Of a stretch of 64,000 nucleotides of DNA, positions 1 through 64,000 are shown piece after piece; within the stretch, counting starts at the first letter, position 1; every line of letters starts with the position of its first letter. The DNA comes from Burkholderia singularis (GTDB lineage Bacteria; Pseudomonadota; Gammaproteobacteria; Burkholderiales; Burkholderiaceae), in assembly GCF_900176645.1 (NCBI RefSeq), contig NZ_FXAN01000004.1, positions 1 through 64,000 on the forward strand, read 5' to 3'. The notes under the pieces were generated by a model. The model was not told the DNA's origin and did no database searches. It saw nothing but the letters and a program-made list of their open reading frames with translations. The translations under genes were made by a program, and so were the position numbers.

Positions 1-595
1 CTGGCTGCCGCGCTCCGAATGGCACGGCGCGCCGGGGGGCGGGACAGCGGCGAAACCATGCCATTGTCAGCGCGTGCGTCGCGAGATCCGCCGTCATGCG
101 CGGTTTGATCGACCAACCCACCCCTTCTCGGTTGAACCGATCGAGCACCACGGCCAGATACCGCCAACCCTCGTCGGTCCAGATGTACGTGATGTCCGCA
201 CTGAACACCTGATTGGGCTCGGCAGGCGTGAACTCGCGGTTCAACAGATTCGGGGCAACCGGCAGCTTGTGCTTCGAATCCGTCGTCACGCGATAGCAGC
301 GCCTGTACCGGGCCCGGATGCCGTTTTCGCGCATCAGTCGTTCCACTCGTGCCTTGCTGGCCGGGTAGCCTCGATCACGAACTTCCTGGGTGATGCGTGG
401 CGAGCCGTATGCTCCCTTGACCTCGGCATGCACCGTGCGGATCAACGTCAGCAATTGCGTGTCCGTCAGTCGCGTTCGTCCCGGTGTTCCGCCGCGCTTC
501 CATGCGCGATAGCCGTTCATGCTGACCGACATCACGCAACACCGCGACGACAGCGAATACTGCCCGACCTGCCGGTCGATCCAGGCATACCTCAC
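1..595 (-). pseudogene. IS3-family transposase OrfB, frameshifted and cut by the window edge
   Basis: Read on the minus strand from a GTG at 595, this frame encodes an IS3-family OrfB: an N-terminal HTH_21-like region followed by an rve integrase core with the motif SADITYIWTDEG, which holds the first catalytic Asp. Near positions 25-50 the frame breaks. The next conserved motif, HSERGSQ, reads in another frame and has Glu where HSDRGSQ is usual. The gene then leaves the window at base 1. The start overlaps the OrfA stop by a few bases, as is normal in this family. The frameshift makes it non-functional as read. Seen: motifs and frame change. Inferred: dead element. Confidence 0.85.
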
Positions 596-625
596 TGCAG
601 GTCCTTCGCGAAGTAGGCTGCCGCT
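592..625 (-). pseudogene. 3' remnant of IS3-family OrfA
   Basis: The last residues of an IS3 OrfA (AAAYFAKDLQ, then stop) lie here, directly upstream of OrfB on the same strand. The N-terminal part of the same OrfA is found about 870 bp away at 1498-1731. An IS1111-type element separates the two halves. Confidence 0.8.
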
Positions 626-1497
626 AATAGGATGGTCCGTCCCTCCCGTAATCGCGTAATCTGGGCCGACGCCTGTTTCCGACCTCGGAGGTGTGCCATG
701 AGCCAGCAATGCTCTACTGCGATCGCCCGCATGGGCATCGATATCGGGAAGTCCGTGTTCCACGTCGTCGGACTCGACGCCAAGGGCAAACCGGTGTTCA
801 GGAACCGATTTACGCGTGAACGACTGCTCGAGTTCTTGGCGCGTGCATCACCCACCATCATTGGGATGGAGGCGTGCCCTGGTAGCAACTGGCTCGCTCG
901 TAAAGCGATTGGTCAGGGACATCAGGTCCGTATCGTGCCCGCACAGTTCGTCAAACCGTTTGTTAAGTCGAACAAGACCGATATCGTCGACGCAGAGGCG
1001 ATCGCTGAGGCGATTTCTCGTCCCACTATGCGCTTCACGCAGCCGAAAACAGAAGCACAACTCGATCTGCAGGCACTACATCGAGTTCGGCAAAGATTGG
1101 TTTCCAGCAAGACAGCCATCGTTAATCAGGCTCGTGCATTTTTGCTTGAGTACGGCCTGACTATCGGAGCAGGCCCCGCCTACTTCGTTCGCGATATGCC
1201 AAGCATCCTCACGCGACGAGGAACGTTTTATCTTCGGCAGCCGCAAGCACAGTAGGCTGCCGATCACCCGTCAAGGTTTGCAGACGTGCAATTGATGACG
1301 AAACAGTGCACCGGCGTTCGATAAGCCCGGGACAAAAAAAACGGCCTTTGAGGTCAGTCCACTTATTGGGAACCGAGCGCGCATATCCCATCATGGCCGT
1401 GCCGCCCAAAGCGGCTGACTCGCGAGAGGCCGGATACATTTACGCAAACTGTCTCGTCGGAGAACGCCCACTTGCAAAGCCGGGGCGGACCATACAT
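626..1497 (+). mobile_element. Internally deleted IS1111-type (IS110 family) element inserted in an IS3 OrfA
   Basis: The element is bounded by subterminal inverted repeats: ATGGTCCGTCCC at 632-643 and its inverse at 1482-1493, matching at 11 of 12 bases. Subterminal repeats of this kind mark the IS1111 subgroup of IS110. It carries the 5' half of a DEDD transposase gene and a non-coding 3' tail, but the middle is missing, so it is about 0.87 kb where intact relatives are about 1.4 kb (length from general knowledge of the family). It sits in the A-rich stretch near the end of the IS3 orfA, where programmed frameshifting normally occurs. Confidence 0.8.
698..1255 (+). pseudogene. IS110/IS1111-family transposase, C-terminal half deleted
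   Basis: The frame starts at ATG 698 behind a GGAGGTG ribosome site at 687-693. It encodes the DEDD RuvC-like N-terminal domain of IS110-family transposases, with MGIDIGKSVFHVVGLD holding the first catalytic Asp and KTDIVDAEAIAEA the following conserved block. Homology ends after about residue 170 (MPSIL), and the frame then runs into unrelated residues before a stop at 1255. The C-terminal transposase_20 domain with the catalytic Ser is absent, so the protein should be inactive. Confidence 0.85.
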
Positions 1498-1731
1498 TTT
1501 TGCGAGCTCAAGCTCCATCTGCAGGCACTTGTTCTGCGCTCGCAGACGAGACAGTTCCATCTGCTCTGGCGTGACCGGCTTTGCTCCGGCGCCGTTGAGC
1601 TTGCCCGACGCCTCGGCCTTCACCCAATTGCGAAGTGTCTGCTCTGAAATGCCCAGCTCACGGGCCACGGCCACTCCCTGGCCATCCTTGACACGCGAAA
1701 CGGCGGCCAGCTTGAACTCCGCCGTGTACAC
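1498..1731 (-). pseudogene. IS3-family OrfA, 5' part
   Basis: This minus-strand fragment encodes about 78 residues of an IS3 OrfA: an HTH_Tnp_1 domain (YTAEFKLAAVSRVKDG, then ELGISEQTLRNWVK) followed by the leucine-rich coiled coil (SRLRAQNKCLQMELELAK). It ends exactly where the IS1111 element begins; the missing end is at 592-625. The usual ATG is not visible and the frame can open only at GTG 1731 or further upstream. Together with OrfB it shows that one IS3 copy once covered roughly 1-1780 without the insert. Confidence 0.8.
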
Positions 1732-1791
1732 CTGTTTCGGTACCTTGAACAGGCCTGATTCCCTTCCTTTCCGTCGAGTTTATACACGACC

Positions 1792-1902
1792 TCATGGAAG
1801 GCGAAATTTCAGGGGAAGCTCATACAGTCGATTGCCATCGGTAAGTTTGGTAGGCTTGTTGCCCGCCTTTTCTTGTCGGATCTTGATGTCGGTAAGTGGC
1901 GC
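1792..1902 (-). pseudogene. N-terminal stub of a phage/island tyrosine recombinase (DUF4102 type)
   Basis: Read on the minus strand from about 1902, the translation contains PLTDIKIRQEKAGNKPTKLTDGNRLYEL split over a short run. This matches the arm-binding N-terminal domain (DUF4102) of P4/CP4-57-type integrases, whose usual opening is xLTDxxIRxAKPxxKPxKLxDGxGLYL. The frame is lost after about 35 codons, where IS3-derived sequence begins, and no start codon is visible (GCG lies at the expected place). The catalytic R-H-R-Y domain is absent from the window. This is the residue of an integrated element. Identification rests on a short match. Confidence 0.6.
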
Positions 1903-1906
1903 GGTG

Positions 1907-1965
1907 AAAAAGGGGGTATCGTCTCTGGATGGTCAGAATGATTCCCTCTTTTATACCCCCTTTTT
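1907..1965. repeat. 13-bp perfect inverted repeat beside the integrase stub
   Basis: AAAAAGGGGGTAT at 1907-1919 is repeated inverted as ATACCCCCTTTTT at 1953-1965 with a 33-base loop. It lies immediately upstream of the integrase stub, where an attachment or excision control region would be expected. A terminator is also possible, although the loop is long. Confidence 0.6.
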
Positions 1966-2080
1966 CCTCGGCTGGACACGATTTCCGGTGAACGCCAGCG
2001 AACGGCGGAAGGGCACGAAATGCCCAACTGGCAAGGGGTTCCGGCAGATCGCCGAACTAACACGAACTGGAGCGAACGAA

Positions 2081-2395
2081 GTGATCAGACATATCGTCAT
2101 GTGGAAGTTGAAGGAAACGGCCGAAGGCGCGACGCGTGCGCAAAACGCGCTGAAGCTCAAGGACAAGCTCGAAGCCTGCCGAGGCATCGTGCCCGGCTTG
2201 CTGCATCTCGAGGTCGGCTTGGCGACGCCGGGCCTCGAGGCGACCTACGACGTCGTGCTCGTGTCCGATTTCGCCGACAAGGCGGCGCTCGACGCATACC
2301 AGGTGCATCCGGTGCACGAGGACGTGAAGAAGTTCGTCAGCGCGGTAAGGCAGAGCCGCGAATGCATCGATTATCTCGTTGACGACGCACGATGA
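2081..2395 (+). CDS. Dabb-family (stress-responsive alpha/beta barrel) protein
   Basis: This 104-residue protein starts at GTG 2081 (IRHIVMWKLKE), with GGAG eight bases upstream. The opening HIVMWKLK, a central EVGL segment and the closing HPVHEDVKKFV stretch are typical of the Dabb dimeric ferredoxin-like fold. Family members include plant stress proteins and some small decarboxylase or cyclase-like enzymes; the substrate here is unknown. Its stop overlaps the ATG of the following thioesterase gene (ATGA), so the two are probably translationally coupled. It is the first intact gene to the right of the mobile-element scar. The fold is fairly sure; the function is not. Confidence 0.85.
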   Translation: MIRHIVMWKLKETAEGATRAQNALKLKDKLEACRGIVPGLLHLEVGLATPGLEATYDVVLVSDFADKAALDAYQVHPVHEDVKKFVSAVRQSRECIDYLVDDAR

Positions 2396-2877
2396 GCACC
2401 GCTCTTTCGTCCGCGTCCGGCCGCGAGCCGGCAATCGAGAGTCCGTTCGTCGATTCGCTCGGCGTGCAGCTCGTCTTCGCAAAAGATGGCGCGAGCGAAA
2501 TCGCGCTGCCGCTTGCCGACCAGCATATGAATACCTGGAGCATCGCGCACGGCGGCGTGACGATGACGCTTGCCGACGTCGCGCTCGCGATGGCCGCCCG
2601 TAGCCTGACGGACGATGGCGTCGGCGTCGTCACGGTGGAGATGAAGGTGAACTTCATGCAGCCTGGGCGCGGTGAATTGCGCGCGTATGGCCGCGTGCTG
2701 CATCGTTCGACGACGATGGCGTATTGCGAAGGCGAGGTGCGCGACAGCACGGGCAACTTCGTTGCGAAAGCGCTCGGCACGTTCAAGTATATGAGGCGGC
2801 TCGCGGTCGGCCGCGACATCGCGCGGATGCGCACGCGCACCGATCCGGGGGCGCAGCCCGGTCCGAGCGATGCGTGA
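2392..2877 (+). CDS. PaaI-family hotdog thioesterase
   Basis: This 161-residue hotdog-fold protein has the PaaI/YbgC-type thioesterase signature: the IAHGGVTMTLADVALAMAA helix at about 51-69 contains HGG and the presumed catalytic acid near residue 62. Members hydrolyse acyl-CoA thioesters, often aromatic or medium-chain, as homotetramers in the cytosol. The gene overlaps the Dabb gene by four bases and has no close downstream partner on its strand. The last 25 residues after FKYMRR are basic and not part of the fold. Substrate is not predictable from sequence alone. Confidence 0.88.
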   Translation: MSTALSSASGREPAIESPFVDSLGVQLVFAKDGASEIALPLADQHMNTWSIAHGGVTMTLADVALAMAARSLTDDGVGVVTVEMKVNFMQPGRGELRAYGRVLHRSTTMAYCEGEVRDSTGNFVAKALGTFKYMRRLAVGRDIARMRTRTDPGAQPGPSDA

Positions 2878-3174
2878 CGGGCCGGGGACGGCGAAAGCGT
2901 GGGAGCTCGTGCGGCGTGATTAGGTATTAGCCGCTCCTCAGGCACTGCTCGCGCGCCGCGTGACAGGCGCTGTCGAGCTTAATGCGCGCCGGGCTGCCCA
3001 GTCGTCGTATTCGCGCGACGACGCGCACCGGCCGCAGTGCTTGCCCCGTTGCAACCAGGCGATACCGGATAGCGCGACGCGGGCGGCAAACCGCCGAGCG
3101 CATGCCATGTCATGGCATCATTCGCTGCTTGTCCCTCGCTACACGGCGGCGTGCTTGCGCCGTCCGTTTTCAAG

Positions 3175-4134
3175 ATGCCGTTGAATCCGAAGATCGCGCA
3201 GGTGCTCGAGATGATCGAGCGCGCGAAACGTCCCGAGTACCATCAACAGACGCCGGCGCAAGCGCGCATCGCGTATGAAAAAAGCGCGCCGATCCTCGAT
3301 ATCGCTCCCGCGCCGATGTTTTCGGTCGAGGATTTGCGCGTGCCGTCCCGCGATGGCGCGTCGTTCGGCGCGCGGCTCTATCTGCCCGTCGAGCCGAGCC
3401 TTGCCGAGCCGTTGCCGGCGCTGATTTACTATCACGGCGGCGGCTTCACCGTCGGCAGCGTGAACACGCACGATTCGCTCGCCCGGATGTTCGCACGCGA
3501 CGCGCAGTGCGCGGTGTTGTCGGTCGACTACCGGCTCGCGCCCGAGCACAAGTTTCCGACCGCGGTTCACGACGCGCAAGACGCGCTCGCATGGCTCCAT
3601 GCGCGAGCGGCGAGTTTTGCGATCGATCCGGCGCGGCTCGCCGTCGGCGGCGACAGCGCAGGCGGCACGCTCGCGACGGTATGCGCGGTGCATGCGCGCG
3701 ACGTCGGCATCGCGCTGGCGCTGCAACTGCTGATCTATCCTGGCGTGACCGCGCATCAGCAGAGCGCGTCGCACGCGCGGCTTGCGAACGGTTACCTGCT
3801 GTCCGCGGGCACGATACAGTGGTTTTTCTCGAATTACGTGCGCAACGCGTCCGATCGCGACGATTGGCGCTTCGCGCCGCTCGACGGCAGGCGCGGCGAG
3901 CCGTCGTTCGAGCGTGTCGCGCCTGCCTGGATCGCGACTGCGGAGTATGATCCGTTGTCCGACGAAGGCTATGCTTATGCGGACAAGCTGCGCGCGGCAG
4001 GCAACGACGTCACGCTGGTCGTGTATAAGGGCATGATCCACGAATTTTTCAAGATGGGCGGTTTCGTGCCGGAGGTGCGCGGCGCGCATGCGGATGCCGT
4101 CGCGGCGCTGCAAACAGCCTTCGGGCACGGCTGA
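3175..4134 (+). CDS. HSL/acetyl-esterase type alpha/beta hydrolase
   Basis: This 319-residue cytosolic esterase belongs to the hormone-sensitive lipase family (Abhydrolase_3). Visible motifs are the oxyanion-hole HGGG at 87-90, the nucleophile elbow GDSAG at 159-163 (Ser161), Asp259 in EYDPLSDEG, and His289 in GMIHEFF, giving a full catalytic triad. There is no signal peptide. I start it at ATG 3175 (MPLNPKIAQVLEM), which matches the family's usual opening; the frame could extend upstream to 3112, but that stretch looks non-coding. Such enzymes hydrolyse short-chain acyl esters; the natural substrate is unknown. Confidence 0.9.
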   Translation: MPLNPKIAQVLEMIERAKRPEYHQQTPAQARIAYEKSAPILDIAPAPMFSVEDLRVPSRDGASFGARLYLPVEPSLAEPLPALIYYHGGGFTVGSVNTHDSLARMFARDAQCAVLSVDYRLAPEHKFPTAVHDAQDALAWLHARAASFAIDPARLAVGGDSAGGTLATVCAVHARDVGIALALQLLIYPGVTAHQQSASHARLANGYLLSAGTIQWFFSNYVRNASDRDDWRFAPLDGRRGEPSFERVAPAWIATAEYDPLSDEGYAYADKLRAAGNDVTLVVYKGMIHEFFKMGGFVPEVRGAHADAVAALQTAFGHG

Positions 4135-4420
4135 CGCGGGCGCGGGCCGACGGGCGGGCGGCGGCTTGCTCGATTGCTCGGAAACGACTGCTGAGCGGCG
4201 CAATTCGATCGGCGGCCGCATCGCGATTCGGCGGCCGGCGGCCCGGCGCTTCAACGTCCGGCGCTTTCATCTGATGCTTTCCTATTTCGGGCGCTTGAAC
4301 GCCATCGTGCATCTTGCCGGATAGCGGCCGCATCCGCCATCGCGTGCATTGATCCGGCCAACAGGCAAACGCGCGTGGTGTGCGCGGGGCGCAACATCGG
4401 CAATCGACGAGGGGCGCAGG

Positions 4421-4861
4421 ATGGACAGCATCGAAGTCGAAATTGGCGACTGGGCGCGTCTGGGCAGCGATGCGGCGCGAATTCGCGATACGGTGTTCGT
4501 GCGCGAGCAGCGGATTCCCGCCGAGCTTAATCTCGACGACGACGATCCGCTCGCGCGCCATGCGATCGCCTATCTCGTTCAGCGCCGCAGCGGCGCGCGG
4601 CGTGCGGTCGCGACCGGCCGGCTGCTGTCGACGGGGGCGATCGGCCGGGTGTCGGTGCTGGCCGACGCACGCCGGCGTGGCGTCGGCACCCGCGTTCTCG
4701 ACGCACTGCTAGCCGAAGCGCGCTCGGGCGGCATGGCGCTCGTTTGGCTGTATGCGCAGCAACGCGTGGCCGCGTTTTATTTGCGGCTCGGCTTCAGGGT
4801 GGTCGGTGAGCCGTTCGTCGAGGCCGGCGTTGCGCATATCGAAATGGCGCGCGAACTCTGA
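4421..4861 (+). CDS. GNAT-family N-acetyltransferase
   Basis: This 146-residue GNAT protein has the opening IRDTVFVREQRIPAELNLDDDD found in ElaA-like GNATs, and the acetyl-CoA pyrophosphate loop VSVLADARRRGVGTRVLDALL (about 77-97, R-x-x-G-x-G). A C-terminal FYLRLGFRVVGEPFVEAGVAHIEM block completes the fold. The start at ATG 4421 has a purine-rich GGGGCGCAGG just upstream. The acceptor substrate cannot be predicted. It stands alone between two non-coding gaps of about 290 and 315 bases. Confidence 0.88.
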   Translation: MDSIEVEIGDWARLGSDAARIRDTVFVREQRIPAELNLDDDDPLARHAIAYLVQRRSGARRAVATGRLLSTGAIGRVSVLADARRRGVGTRVLDALLAEARSGGMALVWLYAQQRVAAFYLRLGFRVVGEPFVEAGVAHIEMAREL

Positions 4862-5177
4862 GCAGCCGCTGTCGACCGTGCCGCCGCCCGGCTGCGCAGG
4901 CCGAGGCGGGAAATGACGGAAATAATGCAGCGAAAATGGTTGCGAGGGTTGTCAGTGGATTGGACGAATCGGCGGTGACATGCCGTGCCGGATCGGCGTG
5001 GAGTCGGGCCGCTACGGCGCCCGTTCGTCAGCATCGTCCTTTACATGCTCGAGCGTCTGGGCGTGCCGCATCCGATTTCGACGATTCAATGGACCGGGCG
5101 CACGCATTGCGGCCGTCGGCCGTCGTTTTCGCGCTGGGGCGCCGGCACGCCGCGCTCGCGGCAAACGCACGCCGCGC
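4862..5177. other. Intergenic stretch with no recognisable gene
   Basis: This gap lies between the plus-strand GNAT gene and the minus-strand NRDE gene, so it is convergent. I see no coding frame with family features and no clear terminator hairpin with a T tract. Confidence 0.5.
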
Positions 5178-6059
5178 CTAGCGTCGAGCCGCGCCTAGCG
5201 CCGCGCCGCCGCTTGCGTCGACATCGAACGCGAAGGTCCGTTCGAATGCGCCCGGCCGCACGATTCGGTGCGAGCCGTCGTCGTCATTACGTTCCTTGAC
5301 GTCGACTTTCAGCCTTCCTTCGATGTCGCGCACTACGCGCAGGGCCGTCGTGCCGCGCGTGCCGTATTCGGGCGTCTCGATAAACGCGGCGGACAGCGCG
5401 CGCTCGCGCTCGAACGGAATGCCGGTGCGCGGCAACGCATCGTCGGCGGCCTGGCGCGTGTCGCGCATCATCTCGATCAGTGCGTCGAGAGGCGTCGCCG
5501 CATCGCGAGTGAGCAGGGCGCCGAGTTCGCTGCGCTTCGTGACGAGCTTCGGCCACGGCGTGTCGAGCCGCGCGTTCGACAGCCCGTGCATGCCCGGCTC
5601 GATGAGCGCGGGCGCGTCGAGCGCGGCCGGCGCGCTCGCGGACTGGGGGTCCGCCGACCGGTTGCAGAACCACGCGAGCTGGCCGCGCGCGCAATCGCCG
5701 ACAACCAGCGTGAAGCCGTTGTAGAACATCGCCCGTTCGGCGACGTGCGCGAGATAGTCGAGCGGCGCGATGTTCGGGCCGCCGAGAAATTCCGATACCA
5801 GCTTGCCGCGCGTGGGCGCGCCGGCGCGGATGTCGAACGGCGCACGGTAATTGGTGATGGCGGCGAAGCGGCCGTCGCGCGCGATCCCGAGCCAGGTGCC
5901 GCCGCCTTCGAGATCGCGGCCCGCGAGCACGCCGGGCGCATCGCTCCACCAAGACAGCGGCGCGCTCGTGCGGCGGTAGAATTCGTCGCGGTTCGCGGCG
6001 AGCGTCAGCACCGGGCCTTGGGTGGCCTCAGGCTGCCAATCGAATACGATCAGGCACAT
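5178..6059 (-). CDS. NRDE/TANGO2-family protein
   Basis: This 293-residue protein opens with MCLIVFDW and has ANRDEFYRRTSAP at about 22-34, the NRDE motif that names the family, plus the GGTWLGI and TNYR blocks. TANGO2 homologues have an Ntn-hydrolase-like fold with Cys2 as the candidate nucleophile; eukaryotic members have been tied to haem or lipid trafficking, but the bacterial role is not settled. No signal peptide or membrane segment is visible. It lies about 97 bp downstream of ygfZ on the same strand. Confidence 0.88.
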   Translation of the reverse strand: MCLIVFDWQPEATQGPVLTLAANRDEFYRRTSAPLSWWSDAPGVLAGRDLEGGGTWLGIARDGRFAAITNYRAPFDIRAGAPTRGKLVSEFLGGPNIAPLDYLAHVAERAMFYNGFTLVVGDCARGQLAWFCNRSADPQSASAPAALDAPALIEPGMHGLSNARLDTPWPKLVTKRSELGALLTRDAATPLDALIEMMRDTRQAADDALPRTGIPFERERALSAAFIETPEYGTRGTTALRVVRDIEGRLKVDVKERNDDDGSHRIVRPGAFERTFAFDVDASGGAALGAARR

Positions 6060-6156
6060 CGGGCGATATCCTCGCTGAGTGAGCGTCCTCGGTGAGCGTC
6101 GTTGCGCGCCGGGGCGGCGCGTTTCGTCTCGTTATTCCGTTTGACCGCGCGGGCCG

Positions 6157-7182
6157 TCAAACCTCCGTCGGCAGCGCGTAGGGCAGGGGCCGGAACGCGA
6201 GCGCCGGGCCATCCGCCGACGCCAGATGGACCGATCCGCTGTCGAGCGCGGCGAGCTTGATCTCGACGAGCGCGTCGACGCCGCCTTCGGGCGCCGCCGC
6301 CGCGTTGACGATCATCCCGCACGGCTGCCCAGGGTCGTTCGAATGATAAAGCTCGACGCCCGCGCGCACCGCATCGGGTTCGCCCGCGACGTGCGCGAGC
6401 GCGGCGCGGCGCTTGATCGTGCCGCGATACTGGCTGCGCGCGACGATTTCCTGGCCCGGATAGCAACCTTTACGGAAATTGACGCCGCCGATCACGTCGA
6501 AATTGACCATCTGGGGCACGAACTGCTCGACGACGGGCTGCGTGATGCGCGCTTCGCCCGCGCGCACGTCGAGCCAGTCCCACACGGCGGGCGGCACCCG
6601 GCGCAGGCTGCCGGCGAGCGCGGCCACGTGCGCGTCGACGTCCGCGCGCGCGCCGATCCACAGGTAGCGCGCGCGGCCGGCGGCGTCGGGCAGCCGGATC
6701 AGCGCGCCGGCCGGCGCGTCGACCTTCGTATGGACGCCGTCGGGCAGCGCGTCGAACACGCTCGACAGCGCGGCGCGCACGTCGCCGGCGAAGCCGACCG
6801 CGACGAGCGTGTCGCCGGCGTCGGCGAGCTTCGCCTTCGCGCGCAGCACGAACATCGACAGGCGCTTTTGCACGGCGGGCTGCACGTCCTTCGACACCAG
6901 CAGGCGCACGTCGTGGCCCGCACGCCATGCGAGAAACGACGCGAGCAGGCGCCCCTTCGGCGAGCAGTAGCCGGCGAGCCGCGCGGTGCTGGCGTCGAGG
7001 TGCTCGATGTCGTTCGTCAACTGGCCGTGCAGGAACGTCGCCGCGTCGGCGCCCGACACGTCGACGATGCCGAATTGTTCGAGCACCGAAAACGCGCCGT
7101 GCTCGAGCACGGCGGCGAAATCGTCGGCAGACGGGCGCAGCGGCAGCGGCGCGTCGGCCGTAGAGGCGATCGGTGTGGTCAT
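6157..7182 (-). CDS. ygfZ: YgfZ/GcvT-like folate-binding protein
   Basis: This 341-residue protein is the tetrahydrofolate-dependent YgfZ, needed in E. coli for Fe-S enzymes such as MiaB. The hallmark K-x-C-x4-G-Q-E type motif is KGCYPGQE at about 238-245 (Cys240). The first half holds the GcvT-like [12 protein letters not shown] and [12 protein letters not shown] blocks. I choose ATG 7182 (MTTPIAST); an upstream in-frame start at 7227 would lie in the AT-rich space shared with mltG. The gene is divergent from mltG. Confidence 0.92.
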
Positions 7183-7262
7183 TGGAATGGGAAAACAGTC
7201 AATCCTGACTTTGGATGAGACAAGCAAGTTATTATATGAAGTCTATCTGATTCACGTTCCGC

Positions 7263-8282
7263 ATGTCCGTTCTGAAGAAGTGCGCCGCGTTCGCGGTGCT
7301 GGCCGTTGTTTTGCTGGGCGTCGCGTGCGCGGGCGGCGCTTATTGGTGGGCCACCCGGCCCGTGGCGCTTGCCGGTCCCATCGTCGACGTCACCATCATG
7401 CCACGCAGCAGCGTGAGGAGCGTCGCGCAGCAGCTTGCACGCGGCGGCGTTCCGATCGAGCCGAAGTGGTTCGTCGCGTTGACCCGCGTGCTGGGCGTGT
7501 CGAGCCAGCTCAAGTCGGGCAATTACGAATTCAAGGCGGGCGTGACGCCTTACCAGGTGGTGCGCAAGGTGTCGCGCAGCGATCCTGGCGAATCCGCCGC
7601 CGCGGTGATCGAAGGCTGGACCTTCAAGCGCATGCGCGCGGAACTCGATGCGAACCCGGCGCTGCTGCACGCGAGCGCGGGAATGACCGATGCGCAGCTG
7701 CTGCGTGCGATTGGCGCGTCCGGCGACGAAATCGCGCGCGGCAGTGGCGAAGGGCTATTCTTTCCCGACACTTATTTGTTCGATCACGGTGCGCGGGATC
7801 TGGACGTCTATCGCCGCGCGTATCGTCTGATGCAGGCGCGTCTGGCCGAAACATGGGCGGCACGCGCGAGCGGCCTGCCGTTCGGCACGCCTTACGAAGC
7901 GCTGACAATCGCGTCGCTGGTCGAAAAGGAAACCGGGCACGCGGCCGACCGCGCGCTGATCGCAGCGGTGTTTGCGAACCGGCTGCGGCGCGGCATGCCG
8001 TTGCAGACCGACCCGTCGGTGATCTACGGGCTCGGCGACGCGTATTCGGGGCGGCTTTTCAAACGCGATCTGCAAACCGACACTCCGTACAATACCTATA
8101 CGCGCCGCGGGCTGCCCCCGACGCCGATCGCGCTGCCCGGCGAGGCGGCGCTGCGGGCCGCGGTCAATCCCGCCGTGACGTCGGCGCTCTATTTCGTGGC
8201 GAAGGGCGACGGCACCAGCGTGTTTTCCGACACGCTGGGAGATCACAACAAGGCCGTAGACAAATACATCAGAGGTCAGTAA
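7263..8282 (+). CDS. mltG: Endolytic murein transglycosylase MltG
   Basis: This 339-residue inner-membrane protein (YceG) cleaves nascent peptidoglycan strands and so helps set glycan length. A single N-terminal membrane segment spans about residues 8-29. The catalytic Glu is at 221 in ASLVEKETG, and FFPDTYLF and the later LPPTPI(A)LPG block are conserved. It is followed with one-base overlap by tmk and then holB, an order common in beta- and gamma-proteobacteria. Confidence 0.95.
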
Positions 8283-8902
8283 TGGCGCGTGGCAAATTCA
8301 TCACGTTCGAAGGCATTGACGGAGCGGGCAAGACGACGCATCTGCAATGGTTTTGCGAACGGCTCGGCGACAAACTCGCCGCAAGCGGCCGGCAGGTCGT
8401 CGTCACGCGCGAGCCGGGCGGCACGCAGCTTGGCGAAAAGTTGCGCGAGATACTGCTCAAGCAGCCGATGGACATCGAAACCGAGGCGCTTCTGATGTTT
8501 GCCGGCCGGCGCGAGCACCTTGCGCTCGTGATCGAGCCCGCGCTCGCGCAGGGCAACTGGGTGGTCTCCGACCGCTTCACCGATGCGACGTTCGCCTACC
8601 AGGGCGGCGGCCGCGGGCTGCCGCGCGACAAGCTCGAAGCGCTCGAGCGCTGGGTGCAGGGCGGCTTCCAGCCGGATCTGACCGTGTTGTTCGATTTGCC
8701 GCCGCAAGTGGCGAGCGCGCGGCGCGGAGCGGCGCGCGCGCCGGACAAGTTCGAAAGCGAGTCCGATGCGTTTTTCGCGCGCACCCGCGCCGAATATCTG
8801 CGCCGCGCGCAGGAAGCGCCGCACCGCTTTGCGATCGTCGATTCGAGCGAATCGGTTGCGCAGATCCGCAAGAAGCTCGAAGGCGTGCTCGCCGTGCTGT
8901 AA
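8282..8902 (+). CDS. tmk: Thymidylate kinase
   Basis: This 206-residue enzyme phosphorylates dTMP to dTDP with ATP. The P-loop is GIDGAGKT at 11-18, the dTMP-binding DR motif is in [18 protein letters not shown], and [11 protein letters not shown] follows the usual pattern. The ATG at 8282 overlaps the last base of the mltG stop, indicating coupled translation. The length is normal for the family. It sits between mltG and holB in an apparent mltG-tmk-holB operon. Confidence 0.96.
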
Positions 8903-8924
8903 CGAACGGACAACGCAAACCATC

Positions 8925-9956
8925 ATGATCTATCCGTGGCAGACCGACGACTGGAACCGCTTGCAGACATTGCGCGCGCATTGGCCGCACGCGCTTTTGC
9001 TGCACGGCCAGGCCGGCATCGGCAAGCTCGCGTTCGCGCGGCATCTGGCCAAGGGGCTGCTGTGCGAGACCCCGCGCGAGAACGGCGAGCCGTGCGGCGC
9101 ATGCGCCGCGTGCACGTGGTTCGAGCAGGGCAATCATCCCGATTATCGGATCGTCGTGCCTGAAGCGCTGGCGGGCGCGGCGGGCGCGGCGGCGGCCGAC
9201 GAGCCGAAGGCCGCCGACGCCGATGACGGCGGCAGGAAAACCAAGACGCCGAGCAAGGAAATCAAGATCGAGCAGGTGCGCGCGCTTGTCGATTTCTGCG
9301 CCATTGCGTCGCATCGCGGCGGCGCGCGGGTCGTCGTGTTGTATCCGGCCGAAGCGCTCAATGTCGCGGCCGCGAACGCATTGTTGAAAACGCTCGAGGA
9401 GCCGCCCGCAGGGGTCGTGTTCGTGCTCGTGTCGGCGCGCATCGACCGGCTGCTGCCGACGATCGTGAGCCGCTGCCGCCAATGGCCGATGACGATGCCC
9501 GCGCCCCAGGCGGCGGTAGCCTGGCTCGCCGCGCAGCATGTGGCCGATGCGCCCGCGCTCGTCGCCGAGGCGGGCGGCGCGCCGCTCGCGGCGCTCGCGC
9601 TCGCGAGCGACGAGAACCGGCCGCTGCGCGACTGGACGCTCGCGCAGCTCGCGGCCGGCGCCGCGTGCGATCCGTTCGCATGCGGCGAGACGTTGCAGAA
9701 GCTGCCGGTGCCCGTGGTGCTCGGCTGGCTGCAACGGTGGCTGTACGATCTGCTGGCCGAGCGCATGGCGGGTGCGCCGCGCTACTTTCCCGCGCAGCGC
9801 ACGGCGCTCGCACGCTGCGCGCAGACGCTCGATGTGGGCGCGTTCGCGCGCTTCACGAAGACAGTCACACGGCAGCGGGCGGCCGAGAATCATCCGCTCA
9901 ACGCGCGGCTTGTGTTCGAGGAACTCTTTCTCGGCTATCGCGAGCTGTTTGCGTAG
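8925..9956 (+). CDS. holB: DNA polymerase III delta' subunit
   Basis: This 343-residue clamp-loader subunit helps open and load the beta clamp. The P-loop region is HGQAGIGKLAFA (about 27-38); the usual Ser/Thr after GK is Leu, in line with delta' being a non-hydrolysing AAA+ subunit. Cys47, Cys57, Cys60 and Cys63 form the zinc module. SRC in IVSRCRQW is the conserved SRC motif. I start at ATG 8925. The Ala-rich insert at about 80-110 (AAGAAAADEPKAADADDGGRK) is a low-complexity linker. It is the third gene of the mltG-tmk-holB string. Confidence 0.95.
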   Translation: MIYPWQTDDWNRLQTLRAHWPHALLLHGQAGIGKLAFARHLAKGLLCETPRENGEPCGACAACTWFEQGNHPDYRIVVPEALAGAAGAAAADEPKAADADDGGRKTKTPSKEIKIEQVRALVDFCAIASHRGGARVVVLYPAEALNVAAANALLKTLEEPPAGVVFVLVSARIDRLLPTIVSRCRQWPMTMPAPQAAVAWLAAQHVADAPALVAEAGGAPLAALALASDENRPLRDWTLAQLAAGAACDPFACGETLQKLPVPVVLGWLQRWLYDLLAERMAGAPRYFPAQRTALARCAQTLDVGAFARFTKTVTRQRAAENHPLNARLVFEELFLGYRELFA

Positions 9957-10010
9957 TGCGCGGCCGGCTTGTCATCGTTCCGTTCATCGCTTTGCCCATC
10001 ATCCCCTGAC

Positions 10011-10520
10011 ATGAGCCAGCTTGCATACCGTGACGCGACTCTGGACGATCTGCCCGCGATCGTCGCTATCTATAATTCGACGGTTGCGTCGCGCCAGGTG
10101 ACGGCCGATACCGAGCCGGTGAGCGTCGACAGCCGGCGCGCGTGGTTCGACGCGCATCAGCCGCACACGCGGCCGCTGTGGGTCGTCGAGGAGGCGGGCC
10201 GAATCGTCGCGTGGCTGAGTTTTTCCGATTTCTACGGCCGGCCGGCGTATGGCCATACGGTGGAGATCAGCATCTATCTGGATGAGTCCGTGCGCGGTAA
10301 GGGGCTCGGCAGCCGGTTGCTCGACGCGGCGCTGGCGCGCGCGCCGGCGCTCGGCGTGTACACCGCGCTGGGCTTCATCTTCGGTCACAATGCGCCGAGC
10401 CTTGGACTCTTCGCGCGCCACGGCTTTACGACCTGGGCAACGCTGCCGCGCGTCGCGGTGCTCGACGGCGTCGAGCGCGATCTGTTGATCGTCGGCAAGC
10501 GGGTCGTCGGCGACGCATAG
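10011..10520 (+). CDS. Phosphinothricin-acetyltransferase-like GNAT
   Basis: This 169-residue GNAT resembles the Pat/Bar/YncA subgroup: IYNSTVASRQVTADTEPV near the N-terminus, WLSFSDFYGRPAYGHTVEISIYL, and the acetyl-CoA loop VRGKGLGSRLLDAAL. In other bacteria this subgroup acetylates glutamate analogues such as phosphinothricin, methionine sulfoximine or sulfone. I use ATG 10011. It lies 54 bp after holB and 55 bp before tatD on the same strand, so it may be part of the same transcript. The substrate is inferred from family only. Confidence 0.85.
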   Translation: MSQLAYRDATLDDLPAIVAIYNSTVASRQVTADTEPVSVDSRRAWFDAHQPHTRPLWVVEEAGRIVAWLSFSDFYGRPAYGHTVEISIYLDESVRGKGLGSRLLDAALARAPALGVYTALGFIFGHNAPSLGLFARHGFTTWATLPRVAVLDGVERDLLIVGKRVVGDA

Positions 10521-10575
10521 CGCGCCGCGCTGTCCGCATGTTTCGCGCCGTGTGCGTGGTAGCAAGGAATACATC

Positions 10576-11385
10576 ATGTTTGTTGATTCTCACTGTCATA
10601 TCAATTTCGAGGGACTGGCCGAGCGGCTGCCGCAGGTGCTCGCGAACATGCGCGAGCATGACGTCACGCATGCGCTATGCGTGTCGGTCGATCTGGAGAC
10701 GCTGCCTTCGGTGCTCGCGATCGCGCGCGATCACGACAACGTCTTCGCGTCGGTGGGCGTGCATCCGGATCACGAGCACGCGCGGGAGCCGACGCTTGCC
10801 GAGCTGATCGAACTGGCCGCGCATCCGAAAGTCGTCGCGATCGGCGAGACGGGGCTCGACTACTATCGCCTCGACGGGCGTTCGATCGCCGACATGGAAT
10901 GGCAGCGCGAGCGCTTTCGCACGCACATCCGCGCCGCGCACGCGACCAACAAGCCGCTGATCGTCCATACGCGCGCCGCCGCCGCCGACACGCTGCGCAT
11001 CATGGCCGAGGAGCGCGCGAGCGTGCCGGGCGGCGTGATGCATTGCTTCACGGAGCCGTGGCCCATTGCCGAGCAGGCGCTTGCGCAGAACTTCCATATC
11101 TCGCTGTCGGGGATCGTCACGTTCAAGAGCGCGGCCGACGTGCAGGACGTCGCGCGGCGCGTGCCGCTCGAACGTTTGCTGATCGAAACGGATTCTCCGT
11201 ATCTCGCGCCGGTGCCGTATCGGGGCAAGCCGAATGAACCTGCATACGTTAGCCATGTCGGACGCTTTATCGCGGCGCAACGCGGGATGACCGACGAAGC
11301 GCTGGCCGCCGCGACGTCGAGCAATTTTTTCCGGCTGTTCAAGATCGCCCAAACGGGCGGCGCCAGCCTAGTCAACCAGGGGTAG
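10576..11385 (+). CDS. TatD-family metal-dependent hydrolase
   Basis: This 269-residue TIM-barrel metallohydrolase has the opening FVDSHCHIN with the His-x-His metal pair, GETGLDYYR with the bridging Glu, PLIVHTRAA, MHCFTEPW and the terminal ETDSPYLAPVP with its catalytic Asp. TatD and YcfH proteins act as 3'-5' DNA exonucleases or DNA-repair nucleases in E. coli. Genes of this type commonly follow holB, as here. ATG 10576 is preferred over an upstream start at 10552 because the family begins MFVDSHCH. Confidence 0.92.
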   Translation: MFVDSHCHINFEGLAERLPQVLANMREHDVTHALCVSVDLETLPSVLAIARDHDNVFASVGVHPDHEHAREPTLAELIELAAHPKVVAIGETGLDYYRLDGRSIADMEWQRERFRTHIRAAHATNKPLIVHTRAAAADTLRIMAEERASVPGGVMHCFTEPWPIAEQALAQNFHISLSGIVTFKSAADVQDVARRVPLERLLIETDSPYLAPVPYRGKPNEPAYVSHVGRFIAAQRGMTDEALAAATSSNFFRLFKIAQTGGASLVNQG

Positions 11386-11397
11386 GAGTTGAAAAAA

Positions 11398-12120
11398 ATG
11401 AAGTCGATCAAGTACTTGTCGAATAAGCGCGGGTTTGGCGCCGGATGTCGCGCGCTGCTGGTCGCGGGCGGGCTCGGCGTGCTCGCCGCGGCGGGCGCGC
11501 ATGCGGAATCGCTCGACGGGATCGTGAAGGCGGTCAAGTTCGACGACATCAAGGACATCGCCAAGCAGCTCAAGAACGGCCTCGATCCGAATACGGTCGC
11601 CTCGAACGGAGACCCGCTGCTTGTGATCGCAGCGCGCGAAAAATCGGATCAGGTGGCCGCTGCGCTCGCGTCGGCACCGAACGTCGATCTCGAAAAAGAG
11701 GACAAGGCAGGCGAGAACGCGCTGATGCTCGCCGCGCTGAACGGCGATCTGCCGCTCGTGAAGCTGCTGGTCGACAAGGGCGCGGAAGTCAGCAAGAAGG
11801 GCTGGTCGCCGCTGCACTACGCGGCGACGAACGGGCATGACGAAGTCGTCAAGTATCTGCTCGAGAAGTCCGCCTATATCGACGCCGCGTCGCCGAACGG
11901 CACCACGCCGCTGATGATGGCCGCGCGCGGCAACCACGGCTCGACGGTCACGCTGCTGCTCGATCAGAATGCCGATCCTGCGATCAAGAACCAACTCGGC
12001 GTGACCGCACTCGATTTCGCCAAGCACTACAACGCGCCCGATGCGCTCGCGATCCTGTCGAAGCGCACGACGCGCCTCGGAGACGCGCCGGCGCCCGATG
12101 CGCAAAAGGGTGCAAAATAA
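11398..12120 (+). CDS. Secreted ankyrin-repeat protein
   Basis: This 240-residue protein has a signal peptide (about 1-35, ending AGAHA) followed by four to five ankyrin repeats, clearest at GENALMLAALNGDLPLVKLL, GWSPLHYAATNGHDEVVKYL and GTTPLMMAARGNHGSTVTLL. Periplasmic ankyrin proteins usually bind a protein partner; in some bacteria they protect catalases, but nothing here points to that. ATG 11398 has AGGAG at 11384-11388 at good spacing. A hairpin terminator follows at 12129. Confidence 0.9.
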   Translation: MKSIKYLSNKRGFGAGCRALLVAGGLGVLAAAGAHAESLDGIVKAVKFDDIKDIAKQLKNGLDPNTVASNGDPLLVIAAREKSDQVAAALASAPNVDLEKEDKAGENALMLAALNGDLPLVKLLVDKGAEVSKKGWSPLHYAATNGHDEVVKYLLEKSAYIDAASPNGTTPLMMAARGNHGSTVTLLLDQNADPAIKNQLGVTALDFAKHYNAPDALAILSKRTTRLGDAPAPDAQKGAK

Positions 12121-12128
12121 GCTGCGTC

Positions 12129-12153
12129 GGCGCGGCCTCGGGCCGCGCCTTTC
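12129..12153 (+). terminator. Rho-independent terminator after the ankyrin gene
   Basis: GGCGCGGCC (12129-12137) pairs with GGCCGCGCC (12141-12149) around a three-base loop, followed by TTTCGTT. The T tract is short, so it may be leaky. Confidence 0.6.
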
Positions 12154-12193
12154 GTTGTATCGGCGGTTACGCCTTCTGACACGAGGAAGATTC

Positions 12194-12556
12194 ATGTTGC
12201 GGGCTAAGTTTTGCGCCGCCGCACTGGCCATGCTTACTGCGCCGTTGACGGCCGCGGCCTTCACGGCGGGCGATCTGGACAAGCTGTGCGCGAAGACCGA
12301 CGTCAAGTCGCGGGCGTCGTGCGCGGCATATATCGAAGGCGCGGCCGATGGTGTCTACAACACGATCGACGCGATCGGCGGCACCACGGGGCCGCGCGTC
12401 GGCCAGTATTTCTGCTTGCCGGCCGACATCAAGGCGCAGCAGATGACGGATGCGGTGCGCAAGTACATCGCGGAAAATCCGAAGCTTGCTGACTACAACG
12501 CGAGCACGGCGGTATCGCTCGGGCTCGGCAAGGCATTTCCCTGCCGAAGTTATTGA
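12194..12556 (+). CDS. Rap1a/Tai-type secreted protein
   Basis: This 120-residue protein has a signal peptide (MLRAKFCAAALAMLTAPLTAAA) and the cysteine and glycine pattern of the Rap1a/Tai domain: CAKTDVKSRASCAAYIEGAADGVYNT, then FCLPADIKAQQMTDAVRKYI and a closing AFPC. The name comes from Serratia Rap1a, an immunity protein against a type VI amidase, but most genomes carry orphan members without effectors. No amidase effector or T6SS gene is nearby, so an immunity role is not supported here. It has a GAGGA ribosome site. Confidence 0.75.
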   Translation: MLRAKFCAAALAMLTAPLTAAAFTAGDLDKLCAKTDVKSRASCAAYIEGAADGVYNTIDAIGGTTGPRVGQYFCLPADIKAQQMTDAVRKYIAENPKLADYNASTAVSLGLGKAFPCRSY

Positions 12557-12639
12557 CTGGTTTTGGCGCGGATTGCCGCGCTCACGCGTTCGTGCGTGTG
12601 CGGCCTCCGTGCGTTGCGCTCGACGGAGTCACGGCGCGC

Positions 12640-13836
12640 ATGATGACGATCGACGATCTGTGGCGCATCGCCGATGCGCCGCTGCACACCTGGCTGGGCA
12701 CGCTCGTCGTGTCGGCGCTCGTGCTGCTCGCGGTGGCGCTCGTCCATCGGATCGGCGCGCGCGTCGTTGCGCGGATCGCGCGGCCGTATCCATTCATGGG
12801 CGTGATCGTGCCATACCTCGATCGGCCGTCGCTCGCCGTGCTGCTGTTTCTCGCGCTCGAATTCCTGTGGCTGCAAACCGCCGATGCGCTGCCGCTCGCG
12901 GGCGCATTGCGCACGATCGCGGCGGTCGGCGTGATCATCGCGATCACGTGGCTGCTGATGCGGCTTGCCGCGGCGGTAGGCGAGGCGATCGTGCGCGCGC
13001 ACCCGATCGACGCACCCGACAACTTGCAGGCGCGCCGCATCCATACGCAGACGCGCGTGCTCGCGCGCACCGTGATGGTGATGATCGTCGTGATCGGCAC
13101 CGGCGCCGCGCTGATGACGTTTCCGAATGTGCGGCAGGTCGGCGCGAGCCTGCTCGCGTCGGCGGGCGTCGCGGGGCTCGTTGCCGGGATTGCCGCGCGG
13201 CCGGTGCTCGGCAATATGATCGCCGGCTTGCAGATCGCGCTGTCGCAGCCGATCAGGCTCGACGATGTCGTCGTGATTCAGGGCGAGTGGGGGCGCATCG
13301 AGGAAATCACCGGCACTTACGTATCGGTGCGTCTGTGGGATCAGCGCCGGCTCGTCGTGCCGTTGCAATGGTTCATCGAGAATCCCTTCCAGAACTGGAC
13401 GCGCAGCAGCGCCGAGATCATCGGCACGGTATTCCTGTATGTCGACTACCGGCTGCCGCTGGAGCCGCTGCGCGAGGCGTTCGCGCGGATCGTCGCCGAT
13501 GCGCCCGAGTGGGACGGCCGCGTTCACGTGTTGCAGGTGACCGATGCGACCGAGCGGTCGATGCAGTTGCGCGCGCTCGTCAGCGCGCGCGATTCGTCGC
13601 TCGCGTGGGATTTGCGCTGCCGTGTGCGCGAGGGGCTCATCGCATTTATTCAGCAGCATTATCCGGAATGTCTGCCGCGCGATCGCGCGGAATGGTCGAC
13701 GCCGTCCGATTCTGCGGCACGCGCGCCTCGAGCGCCCGCCATGGCGGGCACGACGGAGCCCGCCGCGAGCACCGCGGCGTTCACGGCGGCCGATCCGACC
13801 GCGCCCGAGGCGGGCGGCGCGCGTGCGCCGCATTGA
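12640..13836 (+). CDS. MscS-family mechanosensitive channel
   Basis: This 398-residue inner-membrane protein has four N-terminal hydrophobic segments (about residues 18-160), then the MscS core: the pore-lining helix ASLLASAGVAGLVAGIAARPVLGNMIAGLQIALSQ in pieces, and the beta domain IRLDDVVVIQGEWGRIEEITGTYVSVRLWDQRRLVVPL. Such channels release solutes on hypo-osmotic shock. The last 60 residues are a disordered Ala/Pro/Thr-rich tail. The start is uncertain: ATG 12640 is preferred, but a TTG at 12553 overlapping the Rap1a-like stop is possible. Confidence 0.9.
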   Translation: MMTIDDLWRIADAPLHTWLGTLVVSALVLLAVALVHRIGARVVARIARPYPFMGVIVPYLDRPSLAVLLFLALEFLWLQTADALPLAGALRTIAAVGVIIAITWLLMRLAAAVGEAIVRAHPIDAPDNLQARRIHTQTRVLARTVMVMIVVIGTGAALMTFPNVRQVGASLLASAGVAGLVAGIAARPVLGNMIAGLQIALSQPIRLDDVVVIQGEWGRIEEITGTYVSVRLWDQRRLVVPLQWFIENPFQNWTRSSAEIIGTVFLYVDYRLPLEPLREAFARIVADAPEWDGRVHVLQVTDATERSMQLRALVSARDSSLAWDLRCRVREGLIAFIQQHYPECLPRDRAEWSTPSDSAARAPRAPAMAGTTEPAASTAAFTAADPTAPEAGGARAPH

Positions 13837-14010
13837 GCCGCGGCGGGGGATGTCGGACGCACTTTGCGTGCCGGGTTTGCTGAAACCGCCGAAACCGCGG
13901 CACGAAACCCGCACCGCTTCGCGCGGTCACTCCCGAGCCGGCCGCCGTGCCGGCGTCGCTATCCGCTCGGCCCGCCCGTAACCTGATCCGATCCGTCGAT
14001 TCTTTATCCT

Positions 14011-15186
14011 ATGCCGTCTCTCACCGCTGTTGCCATTGCCGGCTACCGATCGCTGCGTGACCTCGTCGTGCCGCTCGGTGCGCTCAACGTGATCACCGGG
14101 CCGAACGGCAGCGGCAAATCGAGCGTTTATCGATCGCTGCGTCTGCTCGCGGATACGGCCCAAGGGCGCGTGATTCCGTCGCTCGCACGCGAAGGCGGCT
14201 TGCCGTCGACGCTTTGGGCCGGCCCCGAGCGTTTCTCACGCGCCATGCTGTCGGGCGACATGCCAGTGACGGGCACCGTTCGCAATCAACCGGTCAGTTT
14301 GAAACTCGGCTTTGGGTGCGATGATTTCGGCTACGCGATCGATCTCGGCCTGCCGATTCCGAGCAGCTCGGAATTCGGGCTCGATCCGATCATCAAGCGT
14401 GAATGCATCTGGAGCGGGCCGGTGCCGCGGCCGTCGACACTGCTGGTCGACCGGCACGGCGCGCAGTTGCGTACCCGCGACGCAACGGGCGCATGGCAGA
14501 GCGTGCCGCAGCCGGTCGCGAGCTTCGACAGCATGATGACCGAGTTCGCCGATCCGCGCGGCGCGCCGGAGATGATCGCGTTGCGCGAACGGATTCGTTC
14601 ATGGCGCTTCTACGATCACTTGCGTACCGACGCCCTCGCGCCCGCACGGCTGCCGCAGGTGGGTACGCATACGCCGGTGCTGGCCGACGACGGCGCCGAT
14701 CTGGCCGCCGCGTTGCAGACGATCCGCGAGATCGGCGATCGTGCGGCGCTGGAAGCGGCGATCGATGACGCGTTTCCGGGCGCGCGGATCGATATCGACA
14801 ATCCGGGCAAGCAGGGCCGCTTCGAGACGCTGATGCATCAGCCGGGCCTGCTGCGGCCGCTGCGCGCGGCCGAGCTATCGGATGGCACGCTGCGCTATCT
14901 GCTGCTCGTCGCGGCGTTGCTGACGCCGCGCCCGCCCGCGTTGCTCGTGTTGAACGAGCCGGAGACAAGCCTTCATCCCGATCTGCTGCCGGCGCTCGGC
15001 CGCCTGATCGCGCAGGCCGCCGAGCGCTCGCAGGTGATCGTGGTGTCGCATGCGGCGCGTCTTGTCGCGTCGCTCGAGCGCGAGCCGGGCAGCCGCTCGA
15101 TCGTGCTCGAGAAGGTGCTCGGCGCAACGCGGATCGCCGACGCGGACGCGCTTGAGCCGCCGCCATGGAAATGGCCGGCGCGCTGA
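14011..15186 (+). CDS. Stand-alone ABC-type AAA ATPase
   Basis: This 391-residue SMC/RecF-like ATPase (AAA_21 type) has Walker A GPNGSGKS at 30-37, a signature-like region LSDGTLRYLLL near 290, Walker B as LLVLNEPETSLHP at about 311-323 and a switch His in IVVSHAARLV. The residue before the catalytic Glu is Asn rather than Asp. No TOPRIM, HNH or HEPN domain is fused, and no partner nuclease is adjacent, so it is not an obvious OLD or Gabija-type defence system. It is flanked by MscS (174 bp) and a 495-bp gap. Function unknown. Confidence 0.85.
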   Translation: MPSLTAVAIAGYRSLRDLVVPLGALNVITGPNGSGKSSVYRSLRLLADTAQGRVIPSLAREGGLPSTLWAGPERFSRAMLSGDMPVTGTVRNQPVSLKLGFGCDDFGYAIDLGLPIPSSSEFGLDPIIKRECIWSGPVPRPSTLLVDRHGAQLRTRDATGAWQSVPQPVASFDSMMTEFADPRGAPEMIALRERIRSWRFYDHLRTDALAPARLPQVGTHTPVLADDGADLAAALQTIREIGDRAALEAAIDDAFPGARIDIDNPGKQGRFETLMHQPGLLRPLRAAELSDGTLRYLLLVAALLTPRPPALLVLNEPETSLHPDLLPALGRLIAQAAERSQVIVVSHAARLVASLEREPGSRSIVLEKVLGATRIADADALEPPPWKWPAR

Positions 15187-15681
15187 ACGGTGCCGACAAC
15201 GCGTGCGGTGATGCGGGTGCGGCGCGCGGAGGCTGCGGATTGAGGCGGCAAATGGCGGGCAGCAGGCGCAGCCGGCCGCCGAATACGGTCGCCCGGATAC
15301 TCAGGCGAACGCACTGCGCGAGCCGGGCATCGAATGACCCGAGCGCGATCAACTTCGAGCGGACGGGCAAACGCGACGTTCACCTGCGCCGCCCCGCGCG
15401 CCACGCTCGAACGGAACGCCCGAACGCCCCCGCCATCATGGGCCCGTCAACGCCGCAACTGTCTGCCGATGCTGCAAGGCAATAACCCAACGAAACTTTT
15501 TGCGCGGCTGGACAACGGCCTGCGCGGCTGCAAACATGCGGGTTTTCCGAATGTATCCGTTCTGTAACAAGACCGAAAAAATGCAATCGGCCACGCAGGG
15601 CCACGTGCCGGTGGCGATAATGATGACTTATCGCGATGGCGTTCGACGCTGGCGCGCCGGCCGTCATGGGAGGCAGTACCG
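15187..15681. other. Intergenic region upstream of the GT4 glycosyltransferase
   Basis: No coding frame with family features was found in these 495 bases. The part after about 15540 is less GC-rich and probably holds the promoter of the glycosyltransferase; GATAAT at about 15616-15621 is a possible -10. A GGGAGG ribosome site lies just before ATG 15682. Confidence 0.4.
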
Positions 15682-16746
15682 ATGAGAATTGCGCAGATCG
15701 CCCCGTTGACCGAGTCCGTGCCGCCGAAGTTGTACGGCGGCACCGAGCGCGTCGTGTCGTACATCACCGAAGCGCTCGTCGATCTGGGGCACGACGTCAC
15801 GCTGTTCGCCAGCGGCGATTCAGTCACGCGCGCGAAGCTCGACGCAGTGTGGCCGCGCGCGTTGCGGCTCGACACGTCGATCCGGGACCGGATCGCGCCG
15901 CACATGCTGCTGATGGAGACCGTCGCGCGTCGCGCGCAGGAATTCGACGTGCTCCATTTCCACATGGACTACTATTCGTTTTCGGTCTTTAATCGTCAGC
16001 AGACGCCGTTCGTGACGACTTTGCATGGTCGTCTCGACCTGCCGGAACAGCAGCCAGTGTTCGACACGTTCGACACGGCGCCCGTCATTTCGATTTCGAA
16101 TGCGCAACGCCAGCCGATGCCCCAGGCGAAATGGCTGACGACCGTCTATCACGGCTTGCCGGAGCAGCTTTATACGCCGCAGCCCGTCGAGCAGGCGTAT
16201 CTTGCCTTCCTCGGCCGGATTTCGCCGGAAAAGCGCGTTGATACGGCGATCCGGATCGCGCAGCGCTGCGGGATGCGGATCCGGATCGCAGCGAAGATCG
16301 ATTCCGCCGACGAGGCGTACTTCGAGCGCGAGATCAAGCCGCTTTTCGCGCTGCCGCACGTCGAATTCATCGGCGAGATCGCCGATCATGAAAAGGCCGC
16401 GTTTCTTTCCGGCGCGCACGCATTGCTGTTCCCGATCGACTGGCCCGAGCCGTTCGGCCTCGTGATGATCGAAGCGATGGCGTGCGGCACGCCCGTCATC
16501 GCATTCAATCGCGGTGCGGTGCCTGAAGTGATCGACGACGGCGTGTCCGGTTTTATCGTCGAAGACGAGATCGGCGCGGTCGCGGCGGTGAACCGTCTGC
16601 CGGGGCTGTCGCGTGCACGCGTGCGGCAGCGCTTCGAGCAGCGCTTCACGGCCAGGGGAATGGCGCAGCAATACGTCGACGTCTATCAATCGCTGATTCG
16701 CGCGCAAAAGCGCTCGCGCTTCAAGGTGATCGATTCGGCATCATGA
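15682..16746 (+). CDS. Family 4 glycosyltransferase
   Basis: This 354-residue GT-B fold enzyme has the N-terminal YGGTERVVSYITEALVDLGHDVTLFASGDS block, LGRISPEKRVDTAIRIA for the start of the nucleotide-sugar domain, and the E-x7-E motif in EPFGLVMIEAMACGTPVIAF. There is no signal peptide; it acts in the cytosol on a nucleotide sugar. Proteins of this subgroup (annotated RfaG-like) often sit alone, as here, so the acceptor is not known. A strong bidirectional terminator follows. Confidence 0.9.
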   Translation: MRIAQIAPLTESVPPKLYGGTERVVSYITEALVDLGHDVTLFASGDSVTRAKLDAVWPRALRLDTSIRDRIAPHMLLMETVARRAQEFDVLHFHMDYYSFSVFNRQQTPFVTTLHGRLDLPEQQPVFDTFDTAPVISISNAQRQPMPQAKWLTTVYHGLPEQLYTPQPVEQAYLAFLGRISPEKRVDTAIRIAQRCGMRIRIAAKIDSADEAYFEREIKPLFALPHVEFIGEIADHEKAAFLSGAHALLFPIDWPEPFGLVMIEAMACGTPVIAFNRGAVPEVIDDGVSGFIVEDEIGAVAAVNRLPGLSRARVRQRFEQRFTARGMAQQYVDVYQSLIRAQKRSRFKVIDSAS

Positions 16747-16793
16747 GCGGCGAGGGCGGCGTCGGCTACGCCGCGCGCGGGTGTGCCGCATAA

Positions 16794-16829
16794 AAAAACG
16801 GCGATGCGCGTTCGCGCATCGCCGTTTTT
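16794..16829. terminator. Bidirectional terminator between GT4 and the SYLF lipoprotein gene
   Basis: A perfect 16-bp stem (AAAAACGGCGATGCGC at 16794-16809 with its inverse at 16814-16829) and a four-base loop separate two convergent genes. A and T runs at both ends allow it to work in both directions. Confidence 0.92.
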
Positions 16830-16870
16830 GCATCTGCCGCTCGCCATGCGAGCGGCAAGCGATGCATGGG

Positions 16871-17458
16871 TCAGATCTTCAGCTTCGTGACCTTGGTGCC
16901 GCTGATCGACACGTCGCCCATCAGGCCAGCGTTCGTCAGCACAATCACTTCGACGGGCGCGGTGGCCGTCGTCGTGTCGATGGCGCCGTTCGCGCCCATC
17001 TTCACGAGCGCGACCGACGCATCGGCGCCGGCGGCCCAGCCGTCCGAGCTGCGGAATTTGTCGAGCGCGTCCTGCGTCATGAAGAGGAACACGATCGCCT
17101 TCGACTGCGCACCCGCCTGCAAACCGACCGAGATCGACGACGTGTTGTAGTAGCCGACCGTCGCGCCGCCGACGCGCAGCGCGCCATTGCCGCTCTGGCC
17201 GCCGATGATGAGGCCTGCTTGGATCACGTCCGGGAACACGAGCACGCCGCGCGATTTCGCGACCAGCTCGCGCGAGCCCTTCACCGTCGAATACAGGCGC
17301 GACAGCGTCGCGTCAACGCTCGCATCGATTGCTTGACGCTTCGACGCGTTGGTCGTGGCATTGTCGGGCTTGTTCGGCGTGGTCGTGCAGCCGGTGAGCG
17401 CGAGACTGCCGACGACGAGTGCGGCCGCAGCTTTCAACACGAGTTTGCGTTTTTGCAT
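16871..17458 (-). CDS. SYLF-domain (YSC84-like) lipoprotein
   Basis: This 195-residue protein has a lipoprotein signal with lipobox LTGC (Cys24) and then a SYLF/Ysc84 domain: SRGVLVFPDVIQAGLIIGGQSGNGALRV and GYYNTSSISVGLQAGAQSKAIVFLFM. SYLF proteins bind phosphoinositides in eukaryotes; bacterial lipoprotein members have unknown roles in the envelope. The ATG at 17458 has a normal upstream region. It ends at the shared terminator and is transcribed away from the hypothetical membrane protein gene only in position, both being minus strand. Confidence 0.88.
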   Translation of the reverse strand: MQKRKLVLKAAAALVVGSLALTGCTTTPNKPDNATTNASKRQAIDASVDATLSRLYSTVKGSRELVAKSRGVLVFPDVIQAGLIIGGQSGNGALRVGGATVGYYNTSSISVGLQAGAQSKAIVFLFMTQDALDKFRSSDGWAAGADASVALVKMGANGAIDTTTATAPVEVIVLTNAGLMGDVSISGTKVTKLKI

Positions 17459-17634
17459 CGCTTTTTCTCCATCAATGTAGTTCAGCGTATTTCCCGAGAA
17501 CGGGGCGTACCACGCCGAACTTTATAACACAGAGGGCCGTATCGTTTGCCCGGCGTAAGGTGAAGCAACGTCAAATTGCCGGATTCCGGCGGCGCTCGCG
17601 ACACGGGGGGCGGTTGCTGCGCAAGGCGCGGCGG

Positions 17635-18078
17635 TCAATGAGGGGAAACCGGCGGCTTGATCGGGGGGCGGCGCAACGCGCGGCGCACGAGGGCGATCAG
17701 CACGCCGCACGCGAACAGGAAGGCGGCGGGCACGATCCAGTATCCGACGAAGGCGTGCCACAGGTAGCTGGCGAGCGTGCGGCGGCGCAGCGCGAATTCG
17801 TTGCGCGCCTCCTGCTGGCGATGCGCGTTGGCGGCCAGCACGTCGGCCGGGCAGCCGGCGGCGCGCGCTTCGTCCGGCTCGCCGTGGCAAACGGCGGCGG
17901 CACCTGCCGCGCGCTGCGCGCCGGTAAGCTCCCAGGTGGTCAGCGCGAGCTTCAGATCCGCGTAGTTATAGGCCATTTCCTCGCGGATTTCCCGCACAGC
18001 GACGATCGCGACGGGCACTGCCCAGAACACGATGACGATCACCCAGCGGCGGAACCAGCGATTTTGTCTCCATGCCAT
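17635..18078 (-). CDS. Small membrane protein of unknown function
   Basis: This 147-residue protein has two hydrophobic segments: one near the N-terminus (WVIVIVFWAVPVAIVAV, about 10-27) and one near the C-terminus (YWIVPAAFLFACGVLIALV). They flank a soluble loop with two Cys residues (AVCHGE and AAGCPAD) that could be periplasmic. The ATG at 18078 has GGAGG five bases upstream, better than the frame's earlier ATG at 18117. I do not recognise the family. Confidence 0.75.
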   Translation of the reverse strand: MAWRQNRWFRRWVIVIVFWAVPVAIVAVREIREEMAYNYADLKLALTTWELTGAQRAAGAAAVCHGEPDEARAAGCPADVLAANAHRQQEARNEFALRRRTLASYLWHAFVGYWIVPAAFLFACGVLIALVRRALRRPPIKPPVSPH

Positions 18079-18229
18079 CCGTGCCTCCGTTTGGCGCGCG
18101 CGATGCGCGCCTGCCATGAGGGCGGCCCGATGGCGCTTCTTGTATGGGGTGACGAGGGCCGCGCTGCAGCCATCATAGAAGAAAACGGCGGAAGATGCGG
18201 CACAATGCCGCGGCGCGGACGTGCGCCGG

Positions 18230-18268
18230 AAAAGAAAATGCCGCGCCCGCCGAAACGGTGCGCGGCAT
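18230..18268 (-). terminator. Terminator after psiF
   Basis: On the minus strand, ATGCCGCGC (rightmost arm at 18260-18268) pairs with the arm at 18238-18246, followed by TTTCTTTT at 18237-18230. Confidence 0.7.
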
Positions 18269-18289
18269 CGTGCCGATCGGCAGGCAGCC

Positions 18290-18577
18290 TCAGGCGGCCG
18301 GCTGGCTCGACAGGCAGCTCTTCATGAAGGTCTTGCGCTCGTCGCCCTTCTTGTCGCCGGCTTGCATGTTGCACGCCTTCATCTTTTCCTGCTGCGACAG
18401 CTTCTTCGGCTTCGCAGACAAGCATCCCTTCATGAATGCCTTGCGCTCGTCGCCCGTCTTGCCGGCAGCCTGCGCGTTGCATGCTTTCATTTTGTCTTGT
18501 TGGCTGTTTGCGGCGAAAGCAGGCGTTGCCAGCACGCCGCCGACGAGCAGCGCGGCCATCAGCGATCGGATCTTCAT
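18290..18577 (-). CDS. psiF: PsiF-family secreted protein
   Basis: This 95-residue protein has a clear signal peptide (about 1-22, ending PAFA) and two copies of the PsiF repeat: QDKMKACNAQAAGKTGDERK with FMKGCLS, and QEKMKACNMQAGDKKGDERK with FMKSCLS. Each repeat has a Cys pair. In E. coli psiF is induced by phosphate starvation, but its role is unknown. The start at 18577 has GGGAG upstream. A sigma-70 style promoter is visible at 18653-18681 and a terminator follows the gene. I saw no clear Pho box. Confidence 0.9.
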   Translation of the reverse strand: MKIRSLMAALLVGGVLATPAFAANSQQDKMKACNAQAAGKTGDERKAFMKGCLSAKPKKLSQQEKMKACNMQAGDKKGDERKTFMKSCLSSQPAA

Positions 18578-18652
18578 TGGACACTCCCGTTGGGTGAATT
18601 GCATTTTGTTCGTCAAGCCGCGAATCGCGCGGCAGCGCGCATCGCGCTTTGC

Positions 18653-18681
18653 ATTATGGCAAATCATCGATGAAACAACAA
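18653..18681 (-). promoter_or_regulatory. Predicted psiF promoter
   Basis: On the minus strand, TTGTTG (18681-18676) and CATAAT (18658-18653) are separated by 17 bases, about 75 bases upstream of the psiF start. Confidence 0.5.
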
Positions 18682-18808
18682 AATGACCCGGGAAAACGCC
18701 GATTGATGCGCGGCGCCGCACCGCCCGCCGCGCATGGGCCGCGCGGCGGGCGGCCGGCCGGCACCGGTTTCGCGGCGGCGGGGATATCGCCGCGTGCCCC
18801 GCAGCCGG

Positions 18809-18814
18809 TACAAT
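18809..18814 (+). promoter_or_regulatory. Possible -10 element giving a near-leaderless asparaginase mRNA
   Basis: TACAAT ends seven bases before ATG 18822, so a transcript would begin at or next to the start codon. No good -35 is visible. Confidence 0.35.
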
Positions 18815-18821
18815 CGCGGCC

Positions 18822-19862
18822 ATGAATGCACTGACCTCCCGTACTCCTGACATTTCGAATCCGGCGCCACGCGCGCTGCCGCGCATCGCCGTGCTTGCCA
18901 CCGGCGGCACGATCGCGGGCGCTGCCCCCGACGCCACGCAGACGGCCGGCTATCAGGCCGGCGCGCTCGGTGTCGACCGGCTGCTCGACGCCGTGCCGGC
19001 GCTTGCCCAGATCGCGGCGATCCGGGCCGAGCAGTTGGCGAGCATCGACAGCAAGGATCTGTCGCATGCGCTGTGGACGACGCTCGCCGAGCGGATCAAC
19101 GCGCTGCTCGCCGATGATGACGTCGATGGCGTCGTCGTCACGCACGGCACCGATACGCTCGAGGAAACCGCGTACCTGCTGCAATTGACCATCAAGCACG
19201 CGAAGCCCGTCGTGCTCACGGCGGCGATGCGGCCTGCGACCGCGCTGTCGTCGGACGGCCCGCTGAACCTGCTGAACGCGGTGACCGTCGCGGGCAGCGG
19301 CGCGGCGCGCGGGCAGGGCGTGCTCGTCGTGTTCAACAACCGGATTCACAGCGCGCGCGACGTCGCGAAGACAAGCACCTATGCGCTCGACGCATTCCAT
19401 TCGCCGGAACTCGGCGCGCTCGGCTGGGTGCAGGACGGACGCATCGAGTTCGCGCGCCGCGCGACACGGCCGCATACGCTCGATTCGCGCTTCTCGATCG
19501 GCGCGGCGTGGCCGCAGGTGGAGATCGTCGCGAGCTATGCGGGTGTCTCGCGCGTGGCCGTCGATGCATGCATGGCCGCGGGCGTGCGCGGGCTCGTGGT
19601 CGCAGGCACGGGCAACGGCTCGATTCATGCGACGTTGCAGGCGGCGCTCGCCGATGCGGCGGCCAACGGCGTCGCGGTGGTGCGGGCGTCGCGCGTCGGT
19701 TCGGGGCACGTGATGCGCAACGGCGCGGCGAACGACGACGCGCTCGGCTTCGTCAGCGCAGGCTCGCTCAATCCTTACAAGGCGCGCGTGTTGCTGATGC
19801 TCGCGCTCGCGGCGGGCGTGACGGACGCGCGCGCGTTGCAGCAAGTGTTCGATACGTATTGA
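18822..19862 (+). CDS. L-asparaginase family amidohydrolase
   Basis: This 346-residue enzyme hydrolyses asparagine to aspartate and ammonia. It has both active-site blocks: TGGTIAG at 27-33 (nucleophile Thr30) and VTHGTDTLEETAYLL at about 106-120 with the Thr-Asp pair. The C-terminal GTGNGS and VRASRVGSG segments also fit. The sequence resembles the type II (AnsB) branch, yet no signal peptide is visible, so a cytosolic location is likely. It may also act on glutamine. It is monocistronic and ends before a strong bidirectional terminator. Confidence 0.93.
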   Translation: MNALTSRTPDISNPAPRALPRIAVLATGGTIAGAAPDATQTAGYQAGALGVDRLLDAVPALAQIAAIRAEQLASIDSKDLSHALWTTLAERINALLADDDVDGVVVTHGTDTLEETAYLLQLTIKHAKPVVLTAAMRPATALSSDGPLNLLNAVTVAGSGAARGQGVLVVFNNRIHSARDVAKTSTYALDAFHSPELGALGWVQDGRIEFARRATRPHTLDSRFSIGAAWPQVEIVASYAGVSRVAVDACMAAGVRGLVVAGTGNGSIHATLQAALADAAANGVAVVRASRVGSGHVMRNGAANDDALGFVSAGSLNPYKARVLLMLALAAGVTDARALQQVFDTY

Positions 19863-19970
19863 TTCAGCCGCGCGATCGCGCGTTGCGCGGCTGTGCGCCG
19901 CTCGTGACGGGCTGGCGGCCTGCCGACGGTGTGCTATCCGCGTTTGCTGCCTGCGATCGATCGATATAAA

Positions 19971-19996
19971 AAAAGCGGACCGTCAGGTCCGCTTTT
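19971..19996. terminator. Bidirectional terminator between asparaginase and the LysM gene
   Basis: AAAAGCGGACC (19971-19981) pairs perfectly with GGTCCGCTTTT (19986-19996) around a four-base loop, between convergent genes. Confidence 0.9.
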
Positions 19997-20024
19997 CGCA
20001 TCATGCCGGTAACGTCCGCCTCGA

Positions 20025-20495
20025 TCAGGATTGCGGCGGAATCACCAGCTTCTGGCCCGGATAGATCTTGTCCGGGCTCGACAGCATCGGGCGGTTGGCC
20101 TGGAAGATCACGTCGTTCTTCGCGCCGTTGCCGTAGTACTTCTCGGCGATCTTCCACAGGTTGTCGCCGGACACGACGTCGTGGTACTGCACTTGCGGAT
20201 CGTCCGGCTGCAGGTTGTCGTCGTTGACGCCGGCGACGCCTTGCACGTTGCCCGCGGCCACCTTGACCTTGGCCTTCGTGTCGAGGTCGCCGGCGTTGCC
20301 CGACAGCGTAACGGTGCGCGATGCGCCGTCGAACTCGACCGTCAGGTTCGACGTGTCGAGACCTTGCGCGGAGATGTAGTTCTTGATTGCGTCAGCGGCC
20401 GTCTGGTTTGCCGCTGCCGGATCGGTTGCGGCTTGCTCATCGCTCTTGCCGAGCAGCTTTTCGCCTGCCTCTTTGATGAACGAAAGAAGACCCAT
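20025..20495 (-). CDS. kbp: BON-LysM protein (Kbp/YgaU-like)
   Basis: This 156-residue protein carries an N-terminal amphipathic start (MGLLSFIKEAGEKLLGK), a BON domain at about 35-90 and a LysM domain at about 103-153 (YHDVVSGDNLWKIAEKYYGN, then YPGQKLVIP). E. coli YgaU has the same layout and binds potassium ions in the cytosol; despite LysM there is no signal peptide, as here. The start has AGGAGTG upstream on its strand. The symbol is assigned by homology and architecture only. Confidence 0.88.
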   Translation of the reverse strand: MGLLSFIKEAGEKLLGKSDEQAATDPAAANQTAADAIKNYISAQGLDTSNLTVEFDGASRTVTLSGNAGDLDTKAKVKVAAGNVQGVAGVNDDNLQPDDPQVQYHDVVSGDNLWKIAEKYYGNGAKNDVIFQANRPMLSSPDKIYPGQKLVIPPQS

Positions 20496-21070
20496 CGCAA
20501 CACTCCTTCAGGTGATTGACAAAAGATGCGCCATCAGGCCGGGATACGTGGCGCGAAAAGCGTCGCGCTGGCGTGCCCGGCTCTCGGAAGGCGTCGCGAA
20601 AGTGTAGGCGTTCGCGCTGTAAATTGCATGAAAAATCGCGCGGGCGAACGTCAAGAAATGTAATAGGCAAGGTCATGGAAAAGAGCGGGTGCGCGCCATC
20701 CGACAGACGGACACCCGACGACGACGTCTGACCGACCAAGGCTTGCCCGTCGCCGCCGGGTGCCGCTGCACGGACCCGCATGCCGCTTCGCGCGGGAAGC
20801 GGCGCCGGTGGCGCCGCCGTCATGGCTGGCGGCGCGCACCTTCGATCGAAAGCGCTGAAGTGCCGCTTTCGTTGCAACTCGCGCCGGTTCATTCCGGCGA
20901 CTTGTTTGTGTGATAAATGCGGATGCCGCAATGGCACCGGCGCTGCCCCTGCCCGAATGGGCGCCGTATCACGCAGCCCGGAGCTCGTGAATTGCGGCGC
21001 GCATTACGCCGCCTGCGCCTCCGCCATAGCCAGCACGAGCCCCCTTTGCCGGCCACGATTACCCATTGCA
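20496..21070. other. Long intergenic region without a recognised gene
   Basis: These 575 bases lie upstream of the LysM gene and downstream of glxR. Frames here have no family features. The less GC-rich part at about 20600-20690 probably holds the LysM gene promoter. No hairpin terminator for glxR was found. Confidence 0.45.
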
Positions 21071-21976
21071 TCACGCGGCCTTCACCTCGGCGCGCGGCTC
21101 GGCGATCTCGTGGTTCGACATGATTTCGAGCGCGCGCACGATCGCCGAGTGATCCCACCCGCCGCCGCCGTGCGCGGCGCACACGTTGAACAACTGCTGC
21201 GCGCTTGCGGTGTGCGGCAGCGCGATGCCGAGCCGCCGTGCGCCGTCGAGCGCGAGGTTCAGATCCTTGCGATGCAGATCGATCCGGAAGCCCGGCTCGA
21301 ACGTGCGCTTCGTCATCCGCTCGCCGTGCAGCTCGAGAATGCGCGATGACGCGAAGCCGCCCATCAGCGCGCGGCGCACGCGCTCGGGATCGGCGCCCGA
21401 GCGCGCGGCGAACAACAGCGCCTCGGCCACTGCCTCGAGGTTCAGCGCGACGATGATCTGGTTCGCGACCTTGCAGGTCTGGCCCGCGCCGTTGTCGCCG
21501 ACGAGCGAGATGTTCTTGCCCATCTGCTCGAACAGCGGCTTCGCATGCTCGAACGCCCGCTGGGGGCCGCCGACCATGATCGTCAGCGTCGCGTCGCGCG
21601 CGCCCACTTCACCGCCGGACACGGGCGCGTCGAGATAGTCGCAATCGAGCGCGTTGATCCGCTTCGCAAACTCGCGCGTGTCGAGCGGGGAGATCGAACT
21701 CATGTCGATCACGAGCTTGCCGGCCGTGAGGCCGTGAGCGACGCCGTCGTCGGCGAACAGCACGTTGTGTACGTCGGGCGTGTCGGGGACCATCACGATC
21801 ACGATGTCCGACGCTTGGGCGACGGCGGTCGAATGCGCGACGACCTGCGCGCGTGCGCGCAGGTCGTCCGGCACGGGGTGCGCGCCATTGACGACGAGCT
21901 GGTGGCCGCCATTGAGCAAGTTGCGCGCCATGTGCGCGCCCATGATGCCGAGGCCGATGAAGCCGATCGTTGCCAT
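21071..21976 (-). CDS. glxR: 2-hydroxy-3-oxopropionate (tartronate semialdehyde) reductase
   Basis: This 301-residue beta-hydroxyacid dehydrogenase reduces tartronate semialdehyde to D-glycerate with NAD(P)H. The Rossmann motif GFIGLGIMGAHMARNL is at 5-20, the substrate-binding DAPVSGGEVGA block follows, and the catalytic Lys is in GAGQTCKVANQI. I start at ATG 21976, preceded by AGGAG; a longer frame upstream overlaps hyi and is not needed. It is the last gene of the gcl-hyi-glxR operon. Confidence 0.94.
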   Translation of the reverse strand: MATIGFIGLGIMGAHMARNLLNGGHQLVVNGAHPVPDDLRARAQVVAHSTAVAQASDIVIVMVPDTPDVHNVLFADDGVAHGLTAGKLVIDMSSISPLDTREFAKRINALDCDYLDAPVSGGEVGARDATLTIMVGGPQRAFEHAKPLFEQMGKNISLVGDNGAGQTCKVANQIIVALNLEAVAEALLFAARSGADPERVRRALMGGFASSRILELHGERMTKRTFEPGFRIDLHRKDLNLALDGARRLGIALPHTASAQQLFNVCAAHGGGGWDHSAIVRALEIMSNHEIAEPRAEVKAA

Positions 21977-22019
21977 TGCGTTGTCTCCTGAAAGAGGGGG
22001 CGTAGAGGGGCAGGCGTGG

Positions 22020-22829
22020 TCACCCGATGCGGTGCGCGCGGTCCGCGCTGGCGCGGCGGGCCTCGTCGAGCCAGCCGAGGCCGCCGGTCGTCGTCGTGCG
22101 CGGCTTGTATTCGCAGCCGATATAGCCGTCGTAGTCAAGCTCGTCGAGCAGCGCGAACAGATACGGGTAATGGATTTCTCCGGTGCCGGGCTCGTGGCGG
22201 CCCGGATTGTCCGCAAGCTGGATATGCGCGATCGAGCCGATGTGCCGGCGAAGCGTCGCCGCCAGTTCGCCCTCCATCCGCTGCATGTGGTAGATGTCGT
22301 ATTGCAGGAACAGATTGTCGGTGCCGACCGCGCGGATCACGTCGAGCGCGTCGGCCGAGCGTTGCAGCGCGAAGCCGGGGAGGTCGTACCCGTTGCACGG
22401 CTCGACGAGCAGGCGCAGGCCGGCCTTTTTCAGTTCGGCGGCGGCAAAGCGCAGGTTTTCGACGATTGTCGCCAGTGTCGTGTCACGGCGCTGATCCGCC
22501 GGCGCGATGCCGACGAGGCAATTGAGCTGCGGCACGTTCAACGTGCGCGCGTAGTCGATCGCACGGCCCACGCCGTCCTGGAATTCGCCGACGCGATCGG
22601 GCAGGCAGGCGATTCCGCGCTCGCCGCGTTCCCAGTCGCCCGCGGGCAGATTGTGCAGCACGAGCTTCAGGCGGTGCGCGTCGAGCTGCTCGGCGAGCGC
22701 TTCGGGCGCATACGGGTACGGGAACAGGAATTCGACGGCGTCGAAGCCTGCATCGGCGGCGGCCTTGAAGCGCTCGAGAAACGGCACTTCGTTGAACAGC
22801 ATGGTCAGGTTGGCGGCAAATTTCGGCAT
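22020..22829 (-). CDS. hyi: Hydroxypyruvate isomerase
   Basis: This 269-residue TIM-barrel isomerase interconverts hydroxypyruvate and tartronate semialdehyde. It matches Hyi throughout: MPKFAANLTMLFNEVPFLERF, the metal-site Glu in LLVEPCNGYDLPGF, the QYDIYHMQRMEGEL block, and GEIHYPYLF with DYDGYIGCEYKP near the end. It sits between gcl (87 bp upstream) and glxR (43 bp downstream) on the same strand. Confidence 0.95.
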   Translation of the reverse strand: MPKFAANLTMLFNEVPFLERFKAAADAGFDAVEFLFPYPYAPEALAEQLDAHRLKLVLHNLPAGDWERGERGIACLPDRVGEFQDGVGRAIDYARTLNVPQLNCLVGIAPADQRRDTTLATIVENLRFAAAELKKAGLRLLVEPCNGYDLPGFALQRSADALDVIRAVGTDNLFLQYDIYHMQRMEGELAATLRRHIGSIAHIQLADNPGRHEPGTGEIHYPYLFALLDELDYDGYIGCEYKPRTTTTGGLGWLDEARRASADRAHRIG

Positions 22830-22916
22830 GACGGGGTTTTTGCGGGTCGGTCAGAAAAAATCGCTCGACACTGAGCGGTCGAAATTTCCAGGCAATGCGG
22901 CACGCCCGGCGCGCGC

Positions 22917-24692
22917 TCAGTCGAGCAGCGAGATTGCGGTGGGTGCGTGCTCGGGCTTGTCGGCGAGATCCTCGAACTCGTTGATCGCGTCGATCTCGGC
23001 GCCCATCGAGATGTTGGTCACCCGCTCGAGCATCACCTCGACGACGACGGGCACGCTGAATTGCGCCGCCATTTGTTGCGCGCGCTCGAGCGCGGGCGCG
23101 ATCTCGTCGGGCTTGAACACGCGCAGCGCCTTGCAGCCGAGTCCCTCGACAACGGCGACGTGATCGACGCCATAGCCGTTCAGCCCGGGCGCGTTGACGT
23201 TGTCGAACGCGAGCTGCACGCAGTAGTCCATGTCGAACGCGCGCTGCGCCTGGCGGATCAGGCCGAGATACGAGTTGTTGACGACGACGTGCACGTAAGG
23301 CAGCTTGAATTGCGCGCCGACCGCGAGCTCCTCGATCATGAACTGGAAATCGTAGTCGCCCGACAGCGCGACGATCGGCCGGCTCGGATCGGCCGCGCGC
23401 ACGCCGAGCGCGGCGGGTATCGTCCAGCCGAGCGGGCCCGCCTGGCCGCAGTTGATCCAGTTGCGCGCCTTGTACACATGCAGGAACTGCGCGCCCGCGA
23501 TCTGCGACAGCCCGATCGTGCTGACGTAGCACGTGTCGCGGCCGAACACCTTGTTCATCTCTTCGTACACGCGCTGCGGCTTGATCGGCACGTCGTCGAA
23601 ATGGGTTTTGCGCTGCAGCGTGCGCTTGCGGGCCTGGCAGTCGGCCACCCATGCGCTGCGGTCCTTGAGCCGGCCCGCAGCCTGCCATTCGCGCGCGATT
23701 TCGACGAACAGCGCGAGCGCGGCCTTCGCGTCCGACACAATGCCGAGATCGGGGCCGAACACGCGGCCGATCTGCGTCGGCTCGATATCGACGTGGACGA
23801 ACTTGCGGCCTTTCGTATAGACGTCGATGCTGCCCGTATGACGGTTCGCCCAGCGGTTGCCGATGCCGAGCACGAAATCCGACGCGAGCAGCGTGGCGTT
23901 GCCGTAGCGATGCGCGGTTTGCAGGCCGACCATGCCCGCCATCAGCGGATGGTCGTCGGCAATCGCGCCCCACGACATCAGCGTCGGGATCACCGGCACC
24001 CCGACGGTTTGCGCGAACTCGACGAGCAGCGCGTCGGCCGCCGCGTTGATCACGCCGCCGCCCGAGACGATCAGCGGCCGCTCGGCGTCGTTGAGCATCG
24101 CGAGCGCGGCCTCGATCTGCGCGCGGCTCGCCTGCGGCCGGTAGACGGGCAGCGGTTCGTAGGTCGAGATGTCGAATTCGATCTCGGCCAATTGCACGTC
24201 GATCGGCAGGTCGATCAGCACCGGCCCGGGCCGGCCCGAGCGCATCAGATGAAACGCCTGCTGGAACACACGTGGCACCAGCGCCGGTTCGCGCACCGTG
24301 ACCGCCCATTTCGTCACGGGCTTGGCGATCGCCTCGATGTCGACCGCCTGGAAATCCTCCTTATGAAGCCGCGCACGCGGCGCCTGGCCGGTGATCGCGA
24401 GAATCGGGATCGAATCCGCCGATGCCGAATAAAGGCCGGTGATCATGTCGGTGCCGGCGGGGCCGGACGTGCCGATGCACACGCCGATATTGCCGGGCGC
24501 GGCCCGCGTGTAGCCCTCGGCCATGTGCGAGGCGCCCTCGACGTGCCGCGCGAGCACGTGGCCGATCGCGCCCGAGCGGCGCAGCGCCGAGTAAAGCGGG
24601 TTGATCGCCGCGCCCGGCACGCCGAACGCGGTTTGGATGCCTTCCTTCTCGAGCACGAGCACGGCGGCGTCGACGGCTCTCATCCTGGCCAT
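22917..24692 (-). CDS. gcl: Glyoxylate carboligase
   Basis: This 591-residue thiamine-diphosphate enzyme condenses two glyoxylate molecules to tartronate semialdehyde and CO2. The N-terminal PYR domain has [17 protein letters not shown] with Val replacing the usual catalytic Glu, a known feature of Gcl. The PP domain has [18 protein letters not shown] through [12 protein letters not shown], the TPP-Mg site. It is the first gene of the operon and is divergent from a LysR gene 156 bp away, which is the likely regulator. Confidence 0.96.
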
Positions 24693-24848
24693 GGTGTCTC
24701 CTTGATTTCGCTACGGATCGCGAGGGTTGGACATACTTTAGGGATACGTAAAAGCTTTGATAAGATCCGCTCCAGTCGCTTATTTCGAAACTAAAAGTAT
24801 CGAATGCTCGGCTGTGCCGGATGGGCAAAAGAGCATGGGAGACAGCGG

Positions 24849-25760
24849 ATGGACCGGTTCAAGCAAATCGAAACCTTCGTGCGGGTCGCGGATGCGGGCA
24901 GCCTCGCGGCGGCGGCGCTCGAGGAAGGGGTGTCGCCCGTCGTGCTCGGCAGGCGGATCGACGCGCTGGAAAAGCGCATCGGCGTGAAGCTGATGTACCG
25001 GTCGACGCGAAGGCTGGTCGTCAGCGAGGACGGCGCGGCGTTTCTCGAGCGCTGCCGGGGCTTGCTTGCCGACTGGGCGCATGCGGAAAACGAACTCGCA
25101 GCCGGCCGGCGCGCGGTAAGCGGGCATTTGATCGTGTCCGCGCCGGCCGCGTTCGGCCGCAAGCATGTCGCGCCGCTCGCGCCGGCGTTCATGGCCGACA
25201 AGCCCGATTTGCAAATGTCGTTCAACCTGACCGACCGCGTCGTCGATCTGGTGCGCGAGGGCTACGATCTGTCAATCAGGATCGGCGGGGCGGTTGATCC
25301 GAATTTCGTCGCGGTGAAGCTGGCGTCGAACCGGCGCGTCGTTTGCGGCACGCCCGGGTACTTCCGCCGGCACGGCCGCCCGAAGTCGCTCGACGATCTC
25401 GCGCATCACAACTGCCTCGCGTTCAATTTGCAGGGCGGGCAGAACCGCGGCTGGTATTTTCGCCGCAACGGCAAGCTCGTGACGATGCGCGTATCGGGCA
25501 CGCTCGACTGCAACGACGGCGAACTGCTGCATCGTTGGGTATCCGAAGGGCTGGGGCTGGGCTGGCGCTCGACTTGGGAGATCGCGCAGCAGCTCGCGCG
25601 CGGCGAACTCGAGACCGTGCTCGACGAATATGCGCTGCCCGATTACGACATCCTCGCCGTCTATCCGCAACAGCGCTACGTGCCGGCGAGAGTGCGCTAT
25701 TTCATTGACTATCTGCGCGACGTCTATGCGCGGCCGGGCTATTGGGAAGGTGCTGGTTGA
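24849..25760 (+). CDS. LysR-family regulator, divergent from gcl
   Basis: This 303-residue regulator has an N-terminal winged HTH (about 1-60, MDRFKQIETFVRVADAGSLAAAALEEGVSPVVLGRRIDALE in segments) and a LysR substrate-binding domain. The ATG at 24849 follows GGGAGACAG. Its position, 156 bp from the gcl start and facing away, is the classic arrangement for a LysR protein that controls the adjacent operon in response to a pathway metabolite. That role is inferred; the effector is not known. The shared gap is AT-richer than its surroundings. Confidence 0.9.
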   Translation: MDRFKQIETFVRVADAGSLAAAALEEGVSPVVLGRRIDALEKRIGVKLMYRSTRRLVVSEDGAAFLERCRGLLADWAHAENELAAGRRAVSGHLIVSAPAAFGRKHVAPLAPAFMADKPDLQMSFNLTDRVVDLVREGYDLSIRIGGAVDPNFVAVKLASNRRVVCGTPGYFRRHGRPKSLDDLAHHNCLAFNLQGGQNRGWYFRRNGKLVTMRVSGTLDCNDGELLHRWVSEGLGLGWRSTWEIAQQLARGELETVLDEYALPDYDILAVYPQQRYVPARVRYFIDYLRDVYARPGYWEGAG

Positions 25761-25773
25761 CGCGCGCCGCCGG

Positions 25774-26178
25774 TCATCCGACGACGATCACGCCGTTCAT
25801 CGTCTCATGCCCGGCGCCACAGAAAATGTCGCACAGAAAATCGATCGTGCCACGCTCGCCCGCTTGCGCGGCAAGCCGCACGACGGCGCCCGGCGGCACA
25901 TCGGCGCGCACGCCAAGCTGCGGAATCGAAAAACCCATCACGGTGTCCTCGGCCGTCAGCTCGAACACTACCGCTTCGTGCGGCGCGAGCGCGATGCGGT
26001 TCGGCGTGAAAACGAAGCGGCGCGCATGAACCTTGATGACGCGCGGCGCGCCGGCCGCGCGCACGGTTAGAGCGGCGAGCGCGCAGATTGCCGCGCCGGT
26101 TGCGGCGAGCCAACGGCGGCGCGCCGGCTGCGCGGGCGATGGGCGTGCGATGAGAGCGGGCATGTCGGTGTCGGGCAT
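25774..26178 (-). CDS. Exported CuA-like cupredoxin with a substituted ligand
   Basis: This 134-residue protein has an N-terminal hydrophobic export or anchor segment (about 22-42) and a cupredoxin domain. The motif CDIFCGAGHETM (Cys116, Cys120, His124, Met127) matches the CuA loop of cytochrome oxidase subunit II, C-x3-C-x3-H-x2-M. The first CuA ligand, normally His in a D-x-x-H-G/S-F context, is here Met81 (EDTVMGFSIP). It follows the metallophosphoesterase gene by 24 bp on the same strand, so they form an operon. It could store or transfer copper or electrons outside the cytosol; no oxidase subunits are nearby. Confidence 0.82.
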   Translation of the reverse strand: MPDTDMPALIARPSPAQPARRRWLAATGAAICALAALTVRAAGAPRVIKVHARRFVFTPNRIALAPHEAVVFELTAEDTVMGFSIPQLGVRADVPPGAVVRLAAQAGERGTIDFLCDIFCGAGHETMNGVIVVG

Positions 26179-26202
26179 GGCGGTTGACCTCGTCGTATTC
26201 GT

Positions 26203-27171
26203 TCAATCTGCCTGGTGTTCGGGCGGCACGTCACGCATGCCGTTGGCATGGCCGGCGCCGTCGGCTTCGATCGGCCACTCGGTCAGCGTGAACGCGCCCG
26301 GCGCGTCGTCCGCGCGCACTTCGCGCCAGCCGAGCCCGCGATAGGGCGCGCCCGCGTCCCACGGCACCGGCAGACGCTTGGGTTGCGAGCCCGCGGCGGG
26401 CAGCGCAAACATCAGCGAGCGCGCGGCGTGGTGGGCGATATGGCCGGTCATCGCGTGATGAGTCTGATGGATGTGCCCGTAGAACACCGTCACGTTCGCA
26501 TATGGCATCAGCATCTCGAGCGCCTGGGCGCCGTCGCGCGTGGCCCAGTCCCATTGCGGCGCGAGATCGAACAGCGGCCGGTGGGTGAACACGACGATGC
26601 GCGCGTCTTTCGGCAAACGCGCAAGATCGCGGGCGAGCCAGTCGATCTGCGCGTCGCCGACGCGGCCGGCCGGGTCGGACACGTTGTCGAGCACGATGAA
26701 GTGCACGCCGTGGCGATCGAACGTGTAATGCGTGTCGCCGAAGATCTCGCGATACGCGTCGCCGGCGTCGAGGCTCGCGTCGTGTTCGCCCGGCATCAGA
26801 TACAACGGTTTTGCGTCGAGCCGCGCGACGATCGAGCGGAACTCGCGCATCCGTGCACGGCGCTCGGCCGCATCGTCGGTGGTATGCGTGAGGTCGCCCG
26901 TGAAGATTACGAAATCGGGCGCGACGGGCAGTGCGTTGACGGCGGCAATCGCCTTGGGCAGCGTGCCTTTCGGATCGGGATTGATCGCCGGGCTCGCAAA
27001 CCCCCAATGCGCATCGGACAGTTGAACGAAAAAGAAATCGGCATCCTTGCCGAAGCTCCAGCCGGGCAGCGCGGATGCGAACGCCGCGCCGCCCCCTGCG
27101 GCGGCCAGGCGCAGAAAGTCGCGGCGGCGTAGCGAGCGGATTGACCGGGGCGGTTTGAGAGGCTGTCGCAT
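26203..27171 (-). CDS. Tat-exported metallophosphoesterase
   Basis: This 322-residue protein begins with a twin-arginine signal (SLRRRDFLRLAAAGGGAA, about 14-31). The calcineurin-like phosphoesterase domain shows QLSDAHWG (Asp53, His55), FTGDLTH, PGEHD in place of the common GNHD, THRPLFD and GHIHQTHH. These residues form a dinuclear metal site. Tat export suggests the metals are loaded in the cytosol before transport. It precedes the CuA-like cupredoxin gene, and the pair is divergent from an ECF sigma gene sharing a matched promoter. Substrate unknown. Confidence 0.9.
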   Translation of the reverse strand: MRQPLKPPRSIRSLRRRDFLRLAAAGGGAAFASALPGWSFGKDADFFFVQLSDAHWGFASPAINPDPKGTLPKAIAAVNALPVAPDFVIFTGDLTHTTDDAAERRARMREFRSIVARLDAKPLYLMPGEHDASLDAGDAYREIFGDTHYTFDRHGVHFIVLDNVSDPAGRVGDAQIDWLARDLARLPKDARIVVFTHRPLFDLAPQWDWATRDGAQALEMLMPYANVTVFYGHIHQTHHAMTGHIAHHAARSLMFALPAAGSQPKRLPVPWDAGAPYRGLGWREVRADDAPGAFTLTEWPIEADGAGHANGMRDVPPEHQAD

Positions 27172-27205
27172 GGCGTGCTCGTTCGAGGTGGATGGCGATG
27201 CCTGT

Positions 27206-27234
27206 CCAACCGGCAGAGGCCGGGCTTTATTCCC
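27206..27234 (-). promoter_or_regulatory. Predicted ECF promoter for the phosphoesterase-cupredoxin operon
   Basis: On the minus strand, GGGAATAAA (27234-27226), 13 bases, then CGGTTGG (27212-27206). The same -35 and the same spacing occur on the plus strand 31 bp away, before the sigma gene. The predicted leader to ATG 27171 is about 25-30 bases. Confidence 0.65.
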
Positions 27235-27265
27235 GGTTTATTTTTCATGTCCGGCCGTGCGGGAC

Positions 27266-27294
27266 GGGAATAAACTCGACGCACCTCCGGTATG
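27266..27294 (+). promoter_or_regulatory. Predicted ECF autoregulatory promoter
   Basis: GGGAATAAA (27266-27274), 13 bases, then CGGTATG (27288-27294). The leader to the sigma start at 27367 would be about 65 bases. It mirrors the divergent promoter at 27206-27234. Confidence 0.65.
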
Positions 27295-27366
27295 AGTTTC
27301 GAATGAGGCGGCTGGCGACAAGCGATTCGCCTTGCTGCGCGGATCGTGCGCCGGAAAGGGGGATGC

Positions 27367-28008
27367 GTGGACGAGGACGGTCGGCAGGTCGGCGGCAACG
27401 ACGCGGATAGCGCGGCGCGCAGCCTTCGGTTCCAGCAGCTCGCGCTGCCGCATCTGGATGCGGCGTACAACCTTGCCCGCTGGCTGTGCGGCAATTCGCT
27501 CGACGCCGACGACATCGTGCAGGAGGCGTTCATGCGCGCATTGCGCTTTTTCGATTCGTTTCGCGGCGACAGCGCCCGCCCGTGGCTGCTCGCGATCGTG
27601 CGGCACACATGGTATGACGAATGGCGCCGGCGCGCGTCGGCGCCGGAGGTGGCGGCATACGACGACGAGCGCGACGCGGTGGCGCCCGACGGCTGGGGCG
27701 TCGGCATCGACGATCCGCAGACGCTGCTGATCCGCGCGGAGGACGCGAGGCTCGTGCATGCCGCGCTCGAGCGTTTGCCGGCCGCGTATCGCGAGGTGCT
27801 GGTGCTGCGCGAGATGGAGGAGCTCAGCTATCGCGACATCGCGGCGATTGCGGGCGTGCCGGTCGGCACCGTGATGTCGAGGCTTGCGCGGGCCCGCGCG
27901 AAACTCGCTGGCGCGCTTGCCGGCGTGCGCGCGAATGAGGCGCGATTGGCGGGCTCGTGCGCCTCGGGGGCAGGCGGTGGGGCATCGGAGGCTGTCGATG
28001 GACTGTAA
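27367..28008 (+). CDS. ECF-type RNA polymerase sigma factor
   Basis: This 213-residue sigma factor has region 2 (NSLDADDIVQEAFMRALRFFDSFRG and RPWLLAIVRHTWYDEWRRR) and region 4 (LERLPAAYREVLVLREMEELSYRDIAAIAGVPVGTVMSRLARAR). I choose GTG 27367, which has AAGGGGGA at good spacing; GTG 27346 is in frame but lacks one. The stop overlaps the anti-sigma start by 11 bases. A matching promoter upstream suggests autoregulation. Confidence 0.93.
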   Translation: MDEDGRQVGGNDADSAARSLRFQQLALPHLDAAYNLARWLCGNSLDADDIVQEAFMRALRFFDSFRGDSARPWLLAIVRHTWYDEWRRRASAPEVAAYDDERDAVAPDGWGVGIDDPQTLLIRAEDARLVHAALERLPAAYREVLVLREMEELSYRDIAAIAGVPVGTVMSRLARARAKLAGALAGVRANEARLAGSCASGAGGGASEAVDGL

Positions 28009-28867
28009 CGAAACGCGCGCGCTGCTCGGCGCGGATCTCGATCGCGAATTGCCGCTGCTCGATGCGCGGCGCGTCGCGCGTCACCTCGACGGGTGCGCGT
28101 TGTGCCGTGGCGAGCGCGATGCGCTGGCGGCGCTCGGCCGCGCGGTGCAGCTTGCCGATTACCATCGCGCGCCGCCGGCGTTGTACGCGAAGATCGTTGC
28201 GTCGCTGCCGGGTGCCGATGCACGGGATGCACGGGCGTTGCGATCGCGGCTCGCTGCCGCGGCCGGAGTTGCGTCGCGCGTTTGGCAAGGGCTGCGCGGG
28301 CGCGCGCCGGTGAGCAGGGCGGCTCGCGATTTCACGCCGATGGCCGCCTTCGCGCCTGGCGCCGCGTGGCTGGCGGCCGCTGCGCTCGTCGCGGGCGCAG
28401 CCGCTGGTGTGGCGTTCACCGCGCACCGCGGCGCGGATGACGCGTTGGTCGCGGAGCTAGTGTCGAGCCACGTTCGCGCGGCGCTGTCCGGGCACGACAT
28501 CGACGTTGTGTCGACCGATCGGCATACGGTGAAGCCCTGGTTCAACGGCCGCCTCGACTATGCGCCGCCCGTCGTGGATCTCGCGTCGAGCGGCTTCACG
28601 CTCGCGGGGGGGCGGCTCGATTATGTCGGCGGTCGGCGGGTGGCGGTGCTGGTCTACCACTACCGGCGGCATGTCGTCGACGCTTATGTATTCCCGATGC
28701 AGGGCGGCTCGAGCAGCAGCGCCGATTCGGCCGTCGAGCAGGGTTATGCGCTGGCGCGCTGGTACGCGGGCGGCATGACGTGGTGGGCTGTCACGGATGC
28801 CGAGCCGGGCGCGCTTGCCGCGTTCCGCGCGGCCCTGGCGGCGAATCTGCCGCCTACGGGGCAGTAA
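27998..28867 (+). CDS. Membrane anti-sigma factor
   Basis: This 289-residue protein starts 11 bases inside the sigma gene, implying coupled translation. Its N-terminus has the zinc-binding anti-sigma signature H-x3-C-x2-C (His29, Cys33, Cys36 in RHLDGCALC). A single membrane segment lies at about 121-141. The C-terminal 145 residues would be periplasmic and contain two PxxDLASSGFTLAGGRLDYVGG-like strands typical of ChrR/RsiW-type transmembrane anti-sigmas. It should hold the sigma factor at the membrane until an envelope signal appears. Confidence 0.9.
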   Translation: MDCNETRALLGADLDRELPLLDARRVARHLDGCALCRGERDALAALGRAVQLADYHRAPPALYAKIVASLPGADARDARALRSRLAAAAGVASRVWQGLRGRAPVSRAARDFTPMAAFAPGAAWLAAAALVAGAAAGVAFTAHRGADDALVAELVSSHVRAALSGHDIDVVSTDRHTVKPWFNGRLDYAPPVVDLASSGFTLAGGRLDYVGGRRVAVLVYHYRRHVVDAYVFPMQGGSSSSADSAVEQGYALARWYAGGMTWWAVTDAEPGALAAFRAALAANLPPTGQ

Positions 28868-29004
28868 CGGTCGCGCGGGCGCCGGATCGCAGCGCATTAA
28901 CTGGGGACACAATATAGACGGTTGCCCGGGCGCGGCAAGCGTCGGCCTGCGGCTGCCAAGTCTTTGAAAACATGGCCGAAACCGACGGAAAATCAATGTA
29001 AGTC

Positions 29005-29033
29005 TTGTGCGGCCGCTTCAATCAGGTTACACT
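29005..29033 (+). promoter_or_regulatory. Predicted promoter of the rpsF operon
   Basis: TTGTGC (29005-29010) and TACACT (29028-29033) are separated by 17 bases, about 67 bases before the rpsF ATG. Confidence 0.5.
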
Positions 29034-29099
29034 TTCCGGCTTCTCACTTGCCACACCGGTTCAGACGCCCGGGTGGCTTCTATCCACAAGGAGTGTGTA

Positions 29100-29474
29100 A
29101 TGCGTCATTACGAAATCGTCTTCATCGTGCACCCCGATCAGAGCGAGCAAGTGCCCGCGATGATCGAGCGTTACAAGACCACGATCACGTCGCACGGCGG
29201 CCAGATCCACCGTGTCGAAGACTGGGGCCGCCGCCAACTGGCCTACATGATCGAGAAACTCGCTAAGGCTCACTACGTCTGCATGAACATCGAGTGCGAC
29301 CAGGCGACGCTCGACGAACTCGAACACGCGTTCAAGTTCAACGACGCCGTGCTGCGTCACCTCATCGTCAAGATGAAGAAGGCCGAAACCGGCCCGTCGC
29401 CGATGATGAAGGAAGTTCAGCGCGAAGAAGCCAAGAAGGCGGCTGCTGCTCAGCCGACCGAAGCGCAGGCTTAA
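29100..29474 (+). CDS. rpsF: 30S ribosomal protein S6
   Basis: This 124-residue protein is S6, which pairs with S18 on the 30S platform. The start [19 protein letters not shown] and the central [19 protein letters not shown] are diagnostic. The C-terminal tail ([23 protein letters not shown]) is longer and Ala-rich as in other beta-proteobacteria. ATG 29100 follows AAGGAG. It heads the rpsF-priB-rpsR-rplI operon. Confidence 0.97.
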
Positions 29475-29508
29475 CGTATCTCAAGCCATCAAGGAGCGCG
29501 TCGCTTTC

Positions 29509-29808
29509 GTGAACAGGCTGCAACTGACGGCGAGCGTCGTCGAGCGTGAACCGGTGCGGTACACCCCCGCCGGCGTTCCGATCGCCAGCGCCACGTTGCA
29601 GCACAAGACCGAAGTCGTCGAAGCAGGCATCGCCCGGCAGGTCGAATTGACGATCCCGGCCGTGGCGGCAGGCGAGGCGAGCGGCAAGCTGGAAAGCTGC
29701 GAGATGGGCGTCGAGACGCTCTTCACCGGCTTTCTCGCGAAAAAGAGCCGCAACGCGAGAACCTTGGTGTTTCACATCACAGCATTGCAGGACATTGGAA
29801 AGGACTGA
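29509..29808 (+). CDS. priB: Primosomal replication protein N
   Basis: This 99-residue OB-fold protein is PriB, which binds single-stranded DNA and links PriA to DnaT during replication restart. It starts with GTG 29509 ([23 protein letters not shown]), with AAGGAG 12 bases upstream. The conserved IASATLQH and the closing LVFHITALQ also match. Location between rpsF and rpsR is the usual one in beta- and gamma-proteobacteria and supports the call. Confidence 0.94.
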
Positions 29809-29810
29809 AC

Positions 29811-30086
29811 ATGGCCCGCCCCACTGGTAAAAAATTCGACAAGCGTCGTCAGCAGCAAAACCCGCTCTTCAAGCGCAAGAAGTTCTGCCGCTTCACGGCA
29901 GCCGGCGTCGAGCAGATCGACTACAAGGACACCGAAACGCTGAAGGACTTCATCGGCGAAAACGGCAAGATCACGCCGGCGCGCCTGACGGGTACGAAGG
30001 CCCACTATCAGCGCCAGCTCGATACGGCGATCAAGCGCGCGCGTTTCCTTGCGCTTTTGCCGTACACCGATCAGCACAAGGCGTAA
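29811..30086 (+). CDS. rpsR: 30S ribosomal protein S18
   Basis: This 91-residue S18 starts two bases after the priB stop. The conserved core is [35 protein letters not shown] and [14 protein letters not shown]. It binds S6 on the small-subunit platform. The N-terminal basic extension ([18 protein letters not shown]) is typical for this clade. Confidence 0.97.
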
Positions 30087-30113
30087 TCAGGCGACGCAAT
30101 AAGGAGAATTCGA

Positions 30114-30566
30114 ATGCAAATCATTCTGTTGGAAAAAGTCGCCAATCTGGGCAACCTCGGCGATATCGTCAAGGTCAAGGACGGTTACGCGCGTAACTTC
30201 CTGATTCCGAACCGCAAGGCGCGCCGCGCGACGAAGGACGCGATCGCCGAATTCGAAGTCCGCCGCGCGGAACTCGAAAAGGTCGCTGCCGAAAAGCTGG
30301 CGGCCGCGCAAGCGGTTGGCGAGAAGCTGGGCGGTCAGACGTTCGAAATCACGCAGAAGTCGGGCGTCGACGGCCGTCTGTTCGGCTCGGTCACGAACGC
30401 TGACGTTGCGGAACTGCTGAAAAAGGCAGGCTACGATGTCGAGAAGGCGCAGGTTCGCATGCCGGAAGGCCCGCTGAAGATGATCGGCGAGCATGGCGTG
30501 CAAGTCGCGCTGCACACGGACGTCGTCGTCGACGTCACGATCAACGTGATCGGCGATCACGCGTAA
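30114..30566 (+). CDS. rplI: 50S ribosomal protein L9
   Basis: This 150-residue L9 has the N-terminal 23S-binding domain ([32 protein letters not shown]), a long connecting helix rich in Glu, Lys and Ala, and the C-terminal domain ([25 protein letters not shown]). It is the last gene before a strong terminator at 30607. An AAGGAG ribosome site precedes ATG 30114. Confidence 0.97.
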
Positions 30567-30606
30567 CAACGCGTGTCCTCTCCGGGCGGCGCCTGCCGCT
30601 CGACAT

Positions 30607-30645
30607 AAAGGGCAGGGGCCTGGGCAACCGGTTCCTGCCTTTTTT
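30607..30645 (+). terminator. Terminator of the rpsF-rplI operon
   Basis: AAAGGGCAGG (from 30607) pairs with CCTGCCTTTTTT (30634-30645) around a 17-base loop. Confidence 0.8.
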
Positions 30646-30711
30646 CGTTCCACGGGCGCCGGCACGGCCCCGGCTGGCGGAGCTGCGTCTATTTCGCGAT
30701 AATCCCAACCC

Positions 30712-32094
30712 ATGAACGCGCCTCAAGATCCCCAAATCGAATCGCTGAAAGTCCCGCCGCACTCGATCGAGGCCGAGCAGTCCGTGCTGGGCGGACTGCT
30801 GCTCGACAACGGCGCATGGGACCGGATCGCCGATTTCCTGTCGCAGAGCGATTTCTACCGGTACGACCATCGCGTCATCTTCGAACACATCGGCCGCCTG
30901 ATCGCGACGACTCGCCCGGCCGACGTCGTGACCGTCTACGAGGCGCTGACGACGTCCGGCAAGGCCGAAGAGGTGGGCGGGCTCGCGTACCTGAACGCGC
31001 TGGCGCAGAATACGCCGAGCGCGGCGAACATCCGCCGCTATGCGGAAATCGTGCGCGATCGCGCGGTGCTGCGCCGTCTCGTGTCTGTCGCCGACGAAAT
31101 CTCGGCCGACGCATTCAATCCGCAAGGCCGGGAAGTTCGCCAATTGCTCGACGAGGCCGAGGCGAAGGTGTTCTCGATTGCCGAGGACGGCGCGCGCGGC
31201 ACGCAAGGCTTCCTCGAGATCGGACCGCTGCTTACGCAGGTGGTCGAGCGGATCGACACTCTTTACCACACCGCGAATCCGAGCGACGTGACCGGCACAC
31301 CGACGGGCTTCGTCGATCTGGACCGTATGACGTCCGGGATGCACGGCGGCGAGCTGATCATCGTCGCGGGGCGCCCGTCGATGGGTAAGACCGCGTTCTC
31401 GATGAATATTGGCGAATACGTCGCCGTCGAATACGGGCTGCCGGTTGCGGTGTTTTCGATGGAAATGCCGGGCACGCAACTCGTGATGCGGATGCTCGGC
31501 TCGGTTGGCCGGCTCGACCAGCACCGGATGCGCACCGGCCGCCTGAGCGACGAGGATTGGCCGAAGCTCACGCACGCGGTGCAAAAAATGAGCGAGGCGC
31601 AACTGTTCATCGACGAGACGGGCGGCCTGAATCCGATGGAATTGCGCTCGCGGGCGCGCCGGCTCGCGCGTCAATGCGGCAAGCTCGGGCTGATCATCGT
31701 CGACTATCTGCAACTGATGACGGGCTCGTCGCAAGGCGAGAATCGCGCGACCGAAATCTCGGAAATTTCGCGATCGCTGAAGAGTCTCGCGAAAGAACTC
31801 GATGTGCCGGTGATTGCGCTGTCGCAGTTGAATCGAGGGCTGGAGCAACGGCCGAACAAACGGCCGGTGATGTCGGACTTGCGCGAATCGGGCGCTATCG
31901 AGCAGGACGCGGACGTGATCCTGTTCATTTACCGCGACGAGGTTTATAACCCGGACAGCCCCGACAAAGGCACGGCCGAAATCATTATCGGCAAGCAGCG
32001 TAACGGGCCGATCGGGCCCGTTCGGCTCACGTTCCTGGGGCAATATACGAAGTTTGACAATTTTGCGGGTGCGCAAAATTTCTACGGCGAGTAG
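30712..32094 (+). CDS. dnaB: Replicative DNA helicase DnaB
   Basis: This 460-residue RecA-fold helicase unwinds DNA ahead of the replisome as a hexamer. The N-terminal domain (PPHSIEAEQSVLGGLLLDN) recruits primase. The C-terminal ATPase has Walker A GRPSMGKTAF at about 221-230, Walker B LIIVDYLQLM and the arginine-finger region NRGLEQRPNKRPVMSDLRESGAIEQDADVI. The length is normal and no intein is present. It follows the ribosomal operon terminator, so it likely has its own promoter; GATAAT lies close to the ATG. Confidence 0.97.
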   Translation: MNAPQDPQIESLKVPPHSIEAEQSVLGGLLLDNGAWDRIADFLSQSDFYRYDHRVIFEHIGRLIATTRPADVVTVYEALTTSGKAEEVGGLAYLNALAQNTPSAANIRRYAEIVRDRAVLRRLVSVADEISADAFNPQGREVRQLLDEAEAKVFSIAEDGARGTQGFLEIGPLLTQVVERIDTLYHTANPSDVTGTPTGFVDLDRMTSGMHGGELIIVAGRPSMGKTAFSMNIGEYVAVEYGLPVAVFSMEMPGTQLVMRMLGSVGRLDQHRMRTGRLSDEDWPKLTHAVQKMSEAQLFIDETGGLNPMELRSRARRLARQCGKLGLIIVDYLQLMTGSSQGENRATEISEISRSLKSLAKELDVPVIALSQLNRGLEQRPNKRPVMSDLRESGAIEQDADVILFIYRDEVYNPDSPDKGTAEIIIGKQRNGPIGPVRLTFLGQYTKFDNFAGAQNFYGE

Positions 32095-32242
32095 CGCCGG
32101 ATGTAAACCCCTCGTGAGCAAAACGTTGTATCCCGTTGTCGTCCGGGCGGACTTGTGTGATCGAACGCTTCGCGGGAACCGGTAAAACAGTACAATGTCG
32201 CCGGTTTTTGTGACAGCTGTTTGACCATTTTCCAGGAATCCC

Positions 32243-32869
32243 ATGTTCGGTCGATTCATGCCCACCGAGGGCAAGTTCTTTGAAATTTTCAACGCGCACG
32301 CGAATTACATCGTCTCCGGCGGACGCGAGCTCGAACTCCTGATCGACAATCTCGCGGACGCCGAGATTCACAAGCAAAACGTGCAGAAGGCCGAGAAAGC
32401 GGCCGACAAGCTCACGCACGAAGCGATCGACTTGTTGCACAAGACGTTCATCACGCCGCTCGATCGCGACGAAATCCACAAGCTGATCACGACGATGGAT
32501 GACATTCTCGATCTGATGGAGGACGTCGCGACGGCCGTGTCGCTTTACGACGTGCAGGCTGTCACGTCGGAGGCCAGCCAGCTTGCGCATATCGTCACGA
32601 AGGCCGCGCAGCACGTGCAGGAAGCGGTCGCGATGTTGTCGGACATGAAGCAGTCGAGCCAGATTCTGAAAGCGTGCGAGGAAATCGATCGCTGGGAGTC
32701 CGAAGGAGATCGCGTGCTGCGTGCGGCGATGTCGAAACTCTTTCGCGAGGAAGACGATGTCAAGACGCTGATCAAGCTGAAGGCGATCTACGAATTGCTC
32801 GAAGAGATCACCGACAAGTGCGAGGATGTCGCGAACATCATCGAAGGCATCGTGCTGGAAAACGCCTGA
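32243..32869 (+). CDS. DUF47 PhoU-like phosphate transport accessory protein
   Basis: This 208-residue all-helical protein belongs to the DUF47/TIGR00153 family. Its helices contain the E/DxxxD-rich pattern seen in PhoU (DREEIHKLITTMDDILDLMEDVAT-like and CEEIDRWESEGDRVLRAAMSKLF). Members are encoded next to Pit transporters and are thought to regulate them. Here the pit gene begins 10 bases after the stop. A TACAAT -10 candidate lies at 32191-32196. Confidence 0.9.
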   Translation: MFGRFMPTEGKFFEIFNAHANYIVSGGRELELLIDNLADAEIHKQNVQKAEKAADKLTHEAIDLLHKTFITPLDRDEIHKLITTMDDILDLMEDVATAVSLYDVQAVTSEASQLAHIVTKAAQHVQEAVAMLSDMKQSSQILKACEEIDRWESEGDRVLRAAMSKLFREEDDVKTLIKLKAIYELLEEITDKCEDVANIIEGIVLENA

Positions 32870-32879
32870 GCGGATCACG

Positions 32880-33890
32880 ATGCATTCGATACAACTCGCT
32901 TTGTGGGCTGTCGCGGCGCTCGTGCTCGTCGCACTCGTGTTCGATTTCATGAATGGCTTTCACGACGCCGCGAACTCGATCGCGACTGTCGTGTCGACCG
33001 GGGTGCTCAAGCCTCAGCAGGCCGTCGTATTCGCGGCCACGTTCAACGTCATCGCTTATTTCATCTTCCATCTGAAGGTTGCGCAGACCGTCGGCAAGGG
33101 CACGATCGATGCGAGCATCGTCGATCACTACGTCGTGTTCGGCGCGCTCTTCGGCGCGATCGGCTGGAACATCATCACTTGGTACTACGGCATTCCGTCG
33201 AGTTCGTCGCATGCGCTGATCGGCGGGCTCGTCGGCGCCGCGGTGTCGAAGTCGGGCTGGGCGTCGCTCAACGTCGATGGATTGATGAAGACGGTCGCGT
33301 TCATCTTCATTTCGCCGCTGCTTGGCTTCGTGCTCGGGTCGTTGTTCATGCTCGGCGTCTCATGGCTGTATTTCAGGACCGCGCCAAGCAAGGTCGACCG
33401 GCGCTTCAGGCGCTTGCAACTGCTATCGGCAAGCCTGTACAGCCTCGGCCACGGCGGCAACGACGCGCAGAAGACGATCGGCATTATCTGGATGCTCCTG
33501 ATCGCGTCCGGTTACGCGTCGGCCACGGCCGATGCGCCGCCGGTCTGGGTGATCGGCGCGTGCTACCTGTCGATGGGGCTCGGCACGCTGTTCGGCGGAT
33601 GGCGGATCGTCCGCACGATGGGGCAAAAGATCACCAAGCTCAAGCCGGTGGGTGGATTTTGCGCGGAGACGGGCGGCGCCGTGACGCTGTTCATCGCGTC
33701 GTGGTTGGGAATTCCGGTGTCGACGACGCATACGATTACCGGCGCGATTGTGGGCGTGGGCGCGACGCGCAAGCTGTCGGCGGTGCGCTGGGGCGTCGCG
33801 GGCAACATCGTGTGGGCGTGGGTGCTGACTATTCCTGCGTCGGCGCTGATTGCGGCTGTCGGCTGGTGGATTGGGCATCGGGTGTTTTGA
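32880..33890 (+). CDS. pit: Low-affinity phosphate transporter (PiT family)
   Basis: This 336-residue inner-membrane symporter has about ten membrane segments and both copies of the PHO-4 signature: FDFMNGFHDAANSIATVVSTGVL near the N-terminus and LGHGGNDAQKTIG in the middle. It moves metal-phosphate with protons. ATG 32880 fits the short spacing from the DUF47 gene, and the two form an operon ended by the hairpin at 33944. Confidence 0.93.
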   Translation: MHSIQLALWAVAALVLVALVFDFMNGFHDAANSIATVVSTGVLKPQQAVVFAATFNVIAYFIFHLKVAQTVGKGTIDASIVDHYVVFGALFGAIGWNIITWYYGIPSSSSHALIGGLVGAAVSKSGWASLNVDGLMKTVAFIFISPLLGFVLGSLFMLGVSWLYFRTAPSKVDRRFRRLQLLSASLYSLGHGGNDAQKTIGIIWMLLIASGYASATADAPPVWVIGACYLSMGLGTLFGGWRIVRTMGQKITKLKPVGGFCAETGGAVTLFIASWLGIPVSTTHTITGAIVGVGATRKLSAVRWGVAGNIVWAWVLTIPASALIAAVGWWIGHRVF

Positions 33891-33943
33891 GCCCCGATGC
33901 GCGGCGTCCGAAGCCGCGATAAAGCGAACGTGGAGCACACGCG

Positions 33944-33982
33944 ATGCGCCGCATGCCACTCTGGCTGCGGCGCATTGTTTTT
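33944..33982 (+). terminator. Terminator after pit
   Basis: ATGCGCCGC (33944-33952) pairs with GCGGCGCAT (33967-33975) with a 14-base loop, followed by TGTTTTT. The rest of the 319-base gap to 34210 shows nothing recognisable. Confidence 0.75.
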
Positions 33983-34209
33983 AGGCCGGCGCGAAGCAAA
34001 GCCGCGCATCGTGATGGCGCGGGAGCGGCCCTGCGCCGCGCAAGCCGCCGGCGTGCGGGCGGATTTGATTACGGGCTTGGCGGCGCGGGCGAACGGCCGT
34101 TTCGACGCATGTCGTAACTTTGGCGTTGACGATCGCATGCGTTTGGCCGGAACGGCAGTGCGCCGCTAAATGGCTGCGCCCTGGGGAGGCGCCATGCATC
34201 CGGCGCTAA

Positions 34210-35454
34210 TCAGTAGCTGCCGTTCGCGAAACGGGCGATCGGATCGTCGTGCGTGCCGGGGGCAGCGGCACCCGACGGCCCGGCCGCTGTCGACGCGCGT
34301 AGCACCTGCGCGCTACCCGGCGCGGCAAGCCGCGCCTGGCGGGCGGCGGCGCGCGCAGTGGGCGGGGGCGGCTCGAATGCATCGGCGGCGTCGATCGGAT
34401 CGGCAGGCGCCGAAGGGCGGACGGCGGTTATCGTGGCGCTGCCTGCGGCCGGCGCATACGCACGCGATGGAGCGTCATCCGGATCGACTGATGCGGCCGC
34501 CGCGTCTATCGCCCCTGCCGCCCGGGCTTGCTGCTGCGCAGCGGACATCGCCGACGGCGGCGGCTCGTAAGGGTCGGCGGATGCGGCGGCCGTCGCGGCG
34601 CCCGCGAGACGGGCTGGCGGGGCTGCATCGGGCTGATTCGCCACGTAGGCAGGCGCGCCGGTCGCAGCCGGGCGCGCCGGTGCAGCGGCGTTTGCCGCAT
34701 AAGCCGGTGCGGCGGCGCGCGCGTTGGTTGGCGCGGCCGCATTCGTCGCCGCGAACACAGGCGGCGCTTCATTTGCCGCAGGGCTGCGCGAACGGACCGG
34801 CGCGTTCGTGTTTGCCGCATAGGCAGCCGGCGCGGCGGCCGGGCCCGCGCGCTGCGTCACGTCAGGTTGCCGGCCGGCTTGATAAGTGGGCGCATCGAAC
34901 GGAGCCGGCTTTGCCTTTGCCGATGCGACACGGCGAATTCCGTCGAAGCGCTTCGCCCAATACGGGTTCGTCAGATAATCCAGCCGCACGGTGCCGCCCG
35001 TCGACGGCGCATTCACGAACCGGAGCTTGCCGACATAGATGCCGACATGCGAATGAGGCCGGCCGGATGTGTTGAAAAAGATCAGATCGCCGGGCGCGAT
35101 GCCGTCTGGCTCGATCGAATCGCCGACCGCGCTCATGTCGGCCGTCGTGCGGGGCAGGCTGACGTTCGCGGCGCGGTCGACGACATAACGCACGAGCCCG
35201 CTGCAGTCGAAGCCGCTTTCGGGCGTGTTGCCTCCCCACCGGTACGGAACGCCGACGAGGCTCATCGCCTGGATCGAGATTTCCTCGCGGCCGACGCTAT
35301 GGTCGACGAAATTGGGGAAGCCGCGCGGCGGCGCATACGCACGCGGCGTGGTGATCGACATGCCGGAGGACGACGGGCGCGAAGTTTTCTGCGGCGCGCC
35401 CGCGCAGGCGGCAAGCAATGAGACGACGAGGGCGGACAGCGTGAGACGCAGCAT
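34210..35454 (-). CDS. NlpC/P60 lipoprotein with a long disordered tail
   Basis: This 414-residue protein has a lipoprotein signal (LLAACAG, Cys17) and an NlpC/P60 cysteine-peptidase domain at about 58-175: YRWGGNTPESGFDCSGLVRYV with nucleophile Cys85, SHVGIYVGKLRFV with His137, and Asn149 as the likely third polar residue. Such enzymes cut peptide stems in peptidoglycan. The last 230 residues are Ala/Pro-rich with repeated PAYAAN-like units and are probably disordered. I use ATG 35454, where the signal sequence begins. Confidence 0.9.
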   Translation of the reverse strand: MLRLTLSALVVSLLAACAGAPQKTSRPSSSGMSITTPRAYAPPRGFPNFVDHSVGREEISIQAMSLVGVPYRWGGNTPESGFDCSGLVRYVVDRAANVSLPRTTADMSAVGDSIEPDGIAPGDLIFFNTSGRPHSHVGIYVGKLRFVNAPSTGGTVRLDYLTNPYWAKRFDGIRRVASAKAKPAPFDAPTYQAGRQPDVTQRAGPAAAPAAYAANTNAPVRSRSPAANEAPPVFAATNAAAPTNARAAAPAYAANAAAPARPAATGAPAYVANQPDAAPPARLAGAATAAASADPYEPPPSAMSAAQQQARAAGAIDAAAASVDPDDAPSRAYAPAAGSATITAVRPSAPADPIDAADAFEPPPPTARAAARQARLAAPGSAQVLRASTAAGPSGAAAPGTHDDPIARFANGSY

Positions 35455-35620
35455 CGGAAGCGGGCGAACGCGCGGCGCTCGCCTTTCGCATGACAACGGG
35501 ATATTGCGATGGTAGTCGGTGTGGCGGGGCTTTCGCAAGAATTCTTGAGAAATTACTTTAAGTTACACGCATAAGCGTGGTATCTGATGGACGATTCGCC
35601 CGATCGAAATTCGACCCTCA

Positions 35621-35655
35621 AATAAAAACGGCGCCCGGCCATGCCGGACGCCGTT
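35621..35655 (-). terminator. Terminator after the PIN-PhoH gene
   Basis: On the minus strand the arms at 35643-35655 and 35627-35639 pair with one mismatch (AACGGCGTCCGGC with GCCGGGCGCCGTT), followed by TTTATTT. Confidence 0.8.
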
Positions 35656-35694
35656 GCGCGCATCGGCCGCATCGAGCGGCGCTTTGCGCGGGCG

Positions 35695-37500
35695 TTACAG
35701 AATGTCGGACGCGTAGTCCGCGAGCCGCGAGCGTTCGCCGCGCGCGAGCGTCACGTGGCCGCTGTGCCCCCAACCCTTGAAGCGGTCGACGACATACGTG
35801 AGGCCCGAGCTGCCTTCCGTCAGATAAGGCGTATCGATCTGCGCGATGTTGCCGAGGCAGATGATTTTCGTGCCGGGGCCCGCGCGCGTCACGAGGGTTT
35901 TCATCTGCTTTGGCGTCAGGTTCTGGGCCTCGTCGATGATCACGTACTTGTCGACGAACGTGCGCCCGCGCATGAAGTTCATGCTCTTGACCTTCAGGCG
36001 CGAGCGGATCAGTTCCTGTGTCGCCGCGCGGCCCCATTCGCCTGCGGCGTCGTCGGTTTTCTGCAGCACTTCGAGGTTGTCGTCGAACGCGCCCATCCAA
36101 GGCTGCATCTTTTCTTCTTCGGTGCCGGGCAGAAAACCGATGTCCTCGCCGACCGGCACGGTTGCGCGCGTGACGATGATTTCGTTGTAGCGCTTGTCGT
36201 CGAGCACTTGCGCGAGGCCCGCGGCGAGCGCGACGAGCGTCTTGCCGGTGCCCGCCTGGCCAAGCAGCGTGACGAAGTCGATCTCGGGATTCATCAGCAG
36301 ATTCAGCGCGAAGTTCTGCTCACGATTGCGCGCGGTGATGCCCCACACGTTGTTTTTGTGATGGCTGTAGTCGCGCAGCGTTTGCAGCAGCGCCGTCTTG
36401 CCGTTCAGTTCGCGCACGATCGCATGGAACGTCGGCTCGCCGTTATGCGGCTCGAGATAGACGAATTCGTTGACGAGCAGCGACGCGACGAGCGGGCCAG
36501 TCACGCGGTAATACGTGGTGCCTGTCTTGGTATCCTGCCAACTCTCCATGCCTTTCGCATGCTTGGTCCAGAAATCCTGCGGCAGCTCGCGCACGCCGGA
36601 GTAGAGCAGATCCTTGTCTTCGAGGACCTGGTCGTTGAAGTAATCTTCCGCAGGCAGGCCGAGCGCGTGCGCCTTGATCCGCATGTTGATGTCTTTCGAC
36701 ACCAGCACGACCTGACGGTCCGGCCGCTCGCGCTGCAACGCGCGCACGACGCCGAGGATTTGGTTGTCGGCCTTGCCTTGCGGCAGACCGTCGATCGGCT
36801 CGATCTGCGTGAGCGTGGTCTGGAAGTACAGACGGCCGAGCGCCTCGCGGCTGCCGAGGCGCGCGAGCGCAATGCCGGCCGAGATCGGGCCGGCATCGGC
36901 GACGAGCGCATCGAGCGTGCGGCTCACCTGGCGCGCGTTGCGCGCGACTTCCGACATGCCCTTCTTGTGATTGTCGAGTTCCTCGAGCGTCATCATCGGC
37001 AGATAGACGTCGTGCTCCTCGAATCGGAACAGGCTGCTCGGATCGTGCATCAGCACGTTCGTATCGAGCACGAAGAGCTTTTGCACTTCGGTTTCGGTGC
37101 GTTTGCGGCTGCGCGCTTTCGTGCCGGTGCCTGTCGCGGCGGCTGCGCCGGCGGCCGGCTTCACCGCGCCGGTCTTCGGCGCGCGCGCGACGGGCTCGAT
37201 CACGTCGCGCGCGGGCACGGGTTGCAGCAACGCCGCGGTCTGCTTGGTTTTACGTGCGCGCGCCGCGGCGGCGCCGTCGGTCGCGGACGCGCCGGTCGCG
37301 ACCGCGTGCAACGACGCGGTGGTGTTCGCGGCGGGCGCCATCGGATCGGCTACGCTCGCCGGGCCGTATTCGGCCGCGACGGCATGATCGGAGTCCCCGG
37401 TTGCAGATGATTTCGCGGCTTTCGCCGGCTGCGCTTTCGCCTTGTATTCGTCGGGCGGCAGCAGGCTGCCGAGCTTGCTGGGGGGAGTAGGCAAAGGCAT
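35695..37500 (-). CDS. PIN-PhoH fusion protein (PhoH2 type)
   Basis: This 601-residue protein has a low-complexity Ala/Lys-rich N-terminus (about 1-135), a PIN-domain (LFVLDTNVLMHDPSS, later SKDINMRIKAHALG) and a C-terminal PhoH ATPase with Walker A GQAGTGKT at about 413-420 and Walker B VIIDEAQNLTP. PhoH2 proteins of actinobacteria are RNA helicase/RNases; whether this one cuts RNA is unknown. ATG 37500 (MPLPTPPSK) has GAGGGA upstream. The long N-terminal extension is unusual and of unknown use. Confidence 0.92.
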   Translation of the reverse strand: MPLPTPPSKLGSLLPPDEYKAKAQPAKAAKSSATGDSDHAVAAEYGPASVADPMAPAANTTASLHAVATGASATDGAAAARARKTKQTAALLQPVPARDVIEPVARAPKTGAVKPAAGAAAATGTGTKARSRKRTETEVQKLFVLDTNVLMHDPSSLFRFEEHDVYLPMMTLEELDNHKKGMSEVARNARQVSRTLDALVADAGPISAGIALARLGSREALGRLYFQTTLTQIEPIDGLPQGKADNQILGVVRALQRERPDRQVVLVSKDINMRIKAHALGLPAEDYFNDQVLEDKDLLYSGVRELPQDFWTKHAKGMESWQDTKTGTTYYRVTGPLVASLLVNEFVYLEPHNGEPTFHAIVRELNGKTALLQTLRDYSHHKNNVWGITARNREQNFALNLLMNPEIDFVTLLGQAGTGKTLVALAAGLAQVLDDKRYNEIIVTRATVPVGEDIGFLPGTEEEKMQPWMGAFDDNLEVLQKTDDAAGEWGRAATQELIRSRLKVKSMNFMRGRTFVDKYVIIDEAQNLTPKQMKTLVTRAGPGTKIICLGNIAQIDTPYLTEGSSGLTYVVDRFKGWGHSGHVTLARGERSRLADYASDIL

Positions 37501-37673
37501 GGTGTCCCTCGAGATGAATCGTGTCGCAGGCATGCGCCGCTGTTCGCATCCTGCGCGCTTGATGCGCGTGCAGTTTGCGCGCGGTGGCGCAACATGGGGT
37601 TCGAATCGCCGGTTCGCCTAGATTTCGATCGTCTCCTTGGCGTGTCGAGCATCGCACGCGCTGCTAAAACCAT

Positions 37674-37710
37674 GAAAAAAGCCGCTTCCCCCGAACAGGG
37701 GCGAGCGGCT
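37674..37710 (-). terminator. Terminator after bcp
   Basis: On the minus strand, AGCCGCT and AGCGGCT arms, extended by a CCCC/GGGG block, form a hairpin followed by TTTTTT at 37679-37674. Confidence 0.8.
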
Positions 37711-37825
37711 CGGCTTCAACCGTCGCGCTGCGCGTCAGATGCACGCACGCATCGTGTCGACTACAGGCGCAGCAGCGAGAAAAATGGGGCGGACAGGCAT
37801 TCATTGCGGCCCAATATAGCGCGGC

Positions 37826-38287
37826 TCAAAGCGCTTGTACAGCACCCAGCACCTCGTCGACGTGGCCCGGCACCTTGACGCCGCGCCACGCGTGGCGTAG
37901 CACCTGGTTGCCGTCGATGATGAACGTCGAACGCTCGATACCGCGTACTTCCTTGCCATACATTTTCTTCAGTTTCATGACGCCGAACAGCGTGCACAGC
38001 GTTTCGTCGGGGTCCGAGATCAGCGGGAACGGCAGTTCGAGTTTCGTCTTGAAATTTTCATGCGAGCGCAAGCTGTCGCGCGACACGCCGGCGATTTCCG
38101 CGCCGGCCTTCTTGAATTTCGGATAAAGATCGCGGAATTGCAGACCTTCGGTCGTGCAGCCCGGCGTATTGTCTTTCGGGTAGAAATACAGCACGAGCGT
38201 TTTGCCCTTGAGGCCCGACAGCGAGAATTCGCCGCCGGTGGCGGGCGCGGTGAAATCGGGAACGGGGCGGTCGACTTCGACGGACAC
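37826..38287 (-). CDS. bcp: Thioredoxin-dependent thiol peroxidase (Bcp/PrxQ)
   Basis: This 153-residue peroxiredoxin reduces hydrogen peroxide and organic hydroperoxides. The peroxidatic Cys is at 44 in YPKDNTPGCTTEG. The resolving Cys that E. coli Bcp has five residues later is absent (Gly/Leu there); the only other Cys is Cys98 in DPDETLCTLFG, so the enzyme is either 1-Cys or resolves through Cys98. It lies 91 bp downstream of arnD on the same strand and ends at a terminator. Confidence 0.93.
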   Translation of the reverse strand: MSVEVDRPVPDFTAPATGGEFSLSGLKGKTLVLYFYPKDNTPGCTTEGLQFRDLYPKFKKAGAEIAGVSRDSLRSHENFKTKLELPFPLISDPDETLCTLFGVMKLKKMYGKEVRGIERSTFIIDGNQVLRHAWRGVKVPGHVDEVLGAVQAL

Positions 38288-38378
38288 GTGTTTCTCCTGT
38301 TGTTATAAACGAATGCGGGAGACGAAACGCGCTGTTGCATGAAAAAGCGCGGAACGGGCGTTGGCGATCAGCTTTTGT

Positions 38379-39275
38379 TCAGTCGGGCTGAACGATCAGC
38401 TCGCCGGAGCGGCCCGGAACTTCGCCCCACGCAACAGGGTATGATGGCAGCGCCGCGCGGTCCAGCGTCGCGTGATAATCGCCCATCGTCGCAAACGTAT
38501 GGCCTTGCGCACGCCAGCCGGCAAGCAGCTGCTCGAACACCGGCGCGAGCTTCTGGCCTTCGAGCTCCGCATGCAGCGTGAACACCTGGTCATGCGGATT
38601 GCGTTCGGTGTGCCGAAGAATATGCGCGGCGACATTGGACGAATCGATGCCGCCGGTGCCGAGCACTTCGTCGAGTGTCGGCAGCGTGGTCGGCATCTGC
38701 ACGTGCGCGAGAGTCTTGCCGCCCACCACCGGCAGATACGGCGAATGGCCGCGGCCGTCGGATGCGTAACGCATTCCCCATGCGTCGATCTGCTCGAACG
38801 CGGCGTCGTTCATCTGCCAGCCGGCCGCACCGTGCGTGACGGGCGGCGCGCCGAAGATCTCGACGAAGCGCTCATGGCTCTTGCGCATTTCGCGCACGGT
38901 CCAGTCGCGCTCGCGCCGCCGCACGTTGTCCTGCCAGTACACGTGATCCCATGTATGAATCCCGCATTCGAAGCCGGCTTCGTGGATCGCGCGCATGTCG
39001 GCCATGGCGCGGCGGCCGATGTCGGGGCCGGGCAGCAGCACGCCGTACAGCAATTGCTTGATGCCGTAATGTTCGACGACCGACGTGCGCGATACCTTCT
39101 TCAGAAAGCCCGGCCGCAGCGCGCGGCGCATCGCCCAGCCGGTGTGATCCGGGCCGAGGCTGAACAGGAACGTCGCGCGCGCGGCGTGACGATCGAAGAT
39201 GCGCGCGAGATTCGGCACGCCTTCGCGCGTGCCGCGCAGCGTGTCGACGTCGATCTTGAGGACGATGCGAGCCAA
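38379..39275 (-). CDS. arnD: Ara4FN-phosphoundecaprenol deformylase
   Basis: This 298-residue polysaccharide deacetylase-fold enzyme removes the formyl group from undecaprenyl-phosphate-Ara4FN at the inner membrane. It shows the ArnD pattern: KIDVDTLRGTREGVPNLARI (Asp pair), FSLGPDHTGWAMRR, and CGIHTWDHVYWQ with the metal-binding His pair. The start is read as TTG 39275 (ARIVLKIDVD), since no ATG fits and the family starts MxKVxLRIDVDT. It follows the decarboxylase gene by 10 bases. Confidence 0.93.
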   Translation of the reverse strand: MARIVLKIDVDTLRGTREGVPNLARIFDRHAARATFLFSLGPDHTGWAMRRALRPGFLKKVSRTSVVEHYGIKQLLYGVLLPGPDIGRRAMADMRAIHEAGFECGIHTWDHVYWQDNVRRRERDWTVREMRKSHERFVEIFGAPPVTHGAAGWQMNDAAFEQIDAWGMRYASDGRGHSPYLPVVGGKTLAHVQMPTTLPTLDEVLGTGGIDSSNVAAHILRHTERNPHDQVFTLHAELEGQKLAPVFEQLLAGWRAQGHTFATMGDYHATLDRAALPSYPVAWGEVPGRSGELIVQPD

Positions 39276-39285
39276 GCGACGGCCT

Positions 39286-40341
39286 TCAGCCTTGCTGCTC
39301 GACGAGCGCGCGCGCGTCGGCGACGTGGCCGCGGTACGCTTCGAAGATCTGGCGCAGCGCGTCGTCGAACGTGAACTGCGGCGCCCAGCCAAGCTCCTGC
39401 ATCGTGTTGTCGATCTTCGGCACGCGGTTTTGCACGTCCTGGTAGCCGTTGCCGTAGTACGCGCCCGACGTGGTTTCGACGAGCTGCACGCGCTTGGCCG
39501 ATTCCGCGTATTCGGGAAATTCGGCCGCGAGTTCGAGCATCTTGTTCGCGAGTTCGCGTACCGAGAAATTATTCTTCGGATTGCCGATGTTGTAGATCTT
39601 GCCCGTCGCGACGCCGTTCGGATTCTCGATGATCTTCATCAGCGCGCTGATGCCGTCGTCGACATACGTGAACGCGCGCTTTTGCGAGCCGCCGTCGACG
39701 AGGCTGATGTTCTCGCCGCGCACGATATGGCCGAGAAACTGCGTGACGACGCGCGAGCTGCCTTCCTTGGGCGTGTAGATCGAATCGAGGCCGGGCCCGA
39801 TCCAGTTGAACGGACGGAACAGCGTGAAGTTCAGGCCTTCCATCCCGTAGCCCCAGATCACGCGGTCCATCAGTTGCTTCGAGCACGCATAGATCCAGCG
39901 CGGCTTGTTGATCGGCCCGTAGGTGAGGGCGGACGCGTCCGGATCGAACTGCTCGTCCGCGCACATCCCATACACCTCGGACGTCGACGGAAACACCAGA
40001 TGCTTGCCGTACTTGACGGCCGAGCGCACGATCGGCAGGTTCGCCTCGAAGTCGAGTTCGAACACGCGCAGCGGCTGCTGGACGTAGGTGGCGGGCGTCG
40101 CGATCGCGACGAGCGGCAGGATCACGTCGCACTTTTTCACGTGATACTCGACCCACTCCTTGTTGATCGTGATGTCGCCTTCGAAGAAATGCATCCGCTC
40201 GTGCTTGACGAGATCGCCGAGCCGGTCGGTCTGCATGTCCATGCCGAACACTTCCCAATCGGTGGTTTCAAGAATGCGCTTGGACAGGTGATGGCCGATG
40301 AAGCCGTTCACACCCAGGATCAGGACTTTTTTAGCTTTCAT
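39286..40341 (-). CDS. arnA: UDP-glucuronate decarboxylase (ArnA dehydrogenase half)
   Basis: This 351-residue SDR enzyme oxidises and decarboxylates UDP-glucuronate to UDP-4-keto-pentose. It corresponds to the C-terminal half of E. coli ArnA: KVLILGVNGFIGHHLSKR (NAD site), STSEVYGMC, and YACSKQLMDRVIW with the Tyr-x3-Lys pair. In enterobacteria this domain is fused to the formyltransferase; here it is a separate gene that overlaps it by four bases (ATGA). ATG 40341 (MKAKKVLIL) is chosen. Confidence 0.94.
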   Translation of the reverse strand: MKAKKVLILGVNGFIGHHLSKRILETTDWEVFGMDMQTDRLGDLVKHERMHFFEGDITINKEWVEYHVKKCDVILPLVAIATPATYVQQPLRVFELDFEANLPIVRSAVKYGKHLVFPSTSEVYGMCADEQFDPDASALTYGPINKPRWIYACSKQLMDRVIWGYGMEGLNFTLFRPFNWIGPGLDSIYTPKEGSSRVVTQFLGHIVRGENISLVDGGSQKRAFTYVDDGISALMKIIENPNGVATGKIYNIGNPKNNFSVRELANKMLELAAEFPEYAESAKRVQLVETTSGAYYGNGYQDVQNRVPKIDNTMQELGWAPQFTFDDALRQIFEAYRGHVADARALVEQQG

Positions 40342-41285
40342 GAATGACGGGAAGAATGAATGAACTGCGCGAATTGAGCCGGGGACACGATGGTTTCGCC
40401 GCCGTCGTGCTGCCGGCGCAGCTCGAGAATGGAGACGGCGCGGCTGTCGCCGCAAACGCCGAACAGCGCATTATCGCTTACGTGCAGGCCCGGCGGCAAA
40501 TCGGCGGCGGCGCGCGCGGCTGCCGAGCCGGGGCGCGCGAGGCGCGCGCGCGCGATCACGAAGCGCGCGCCGTCGATATCGGCGAATGCGCCCGGATACG
40601 GCGGCGCGACCGCGCGGATCAGGTTGTAGACGCGCGCGGCCGGCTGCGACCAGTCGATGCGGCCGTCCTCGGGCCGGCGTGCGCCGTAATAGCTGCCCTG
40701 CGACAGATCGTTCGGCAGATGCGGCGCGTCGCCCGCGATCAGCGCGGGCAGCACGCGCCAAAGCGTCTGCTCCGCGGCGACGGTGACCTTGTCGAATACT
40801 TGCGCGGCCGTGTCGTCGGGCAGGATCGGCACCGCGGTCTGGCCGACGATCGCGCCCGCATCGGGCTTCGCGGCCATTTCGTGCAGCGTCGCGCCGGTTT
40901 CGGTCTCGCCGTTGAGCACCGCCCAGTTGGTCGGCACGCGGCCGCGGTATTTCGGCAGCAGCGAGCCGTGCATGTTGTACGCGCCGCGCGGCGCGAGCGC
41001 GAGCAGCTCGACGGGCAGCATGTGCCGGTAGTAGAACGAGAAGATGAAGTCCGGCCGCGCGGCGGCGACGGCCGCGCGCAATTCGGCGCTTGCCGGATCG
41101 GCGGGCGTCGCGACCGGAATGCCGTGCTCGGCCGCCACCGACGCGACGCTGCCGAACCAGATGTTCTCGCTCGGGCTGTCCTCGTGCGTGACGACGAGCG
41201 CGACGTCGACGCCGCGCGCGATCAGCACCTGCAGGCAGCGCACGCCGACGTTGTGGTAAGCGAAGACGACCGCGCGCGGCTTCAT
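40338..41285 (-). CDS. UDP-Ara4N formyltransferase (ArnA formyltransferase half)
   Basis: This 315-residue enzyme transfers formyl from N10-formyltetrahydrofolate to UDP-Ara4N. The domain matches the N-terminal half of E. coli ArnA: VVFAYHNVGVRCLQVLIARG, FYYRHMLPVELL, and NMHGSLLPKYRGRVPTNWAVLNGE with the catalytic Asn and His. A C-terminal OB-like segment follows (YNLIRAVAPPYPGAF). It begins four bases before the end of arnC and its stop overlaps the decarboxylase ATG, giving tight coupling. Confidence 0.93.
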   Translation of the reverse strand: MKPRAVVFAYHNVGVRCLQVLIARGVDVALVVTHEDSPSENIWFGSVASVAAEHGIPVATPADPASAELRAAVAAARPDFIFSFYYRHMLPVELLALAPRGAYNMHGSLLPKYRGRVPTNWAVLNGETETGATLHEMAAKPDAGAIVGQTAVPILPDDTAAQVFDKVTVAAEQTLWRVLPALIAGDAPHLPNDLSQGSYYGARRPEDGRIDWSQPAARVYNLIRAVAPPYPGAFADIDGARFVIARARLARPGSAAARAAADLPPGLHVSDNALFGVCGDSRAVSILELRRQHDGGETIVSPAQFAQFIHSSRHS

Positions 41286-42289
41286 CGGACGGCCTCGCGG
41301 CGCTCGACGGGCAGCGTGACGCTGGGCTTGCCGTCGCGCGCTTCGAGCACGGTATGGATCAGGTAGCGCGGCCGCGCACGGACCTGTTGATAGATTCGGC
41401 CGATATATTCGCCAAGCAGGCCGAGCGCGAAGATGATCACGCCGAGCAGGAAGAACGTGATCGCGAACAGCGTGAACACGCCTTGCACTTCGGCGCCGAC
41501 GATGAAGCGCCGGATCACCAGCAGCGCGAACAGGCCGGCCGAGCCGAGCGACAGGATCACGCCGATGAACGACAGCCACTGCAGCGGCACGACCGAGAAG
41601 CCGGTGACGAGATCGAAATTCAGGCGAATCAGGCTGTACAGCGAATATTTCGATTCGCCCGCGAAACGCTCCTCGTGCGCGACTTCGATCTCGGTCGGAT
41701 TCTGCGCGAACGTGTACGCGAGCGCAGGGATGAACGTGTTGACCTCGCCGCAGCGGTTGATCGTGTCGATGATCCGGCGGCTGTATGCGCGCAGCATGCA
41801 GCCCTGGTCGGTCATCTTGATCCGCGTGATCCGCTCGCGCAGCCGGTTCATCGCCGACGACGCCTTGCGCCGCCACAGGCTGTCCTGACGCTGCTTGCGG
41901 ATCGAGCCGACGTAGTCGTAGCCCTCGTGCATCTTGTCGATCAGCTTGCCGATCTCTTCGGGCGGATTTTGCAGATCGGCATCGAGCGTGATGACGATCT
42001 CGCCGTGCGACTGCTCGAAGCCCGCGAGGATCGCCATGTGCTGGCCGTAGTTGCCGTTGAGCAGCACCACGCGCGTCGTGTCCGGGCGCACGCGGAACTG
42101 GTCGGCAAGCATCGCGGCGGAGCGGTCGCGGCTGCCGTCATTGACGAGGATCACTTCATACGACCGGCCGAGCGCGTCGAGCGCCGGATAGAGCCGTGCG
42201 AAGAGCGCGCCGAGCCCGGCTTCCTCGTTGTACACGGGGATGACGACCGAAACTTCGGGGTTCGTCGCGCGCGTTTCTGCGTGATTCAT
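41282..42289 (-). CDS. arnC: Undecaprenyl-phosphate Ara4FN transferase
   Basis: This 335-residue inner-membrane GT2 enzyme moves Ara4FN from UDP to undecaprenyl phosphate. The catalytic domain has VSVVIPVYNEEAGLGALF, ILVNDGSRDRS and TLDADLQNPPEE (DxD-like). Two hydrophobic segments at about 235-300 (LSFIGVILSLGSAGLFALLVI and FAITFFLLGVIIFALGLL) anchor it. ATG 42289 (MNHAETR) is preferred. It starts six bases after arnB ends. Confidence 0.94.
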   Translation of the reverse strand: MNHAETRATNPEVSVVIPVYNEEAGLGALFARLYPALDALGRSYEVILVNDGSRDRSAAMLADQFRVRPDTTRVVLLNGNYGQHMAILAGFEQSHGEIVITLDADLQNPPEEIGKLIDKMHEGYDYVGSIRKQRQDSLWRRKASSAMNRLRERITRIKMTDQGCMLRAYSRRIIDTINRCGEVNTFIPALAYTFAQNPTEIEVAHEERFAGESKYSLYSLIRLNFDLVTGFSVVPLQWLSFIGVILSLGSAGLFALLVIRRFIVGAEVQGVFTLFAITFFLLGVIIFALGLLGEYIGRIYQQVRARPRYLIHTVLEARDGKPSVTLPVERREAVR

Positions 42290-42294
42290 TCCGC

Positions 42295-43446
42295 TTATTT
42301 TCCGTGTTGTTCGCAAATCTGGTTGACGGCGTCGACGACGCGCAGCACGTCCTCGTCACGCATCTGCGTGAACAGCGGCAGCGTGACGGTCGATGCGCCG
42401 AAGCGCTCGGCGTGGGGGAACATGCCCTCCTTGAAGCCGCGTGCGCGGTACAGCGTGAAAAGATGGATCGCCGGATAGTGAACGCCCGAGCCGATTCCGC
42501 GCTCCTTCAACTGCGCCATGAATTCGCCGCGCGAGATCGCGAGCTTGTCGAGCGGCAGCGTGATCTGAAACATATGCCAGTTGCTGTGCTCGAACTCCGC
42601 GACGGGCAGCCCGACGCCGAGCGCCGCGGCCGCGCCGTGCGCGAACGCGTCGAAATACCGGCGGGCGAGCGCGCGGCGCCGGTCGTTGAAGCGTTCGAGA
42701 TGCGGCAGCTGGCCGAGGCCGACGCGCGCGGCGACGTCGGTCAGATTGTACTTGCCGCCGAGCACGTCGCAGTCCATGCCGTCCAGGCCGGTGCGCGTGA
42801 TGCCTTGCAGCCGGTATTTTTGCGCGAGCGCCGCTTCGGCCTCGTCGTTGAGCACGAGCGCGCCGCCTTCGATCGTCGTCAGGTTCTTGTTCGGATGAAA
42901 GCTGAACGACACGAGATCGCCGAACGCGCCAATCCGGCGGCCCTTCCACGTCGAGCCGAGCGCCTGCGCGGCATCTTCGACGACGCGCAGCCCGTGCGCG
43001 CGCGCGATCGCATACAGGCGGTCCATGTCGACGGGCAGGCCCGCCAGATAGACCGGGATGATCGTCTTCGTGCGCGGCGTGATCGCTTTCTCGACGAGAT
43101 CGAGATCGAGATTACGCGTGACGGGATCGATATCGACGAACACGGGCGTGGCGCCCGTTTCCAGGATCACGTTGCTCGTCGCGACCCACGACGCGGGCGA
43201 CGTGATCACCTCGTCGCCCGCGCCGACGCCCGCGATCCTCAGGCCGATCTCGAGGGTGCAGGTGCCGGAATTGAACACGCGCACCGGGCGCCCGCCCAGA
43301 TAGTCGGACAGCGCGGCCTCGAATTGCTGGCAATGCGGGCCGGTCGTGATCCAGCCCGAGCGCAGCACGTCGGCCACGCCTTGGATGGTGTCTTCGTCGA
43401 TCTCGGGTTTGACGAACGGCAGGAAAGGAACGGAAGTCTGGTTCAT
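42295..43446 (-). CDS. arnB: UDP-Ara4O aminotransferase
   Basis: This 383-residue PLP enzyme transfers an amino group from glutamate to UDP-4-keto-arabinose. It has the DegT/DnrJ/EryC1 pattern: FNSGTCTLEIGLRIAG, VVEDAAQALGS (cofactor Asp), and SFSFHPNKNLTTIEGGAL with the Schiff-base Lys near 188. It is the first of the tightly packed arnB-arnC-arnA-arnD genes, 111 bp downstream of the SMR-type flippase gene. Confidence 0.95.
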   Translation of the reverse strand: MNQTSVPFLPFVKPEIDEDTIQGVADVLRSGWITTGPHCQQFEAALSDYLGGRPVRVFNSGTCTLEIGLRIAGVGAGDEVITSPASWVATSNVILETGATPVFVDIDPVTRNLDLDLVEKAITPRTKTIIPVYLAGLPVDMDRLYAIARAHGLRVVEDAAQALGSTWKGRRIGAFGDLVSFSFHPNKNLTTIEGGALVLNDEAEAALAQKYRLQGITRTGLDGMDCDVLGGKYNLTDVAARVGLGQLPHLERFNDRRRALARRYFDAFAHGAAAALGVGLPVAEFEHSNWHMFQITLPLDKLAISRGEFMAQLKERGIGSGVHYPAIHLFTLYRARGFKEGMFPHAERFGASTVTLPLFTQMRDEDVLRVVDAVNQICEQHGK

Positions 43447-43557
43447 GGAAGCTTCGCTCGTGGTCGGATGAAAGGATCGGACAAGGTCCGGCAGGCGCCA
43501 TTGAACACGGATTGCCCGAATCGTTGCGTCACTTTTTGTCGCATTCGGGGCGCCGGT

Positions 43558-43929
43558 CTAGCTGCGGGCAAGCACGAACACGCCGATCAGAATGATGCCG
43601 ATGCCGATCAGGCGCTGGACCGACAGCACCTCGCCGAACAGATACCACGCGGCGAACGCGTTGACGACGTAGCCGAGCGAGAGCATCGGGTATGCCACCG
43701 ACACGTCGACCCGCGACAGCCCGACGATCCACACGACGACGGACAGTACATAGCAGCCAAGCCCGCCGATGATCGGCAATTGGGTCGCGATTTTCAGGCC
43801 GACGGGCACAATGTTCGCACGGGTGAATTCGAAGTGTCCAACGGCGCGCACGCCGGCCTTGAGCAGCAGCTGCGCGCACGCGTTCAGCATCACGCCGGTG
43901 ACGATGCAGACGAGCGAGACGGGATTCAT
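43558..43929 (-). CDS. Small multidrug-resistance-fold flippase (ArnE/F-like)
   Basis: This 123-residue protein has four membrane segments and an SMR/EamA-type fold (CAQLLLKAGVRAVG early, then LSRVDVSVAYPMLSLGYVVNAFAAW). In enterobacteria ArnE and ArnF flip Ara4N-undecaprenyl-phosphate across the inner membrane as a pair. Here only one such gene lies in the cluster, so it may act as a homodimer; this is an inference from location. It starts 15 bases after arnT ends. Confidence 0.85.
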   Translation of the reverse strand: MNPVSLVCIVTGVMLNACAQLLLKAGVRAVGHFEFTRANIVPVGLKIATQLPIIGGLGCYVLSVVVWIVGLSRVDVSVAYPMLSLGYVVNAFAAWYLFGEVLSVQRLIGIGIILIGVFVLARS

Positions 43930-43944
43930 CGCTTCGCGTCCTCC

Positions 43945-45624
43945 TCAGGATTGCGGTTTTTCGACGACGACGCGCCGGTTGTCCCGGGCGATCACGCGCA
44001 TCGGCAGGCCCGCCTGTTCGAGCTGCGCGTAGCGGCTCGGCGACATCAGCGCGAGCGCGTAGCGCTCGGCGCGCCAGCGGTTTTCCCACGCGTCGACGGT
44101 CGGGATCCATTTGTCGGGCTCGACCGAGATGCCAAACGCGAGTTCGTCTTGCCGCGCGACCATGATCGTCGTGTGGCGCATGTAGAACGGCAGCGTGTGA
44201 TCGAGCATCTCGACCGAGTAGAACGGCGTGTCGGGCGGCAGCTTGGCGAGCTGCGCGCGGATCGCGGGCGCGAGCAGCGCGCCCGAGCTGTAGCGGCCGA
44301 ACGCATCGTGGCCGGTGCCGCCGATCGTGCCGAGCAGGAGCCAGCCGGCGGCGAACGCGGCCGCCGCCGCGATGCCGGTCTGGCTGCGCCGATTGAGCCA
44401 CAGCGCGACAAGCGTCAGCGCGAACGCGACGGCGAGCGCCGCATACACCCAGTGCTGGAAGTCGACATATTGCGCGTTCGGCGTGCGCGCGTCGCCGAAG
44501 CGCGACAGGAACGTCGCGCCGATCGCGGCGGCCGCGATGAACGCCAGATAGCCGAGCAGGTGGCGGCGGAACTGGTCGCGCGATACGAGCGGCAGGTACG
44601 CGCCAATCGCGAGCGCGAGCGCGGGTGCGACGGGCAGCAAGTACGAAATCAGCTTCGAGTGCGACATGCTGAAGAACACGAAGATGAACCCGCTCCAGAC
44701 GATCAGCACGAGCATCGGCGCGAAACCGTTGGGCTGGCGCGGAATCCGCAGCGCGTGGCGGATGCTTTGGACGCAGACGGACAGCCACGGCAGAAAGCCG
44801 ACGAGCAACACCGGCACGAAGTAGTAGAGCGGGCCGGGGCGGTTTTGCTCCGGCGTCAGATAGCGGCGGAACTGCTGGACGATGAAGAAGAAATTGAAGA
44901 ACTCGGGGTTGCGCTGCTGGACGAGCACGAACCACGGCGTCACGATCGCGAAGAAGATCACGAGCCCGCTCACGATATAGAGCCGTCTCCAGAGCGCCCA
45001 GTCGCGCGCGATGACGGTATAGAGGGCGAGCACGGCGCCGGGCAGGATCAGGCCGACGAGCCCCTTCGACAGCACGGCGAGCGCCATCGACGCCCAGCAC
45101 AGCCACATCCAGCCGCGCTCGGCCCGCTTCGGAATGCCGGGTCGCTGAGCGAGAAGGAGCGAGCACAGCGTGAGCGCCATCCACAGCGACAATCCCATGT
45201 CGAGCGTGTTGAAGTGGCCCATCAGGTTCCAGTACGGCGCGCTTGCGAGCACGAGCGCGGCGAACAGGCCCGCGCGCGGGTTGAATACGCGCGCGCCGGT
45301 AAAGCCGACCAGCAGTACGCCGGCAAAGCTCGCGAGCGCCGTGTAGAGGCGCGCCTGCCATTCCCCCAGGCCGAACCATGCGAACGTCAGCGCGTTCATC
45401 CAGGTTTGCAGCGGCGGCTTCTCGAAGTATTTGTAGCCGTTGTAGCGCGGCGTGATCCAGTCGCCCGTCGCGAACATCTCGCGGGCCATTTCGGCGTAGC
45501 GGCCCTCGTCGCTCGGCACGAGATGGCGCAGGCCGAGCGGCGCGAACCAGATCACGGCGAGCGCCGCGACGAGCAGAAGCAGGGCGGCACGGTTGAGCGG
45601 TAGCCTCGACGGCGTATCGTTCAT
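43945..45624 (-). CDS. arnT: Ara4N lipid A transferase
   Basis: This 559-residue GT-C enzyme, with about 12 membrane segments, transfers Ara4N from undecaprenyl phosphate to lipid A. The first periplasmic loop has the conserved acidic motif LVPSDEGRYAEMAREMFATGDWITPRYNG (in two runs), followed by KYFEKPPLQTWM. It is the promoter-proximal gene of the operon. Ara4N addition neutralises lipid A charge and underlies polymyxin resistance. ATG 45624 is the start. Confidence 0.94.
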   Translation of the reverse strand: MNDTPSRLPLNRAALLLLVAALAVIWFAPLGLRHLVPSDEGRYAEMAREMFATGDWITPRYNGYKYFEKPPLQTWMNALTFAWFGLGEWQARLYTALASFAGVLLVGFTGARVFNPRAGLFAALVLASAPYWNLMGHFNTLDMGLSLWMALTLCSLLLAQRPGIPKRAERGWMWLCWASMALAVLSKGLVGLILPGAVLALYTVIARDWALWRRLYIVSGLVIFFAIVTPWFVLVQQRNPEFFNFFFIVQQFRRYLTPEQNRPGPLYYFVPVLLVGFLPWLSVCVQSIRHALRIPRQPNGFAPMLVLIVWSGFIFVFFSMSHSKLISYLLPVAPALALAIGAYLPLVSRDQFRRHLLGYLAFIAAAAIGATFLSRFGDARTPNAQYVDFQHWVYAALAVAFALTLVALWLNRRSQTGIAAAAAFAAGWLLLGTIGGTGHDAFGRYSSGALLAPAIRAQLAKLPPDTPFYSVEMLDHTLPFYMRHTTIMVARQDELAFGISVEPDKWIPTVDAWENRWRAERYALALMSPSRYAQLEQAGLPMRVIARDNRRVVVEKPQS

Positions 45625-45689
45625 AGTCTTGTCGTAAAGGGTAGGGTGGAGGGCGGCGCGCCCGCGGGACGCGGCATGCGCCGCCGCGC

Positions 45690-45735
45690 AGTTATAGCTG
45701 AGCGCGGCTTAACGATCGCTTAACGATTGCTCAAC
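45690..45735 (-). promoter_or_regulatory. Predicted arn promoter with PmrA/QseB-like direct repeats
   Basis: On the minus strand there are three hexamers at an 11-base period: GTTGAG (45735-45730), GTTAAG (45724-45719) and GTTAAG (45713-45708), with five-base spacers. A TATAAC -10 candidate lies at 45696... to 45691 (read downwards), 11 bases after the last repeat, so the repeats cover the -35 position. TTAAG-N6-TTAAG is the form recognised by PmrA and QseB type OmpR-family regulators. The upstream repeat overlaps the stop codon of the preceding Mth938-domain gene. Confidence 0.6.
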
Positions 45736-46105
45736 GCTCGATCAGCAGCGCCGCGGCAACCTTGCGGCCTTCCGCCATCAGGATGTTGTATGTCCGGCAC
45801 GCGGCCTGGAAATCCATCGTCTCGACGCCGATACGCTGCGCGGTGAGCTGTGCGGTCAGGCGCGGATGCGGAAAGCGCAGCTTCGCGCCGCTGCCGAAGA
45901 TCACCACTTCGGGCTGCGGCTCGAGCAGCAGCGCGAAATGCTCGGGCGCGAGCGCGTCGAACGAGCCGACGGGCCAGGCGGCCACGGGCGCGCCCGGCAG
46001 CACGATCACGCTATGCGTGTGGCGTTCGAGATTGATGTCGACGTAATCGGGGCCATAGCCGGTGACGGTGTTGAGCGTATTGCTCGAATCCTGGTGCAGT
46101 TTCAA
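45731..46105 (-). CDS. Mth938-domain (DUF498) protein
   Basis: This 124-residue protein has the Mth938/NDUFAF3-like fold: GPDYVDINLERHTHSVIVLP, then PEVVIFGSGAKLRFPHPRLTAQLTAQRIGVETMDFQAACRTYNIL. The mitochondrial homologue is a complex I assembly factor; the bacterial role is unknown. I read TTG 46105 (KLHQDSSNT) as the start because upstream codons show no conservation pattern. It lies just upstream of arnT on the same strand and is divergent from alaA. Confidence 0.82.
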   Translation of the reverse strand: MKLHQDSSNTLNTVTGYGPDYVDINLERHTHSVIVLPGAPVAAWPVGSFDALAPEHFALLLEPQPEVVIFGSGAKLRFPHPRLTAQLTAQRIGVETMDFQAACRTYNILMAEGRKVAAALLIER

Positions 46106-46392
46106 ATCGGTTTTCCGCGATCTGGCGCGGTTTCGAAAAGGGTCGCAAAAAAGGGCAACAACAACGGCCCAGTTCGTGCCGCCTGGTTGATGCATTGCGA
46201 AAGTCAGCCAAAATCCGCTAAATTATAACTTTTTAGCCGCTCCCGGGCGGCGTTTGTGTCTCGCGACGTCCCGGTCACAAGCCGCGCCGCGCCCGGCGCA
46301 CGTGCGAAGCCACTTTCGGCCTACCGGCCGCCCTCCCGTTTCGATCCCCGTCCTCTTCGAGTCCGCCGCATTATCCAAGGAACGTGCCCGTC

Positions 46393-47631
46393 GTGAAACC
46401 GATTCAAAAATCGAACAAATTGCTCAACGTCTGCTACGACATCCGGGGCCCCGTCCTCGAGCATGCGAAGCGTCTCGAAGACGAGGGCCATCGGATCATC
46501 AAGCTGAACATCGGCAATCTGGCCCCGTTCGGCTTCGAAGCGCCGGACGAGATCATCCAGGACATGATCCGCAACCTGCCGGCGTCGTCCGGCTACTCGG
46601 ATTCGAAGGGCGTGTTCGCCGCGCGCAAATCGATCATGCATTACACGCAGCAAAAGGGCGTGAAGGGCGTCGGGCTGGACGATATCTACATCGGCAACGG
46701 CGCGTCGGAATTGATCGTGATGGCGACCCAGGCGTTGCTGAACGACGGCGACGAAGTGCTGCTGCCCGCGCCCGATTACCCGCTGTGGACGGCCGCCGTC
46801 AGTCTGTCCGGCGGCACGCCCGTGCACTACGTGTGCGACGAGACGAACGGCTGGCTGCCCGATTGCGACGACATCCGCCGCAAGATCACGCCGAACACCA
46901 AGGCGCTCGTCGTCATCAATCCGAATAACCCGACGGGCGCGCTTTATCCGGACGCGCTGCTGCTCGAGCTGATCGCGATCGCGCGTGAGCACGGCCTCGT
47001 GATCTTCGCCGACGAGGTGTACGACAAGATCGTCTATGACGGCAAGACGCATACCGCGCTCGCGTCGCTGGCCGAGGACGTCATCACGGTCACGTTCAAC
47101 AGCCTGTCGAAGAGTTACCGGTCGTGCGGCTACCGGGCCGGCTGGATGTCGGTGGCGGGTCTGACGGCCGAGAACCGCCGGCGCGCGAACGATTATCTCG
47201 AGGGGCTCGGCATTCTGTCGTCGATGCGCCTGTGCGCGAACGTGCCCGGCCAATACGCGATCCAGACCGCGCTCGGCGGCTACCAGAGCATCAACGAGCT
47301 GATCGTGCCGAGCGGGCGCCTGTACAAGCAGCGCGAGCTGGCATATGAGATGCTGACGTCGATCCCGGGCGTATCGTGCGTGAAGCCGGATGCGGCGCTG
47401 TATATGTTTCCGCGGCTCGATCCGAAACTTTATCCGATCGACAACGATCAGCAGTTCATTCTCGAGCTGTTGCTCAAGGAGCGCGTGCTGCTCGTGCAGG
47501 GCACGGGTTTCAACTGGCCTGCGCCGGATCACTTCCGCGTCGTCTTTTTGCCGAACGTCGACGATCTGACCGATTCGATCGAGCGGATCGCGCGCTTTCT
47601 CGACGGTTATCGAAAACGCCATTCGGCCTGA
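46393..47631 (+). CDS. alaA: Glutamate-pyruvate aminotransferase AlaA
   Basis: This 412-residue class I PLP aminotransferase closely matches E. coli AlaA: KSNKLLNVCYDIRGPVLEHAKRLEDEG (in two runs), KLNIGNLAPFGFEAPDEI, INPNNPTGALY, IFADEVYDKIVYDG, and SLSKSYRSCGYRAGW with the Schiff-base Lys. It makes alanine from pyruvate and glutamate. Two GTG starts are possible; 46393 is better spaced from AAGGA (46377-46381) than 46384. It lies 45 bp before hom and may share its transcript. Confidence 0.93.
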   Translation: MKPIQKSNKLLNVCYDIRGPVLEHAKRLEDEGHRIIKLNIGNLAPFGFEAPDEIIQDMIRNLPASSGYSDSKGVFAARKSIMHYTQQKGVKGVGLDDIYIGNGASELIVMATQALLNDGDEVLLPAPDYPLWTAAVSLSGGTPVHYVCDETNGWLPDCDDIRRKITPNTKALVVINPNNPTGALYPDALLLELIAIAREHGLVIFADEVYDKIVYDGKTHTALASLAEDVITVTFNSLSKSYRSCGYRAGWMSVAGLTAENRRRANDYLEGLGILSSMRLCANVPGQYAIQTALGGYQSINELIVPSGRLYKQRELAYEMLTSIPGVSCVKPDAALYMFPRLDPKLYPIDNDQQFILELLLKERVLLVQGTGFNWPAPDHFRVVFLPNVDDLTDSIERIARFLDGYRKRHSA

Positions 47632-47676
47632 GGCCGCAGGCTCCCTCTTCTCTATATTCAATCGATCACACGCAGC

Positions 47677-49005
47677 ATGGAACCGATCAAAGTTGGCCTG
47701 TTGGGCTTCGGCACTGTCGGCGGCGGCACCTTCAAGGTGCTGCGCCGCAATCAGGAGGAAATCAAGCGTCGCGCGGGGCGCGGCATCGAGATCGCGGCGG
47801 TCGCGGTGCGCGATCCGGCCAAGGCGCTCGCCGCGCTTGGCGACGATGCGGCCGGCGTGTCGATCGGCAACGATTTCAACGCGCTCGTCGACGATCCTTC
47901 GATCGCGATCGTGGCCGAGATGATCGGCGGCACCGGCATCGCGCGCGACCTGGTGCTGCGCGCGATCGCCAACGGCAAGCACGTCGTGACCGCGAACAAG
48001 GCGCTGCTCGCGGTGCACGGCTCCGAGATCTTCGAGGCCGCGCGCGCGCGGGGCGTGATGGTTGCGTTCGAGGCGGCCGTCGCGGGCGGCATCCCGATCA
48101 TCAAGGCGCTGCGCGAGGGCCTGACCGCGAACCGGATTCAATATATTGCCGGCATCATCAACGGCACGACGAACTACATCCTGTCGGAAATGCGCGACCG
48201 CGGGCTCGACTTCGCGACCGCGCTGAAGGCGGCGCAGGAGCTTGGCTACGCGGAAGCCGATCCGACGTTCGATATCGAAGGCGTCGATGCCGCGCACAAG
48301 GCGACCATCATGAGCGCGATCGCATTCGGCGTGCCGGTGCAGTTCGAGCGCGCCTACGTCGAAGGCATCAGCAAGCTCGCCGCGACCGACATCCGCTATG
48401 CGGAGGAACTCGGCTACCGGATCAAGCTGCTCGGCATCACGCGCCGCACCGAGCGCGGCATCGAGTTGCGCGTGCATCCGACGTTGATTCCGGCAAAGCG
48501 CCTGCTCGCGAATGTCGAAGGCGCGATGAACGCGGTCGTCGTGCATGGCGATGCGGTCGGCACAACGCTTTATTATGGAAAAGGCGCGGGCGCGGAGCCG
48601 ACGGCGTCGGCCGTCGTCGCCGATCTCGTCGACGTGACGCGCCTGCACACGGCCGACCCCGAGCATCGCGTCCCGCATCTCGCGTTCCAGCCGGACAGTC
48701 TGTCGAACACGCCGATTTTGCCGATCGACGAAGTGACGAGCGGCTATTACCTGCGCTTGCGAGTCGCCGATCAAACGGGCGTGCTCGCCGATATCACGCG
48801 CATTCTGGCCGCATCGGGCATTTCGATCGATGCGCTGCTGCAAAAGGAGTCGGAACAGGTCGACGACGCGAACGGCGAGACCGACATCATCCTGATCACG
48901 CACGAGACGCTCGAGAAGCACGTCAACGCGGCGATCAAGCAGATCGAGGCGCTGTCGACGGTCGTCTCGAAGGTGACGAAGCTGCGGATGGAAGCGCTCA
49001 ACTAA
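47677..49005 (+). CDS. hom: Homoserine dehydrogenase
   Basis: This 442-residue enzyme reduces aspartate semialdehyde to homoserine with NAD(P)H. It has the NAD fold (KVGLLGFGTVGGGTFKVLRRN), the catalytic domain (GTTNYILSEMRDRGLDF and GYAEADPTFDIEG), and a C-terminal ACT domain (YYLRLRVADQTGVLADITRIL), the site of threonine feedback in this monofunctional class. It lies 9 bases before thrC. Confidence 0.97.
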   Translation: MEPIKVGLLGFGTVGGGTFKVLRRNQEEIKRRAGRGIEIAAVAVRDPAKALAALGDDAAGVSIGNDFNALVDDPSIAIVAEMIGGTGIARDLVLRAIANGKHVVTANKALLAVHGSEIFEAARARGVMVAFEAAVAGGIPIIKALREGLTANRIQYIAGIINGTTNYILSEMRDRGLDFATALKAAQELGYAEADPTFDIEGVDAAHKATIMSAIAFGVPVQFERAYVEGISKLAATDIRYAEELGYRIKLLGITRRTERGIELRVHPTLIPAKRLLANVEGAMNAVVVHGDAVGTTLYYGKGAGAEPTASAVVADLVDVTRLHTADPEHRVPHLAFQPDSLSNTPILPIDEVTSGYYLRLRVADQTGVLADITRILAASGISIDALLQKESEQVDDANGETDIILITHETLEKHVNAAIKQIEALSTVVSKVTKLRMEALN

Positions 49006-49014
49006 AGGCTCGAC

Positions 49015-50469
49015 ATGAATTACATCTCCACGCGCGGCGCCGGCATTGGCGAGCGCCACACGTTTTCCGACATTCTGCTCGGCGGCCTTGCGAAGGACGG
49101 CGGGCTTTACCTGCCGTCCGAATACCCGAAAGTCTCCGCCGACGAACTCGCGCGCTGGCGCACGCTGCCTTACGCGGATCTCGCGTTCGAGATCCTGTCG
49201 AAGTTTTCCGACGACATTGCCGCGGACGATCTGCGCGCGATCGCGCGCCGCACGTACACGGCCGACGTCTATCGCCACGTGCGCGACGGCGCGAACGCGG
49301 CCGATGTCACGCCGCTCACCACGCTCGGCGTCGAGAACGGCGCGAGGCTCGCGCTGCTCGAACTGTCGAACGGCCCGACGCTCGCGTTCAAGGACATGGC
49401 GATGCAGTTGCTCGGCAACCTGTTCGAGTACACGCTCGCCAAGCACGGGCAGACGCTCAACATCCTCGGCGCGACGTCGGGCGACACGGGCAGCGCGGCC
49501 GAGTACGCGATGCGCGGCAAGCAGGGCGTGCGCGTGTTCATGTTGTCGCCGCACAGGAAGATGAGCGCGTTCCAGACCGCGCAGATGTACAGCCTGCAGG
49601 ACCCGAACATTTTCAACCTCGCGGTCGAAGGCGTGTTCGACGACTGCCAGGACATCGTAAAGGCGGTGTCGAACGATCACGCCTTCAAGGCGGCGCACCA
49701 AATCGGCACGGTCAATTCGATCAACTGGGCGCGCGTGGTCGCGCAGGTCGTCTACTACTTCAAGGGCTACTTCGCGGCGACGCGCAACAACGACGAGCGC
49801 GTATCGTTTACCGTGCCGTCCGGCAATTTCGGTAACGTGTGCGCGGGCCATATCGCGCGGATGATGGGTTTGCCGATCGAGCGGCTCGTTGTCGCGACCA
49901 ACGAGAACGACGTGCTCGACGAATTCTTCCGCACGGGCGTGTACCGCGTGCGCAGCGCGGAAAACACCTATCACACGAGCAGCCCGAGCATGGATATCTC
50001 GAAGGCGTCGAATTTCGAGCGCTTCGTGTTCGACTTGCTTGGCCGCGAGCCGGCGCGCGTCGTCCAGCTGTTTCGCGACGTCGACGAGAAGGGCGGTTTC
50101 GATTTGGCCGCGAGCGGCGATTTCGCGCGCGTCGCCGAGTTCGGCTTCGTGTCGGGGCGCAGTACGCATGATGACCGGATCGCGACGATTCGCGACGTGT
50201 TCGAGCGTTATCGAACCATGATCGACACGCATACCGCCGACGGACTGAAGGTGGCGCGCGAGCATTTACAGCCGGGCGTGCCGATGATCGTGCTCGAGAC
50301 CGCGCAGCCGATCAAGTTCGGCGAAACGATTCGCGAGGCGCTCGGCCGCGAGCCTGGCCGGCCGTCGGCGTTCGAGGGGCTCGAGGCGCTGCCGCAGCGC
50401 TTCACGGTCGTCGACGCGGACGCGCAGCAGGTGAAGGCGTTTATCGCCGCGCATACGGCGGGAGCCTGA
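49015..50469 (+). CDS. thrC: Threonine synthase
   Basis: This 484-residue PLP enzyme turns O-phosphohomoserine into threonine. MNYISTRGAGIGERHTFSDILLGGLA-type opening (in runs), GPTLAFKDMAMQLLG with the cofactor Lys, GATSGDTGSAAEYA and VPSGNFGNVCAGHIA are all present. The length fits the longer class of proteobacterial ThrC. It follows hom closely, together completing threonine synthesis from aspartate semialdehyde except for the kinase step (thrB is not in the window). Confidence 0.97.
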   Translation: MNYISTRGAGIGERHTFSDILLGGLAKDGGLYLPSEYPKVSADELARWRTLPYADLAFEILSKFSDDIAADDLRAIARRTYTADVYRHVRDGANAADVTPLTTLGVENGARLALLELSNGPTLAFKDMAMQLLGNLFEYTLAKHGQTLNILGATSGDTGSAAEYAMRGKQGVRVFMLSPHRKMSAFQTAQMYSLQDPNIFNLAVEGVFDDCQDIVKAVSNDHAFKAAHQIGTVNSINWARVVAQVVYYFKGYFAATRNNDERVSFTVPSGNFGNVCAGHIARMMGLPIERLVVATNENDVLDEFFRTGVYRVRSAENTYHTSSPSMDISKASNFERFVFDLLGREPARVVQLFRDVDEKGGFDLAASGDFARVAEFGFVSGRSTHDDRIATIRDVFERYRTMIDTHTADGLKVAREHLQPGVPMIVLETAQPIKFGETIREALGREPGRPSAFEGLEALPQRFTVVDADAQQVKAFIAAHTAGA

Positions 50470-50670
50470 GCGGGCGGCACGCATGGCGAAGCGGCGCCTG
50501 CGGCCCGCGGGTGCCGGCCCATGGGTAGGCCTGCTTTCGCCGGCTGCGCCGGAAAGACGCCGCCGCGGGGATCGCTTCGTGGTTCGTCGTGGTTTGATCG
50601 GACAAAATGCGGGACGGTTTGCGTTGCAACCTGGGGAAACGGAACGATCGGCGCGGCCTATCATTTTTAT

Positions 50671-50740
50671 GATGCGTGATGCGTGATGCGTGATGCGTGA
50701 TGCGTGATGCGTGATGCGTGATGCGTGATGCGTGATGCGC
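50671..50740. repeat. 7-bp tandem repeat (GATGCGT, nine copies plus one variant)
   Basis: Nine perfect GATGCGT units are followed by GATGCGC, all between thrC and moeA. Since seven is not a multiple of three, copy number changes would shift any frame across it, but it seems to be outside genes. Arrays of this kind are used in MLVA typing of the B. pseudomallei group. Confidence 0.97.
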
Positions 50741-50844
50741 TTGCCTCTGGACGGGCTTGCCTTTTCCGCCCGCGCCTCGACCGGCACGCATGCGCTCGAA
50801 GCGTCCGGCCGAGCGCGCCGCACGCGCAGCATCGGTGCCGTCGC

Positions 50845-50850
50845 TACAAT
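50845..50850 (+). promoter_or_regulatory. Possible -10 element for moeA
   Basis: TACAAT lies 28 bases before ATG 50879, placing the probable transcript start downstream of the alternative ATG at 50849. No -35 is obvious in the GC-rich upstream sequence. Confidence 0.4.
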
Positions 50851-50878
50851 GTCGGCATCCGGTTACTTTCATTCGACG

Positions 50879-52135
50879 ATGCCCGAACCCAACACCCAGA
50901 CGCCGCGCGCGCCGATGCTGTCGACAGCCGATGCGCTCGCGACGCTTCTCGCGGCCGCGCGCCCGCTCACCGAAACGGAAACCGTCCCGACCCTCGATGC
51001 GCTGAACCGCGTGCTCGCCGCCGACGTCGTATCGTCGCTCGATGTGCCGCCGATGAATACGAGCGCGATGGACGGCTATGCGGTGCGCGTCGCGGACCTG
51101 ATGCGCGGCGAACGCCGGCTGCGGGTATCGCAGCGGATTGCGGCCGGCCATGCGGCCGTGCCGCTCGAGCCTGGCACGGCGGCGCGCATTTTTACGGGCG
51201 CGAGCGTGCCGGCCGGCGCGGACGCGATCGTGATGCAGGAACAGACGGAAAGCGTCGGCGATCATGTCGACATTCTGCACACGCCCACCGTGGGTGAATG
51301 GATCAACGCGCAAGGTGCCGATATCCGAAACGGCTCGGTGATCCTGCCCGCCGGCACGCGGATCACACCGCAAGCGATGGGGCTTGCCGCATCGATCGGC
51401 TGTGCGACGCTCACGGTCACGCGGCGCGTGAAAGTCGCCGTGTTCTTCACGGGCGACGAGCTGACGATGCCGGGCGAGCCGCTCAAACCTGGCGCGATCT
51501 ACAACTCGAACCGTTTTACGCTGCGCGGGCTGCTCGAGCGGCTCGGCTGCGACGTGACCGACTACGGAATCGTTCCGGACCAACTCGACGCGACCCGCGC
51601 GGCGTTGCGCAACGCGGCGCGCGAGCATGACGTGATCGTGACGAGTGGCGGCGTCTCGGTGGGCGACGAGGATCATGTGAAGCCCGCGGTCGAAGCACAA
51701 GGGCGGCTTGCGCTGTGGCAGATCGCGATGAAGCCGGGCAAGCCGCTCGCGTTCGGCTCGGTCCGGCGCGGCGACGCCGCCGGTGCGACGGATGGCGCCT
51801 ATTTCATCGGCCTGCCGGGCAATCCGGTGTCGAGCTTCGTAACGTTTGTGCTGTTCGTGCGGCCGTTTTTGCTGCGTGTGGCGGGCGCAACGCAGGTCGC
51901 GCCGCGCGCGCTGTCGCTGCGCGCCGATTTCACGCAAGGCAAGGCAGACCGCCGCAACGAGTTCCTGCGCGCGCGCGTGAACGCGGCGGGCGGACTCGAT
52001 CTGTTTGCGAACCAGAGTTCGGCCGTGCTGACCTCGACGGTCTGGGGCGACGGGCTCATCGACAATCCGCCGCATCATGCGATCAGCGCGGGCGAGACGG
52101 TGCGTTTCATTCCTTTTTCCGAACTGCTCGGTTGA
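50879..52135 (+). CDS. moeA: Molybdopterin molybdotransferase MoeA
   Basis: This 418-residue enzyme inserts molybdate into adenylylated molybdopterin. It has the MoeA pattern: PPMNTSAMDGYAVR, IFTGASVPAGADAIVMQE, VFFTGDELTMPGEPL, SGGVSVGDEDHVKPAVE and GLPGNPVSSFVTF. I choose ATG 50879 (MPEPNTQTP), just after the likely promoter; earlier in-frame ATGs at 50732 and 50849 lie in or before it. moaD and moaE follow. Confidence 0.95.
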   Translation: MPEPNTQTPRAPMLSTADALATLLAAARPLTETETVPTLDALNRVLAADVVSSLDVPPMNTSAMDGYAVRVADLMRGERRLRVSQRIAAGHAAVPLEPGTAARIFTGASVPAGADAIVMQEQTESVGDHVDILHTPTVGEWINAQGADIRNGSVILPAGTRITPQAMGLAASIGCATLTVTRRVKVAVFFTGDELTMPGEPLKPGAIYNSNRFTLRGLLERLGCDVTDYGIVPDQLDATRAALRNAAREHDVIVTSGGVSVGDEDHVKPAVEAQGRLALWQIAMKPGKPLAFGSVRRGDAAGATDGAYFIGLPGNPVSSFVTFVLFVRPFLLRVAGATQVAPRALSLRADFTQGKADRRNEFLRARVNAAGGLDLFANQSSAVLTSTVWGDGLIDNPPHHAISAGETVRFIPFSELLG

Positions 52136-52155
52136 GCGAGCCGCGGACATCGACG

Positions 52156-52413
52156 ATGAAGATCGAATTGAGATTTTTTGCGAGCGTGCGCGAGGCGCTG
52201 GGCGTCGCGAGTGAGACGGTCACGGTGCCGGACGGCATTGCGACAGTGGGCGACGTGCGCGCATGGCTGCGCACGCGCGGCGGTGTGTGGGCGCAGACCC
52301 TTGCCGACGGCCGCGCGCTGCGAATGGCGTGCAACCACACGATGACGGACGCGGGAACGCGGATTACCGACGGCTGTGAAGTGGCGTTTTTTCCGCCGGT
52401 AACGGGAGGGTGA
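52156..52413 (+). CDS. moaD: Molybdopterin synthase small subunit MoaD
   Basis: This 85-residue ubiquitin-fold protein carries the sulfur for molybdopterin dithiolene formation on its C-terminal Gly-Gly, seen here as FFPPVTGG. The start MKIELRFFASVREALG is typical. It begins 20 bases after moeA and precedes moaE, its catalytic partner. Confidence 0.95.
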   Translation: MKIELRFFASVREALGVASETVTVPDGIATVGDVRAWLRTRGGVWAQTLADGRALRMACNHTMTDAGTRITDGCEVAFFPPVTGG

Positions 52414-52488
52414 ATTGGGAGAGGCCAGGGTACGGGCTAGGCTTGGCCGATCTGGGTTGGACGTTGCAGTCGGAAAAAGGAACCGTCA

Positions 52489-52971
52489 ATGGCAATCGTG
52501 CGAGTGCAGACAAGCGATTTCGACGTAAGCACCGAACTTGCGGCATTGCGCGCGCGCAATCCGAAGATCGGGGCGCTCGCATGCTTTGTCGGCACGGTGC
52601 GGGATCTGAACGACGGCGATCAAATCGACGCGATGGAACTCGAGCACTACCCGGGAATGACGGAAAAAGCACTCGGCGCGATCGCGGCCGATGCGCTCGC
52701 ACGCTGGCCGGGGATCGACGTGGCGATCGTCCACCGGGTCGGCAAGCTCTATCCGCTCGATCAGATCGTGCTCGTCGCGACGGTCGCCGCGCATCGCGGC
52801 GACGCGTTTGCGTCTTGTGAGTTCGTGATGGACTACCTAAAGTCGCAGGCGCCGTTTTGGAAGAAAGAGAAAACGCCAGCCGGCGAACGCTGGGTCGACG
52901 CCCGCAGCGCGGACGATGCGGCGCTCGCGCGCTGGGGAATCGCGTCGAGCAACGCGACGCAGTCGTCATAG
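52489..52971 (+). CDS. moaE: Molybdopterin synthase catalytic subunit MoaE
   Basis: This 160-residue protein forms the heterotetrameric molybdopterin synthase with MoaD. Conserved parts are ACFVGTVRDLNDG, LEHYPGMTEKALG, VHRVGKLYPLDQIVLVATVAAHRGDAF and the active-site KSQAPFWKKEKTPAGERWVDA stretch (in two runs) with two Lys residues. It is the last gene of moeA-moaD-moaE and converges with the haemoglobin gene. Confidence 0.95.
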   Translation: MAIVRVQTSDFDVSTELAALRARNPKIGALACFVGTVRDLNDGDQIDAMELEHYPGMTEKALGAIAADALARWPGIDVAIVHRVGKLYPLDQIVLVATVAAHRGDAFASCEFVMDYLKSQAPFWKKEKTPAGERWVDARSADDAALARWGIASSNATQSS

Positions 52972-53006
52972 TAGTGCGCCGGGCGTCGGGGGCCGCGCGC
53001 AACCGG

Positions 53007-53561
53007 CTACGTACCGTCGCGCGCCCGGCCGATGATCTTTGCCGGAAACGGCTCGCCGCGCGGCGCGCGGGCGTGCCCGTCGTCATGGTCGTGCCGCTTC
53101 GGCGCGATCAGATCGAGGAGCGTCTGCTGTTCGGGCGGAATTTGGTAATCCCAGCCGAATCGGCTCAGTTGCAGGCTTTGCGCGATCCGCAGCGCGGGTT
53201 CGATGAAGCGCACGGCCGCCGCCGGCGCATAGCGGGCGTCGACAGTCTTCAGAAATAGGGCGAGCCAGCGGCTGAAATGCGCGGGTTCGATCCCTTTCAG
53301 CGGCTGATGCACGGCCTGCACGTTGCCGCGGTAGCTTTTGTCGCCCAGTACCAAGCTCGCCCAGAACTGCGCCATTTTGGGCAAATGTGCGTCCCAGCGG
53401 CCAGCGAGCGCGCGCTCGAACACGGCGCCAAGCAGCGCGTCGTCCCGCACGCGTTCGTAGAAGGCGTCGACCAGCGCGCGGATATTGGCCGGCGTCGGCT
53501 CGGCGACGCGCGCCGGCGCGTCATTCGGAGCATGGGGCGGATCGGCGGAAAAATCGGTCAT
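53007..53561 (-). CDS. Group III truncated haemoglobin
   Basis: This 184-residue protein has the 2/2 globin fold of group III: NIRALVDAFYERVRDDALLGAVF, MAQFWASLVLGDKSYRGNV, and HQPLKGIEPAHFSRWLALF, containing the proximal His. A C-terminal extension of about 30 residues (YQIPPEQQTLLDLIAPKRHD and beyond) is longer than the minimal fold. Group III globins are linked to oxygen or nitric-oxide chemistry. It is divergent from an NsrR-type regulator gene 189 bp away. ATG 53561 is chosen over the upstream frame. Confidence 0.9.
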   Translation of the reverse strand: MTDFSADPPHAPNDAPARVAEPTPANIRALVDAFYERVRDDALLGAVFERALAGRWDAHLPKMAQFWASLVLGDKSYRGNVQAVHQPLKGIEPAHFSRWLALFLKTVDARYAPAAAVRFIEPALRIAQSLQLSRFGWDYQIPPEQQTLLDLIAPKRHDHDDGHARAPRGEPFPAKIIGRARDGT

Positions 53562-53652
53562 TAAAAAGGGCAGGATAACGAAGGAGCACGGGCCGCCAAT
53601 TTTGTCGCACAATAGTAAACGGCCACTCCTTCAATAAAAAGTGCTGACGTCG

Positions 53653-53668
53653 CGCATCTTATGATGCG
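53653..53668. promoter_or_regulatory. Inverted repeat between the haemoglobin and NsrR-type genes
   Basis: CGCATC and GATGCG arms flank TTAT. On the minus strand the left part reads AAGATGC, like an NsrR half-site (AAGATGCATTT), but the second half does not fit the consensus spacing. Confidence 0.3.
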
Positions 53669-53750
53669 GCCGTCGGATCGGCAATGGCAGGCACGCGTTT
53701 TATCCCGCGTGGAATCGCCGATCGCACTGACACAGCGTCCATTTCACACA

Positions 53751-54257
53751 ATGAGACTGACCGACTACACCGATTACTCTTTGCGCGTCATGCTATTCCT
53801 AGCGGTCCGAGGCGAAGGTTTGTCGACGATTCAGGAAATTTCGGACGCATACGGTATCTCCAAGAACCATTTGATGAAAGTGGTGCAGCAGCTCGGCGAG
53901 CTTGGCTGGATCGAGACGGTGCGCGGCCGCAATGGCGGCCTGCGCCTGAACGCGCAGTCGTCGTCGTTGACGATCGGCGAAGTCGTGCGGGCCACCGAAA
54001 ACGATTACCTGCTCGTCGGTTGCTTCTCGGGCGAGGCCGAGTCGCATCGCAGTTGCGTGATTCAGTCGCAGTGCCTGCTGCGCGGCATGTTCGCGTCGGC
54101 GCTCGACGCATTCTTCGCCGAACTCGACAAACACACGATCGGCGAGTTGTCCGCGCCCGCGCCGCAGCTCGCCGCGCTGCTCGGGTTGCGGCCGGTGCCG
54201 GTGCCGGTTGTCGCGGCGAGCGTTTCTCATGCGCCGCCGTTGCCGGTTTCCGACTGA
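53751..54257 (+). CDS. nsrR: Rrf2-family regulator, NsrR type
   Basis: This 168-residue Rrf2 protein has an N-terminal winged HTH (MRLTDYTDYSLRVMLFLAV, then ISDAYGISKNHLMKVVQQLGELGWIETVRGRNGGLRL) and three Cys residues, Cys91, Cys102 and Cys108, at positions used for an NO-sensing Fe-S cluster in NsrR. Cys91-x10-Cys-x5-Cys is close to the NsrR pattern. Adjacent, divergent truncated haemoglobin supports a nitric-oxide response role; this is inferred. Confidence 0.88.
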   Translation: MRLTDYTDYSLRVMLFLAVRGEGLSTIQEISDAYGISKNHLMKVVQQLGELGWIETVRGRNGGLRLNAQSSSLTIGEVVRATENDYLLVGCFSGEAESHRSCVIQSQCLLRGMFASALDAFFAELDKHTIGELSAPAPQLAALLGLRPVPVPVVAASVSHAPPLPVSD

Positions 54258-54381
54258 CTTTCCACTGACTTGGGCGTGACGCGCGCTCGTTCGTCCGCGG
54301 GGCGCGCGAGCAGGTTTCGCGCGCTCGCGCGTCTGCCGTGCGCCGGCGGACCTGGTTTGTCGCACGTCAAGTAAATTCCGG

Positions 54382-54408
54382 CTTGAAAGGCGAATAACCA
54401 TCCTCATT
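54382..54408 (+). promoter_or_regulatory. Sigma-32 type heat-shock promoter of clpB
   Basis: CTTGAAA (54382-54388), 13 bases, then CCTCATT (54402-54408). This is near the RpoH consensus (CTTGAAA, 11-16 bases, CCCCAT). It lies about 33 bases before the clpB ATG. Confidence 0.8.
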
Positions 54409-54440
54409 TGGGTGGTATTCGTCTATTGGAGGTCTCATTC

Positions 54441-57038
<2,598 letters not shown>

Positions 57039-57105
57039 GCGGCAGCGTCGCTCGCGCTGCGCCTGCCCGGTTCCGGCCCGACACGCGCACTGGGCCGTCA
57101 AATGC

Positions 57106-57133
57106 AAACACCCCGCGTAAGCGGGGTGTTTGC
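57106..57133. terminator. Bidirectional terminator after clpB
   Basis: CAAACACCCCGC (57106-57117) pairs perfectly with GCGGGGTGTTTG (57122-57133) around GTAA, between clpB and the convergent yidB-like gene. Confidence 0.85.
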
Positions 57134-57185
57134 TTATTGGCGAGCCAGTTGCGAGGCGCGCGCCGTGCGGCGCCTGCGTCCGGTT

Positions 57186-57611
57186 TTACGCCTGCTTATT
57201 GCCGCCGAACATGCCGGCGAGCTGCGACAGCGTACCGATTACGTTCGACGCGTCGAGTTGACCGCCCGCTGGCACTTCGCCGTTCGGCGTCGCACCGTTG
57301 ACCACGTGCGGCAGCACTTGCGCGAGGATGCCGGACGCCTGCTGCGGATCGATGCCGACCTTGCTGGCGAGCGAGCCGATCGCTTCGGAGCCGAGCACGC
57401 TTTGCAGCAGGTCGGGCGAGATCTGCTGGTTCGCGCCGTTGCCGACCCACGAGCCGATGATGTCGCCCGCGCCGCCGGCCTTGAATTTGTCGATGAGGCC
57501 GTTGAGGCCGCCGGGCTGATTATTGATGAGCTCCAGCGCGGCGCTGATGAGCGCGTTCTGATTGCCGCCTTGACCGCCGATCAGACCGCCAACGATATCG
57601 AGTAGACCCAT
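57186..57611 (-). CDS. yidB: YidB-family (DUF937) protein
   Basis: This 141-residue Gly/Asn/Gln-rich protein matches the YidB/DUF937 family: GLLDIVGGLIGG, LNGLIDKFKAGGAGDIIGSWVGNGANQQISPDLL (in runs) and LASKVGIDPQQASGILAQVLPHVVNGATPNG. Function is unknown. No signal peptide is seen. It ends at the shared clpB terminator. The upstream ComEA-like gene is on the same strand 77 bp away. Confidence 0.87.
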   Translation of the reverse strand: MGLLDIVGGLIGGQGGNQNALISAALELINNQPGGLNGLIDKFKAGGAGDIIGSWVGNGANQQISPDLLQSVLGSEAIGSLASKVGIDPQQASGILAQVLPHVVNGATPNGEVPAGGQLDASNVIGTLSQLAGMFGGNKQA

Positions 57612-57688
57612 GATTCACCTGCTAGGTTGATGCGGCGCCTAGAGGGCGCCGGTGGAACGAAAGCGTCGCGCGATGCGCGACGCCGGAT

Positions 57689-58279
57689 TCAGACTCCCGA
57701 TGCGGCGGATGCTGCCGCCGCTTTGCTCTTCTTGCCTTTCTTCGAGCTTTTGGCCTTCGGCGACGACGCCGCGGCCGGCGCATTCGCGTCAGTTGCGGCG
57801 CTGGCTTCGGCGGCGGCTTTCTCTTTCTTTTTCGACGCGCGTGGCTTCTTTGCGGCCGGCGCGCTTGCCGCTGCTGCCGGCGCGCTCGCGGCCGGCGCGG
57901 GCGACGCGGTGGCGGGCGCCGCAGGCGCGGGGGCCGGCGGAGTTGCAGCGGGGGCCGTGGTGGCCGGCTTTGCCGCATGAGTCTTGGCCTTCGTGCCGCT
58001 CGGCGGTGCCGATGAGCCGCCGATCGTCAGCCCGGCCGCTTCGAGATTCGCGACCGATTTCGCGCCGAGGCCCTTCACGCGGCTCGCGAGATCGTCGGCA
58101 TCCTTGAACGGGCCGTTTTTCGCGCGCTCATCGAGAATCGCCTTCGATTTCACCGGGCCGATGCCTTTCACGGATTCGAGCGCCGCCCGGTCGGCGGTGT
58201 TGACCTCGACAGCCGCGGCAAGCACCGCGGACAGCGAAAGCGACAATGCGACGACCAGCATCAGCAGCTTTTTCAGCAT
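57689..58279 (-). CDS. ComEA-like helix-hairpin-helix protein with a basic tail
   Basis: This 196-residue protein has a signal peptide (about 1-22) and a ComEA-type helix-hairpin-helix domain at about 25-87 (VEVNTADRAALESVKGIGPVKSKAILDER, split here, then FKDADDLASRVKGLGAKSVANLEAAGL). The remaining half is a low-complexity Ala/Pro/Lys tail. ComEA proteins bind double-stranded DNA in the periplasm for transformation. The tail, which may bind DNA through Lys, is not seen in classic ComEA. ATG 58279 is chosen. Confidence 0.85.
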   Translation of the reverse strand: MLKKLLMLVVALSLSLSAVLAAAVEVNTADRAALESVKGIGPVKSKAILDERAKNGPFKDADDLASRVKGLGAKSVANLEAAGLTIGGSSAPPSGTKAKTHAAKPATTAPAATPPAPAPAAPATASPAPAASAPAAAASAPAAKKPRASKKKEKAAAEASAATDANAPAAASSPKAKSSKKGKKSKAAAASAASGV

Positions 58280-58518
58280 GGCGAAAGGCTCCCTTGCGAT
58301 GGAACGGATGAACGGTTGTCGTAGCGAACGCGCGCGGCGCGAGCCGGGTGCTGCGTTCAAGCATAGGATAAATGCATGCCCTTTTTAAGACAGCGCGGCA
58401 GTGTCGCTTATCGCAGGTTGCACTGTAAAGGCTGTGACAGCTTGCGCGGCCGACTTTTACGATCTTTGACGGAAATAGGCGCCGTGGGCGGCGGCAGGGA
58501 CTGGCGAGGGCGCGGCAC

Positions 58519-58549
58519 TTGACTTAGAGTGCACTCTAAGTCCTAACCT
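58519..58549 (+). promoter_or_regulatory. MerR-type promoter with palindromic operator
   Basis: TTGACT (58519-58524) and TAACCT (58544-58549) are 19 bases apart, longer than the usual 17, as expected for MerR-regulated promoters. The spacer lies within a perfect 20-bp palindrome, ACTTAGAGTGCACTCTAAGT, at 58522-58541. Confidence 0.8.
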
Positions 58550-58559
58550 TGAGCGTGCC

Positions 58560-59060
58560 ATGTCGAACGCTTCAAAGCAAACATCGCCAAGTGCATTGAC
58601 GATCGGGCAGGTTGCCGTATTGATCGGTGTGTCCACGCATACTTTGCGCTATTACGAGCAAGCCGGCTTGTTGCGATCGATCGCGCGCACGCACGCCGGG
58701 CACCGGCTGTACGCGCCGGCCGATCTCGATTGGCTGCGTTTCGTGATGCGGCTGCGGGCGACCGGCATGCCGATCGCCGCGATGCAGGCGTTCGCGGAGC
58801 TGCGCGCGCGTGGCGACGCGACGCTCGGGCAGCGGCGTGCGCTGCTCGTCGCGCATCGCGACGCAGTGCGTGCGCAGATCGATGCGTTGCAGGCCAATCT
58901 CGAGGCGATCGCCGGCAAGATCGCTTACTACGAGCATGCCGAGCGCGACGCGATTCGACAGGCGCAGCGATCCCAACCGGATCATGATCCACATGCTGAC
59001 CAGGACGAACGATGCAACCCTACACCGAAGACCGCTACGCGCGGGGCTGGAACAACCTGA
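58560..59060 (+). CDS. MerR-family regulator
   Basis: This 166-residue MerR protein has the N-terminal HTH (LTIGQVAVLIGVSTHTLRYYEQAGLL at about 13-38, split here) and a wing (RTHAGHRLYAPADLDWLRFV), followed by a long dimerisation helix. No Cys-rich metal site is present, so it is probably in the aldehyde/oxidative subgroup (AdhR/NmlR-like). Its own promoter has a MerR operator, so it should act on itself and the downstream CMD gene, which overlaps it by 49 bases. Confidence 0.92.
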   Translation: MSNASKQTSPSALTIGQVAVLIGVSTHTLRYYEQAGLLRSIARTHAGHRLYAPADLDWLRFVMRLRATGMPIAAMQAFAELRARGDATLGQRRALLVAHRDAVRAQIDALQANLEAIAGKIAYYEHAERDAIRQAQRSQPDHDPHADQDERCNPTPKTATRGAGTT

Positions 59061-59452
59061 AGGAGATCGACGGCGAGGCCGGCGAGCAAGTCGTCGCGTC
59101 GCTCGCGGCGACGGCGCCGGAGTTCGGGCGGCTGCTCATCGAATTTGCGTTCGGCGATATCTACAGCCGGCCCGGGCTCGATCTGCGTTCGCGCGAGATC
59201 GCCACGCTCGCGTCGCTCGCCACGCTTGGGACGGCGCAACCCCAGTTGAAGGTGCATATCGGCGCGGCGCTGAACGTCGGCGTCACGCGCAGCGAGATCA
59301 TCGAGGTATTCATGCAGATGGCCGTGTATGCCGGTTTTCCGGCTGCACTCAACGCGCTTTTCGCCGCGCGGGACGTGTTCGAGCAGCGCGATGCGCAAAA
59401 GCGGGCGGGCGCAGGAAGCGCGGAAAATCCGGACGGCCCGTTCATCGACTGA
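59012..59452 (+). CDS. Carboxymuconolactone decarboxylase-family protein
   Basis: This 146-residue helical protein belongs to the CMD family: YSRPGLDLRSREIATLASLATLG, then HIGAALNVGVTRSEIIEVFMQMAVYAGFPAALNALF. The AhpD-type C-x2-C is absent, so it is of the PcaC-like, non-peroxidase type; many such proteins next to MerR genes have unknown substrates. The start at 59012 lies inside the MerR gene with AGGACGAAC upstream, giving tight coupling. Confidence 0.9.
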   Translation: MQPYTEDRYARGWNNLKEIDGEAGEQVVASLAATAPEFGRLLIEFAFGDIYSRPGLDLRSREIATLASLATLGTAQPQLKVHIGAALNVGVTRSEIIEVFMQMAVYAGFPAALNALFAARDVFEQRDAQKRAGAGSAENPDGPFID

Positions 59453-59508
59453 CGCCGCGATACGGCCACGGGGATCGGCGGTGCGGCGGCTGATGAGCCG
59501 CCGCACCG

Positions 59509-59586
59509 CCCGGATAGTCCGCCCGGATAGTCCGCCCGGATAGTCCGCCCGGATAGTCCGCCCGGATAGTCCGCCCGGATAGTCCG
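59509..59586. repeat. 13-bp tandem repeat, six copies
   Basis: Six perfect units of CCCGGATAGTCCG run from 59509 to 59586, between convergent genes. Each unit has a small dyad, CGGA-N3-TCCG, so the array can form several hairpins. Confidence 0.97.
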
Positions 59587-59643
59587 CCCGCATTGCCGCA
59601 GCGCGACGCCGTCCGCTGGCGCGCATGCCGCTTGGCGGACGCG

Positions 59644-61023
59644 TCAATGAGCATGCCGCGCCTGCTGCGCGGCGTCCGGCCCAGGCCGGCGCCGACTCAC
59701 ACGGCGCAGATAGACGGCGAGCCCGCCGCCCGCAAGCGCGAGGCTCGCGGCATTGGCGATCCAGAAGCCGCGCGCGCCGGTCAGCGAAGCGGGCGTGAAG
59801 CCGAGCACGTCAAAGCCGAGCAGATAGCCGCCACCCAGCCCGATGCCCCATAACGCGAGCGCATAGATTGCGGTCGGCACGACGGCGATCTTGTGCGCGC
59901 GCAGCACGAAGGCGGTGGTGATCTGGAGCGCGTCGAAGAAGTGATAGACCGCGACGATCGCGACAAGCGGCAACGCCGCCGCGGCGACGGCCGGATTTGG
60001 CGTGTACGCCGAAACGATTGCCGCGCGCAGTGCGAGCACGACGGCGCCATAGGCGCACGCGATCATGCAGGCGAACACGATTGCGTGCCGGCCGAGCGTG
60101 CGCGCGTCGTTCATCTCGTTGGCGCCGATGGCGCGCGCGACGAGCGTCGACGCGGCAATGCCGATCGACAGCGGCGTCATATACAGCACCGCGCCGATAT
60201 TGCCCGCGATCTGATGGCCGGCGAGCGTGGTCGTGCCGAATCGCGCGATGAACAGCGCCATGAACGTATATGACGTGACCTCGATCAGATACGACAGCCC
60301 CATCGGCAGGCCGAGCGTGAGCAGCGCCTTTTGGCGCTGCCAGACCGGTGGCGTGAGGCGCGAGAAGATCGCGAGCGGCGCGAACACATCGAGCTTCGCG
60401 AGCAGCGTGAAGCCGACGCACGCGAGAATCCAGTTGATCAGCGTGCTCGCGAGGCCGCAGCCGGGGCCGCCGAGCGCAGGCAGCCCGAGGCCGCCGAAGA
60501 TGAACCAGATGTTCAGCGGCACTTTCACGACGAGAGCGCCGACTTGCAGGATCATCGCGAGCCGCGGCTTGCCGGCTGCGTTCGTCAATGCGTTGTAAAT
60601 CCGGAACAGCAGGCTCGCGGGCAGGCCGTATGACAGGATGCGCAGATAGGTGAGCGTGCGCGCGTGCAGCTCGGCGGGAGTATGCGCGATCCGCAGCAGC
60701 GGCTCGGGAAAATGCAGCAGCAGAAAGCCCGGGATCGCGAGCAATGCGGCGAGCCACATCGCCTGGCGCGCCTCCTCGCCGATCTGCGCATAGCGCCGCG
60801 CGCCGTACAGTTGCCCCGCAATGGGCTGCAGCGCCGACAGAATACCGGTCAATCCGATATAGATCGACACGTAGATCGACGCGCCGAGCCCGAGCGCCGC
60901 GAGGTCGAGCGCCGAGAAACGGCCCACCATGGCGGTGTCGATCACGCCGAACGCGATGATCGCAAGCTGGCCGATCAGCACGGGCCACGCGAGCCCGGCG
61001 ATCCGGCGGATGTCCCCAAGCAT
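59644..61023 (-). CDS. norM: MATE-family efflux transporter
   Basis: This 459-residue protein has 12 membrane segments in two MatE halves. The first half (GLAWPVLIGQLAIIAFGVIDTAMVGRFSALDLAALGLG, in runs) and the second (LTLGLPMGLSYLIEVTSYTFMALFIARFGT) match NorM. These proton- or sodium-driven antiporters export cationic drugs. The basic tail after residue 440 is non-conserved. A GT-C gene ends four bases upstream on the same strand. Confidence 0.92.
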   Translation of the reverse strand: MLGDIRRIAGLAWPVLIGQLAIIAFGVIDTAMVGRFSALDLAALGLGASIYVSIYIGLTGILSALQPIAGQLYGARRYAQIGEEARQAMWLAALLAIPGFLLLHFPEPLLRIAHTPAELHARTLTYLRILSYGLPASLLFRIYNALTNAAGKPRLAMILQVGALVVKVPLNIWFIFGGLGLPALGGPGCGLASTLINWILACVGFTLLAKLDVFAPLAIFSRLTPPVWQRQKALLTLGLPMGLSYLIEVTSYTFMALFIARFGTTTLAGHQIAGNIGAVLYMTPLSIGIAASTLVARAIGANEMNDARTLGRHAIVFACMIACAYGAVVLALRAAIVSAYTPNPAVAAAALPLVAIVAVYHFFDALQITTAFVLRAHKIAVVPTAIYALALWGIGLGGGYLLGFDVLGFTPASLTGARGFWIANAASLALAGGGLAVYLRRVSRRRPGPDAAQQARHAH

Positions 61024-61026
61024 GGG

Positions 61027-62778
61027 TCAGCGGCGCGCCGGGCGTGTCGGGCGGCGCTTGACGGGCGTTTTCGGCCGCTCGATCCGTTCGTACAGACGGA
61101 AGCGTTCGTCCCGGTCGGCCGCGCGCCGGCCTTCCCAGACGAGACGCCATACGTATTGCGACATCGAGCTGGGTTCGCCGAAATCCGAGCGATCCTGGCG
61201 CAGGATCACGTCGCAGTCGCCGTCGAACGAAAAATGCATGCCGCCGAAGTACGCGAACGTCGCGATCTGCGCGTCGCCCAGGCGCACGGGCGAGATGCAT
61301 TCGTAGTCGGACGGCAGGTGCGCGGCGATTTGCTGCGCGACATCGCGGTAGGTCCGGCTGTAGTTGACGATCGGCAGCCACAGCGTCATCAGCAGCACCC
61401 ACATCAGCGTCGTGCCGGCGCTCGAGAGCACGACGCTGCGCCACAGCACCTTGGGCTGGCGCGAGATACGCCAGCGCACGAGCAGCAGCCAGCATACCGT
61501 GGCCGCGACCGCGCAGACGAACGACAGCACCTTGAAGTGAGGCTCGTAGCCCGGCACGAGGCGTGCGAGGTTGCGTGCGAGCGGATGCGGGAAGCCGGTC
61601 ATCGACGCGAGCCACACGAGCCACACGAACGTGCCGAGGATCGTGAAACTCAGCACGGCGAACCAGTCGATCGCGTTGATCGCACCGCGCTTGAGCGTGG
61701 GCAGCGCGAAGCTCGCGAGGACGGCAAGCGGCGGCAGCAGCAGCATGTACATCCGGTTGGTCTGCTGACTTTGCAGGATCACGAGCGCGACGAGCGGCAC
61801 GACGACCGCGAGCGGAATCGCTATATGCGGCCGGCGGCGCAGACCGGCCCAGCTCACCCATGCCCAGATCGCGAGCGGCCATGCGGGCCACGTGAAGAGC
61901 GGCAGGTTCTTTGCCGCGTAGGCGAGCACGGCTGTCGGCGGGCCGGAGAAGCGCATCAGGCTGCCGTGCAGCCATTGATCGAGGAACCAGCGCGCGTCGT
62001 CCGCAAACGCGACGAGCGCGGCGATCGGCCAGAGCGCGAAGATCGCGGCGGCAAGTGGCAGGCCGATCGCCGGCACCTGCACGCAGCGGATCTCGGGGGT
62101 GACGAGATACAGCGCGAACGTGCCGAGCGCAAGCGCGGTAACCACCACGGGATTGCCCGACAGTGCGACGAGGCCGAGCGCGAGGCCCCACCACAGCGCG
62201 CCTTGCGTGGGCTTGTCGATCGCGCGCACCAGTCCGTAGACGAGCATCGCGATCCACGCAAACTGTGCGAGCTGCGGCGTGGTTTCATGACCGCGCTCGG
62301 CAAGGCCGAAGCACGCGAGCAGCACGAGGAGCGCGCCGTCGGCGAGCGTGCGGCCGTAATCGCGCGGCTCGGGCTCGCCGCCGAACGCGTACTTGAACGG
62401 CTGCACTTCGGCGCGCCGGCCAAGCAGATACGCGGCGTACCAAACAAATGCGGCCGCAACGCAGAACAGCACGCCCGCATAGACGCGCGACGCATTGCTC
62501 GCATCGACCCACGGCAGCGCGCGGATCGCGAGGCTGCCGAGCCAATAGCCGAGCGGCGCGTCGGACGTGACGAATTTGCCGACGAGGTTCGGCAGCAGCC
62601 AGTCTTGCAGCCCGCCTTGCGCCATCGTCCACATCACGCCGAAGCCCGCGGCGTCCTCGTTCTTCCATGGATCCCGGCCGAACAGCCCGAACGCCGCATA
62701 GACGATGCAAAGCGTGAGCAGCAGCCAGCGCGGTAGCGCGCGAGTGGCGGAAGCGGTGAGGCGGACGACAGGCTTCAT
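61027..62778 (-). CDS. GT-C glycosyltransferase (ArnT/PMT-like)
   Basis: This 583-residue protein has 10-12 membrane segments and a GT39-like layout. The first loop has FGRDPWKNEDAAGFGVMW, where ArnT enzymes carry an acidic motif. Middle segments include RWFLDQWLHGSL and ILQSQQTNRMYMLLLPPLAVLASFAL. A soluble C-terminal tail follows. It probably moves a sugar from a polyprenyl-phosphate donor at the periplasmic face; donor and acceptor are unknown. ATG 62778 is chosen over 62859. It precedes norM with four bases between. Confidence 0.85.
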   Translation of the reverse strand: MKPVVRLTASATRALPRWLLLTLCIVYAAFGLFGRDPWKNEDAAGFGVMWTMAQGGLQDWLLPNLVGKFVTSDAPLGYWLGSLAIRALPWVDASNASRVYAGVLFCVAAAFVWYAAYLLGRRAEVQPFKYAFGGEPEPRDYGRTLADGALLVLLACFGLAERGHETTPQLAQFAWIAMLVYGLVRAIDKPTQGALWWGLALGLVALSGNPVVVTALALGTFALYLVTPEIRCVQVPAIGLPLAAAIFALWPIAALVAFADDARWFLDQWLHGSLMRFSGPPTAVLAYAAKNLPLFTWPAWPLAIWAWVSWAGLRRRPHIAIPLAVVVPLVALVILQSQQTNRMYMLLLPPLAVLASFALPTLKRGAINAIDWFAVLSFTILGTFVWLVWLASMTGFPHPLARNLARLVPGYEPHFKVLSFVCAVAATVCWLLLVRWRISRQPKVLWRSVVLSSAGTTLMWVLLMTLWLPIVNYSRTYRDVAQQIAAHLPSDYECISPVRLGDAQIATFAYFGGMHFSFDGDCDVILRQDRSDFGEPSSMSQYVWRLVWEGRRAADRDERFRLYERIERPKTPVKRRPTRPARR

Positions 62779-62929
62779 GCAGATGGAAGGCAGAGGATGA
62801 GCGAAGCGCCCGCCGGGTGAGCGGCGGGCCGTTTTGAGCATCCGGCATTGTAGACGCACGGCGCCACACGCGTCAGAAGCCGGTCCGGCCGCGCGCGGGC
62901 AGGCGGCGGCACGGGTTGAGCGAAGACAA

Positions 62930-62955
62930 AAAAAGGCAGCCTGGGCTGCCTTTTT
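62930..62955. terminator. Terminator of rpmE2
   Basis: AAAAAGGCAGC (62930-62940) pairs with GCTGCCTTTTT (62945-62955) around CTGG. On the minus strand it ends the rpmE2 transcript. Confidence 0.9.
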
Positions 62956-63003
62956 CTGCGGAACCGGCCGAGCGCGACGCGAGGGCCGGTAAGCACGCGA
63001 CGC

Positions 63004-63267
63004 TTACTTCGCGGCCTTGCCGCTTGCGCGTGCGCCGAACTTGTTCTTGAACTTCTCGACACGGCCGGCCGTGTCCATGATCTTCTGCTGGCCGGTGTAG
63101 AACGAGTGCGATTCCGACGACACTTCGATCTTCGCGAGCGGATAGGTCTTGCCGTCGAGTTCGATCGTTTCGCGCGTTTGGATCGTCGAGCGCGTCACGA
63201 ACTTGAAGCCGTTCGACATGTCTTGGAAAACGACTTCGCGGTAATCCGGATGAATGCCTTGTTTCAT
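63004..63267 (-). CDS. rpmE2: 50S ribosomal protein L31 type B
   Basis: This 87-residue protein is L31 of the zinc-free class (type B): [25 protein letters not shown] (in two runs), then [38 protein letters not shown]. The Cys residues of the zinc-binding type A form are absent. In some bacteria type B replaces type A when zinc is low, but in this genus it may be the main form; I see no Zur box in the upstream bases. Confidence 0.96.
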
Positions 63268-63485
63268 GGTTTTTCCTGAGTAAAAACGGTAGCCAGCCCG
63301 CCGCTTTTTGCGATGCCGCGAACGCCGTTACGTCGCCCGCGGTGGTGTTCCGTCTGGTTTGAGTCAGCCAGTTCGCCAGTTCTCACCAGTTCGTTACGCA
63401 GCCGCCAAAGCCCGACGCGAGCCACTTGCCTGAGGTCGAAAGCTCGCGATTATGCCAGAAAATCAGATGCTTGGCGAATTTTTTG

Positions 63486-64000
63486 TCAAATGCGCGCGGG
63501 CGCGCCCGTGAGGATGCCCGTTTGCGCGGGGTCCTGCCGGTAGTAGCGGGCGAGCAGTGCATACAGCTCGGGAAATTCGGCCTCGAACGGCCGCGGCTTG
63601 ACAAACAGTGCCTCGCTGCAGATCGCGAAGAACTCCGACGGATGGTCGGCCGCATACGGATCGATCAGCGAGTCTTGCTCGAAGCGCGGCCACGCGCGCT
63701 CCGGCACTGCGTCGACGCGGTCGCAGAAGCGATCGTATGCGTGGTCGAAGACGTCCGCCCAGCGCGCGCTGTCGAGCTCGGGCGCGTGCCAGCGCCGGAA
63801 CAGGGGCGGATGGCCGTCCGCCGCGCCGCTGATCATGTCGATCTTATGTGCGAACTCATGGATCACGACGTTGTACGCGTCCCGTCCGTCCGTCATCTGC
63901 ACGTCCTCCCACGACAGGATCACGGGGCCGCCTTCCCACGCTTCGCCGCTCGCATCGTGCTCGATTTCGTGGACGACGCCGTCCTCGTCCTCGACCGTCT
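63486..64000 (-). CDS. mtfA: MtfA-type zinc peptidase, 5' end beyond the window
   Basis: The visible C-terminal 171 residues contain the HExxH site of the M90 family (VVIHEFAHKIDMISGAADGHPP) and conserved downstream blocks (DPYAADHPSEFFAICSEALF and LYALLARYYRQDP). E. coli MtfA binds Mlc and so affects glucose PTS expression, and is an aminopeptidase. The frame continues past base 64000 (VHEIEHDASGEAWEGGPVI), so the start is outside. Gene and direction are sure; the full length is unknown. Confidence 0.93.
   Translation of the reverse strand, partial: TVEDEDGVVHEIEHDASGEAWEGGPVILSWEDVQMTDGRDAYNVVIHEFAHKIDMISGAADGHPPLFRRWHAPELDSARWADVFDHAYDRFCDRVDAVPERAWPRFEQDSLIDPYAADHPSEFFAICSEALFVKPRPFEAEFPELYALLARYYRQDPAQTGILTGAPARI

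Follow-up and report, generated by a model that had tools for sequence, protein, structure and literature searches.

Back-to-back candidate ECF promoters between a sigma factor and a phosphoesterase-cupredoxin operon in Burkholderia

Introduction

Can one ECF sigma factor drive both its own operon and a divergent operon for an exported enzyme and a copper-type protein? The question is raised by a 64,000-nucleotide stretch of Burkholderia singularis DNA (contig NZ_FXAN01000004.1, positions 1 to 64,000; hereafter the window), for which a preliminary description had proposed twin ECF promoters facing away from each other and a single sigma factor acting on both, forming a compact envelope-stress regulon. 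Here we examine these sites in the window, in the host genome and in relatives, and ask which genes travel with them.

Results

Twin sites in the window and the host genome

Scanning the window for GGGAATAAA-N13-CGGTWKG returned two sites, back to back, with 31 bases (27235-27265) between them: GGGAATAAAGCCCGGCCTCTGCCGGTTGG on the minus strand at 27234-27206 and GGGAATAAACTCGACGCACCTCCGGTATG on the plus strand at 27266-27294. The elements had thus been described with exact coordinates, orientation and spacing, and 100 dinucleotide shuffles of the window gave 0 matches. The four flanking genes were likewise identified as described, namely an ECF sigma factor, a zf-HC2 anti-sigma factor, a calcineurin-like phosphoesterase and a Cupredoxin_1/COX2-type protein. 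The features are as follows.

25774..26178, minus strand: CuA-like cupredoxin, loop CDIFCGAGHETM, Met at the first His ligand position, Cupredoxin_1/COX2-type
26203..27171, minus strand: calcineurin-like phosphoesterase MPE1, twin-arginine signal, PGEHD replacing GNHD
27206..27234, minus strand: candidate phosphoesterase-side ECF promoter, −35 GGGAATAAA at 27234-27226, −10 CGGTTGG at 27212-27206
27237..27246, minus strand: UP-element-like A-tract, GAAAAATAAA on the minus strand, directly upstream of the phosphoesterase −35 (from the sequence)
27266..27294, plus strand: candidate sigma-side ECF promoter, −35 GGGAATAAA at 27266-27274, −10 CGGTATG at 27288-27294
27367..28008, plus strand: ECF sigma factor, NF009185/PRK12533, GTG start, open frame from 27346
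27998..28867, plus strand: anti-sigma factor, HxxxCxxC zf-HC2 N-terminus, one hydrophobic segment at about residues 122-142

The sigma factor scored 328.3 bits against NF009185, for which the curated cut-off is 248, and contains only sigma70 regions 2 and 4 (PF04542 and PF08281). Its likely start is the GTG at 27367, behind GGAAAGGGGG, rather than the open frame's first GTG, at 27346. The ATG of the anti-sigma gene (27998) overlaps the sigma stop, and the C-terminal part of the anti-sigma factor is presumed to be periplasmic. A possible UP element is the A-tract that precedes the phosphoesterase −35. By eye, comparable A-tracts were noted, uncounted, in many Burkholderia and Paraburkholderia loci.

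The genome scan for GGGAATAAA-N13-CGGTWKG, which the preliminary description had called for, found just the window's two sites in the host genome (G000; 5,538,112 bases, 135 contigs), and the reversed-pattern control found 0. A looser pattern, GGAATAA-N12-16-CGKTNNG, matched 4 places (the twin sites and 2 more) versus 2 for its reversed control, so that the 2 extra places are at chance level. Neither the exact nor the looser scan yielded further regulon members in this genome beyond the twin sites, and the second phosphoesterase found in other Burkholderia (MPE2, below) is absent from it. Eight matches to the ECF sigma model show that other ECF sigma factors exist in this genome, leaving room for cross-talk with them.

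A GGAATA-N17-GT core is conserved on both sides

Using the phosphoesterase as query in named genomes, we kept the best 80 of 130 relatives. A sigma homologue adjoins the phosphoesterase in 71 of these best 80 loci, in three gene orders: 65 divergent, 5 with phosphoesterase, cupredoxin and sigma on one strand, and 1 in which sigma and anti-sigma precede the phosphoesterase, all on one strand. Eight of the 9 loci without an adjoining sigma belong to Holophagaceae/Geothrix (L109-L111, L113-L117; phosphoesterase 53-60% identical); these showed no cupredoxin match, and 0 of 8 carried the exact site within 400 bp upstream. The ninth (L102) had no sigma match.

The exact letters of the double motif are not conserved, and TTTATTCCC-N15-45-GGGAATAAA occurred in the host genome only among 150 family genomes; what is conserved is the core, GGAATA-N17-GT. 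Allowing at most one mismatch in GGAATA, this core lies on both strands in 57 of the 65 divergent loci of named genomes, against an average of 0.14, and at most 1, in a shuffle control (200 dinucleotide rounds over the 65 loci). Paired sites without mismatch occur in 39 of 65 (shuffle maximum 0). The back-to-back arrangement persists in numerous beta-proteobacteria. Taken alone, the sigma side has the core at up to one mismatch in 58 of the 65 and the phosphoesterase side in 63; the eight loci lacking the pair at this threshold are L062, L073, L075, L079, L083, L084, L085 and L108. The 5′ ends of the two −35 elements are mostly 32-37 bases apart, with a range from 4 to 48. As for the six same-strand loci, the 320 bp before the phosphoesterase contain the site in two (L103 and L106), and the other four have no site at either gene. 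L216, a relative from a Rhizobium plasmid with about 50% identity in sigma, shows the sigma-side site, and its 7.5-kb region gave no phosphoesterase or cupredoxin match.

Within the genus, GGGAATAAA lies about 90-120 bp upstream of sigma in 30 of 30 loci. The phosphoesterase was linked to sigma in just 2 of these 30 first genus loci examined; the reading of this count as a rare link was misleading and was corrected once a second operon had been found.

The same site marks operons elsewhere in Burkholderia

We scanned 65 Burkholderia genomes for targets in trans. The pattern GGGAATAAA-N12-14-CGGTAWG matched in 46 of the 65 (reversed control, 2 matches) and revealed a second recurring site, which in all 5 such loci examined precedes a Tat-type phosphoesterase, MPE2, and a second cupredoxin. 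MPE2 is about 36% identical to MPE1; at one of the five loci (L118) the families were Metallophos and a plastocyanin/amicyanin-type cupredoxin. With GGGAATA-N15-CGGTA we obtained 124 sites in 57 of 65 genomes versus 4 for the reversed control. Looking no further than 200 bp upstream of each gene, we found the exact site at 54 of 57 sigma genes and at 46 of 51 MPE2 genes but, because MPE1 promoters vary, at only 3 of 7 MPE1 genes. Four of the five MPE2 genes without it (G154, G165, G202 and G205) carry GGAATA-N17-GT; the fifth is that of G157.

The remaining 21 sites are spread over 18 genomes, and 14 of these 21 regions were examined. Eight of the 14 sites, in eight genomes, precede a cytochrome b561 gene (L204-L209, L212 and L214); seven of the products were translated, two of which were Pfam-checked (PF01292), and for L212 the assignment comes from the first codons alone. 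In the 80 named loci, no cytochrome b561 was found. Three further sites, in three genomes, precede a gene for a multi-hydrophobic protein (L147-L149), and the one tested, from L148, had no Pfam or NCBIfam match. The exact sites at L210, L211 and L213 have no obvious downstream gene.

Sigma and the two phosphoesterases are distributed in step

With sigma called present at E up to 1e-40, 57 of the 65 Burkholderia genomes have it, 8 have MPE1 (one partial) and 51 have MPE2; none of the 65 has both phosphoesterases. Among the 57 sigma genomes, 7 have a neighbouring MPE1 and the other 50 a distant MPE2. Fisher tests that ignore phylogeny gave 3.4e-7 for sigma with any MPE and 6e-7 for the exclusion of the two MPEs.

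Six of the eight sigma-less genomes have neither MPE, and in them LysR is followed directly by rpsF with no module match between. The other two are G171 (82% complete, LysR not found), which has MPE2, and G172, which keeps MPE1 remnants. In G172 (L194), a close relative of the window with a 99% identical LysR, a deletion has removed sigma, the two promoters and the front part of the phosphoesterase gene, so that the end portion of that gene now abuts the end portion of the anti-sigma gene; the cupredoxin match is in two overlapping pieces. The exact site is absent from eight genomes: seven of the eight sigma-less ones, plus G157, where the −10 of the sigma is a variant.

A sigma tree of 47 rows (37 with MPE2, 7 with MPE1 and 3 outgroups carrying MPE1) requires at least two changes between MPE1 and MPE2 labels, forced by starred branches. 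MPE1 is likely the ancestral state, because the outgroups and most early branches have it, with a weakly supported root and one outgroup falling beside the host genome. Seven genomes (G154, G156, G157, G161, G165, G205 and G208) have a second sigma near MPE2; the three such regions that were read (L190, L191 and L192) have GGAATA-N17-GT at both MPE2 and the second sigma, and a second anti-sigma. Six of them are early branches inside the large MPE2 group, G205 standing apart as a separate case, and 0 of 30 rows of the derived MPE2 group have a second sigma at the same threshold. G214, outside the tree, has a second sigma located elsewhere.

It seems from this distribution that, in most Burkholderia examined, the neighbouring pair was replaced by an analogous pair elsewhere under the same promoter. 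The order we infer is that a module with its own sigma would have arrived, after which the local pair, and then the second sigma, would have been lost and the old sigma would have taken over. Few-contig assemblies, for example G110 (two contigs) and G134 (four contigs), have the sigma and MPE2 operons on different contigs, so in these examples the two probably lie on different replicons.

An unusual phosphoesterase with a constant partner

Calcineurin-like phosphoesterases usually have Asn in the GNHD motif. All 41 aligned phosphoesterases (alignment A1) have Glu in its place, that is, GEHD, and PGEHD occurs in 78 of the 80 loci. The fold is calcineurin-like with GpdQ and Rv0805 as best matches, which do not settle the substrate; the module's enzyme differs from the GpdQ/Rv0805 class in having GEHD rather than GNHD, a Tat signal and a cupredoxin partner. 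Tat export, proposed from the outset, is consistent with the sequence, R16 being invariant and R17 present in at least 90% of 41 homologues.

The cupredoxin had been called CuA-like, which fits in one respect and fails in another: the CxxxCxxxHxxM loop is present (68 of 71 loci), but the first His ligand position is Met, both in the window and in 58 of 71 loci (L038-L108). Twelve loci, mostly the more divergent ones, have His there. Compared with the CuA of cytochrome oxidase subunit II and nitrous oxide reductase, the module's protein mostly has Met for the first His and has no oxidase attached. A natural fusion, P0106, holds phosphoesterase and cupredoxin in one 395-residue protein. A metagenome assembly (L108) may have a similar in-frame join of the two.

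Discussion

Comparison with known systems

One close likeness is with the ECF26 sigma factors of Sinorhizobium, whose mapped promoters have −35 GGAATA and −10 GT in the excerpted text of PMC6180224; both elements are found in the window sites. By our own count on the printed S. meliloti rpoE4 promoter, 17 bases separate GGAATA from GT, as in the window. According to the portions available of PMC6180224 and PMC3511301, RpoE1, RpoE4 and RpoE6 (ECF26) resemble the module in having a downstream membrane anti-sigma and a small regulon, and RpoE4 controls a cupredoxin (pseudoazurin), a sulfite oxidase and a cytochrome c. In the same portions, the ECF26 targets differ from ours in not being a phosphoesterase-cupredoxin pair. 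rpoE6 is described as divergent from its target, as is the window's sigma, and on that description the general scheme of an ECF sigma that regulates itself and a divergent target is already known (PMC6180224). The window's sigma is 37.8% identical to an S. meliloti pSymA RpoE6-type match (residues 42-178), versus about 38% to enteric RpoE types.

Within Burkholderia, the excerpted PMC2194791 presents EcfG (BCAL1947) of B. cenocepacia as an ECF sigma that is accompanied by an anti-sigma, has no known role and is precisely deleted in B. vietnamiensis G4; the excerpt names neither targets nor a promoter for it. This precise deletion resembles the module loss in six genomes here, and EcfG, likened by description, may be the window's sigma. 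Searches of open-licence literature found no paper joining an ECF sigma with a phosphoesterase-cupredoxin pair, an absence that weighs little given that licence scope, and no described function for the NF009185 family.

Weighing alternative readings

It was proposed that one sigma drives both operons, and the comparison supports this: the paired sites recur in 57 of 65 divergent loci with the 17-bp geometry, the same site marks the trans operons, and it is missing from seven of the eight sigma-less Burkholderia genomes. The twin sites are very probably ECF promoters, and the comparisons argue strongly that they belong to the adjacent sigma. We consider it highly likely that the region controls a four-gene ECF module, both operons of which are run by one sigma. 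That two short motifs should look alike by chance has negligible probability: shuffled and reversed controls count against it, as does conservation in many genera, and for the conserved set we rejected it on the shuffles. An operator for a separate transcription factor, in place of two −35 elements, would account for the inverted GGGAATAAA repeat and for its similar spacing in most loci (32-37 bases between the 5′ ends). It is nonetheless very improbable, and we rejected it, since the spacing ranges from 4 to 48, single halves stand in sense direction before MPE2, sigma and b561, and a downstream GT at fixed distance is conserved along with the −35; the site also agrees with the mapped ECF26 promoters.

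A little less improbable, though still unlikely, is that the promoters are real but that another ECF sigma is the main user of the phosphoesterase promoter. Further ECF sigmas occur in the host genome, a second sigma is linked to some MPE2 operons, and S. meliloti ECF26 sigmas overlap in their targets in the excerpts of PMC3511301 and PMC10880074; against this, 57 of 57 sigma genomes have an MPE, the exact site is absent where sigma is (7 of 8), and core and spacing are common to both genes in those 57 of 65 loci. More weight, though well below even odds, goes to the possibility that the exported phosphoesterase releases carrier lipid or another envelope phosphoester, which would make this true envelope stress as first proposed. 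B. subtilis offers the model, with UpsH (YpbG) a metallophosphoesterase in the regulon of the ECF sigma SigM, and its authors suggest seeking others in envelope-stress regulons (PMC11898649, in excerpt). Such a role would leave the constant cupredoxin partner and cytochrome b561 unexplained. UpsH, likened here by description, is also assigned to a different phosphoesterase group (COG1408), and the excerpted text of PMC11898649 mentions no cupredoxin partner.

Proposed mechanism and meaning

Under the one-sigma reading, the anti-sigma factor, with a zinc-finger cytoplasmic end, one membrane segment and a periplasmic end, would hold sigma until a periplasmic signal arrives. Freed sigma with RNA polymerase would then use both divergent promoters, each with GGGAATA and a 17-bp distance between GGAATA and GT. 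One would raise sigma's own operon, and the other would yield a Tat-exported phosphodiesterase-like enzyme and a CuA-like cupredoxin that would act jointly beyond the cytoplasm. The same sigma would run the distant pair in trans in most of the Burkholderia examined. As to the signal, our guess is periplasmic redox or copper-linked stress; cytochrome b561, as a candidate target, points at least as much to periplasmic redox stress as to envelope stress.

More tentatively, and with something less than even confidence, we propose a widespread periplasmic copper-phosphodiesterase stress system in which a Glu-site phosphoesterase and a His-to-Met CuA-like cupredoxin act as one unit under their own ECF sigma. 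In Burkholderia, the local target would have been lost at least twice, sigma taking over an analogous distant operon that had arrived with its own sigma, and the two-sigma genomes would represent the intermediate stage.

For the ECF sigma family NF009185, these results supply a promoter signature, together with candidate targets and a series of genomes that serve as natural knock-outs. They open to testing the pairing of phosphoesterase and cupredoxin, which has persisted in different genera despite changes in gene order and despite the apparent substitution of an analogous pair. They also offer a readable case of a sigma factor that appears to have changed its target, the local operon lost and a similar distant one adopted, with likely intermediates still present.
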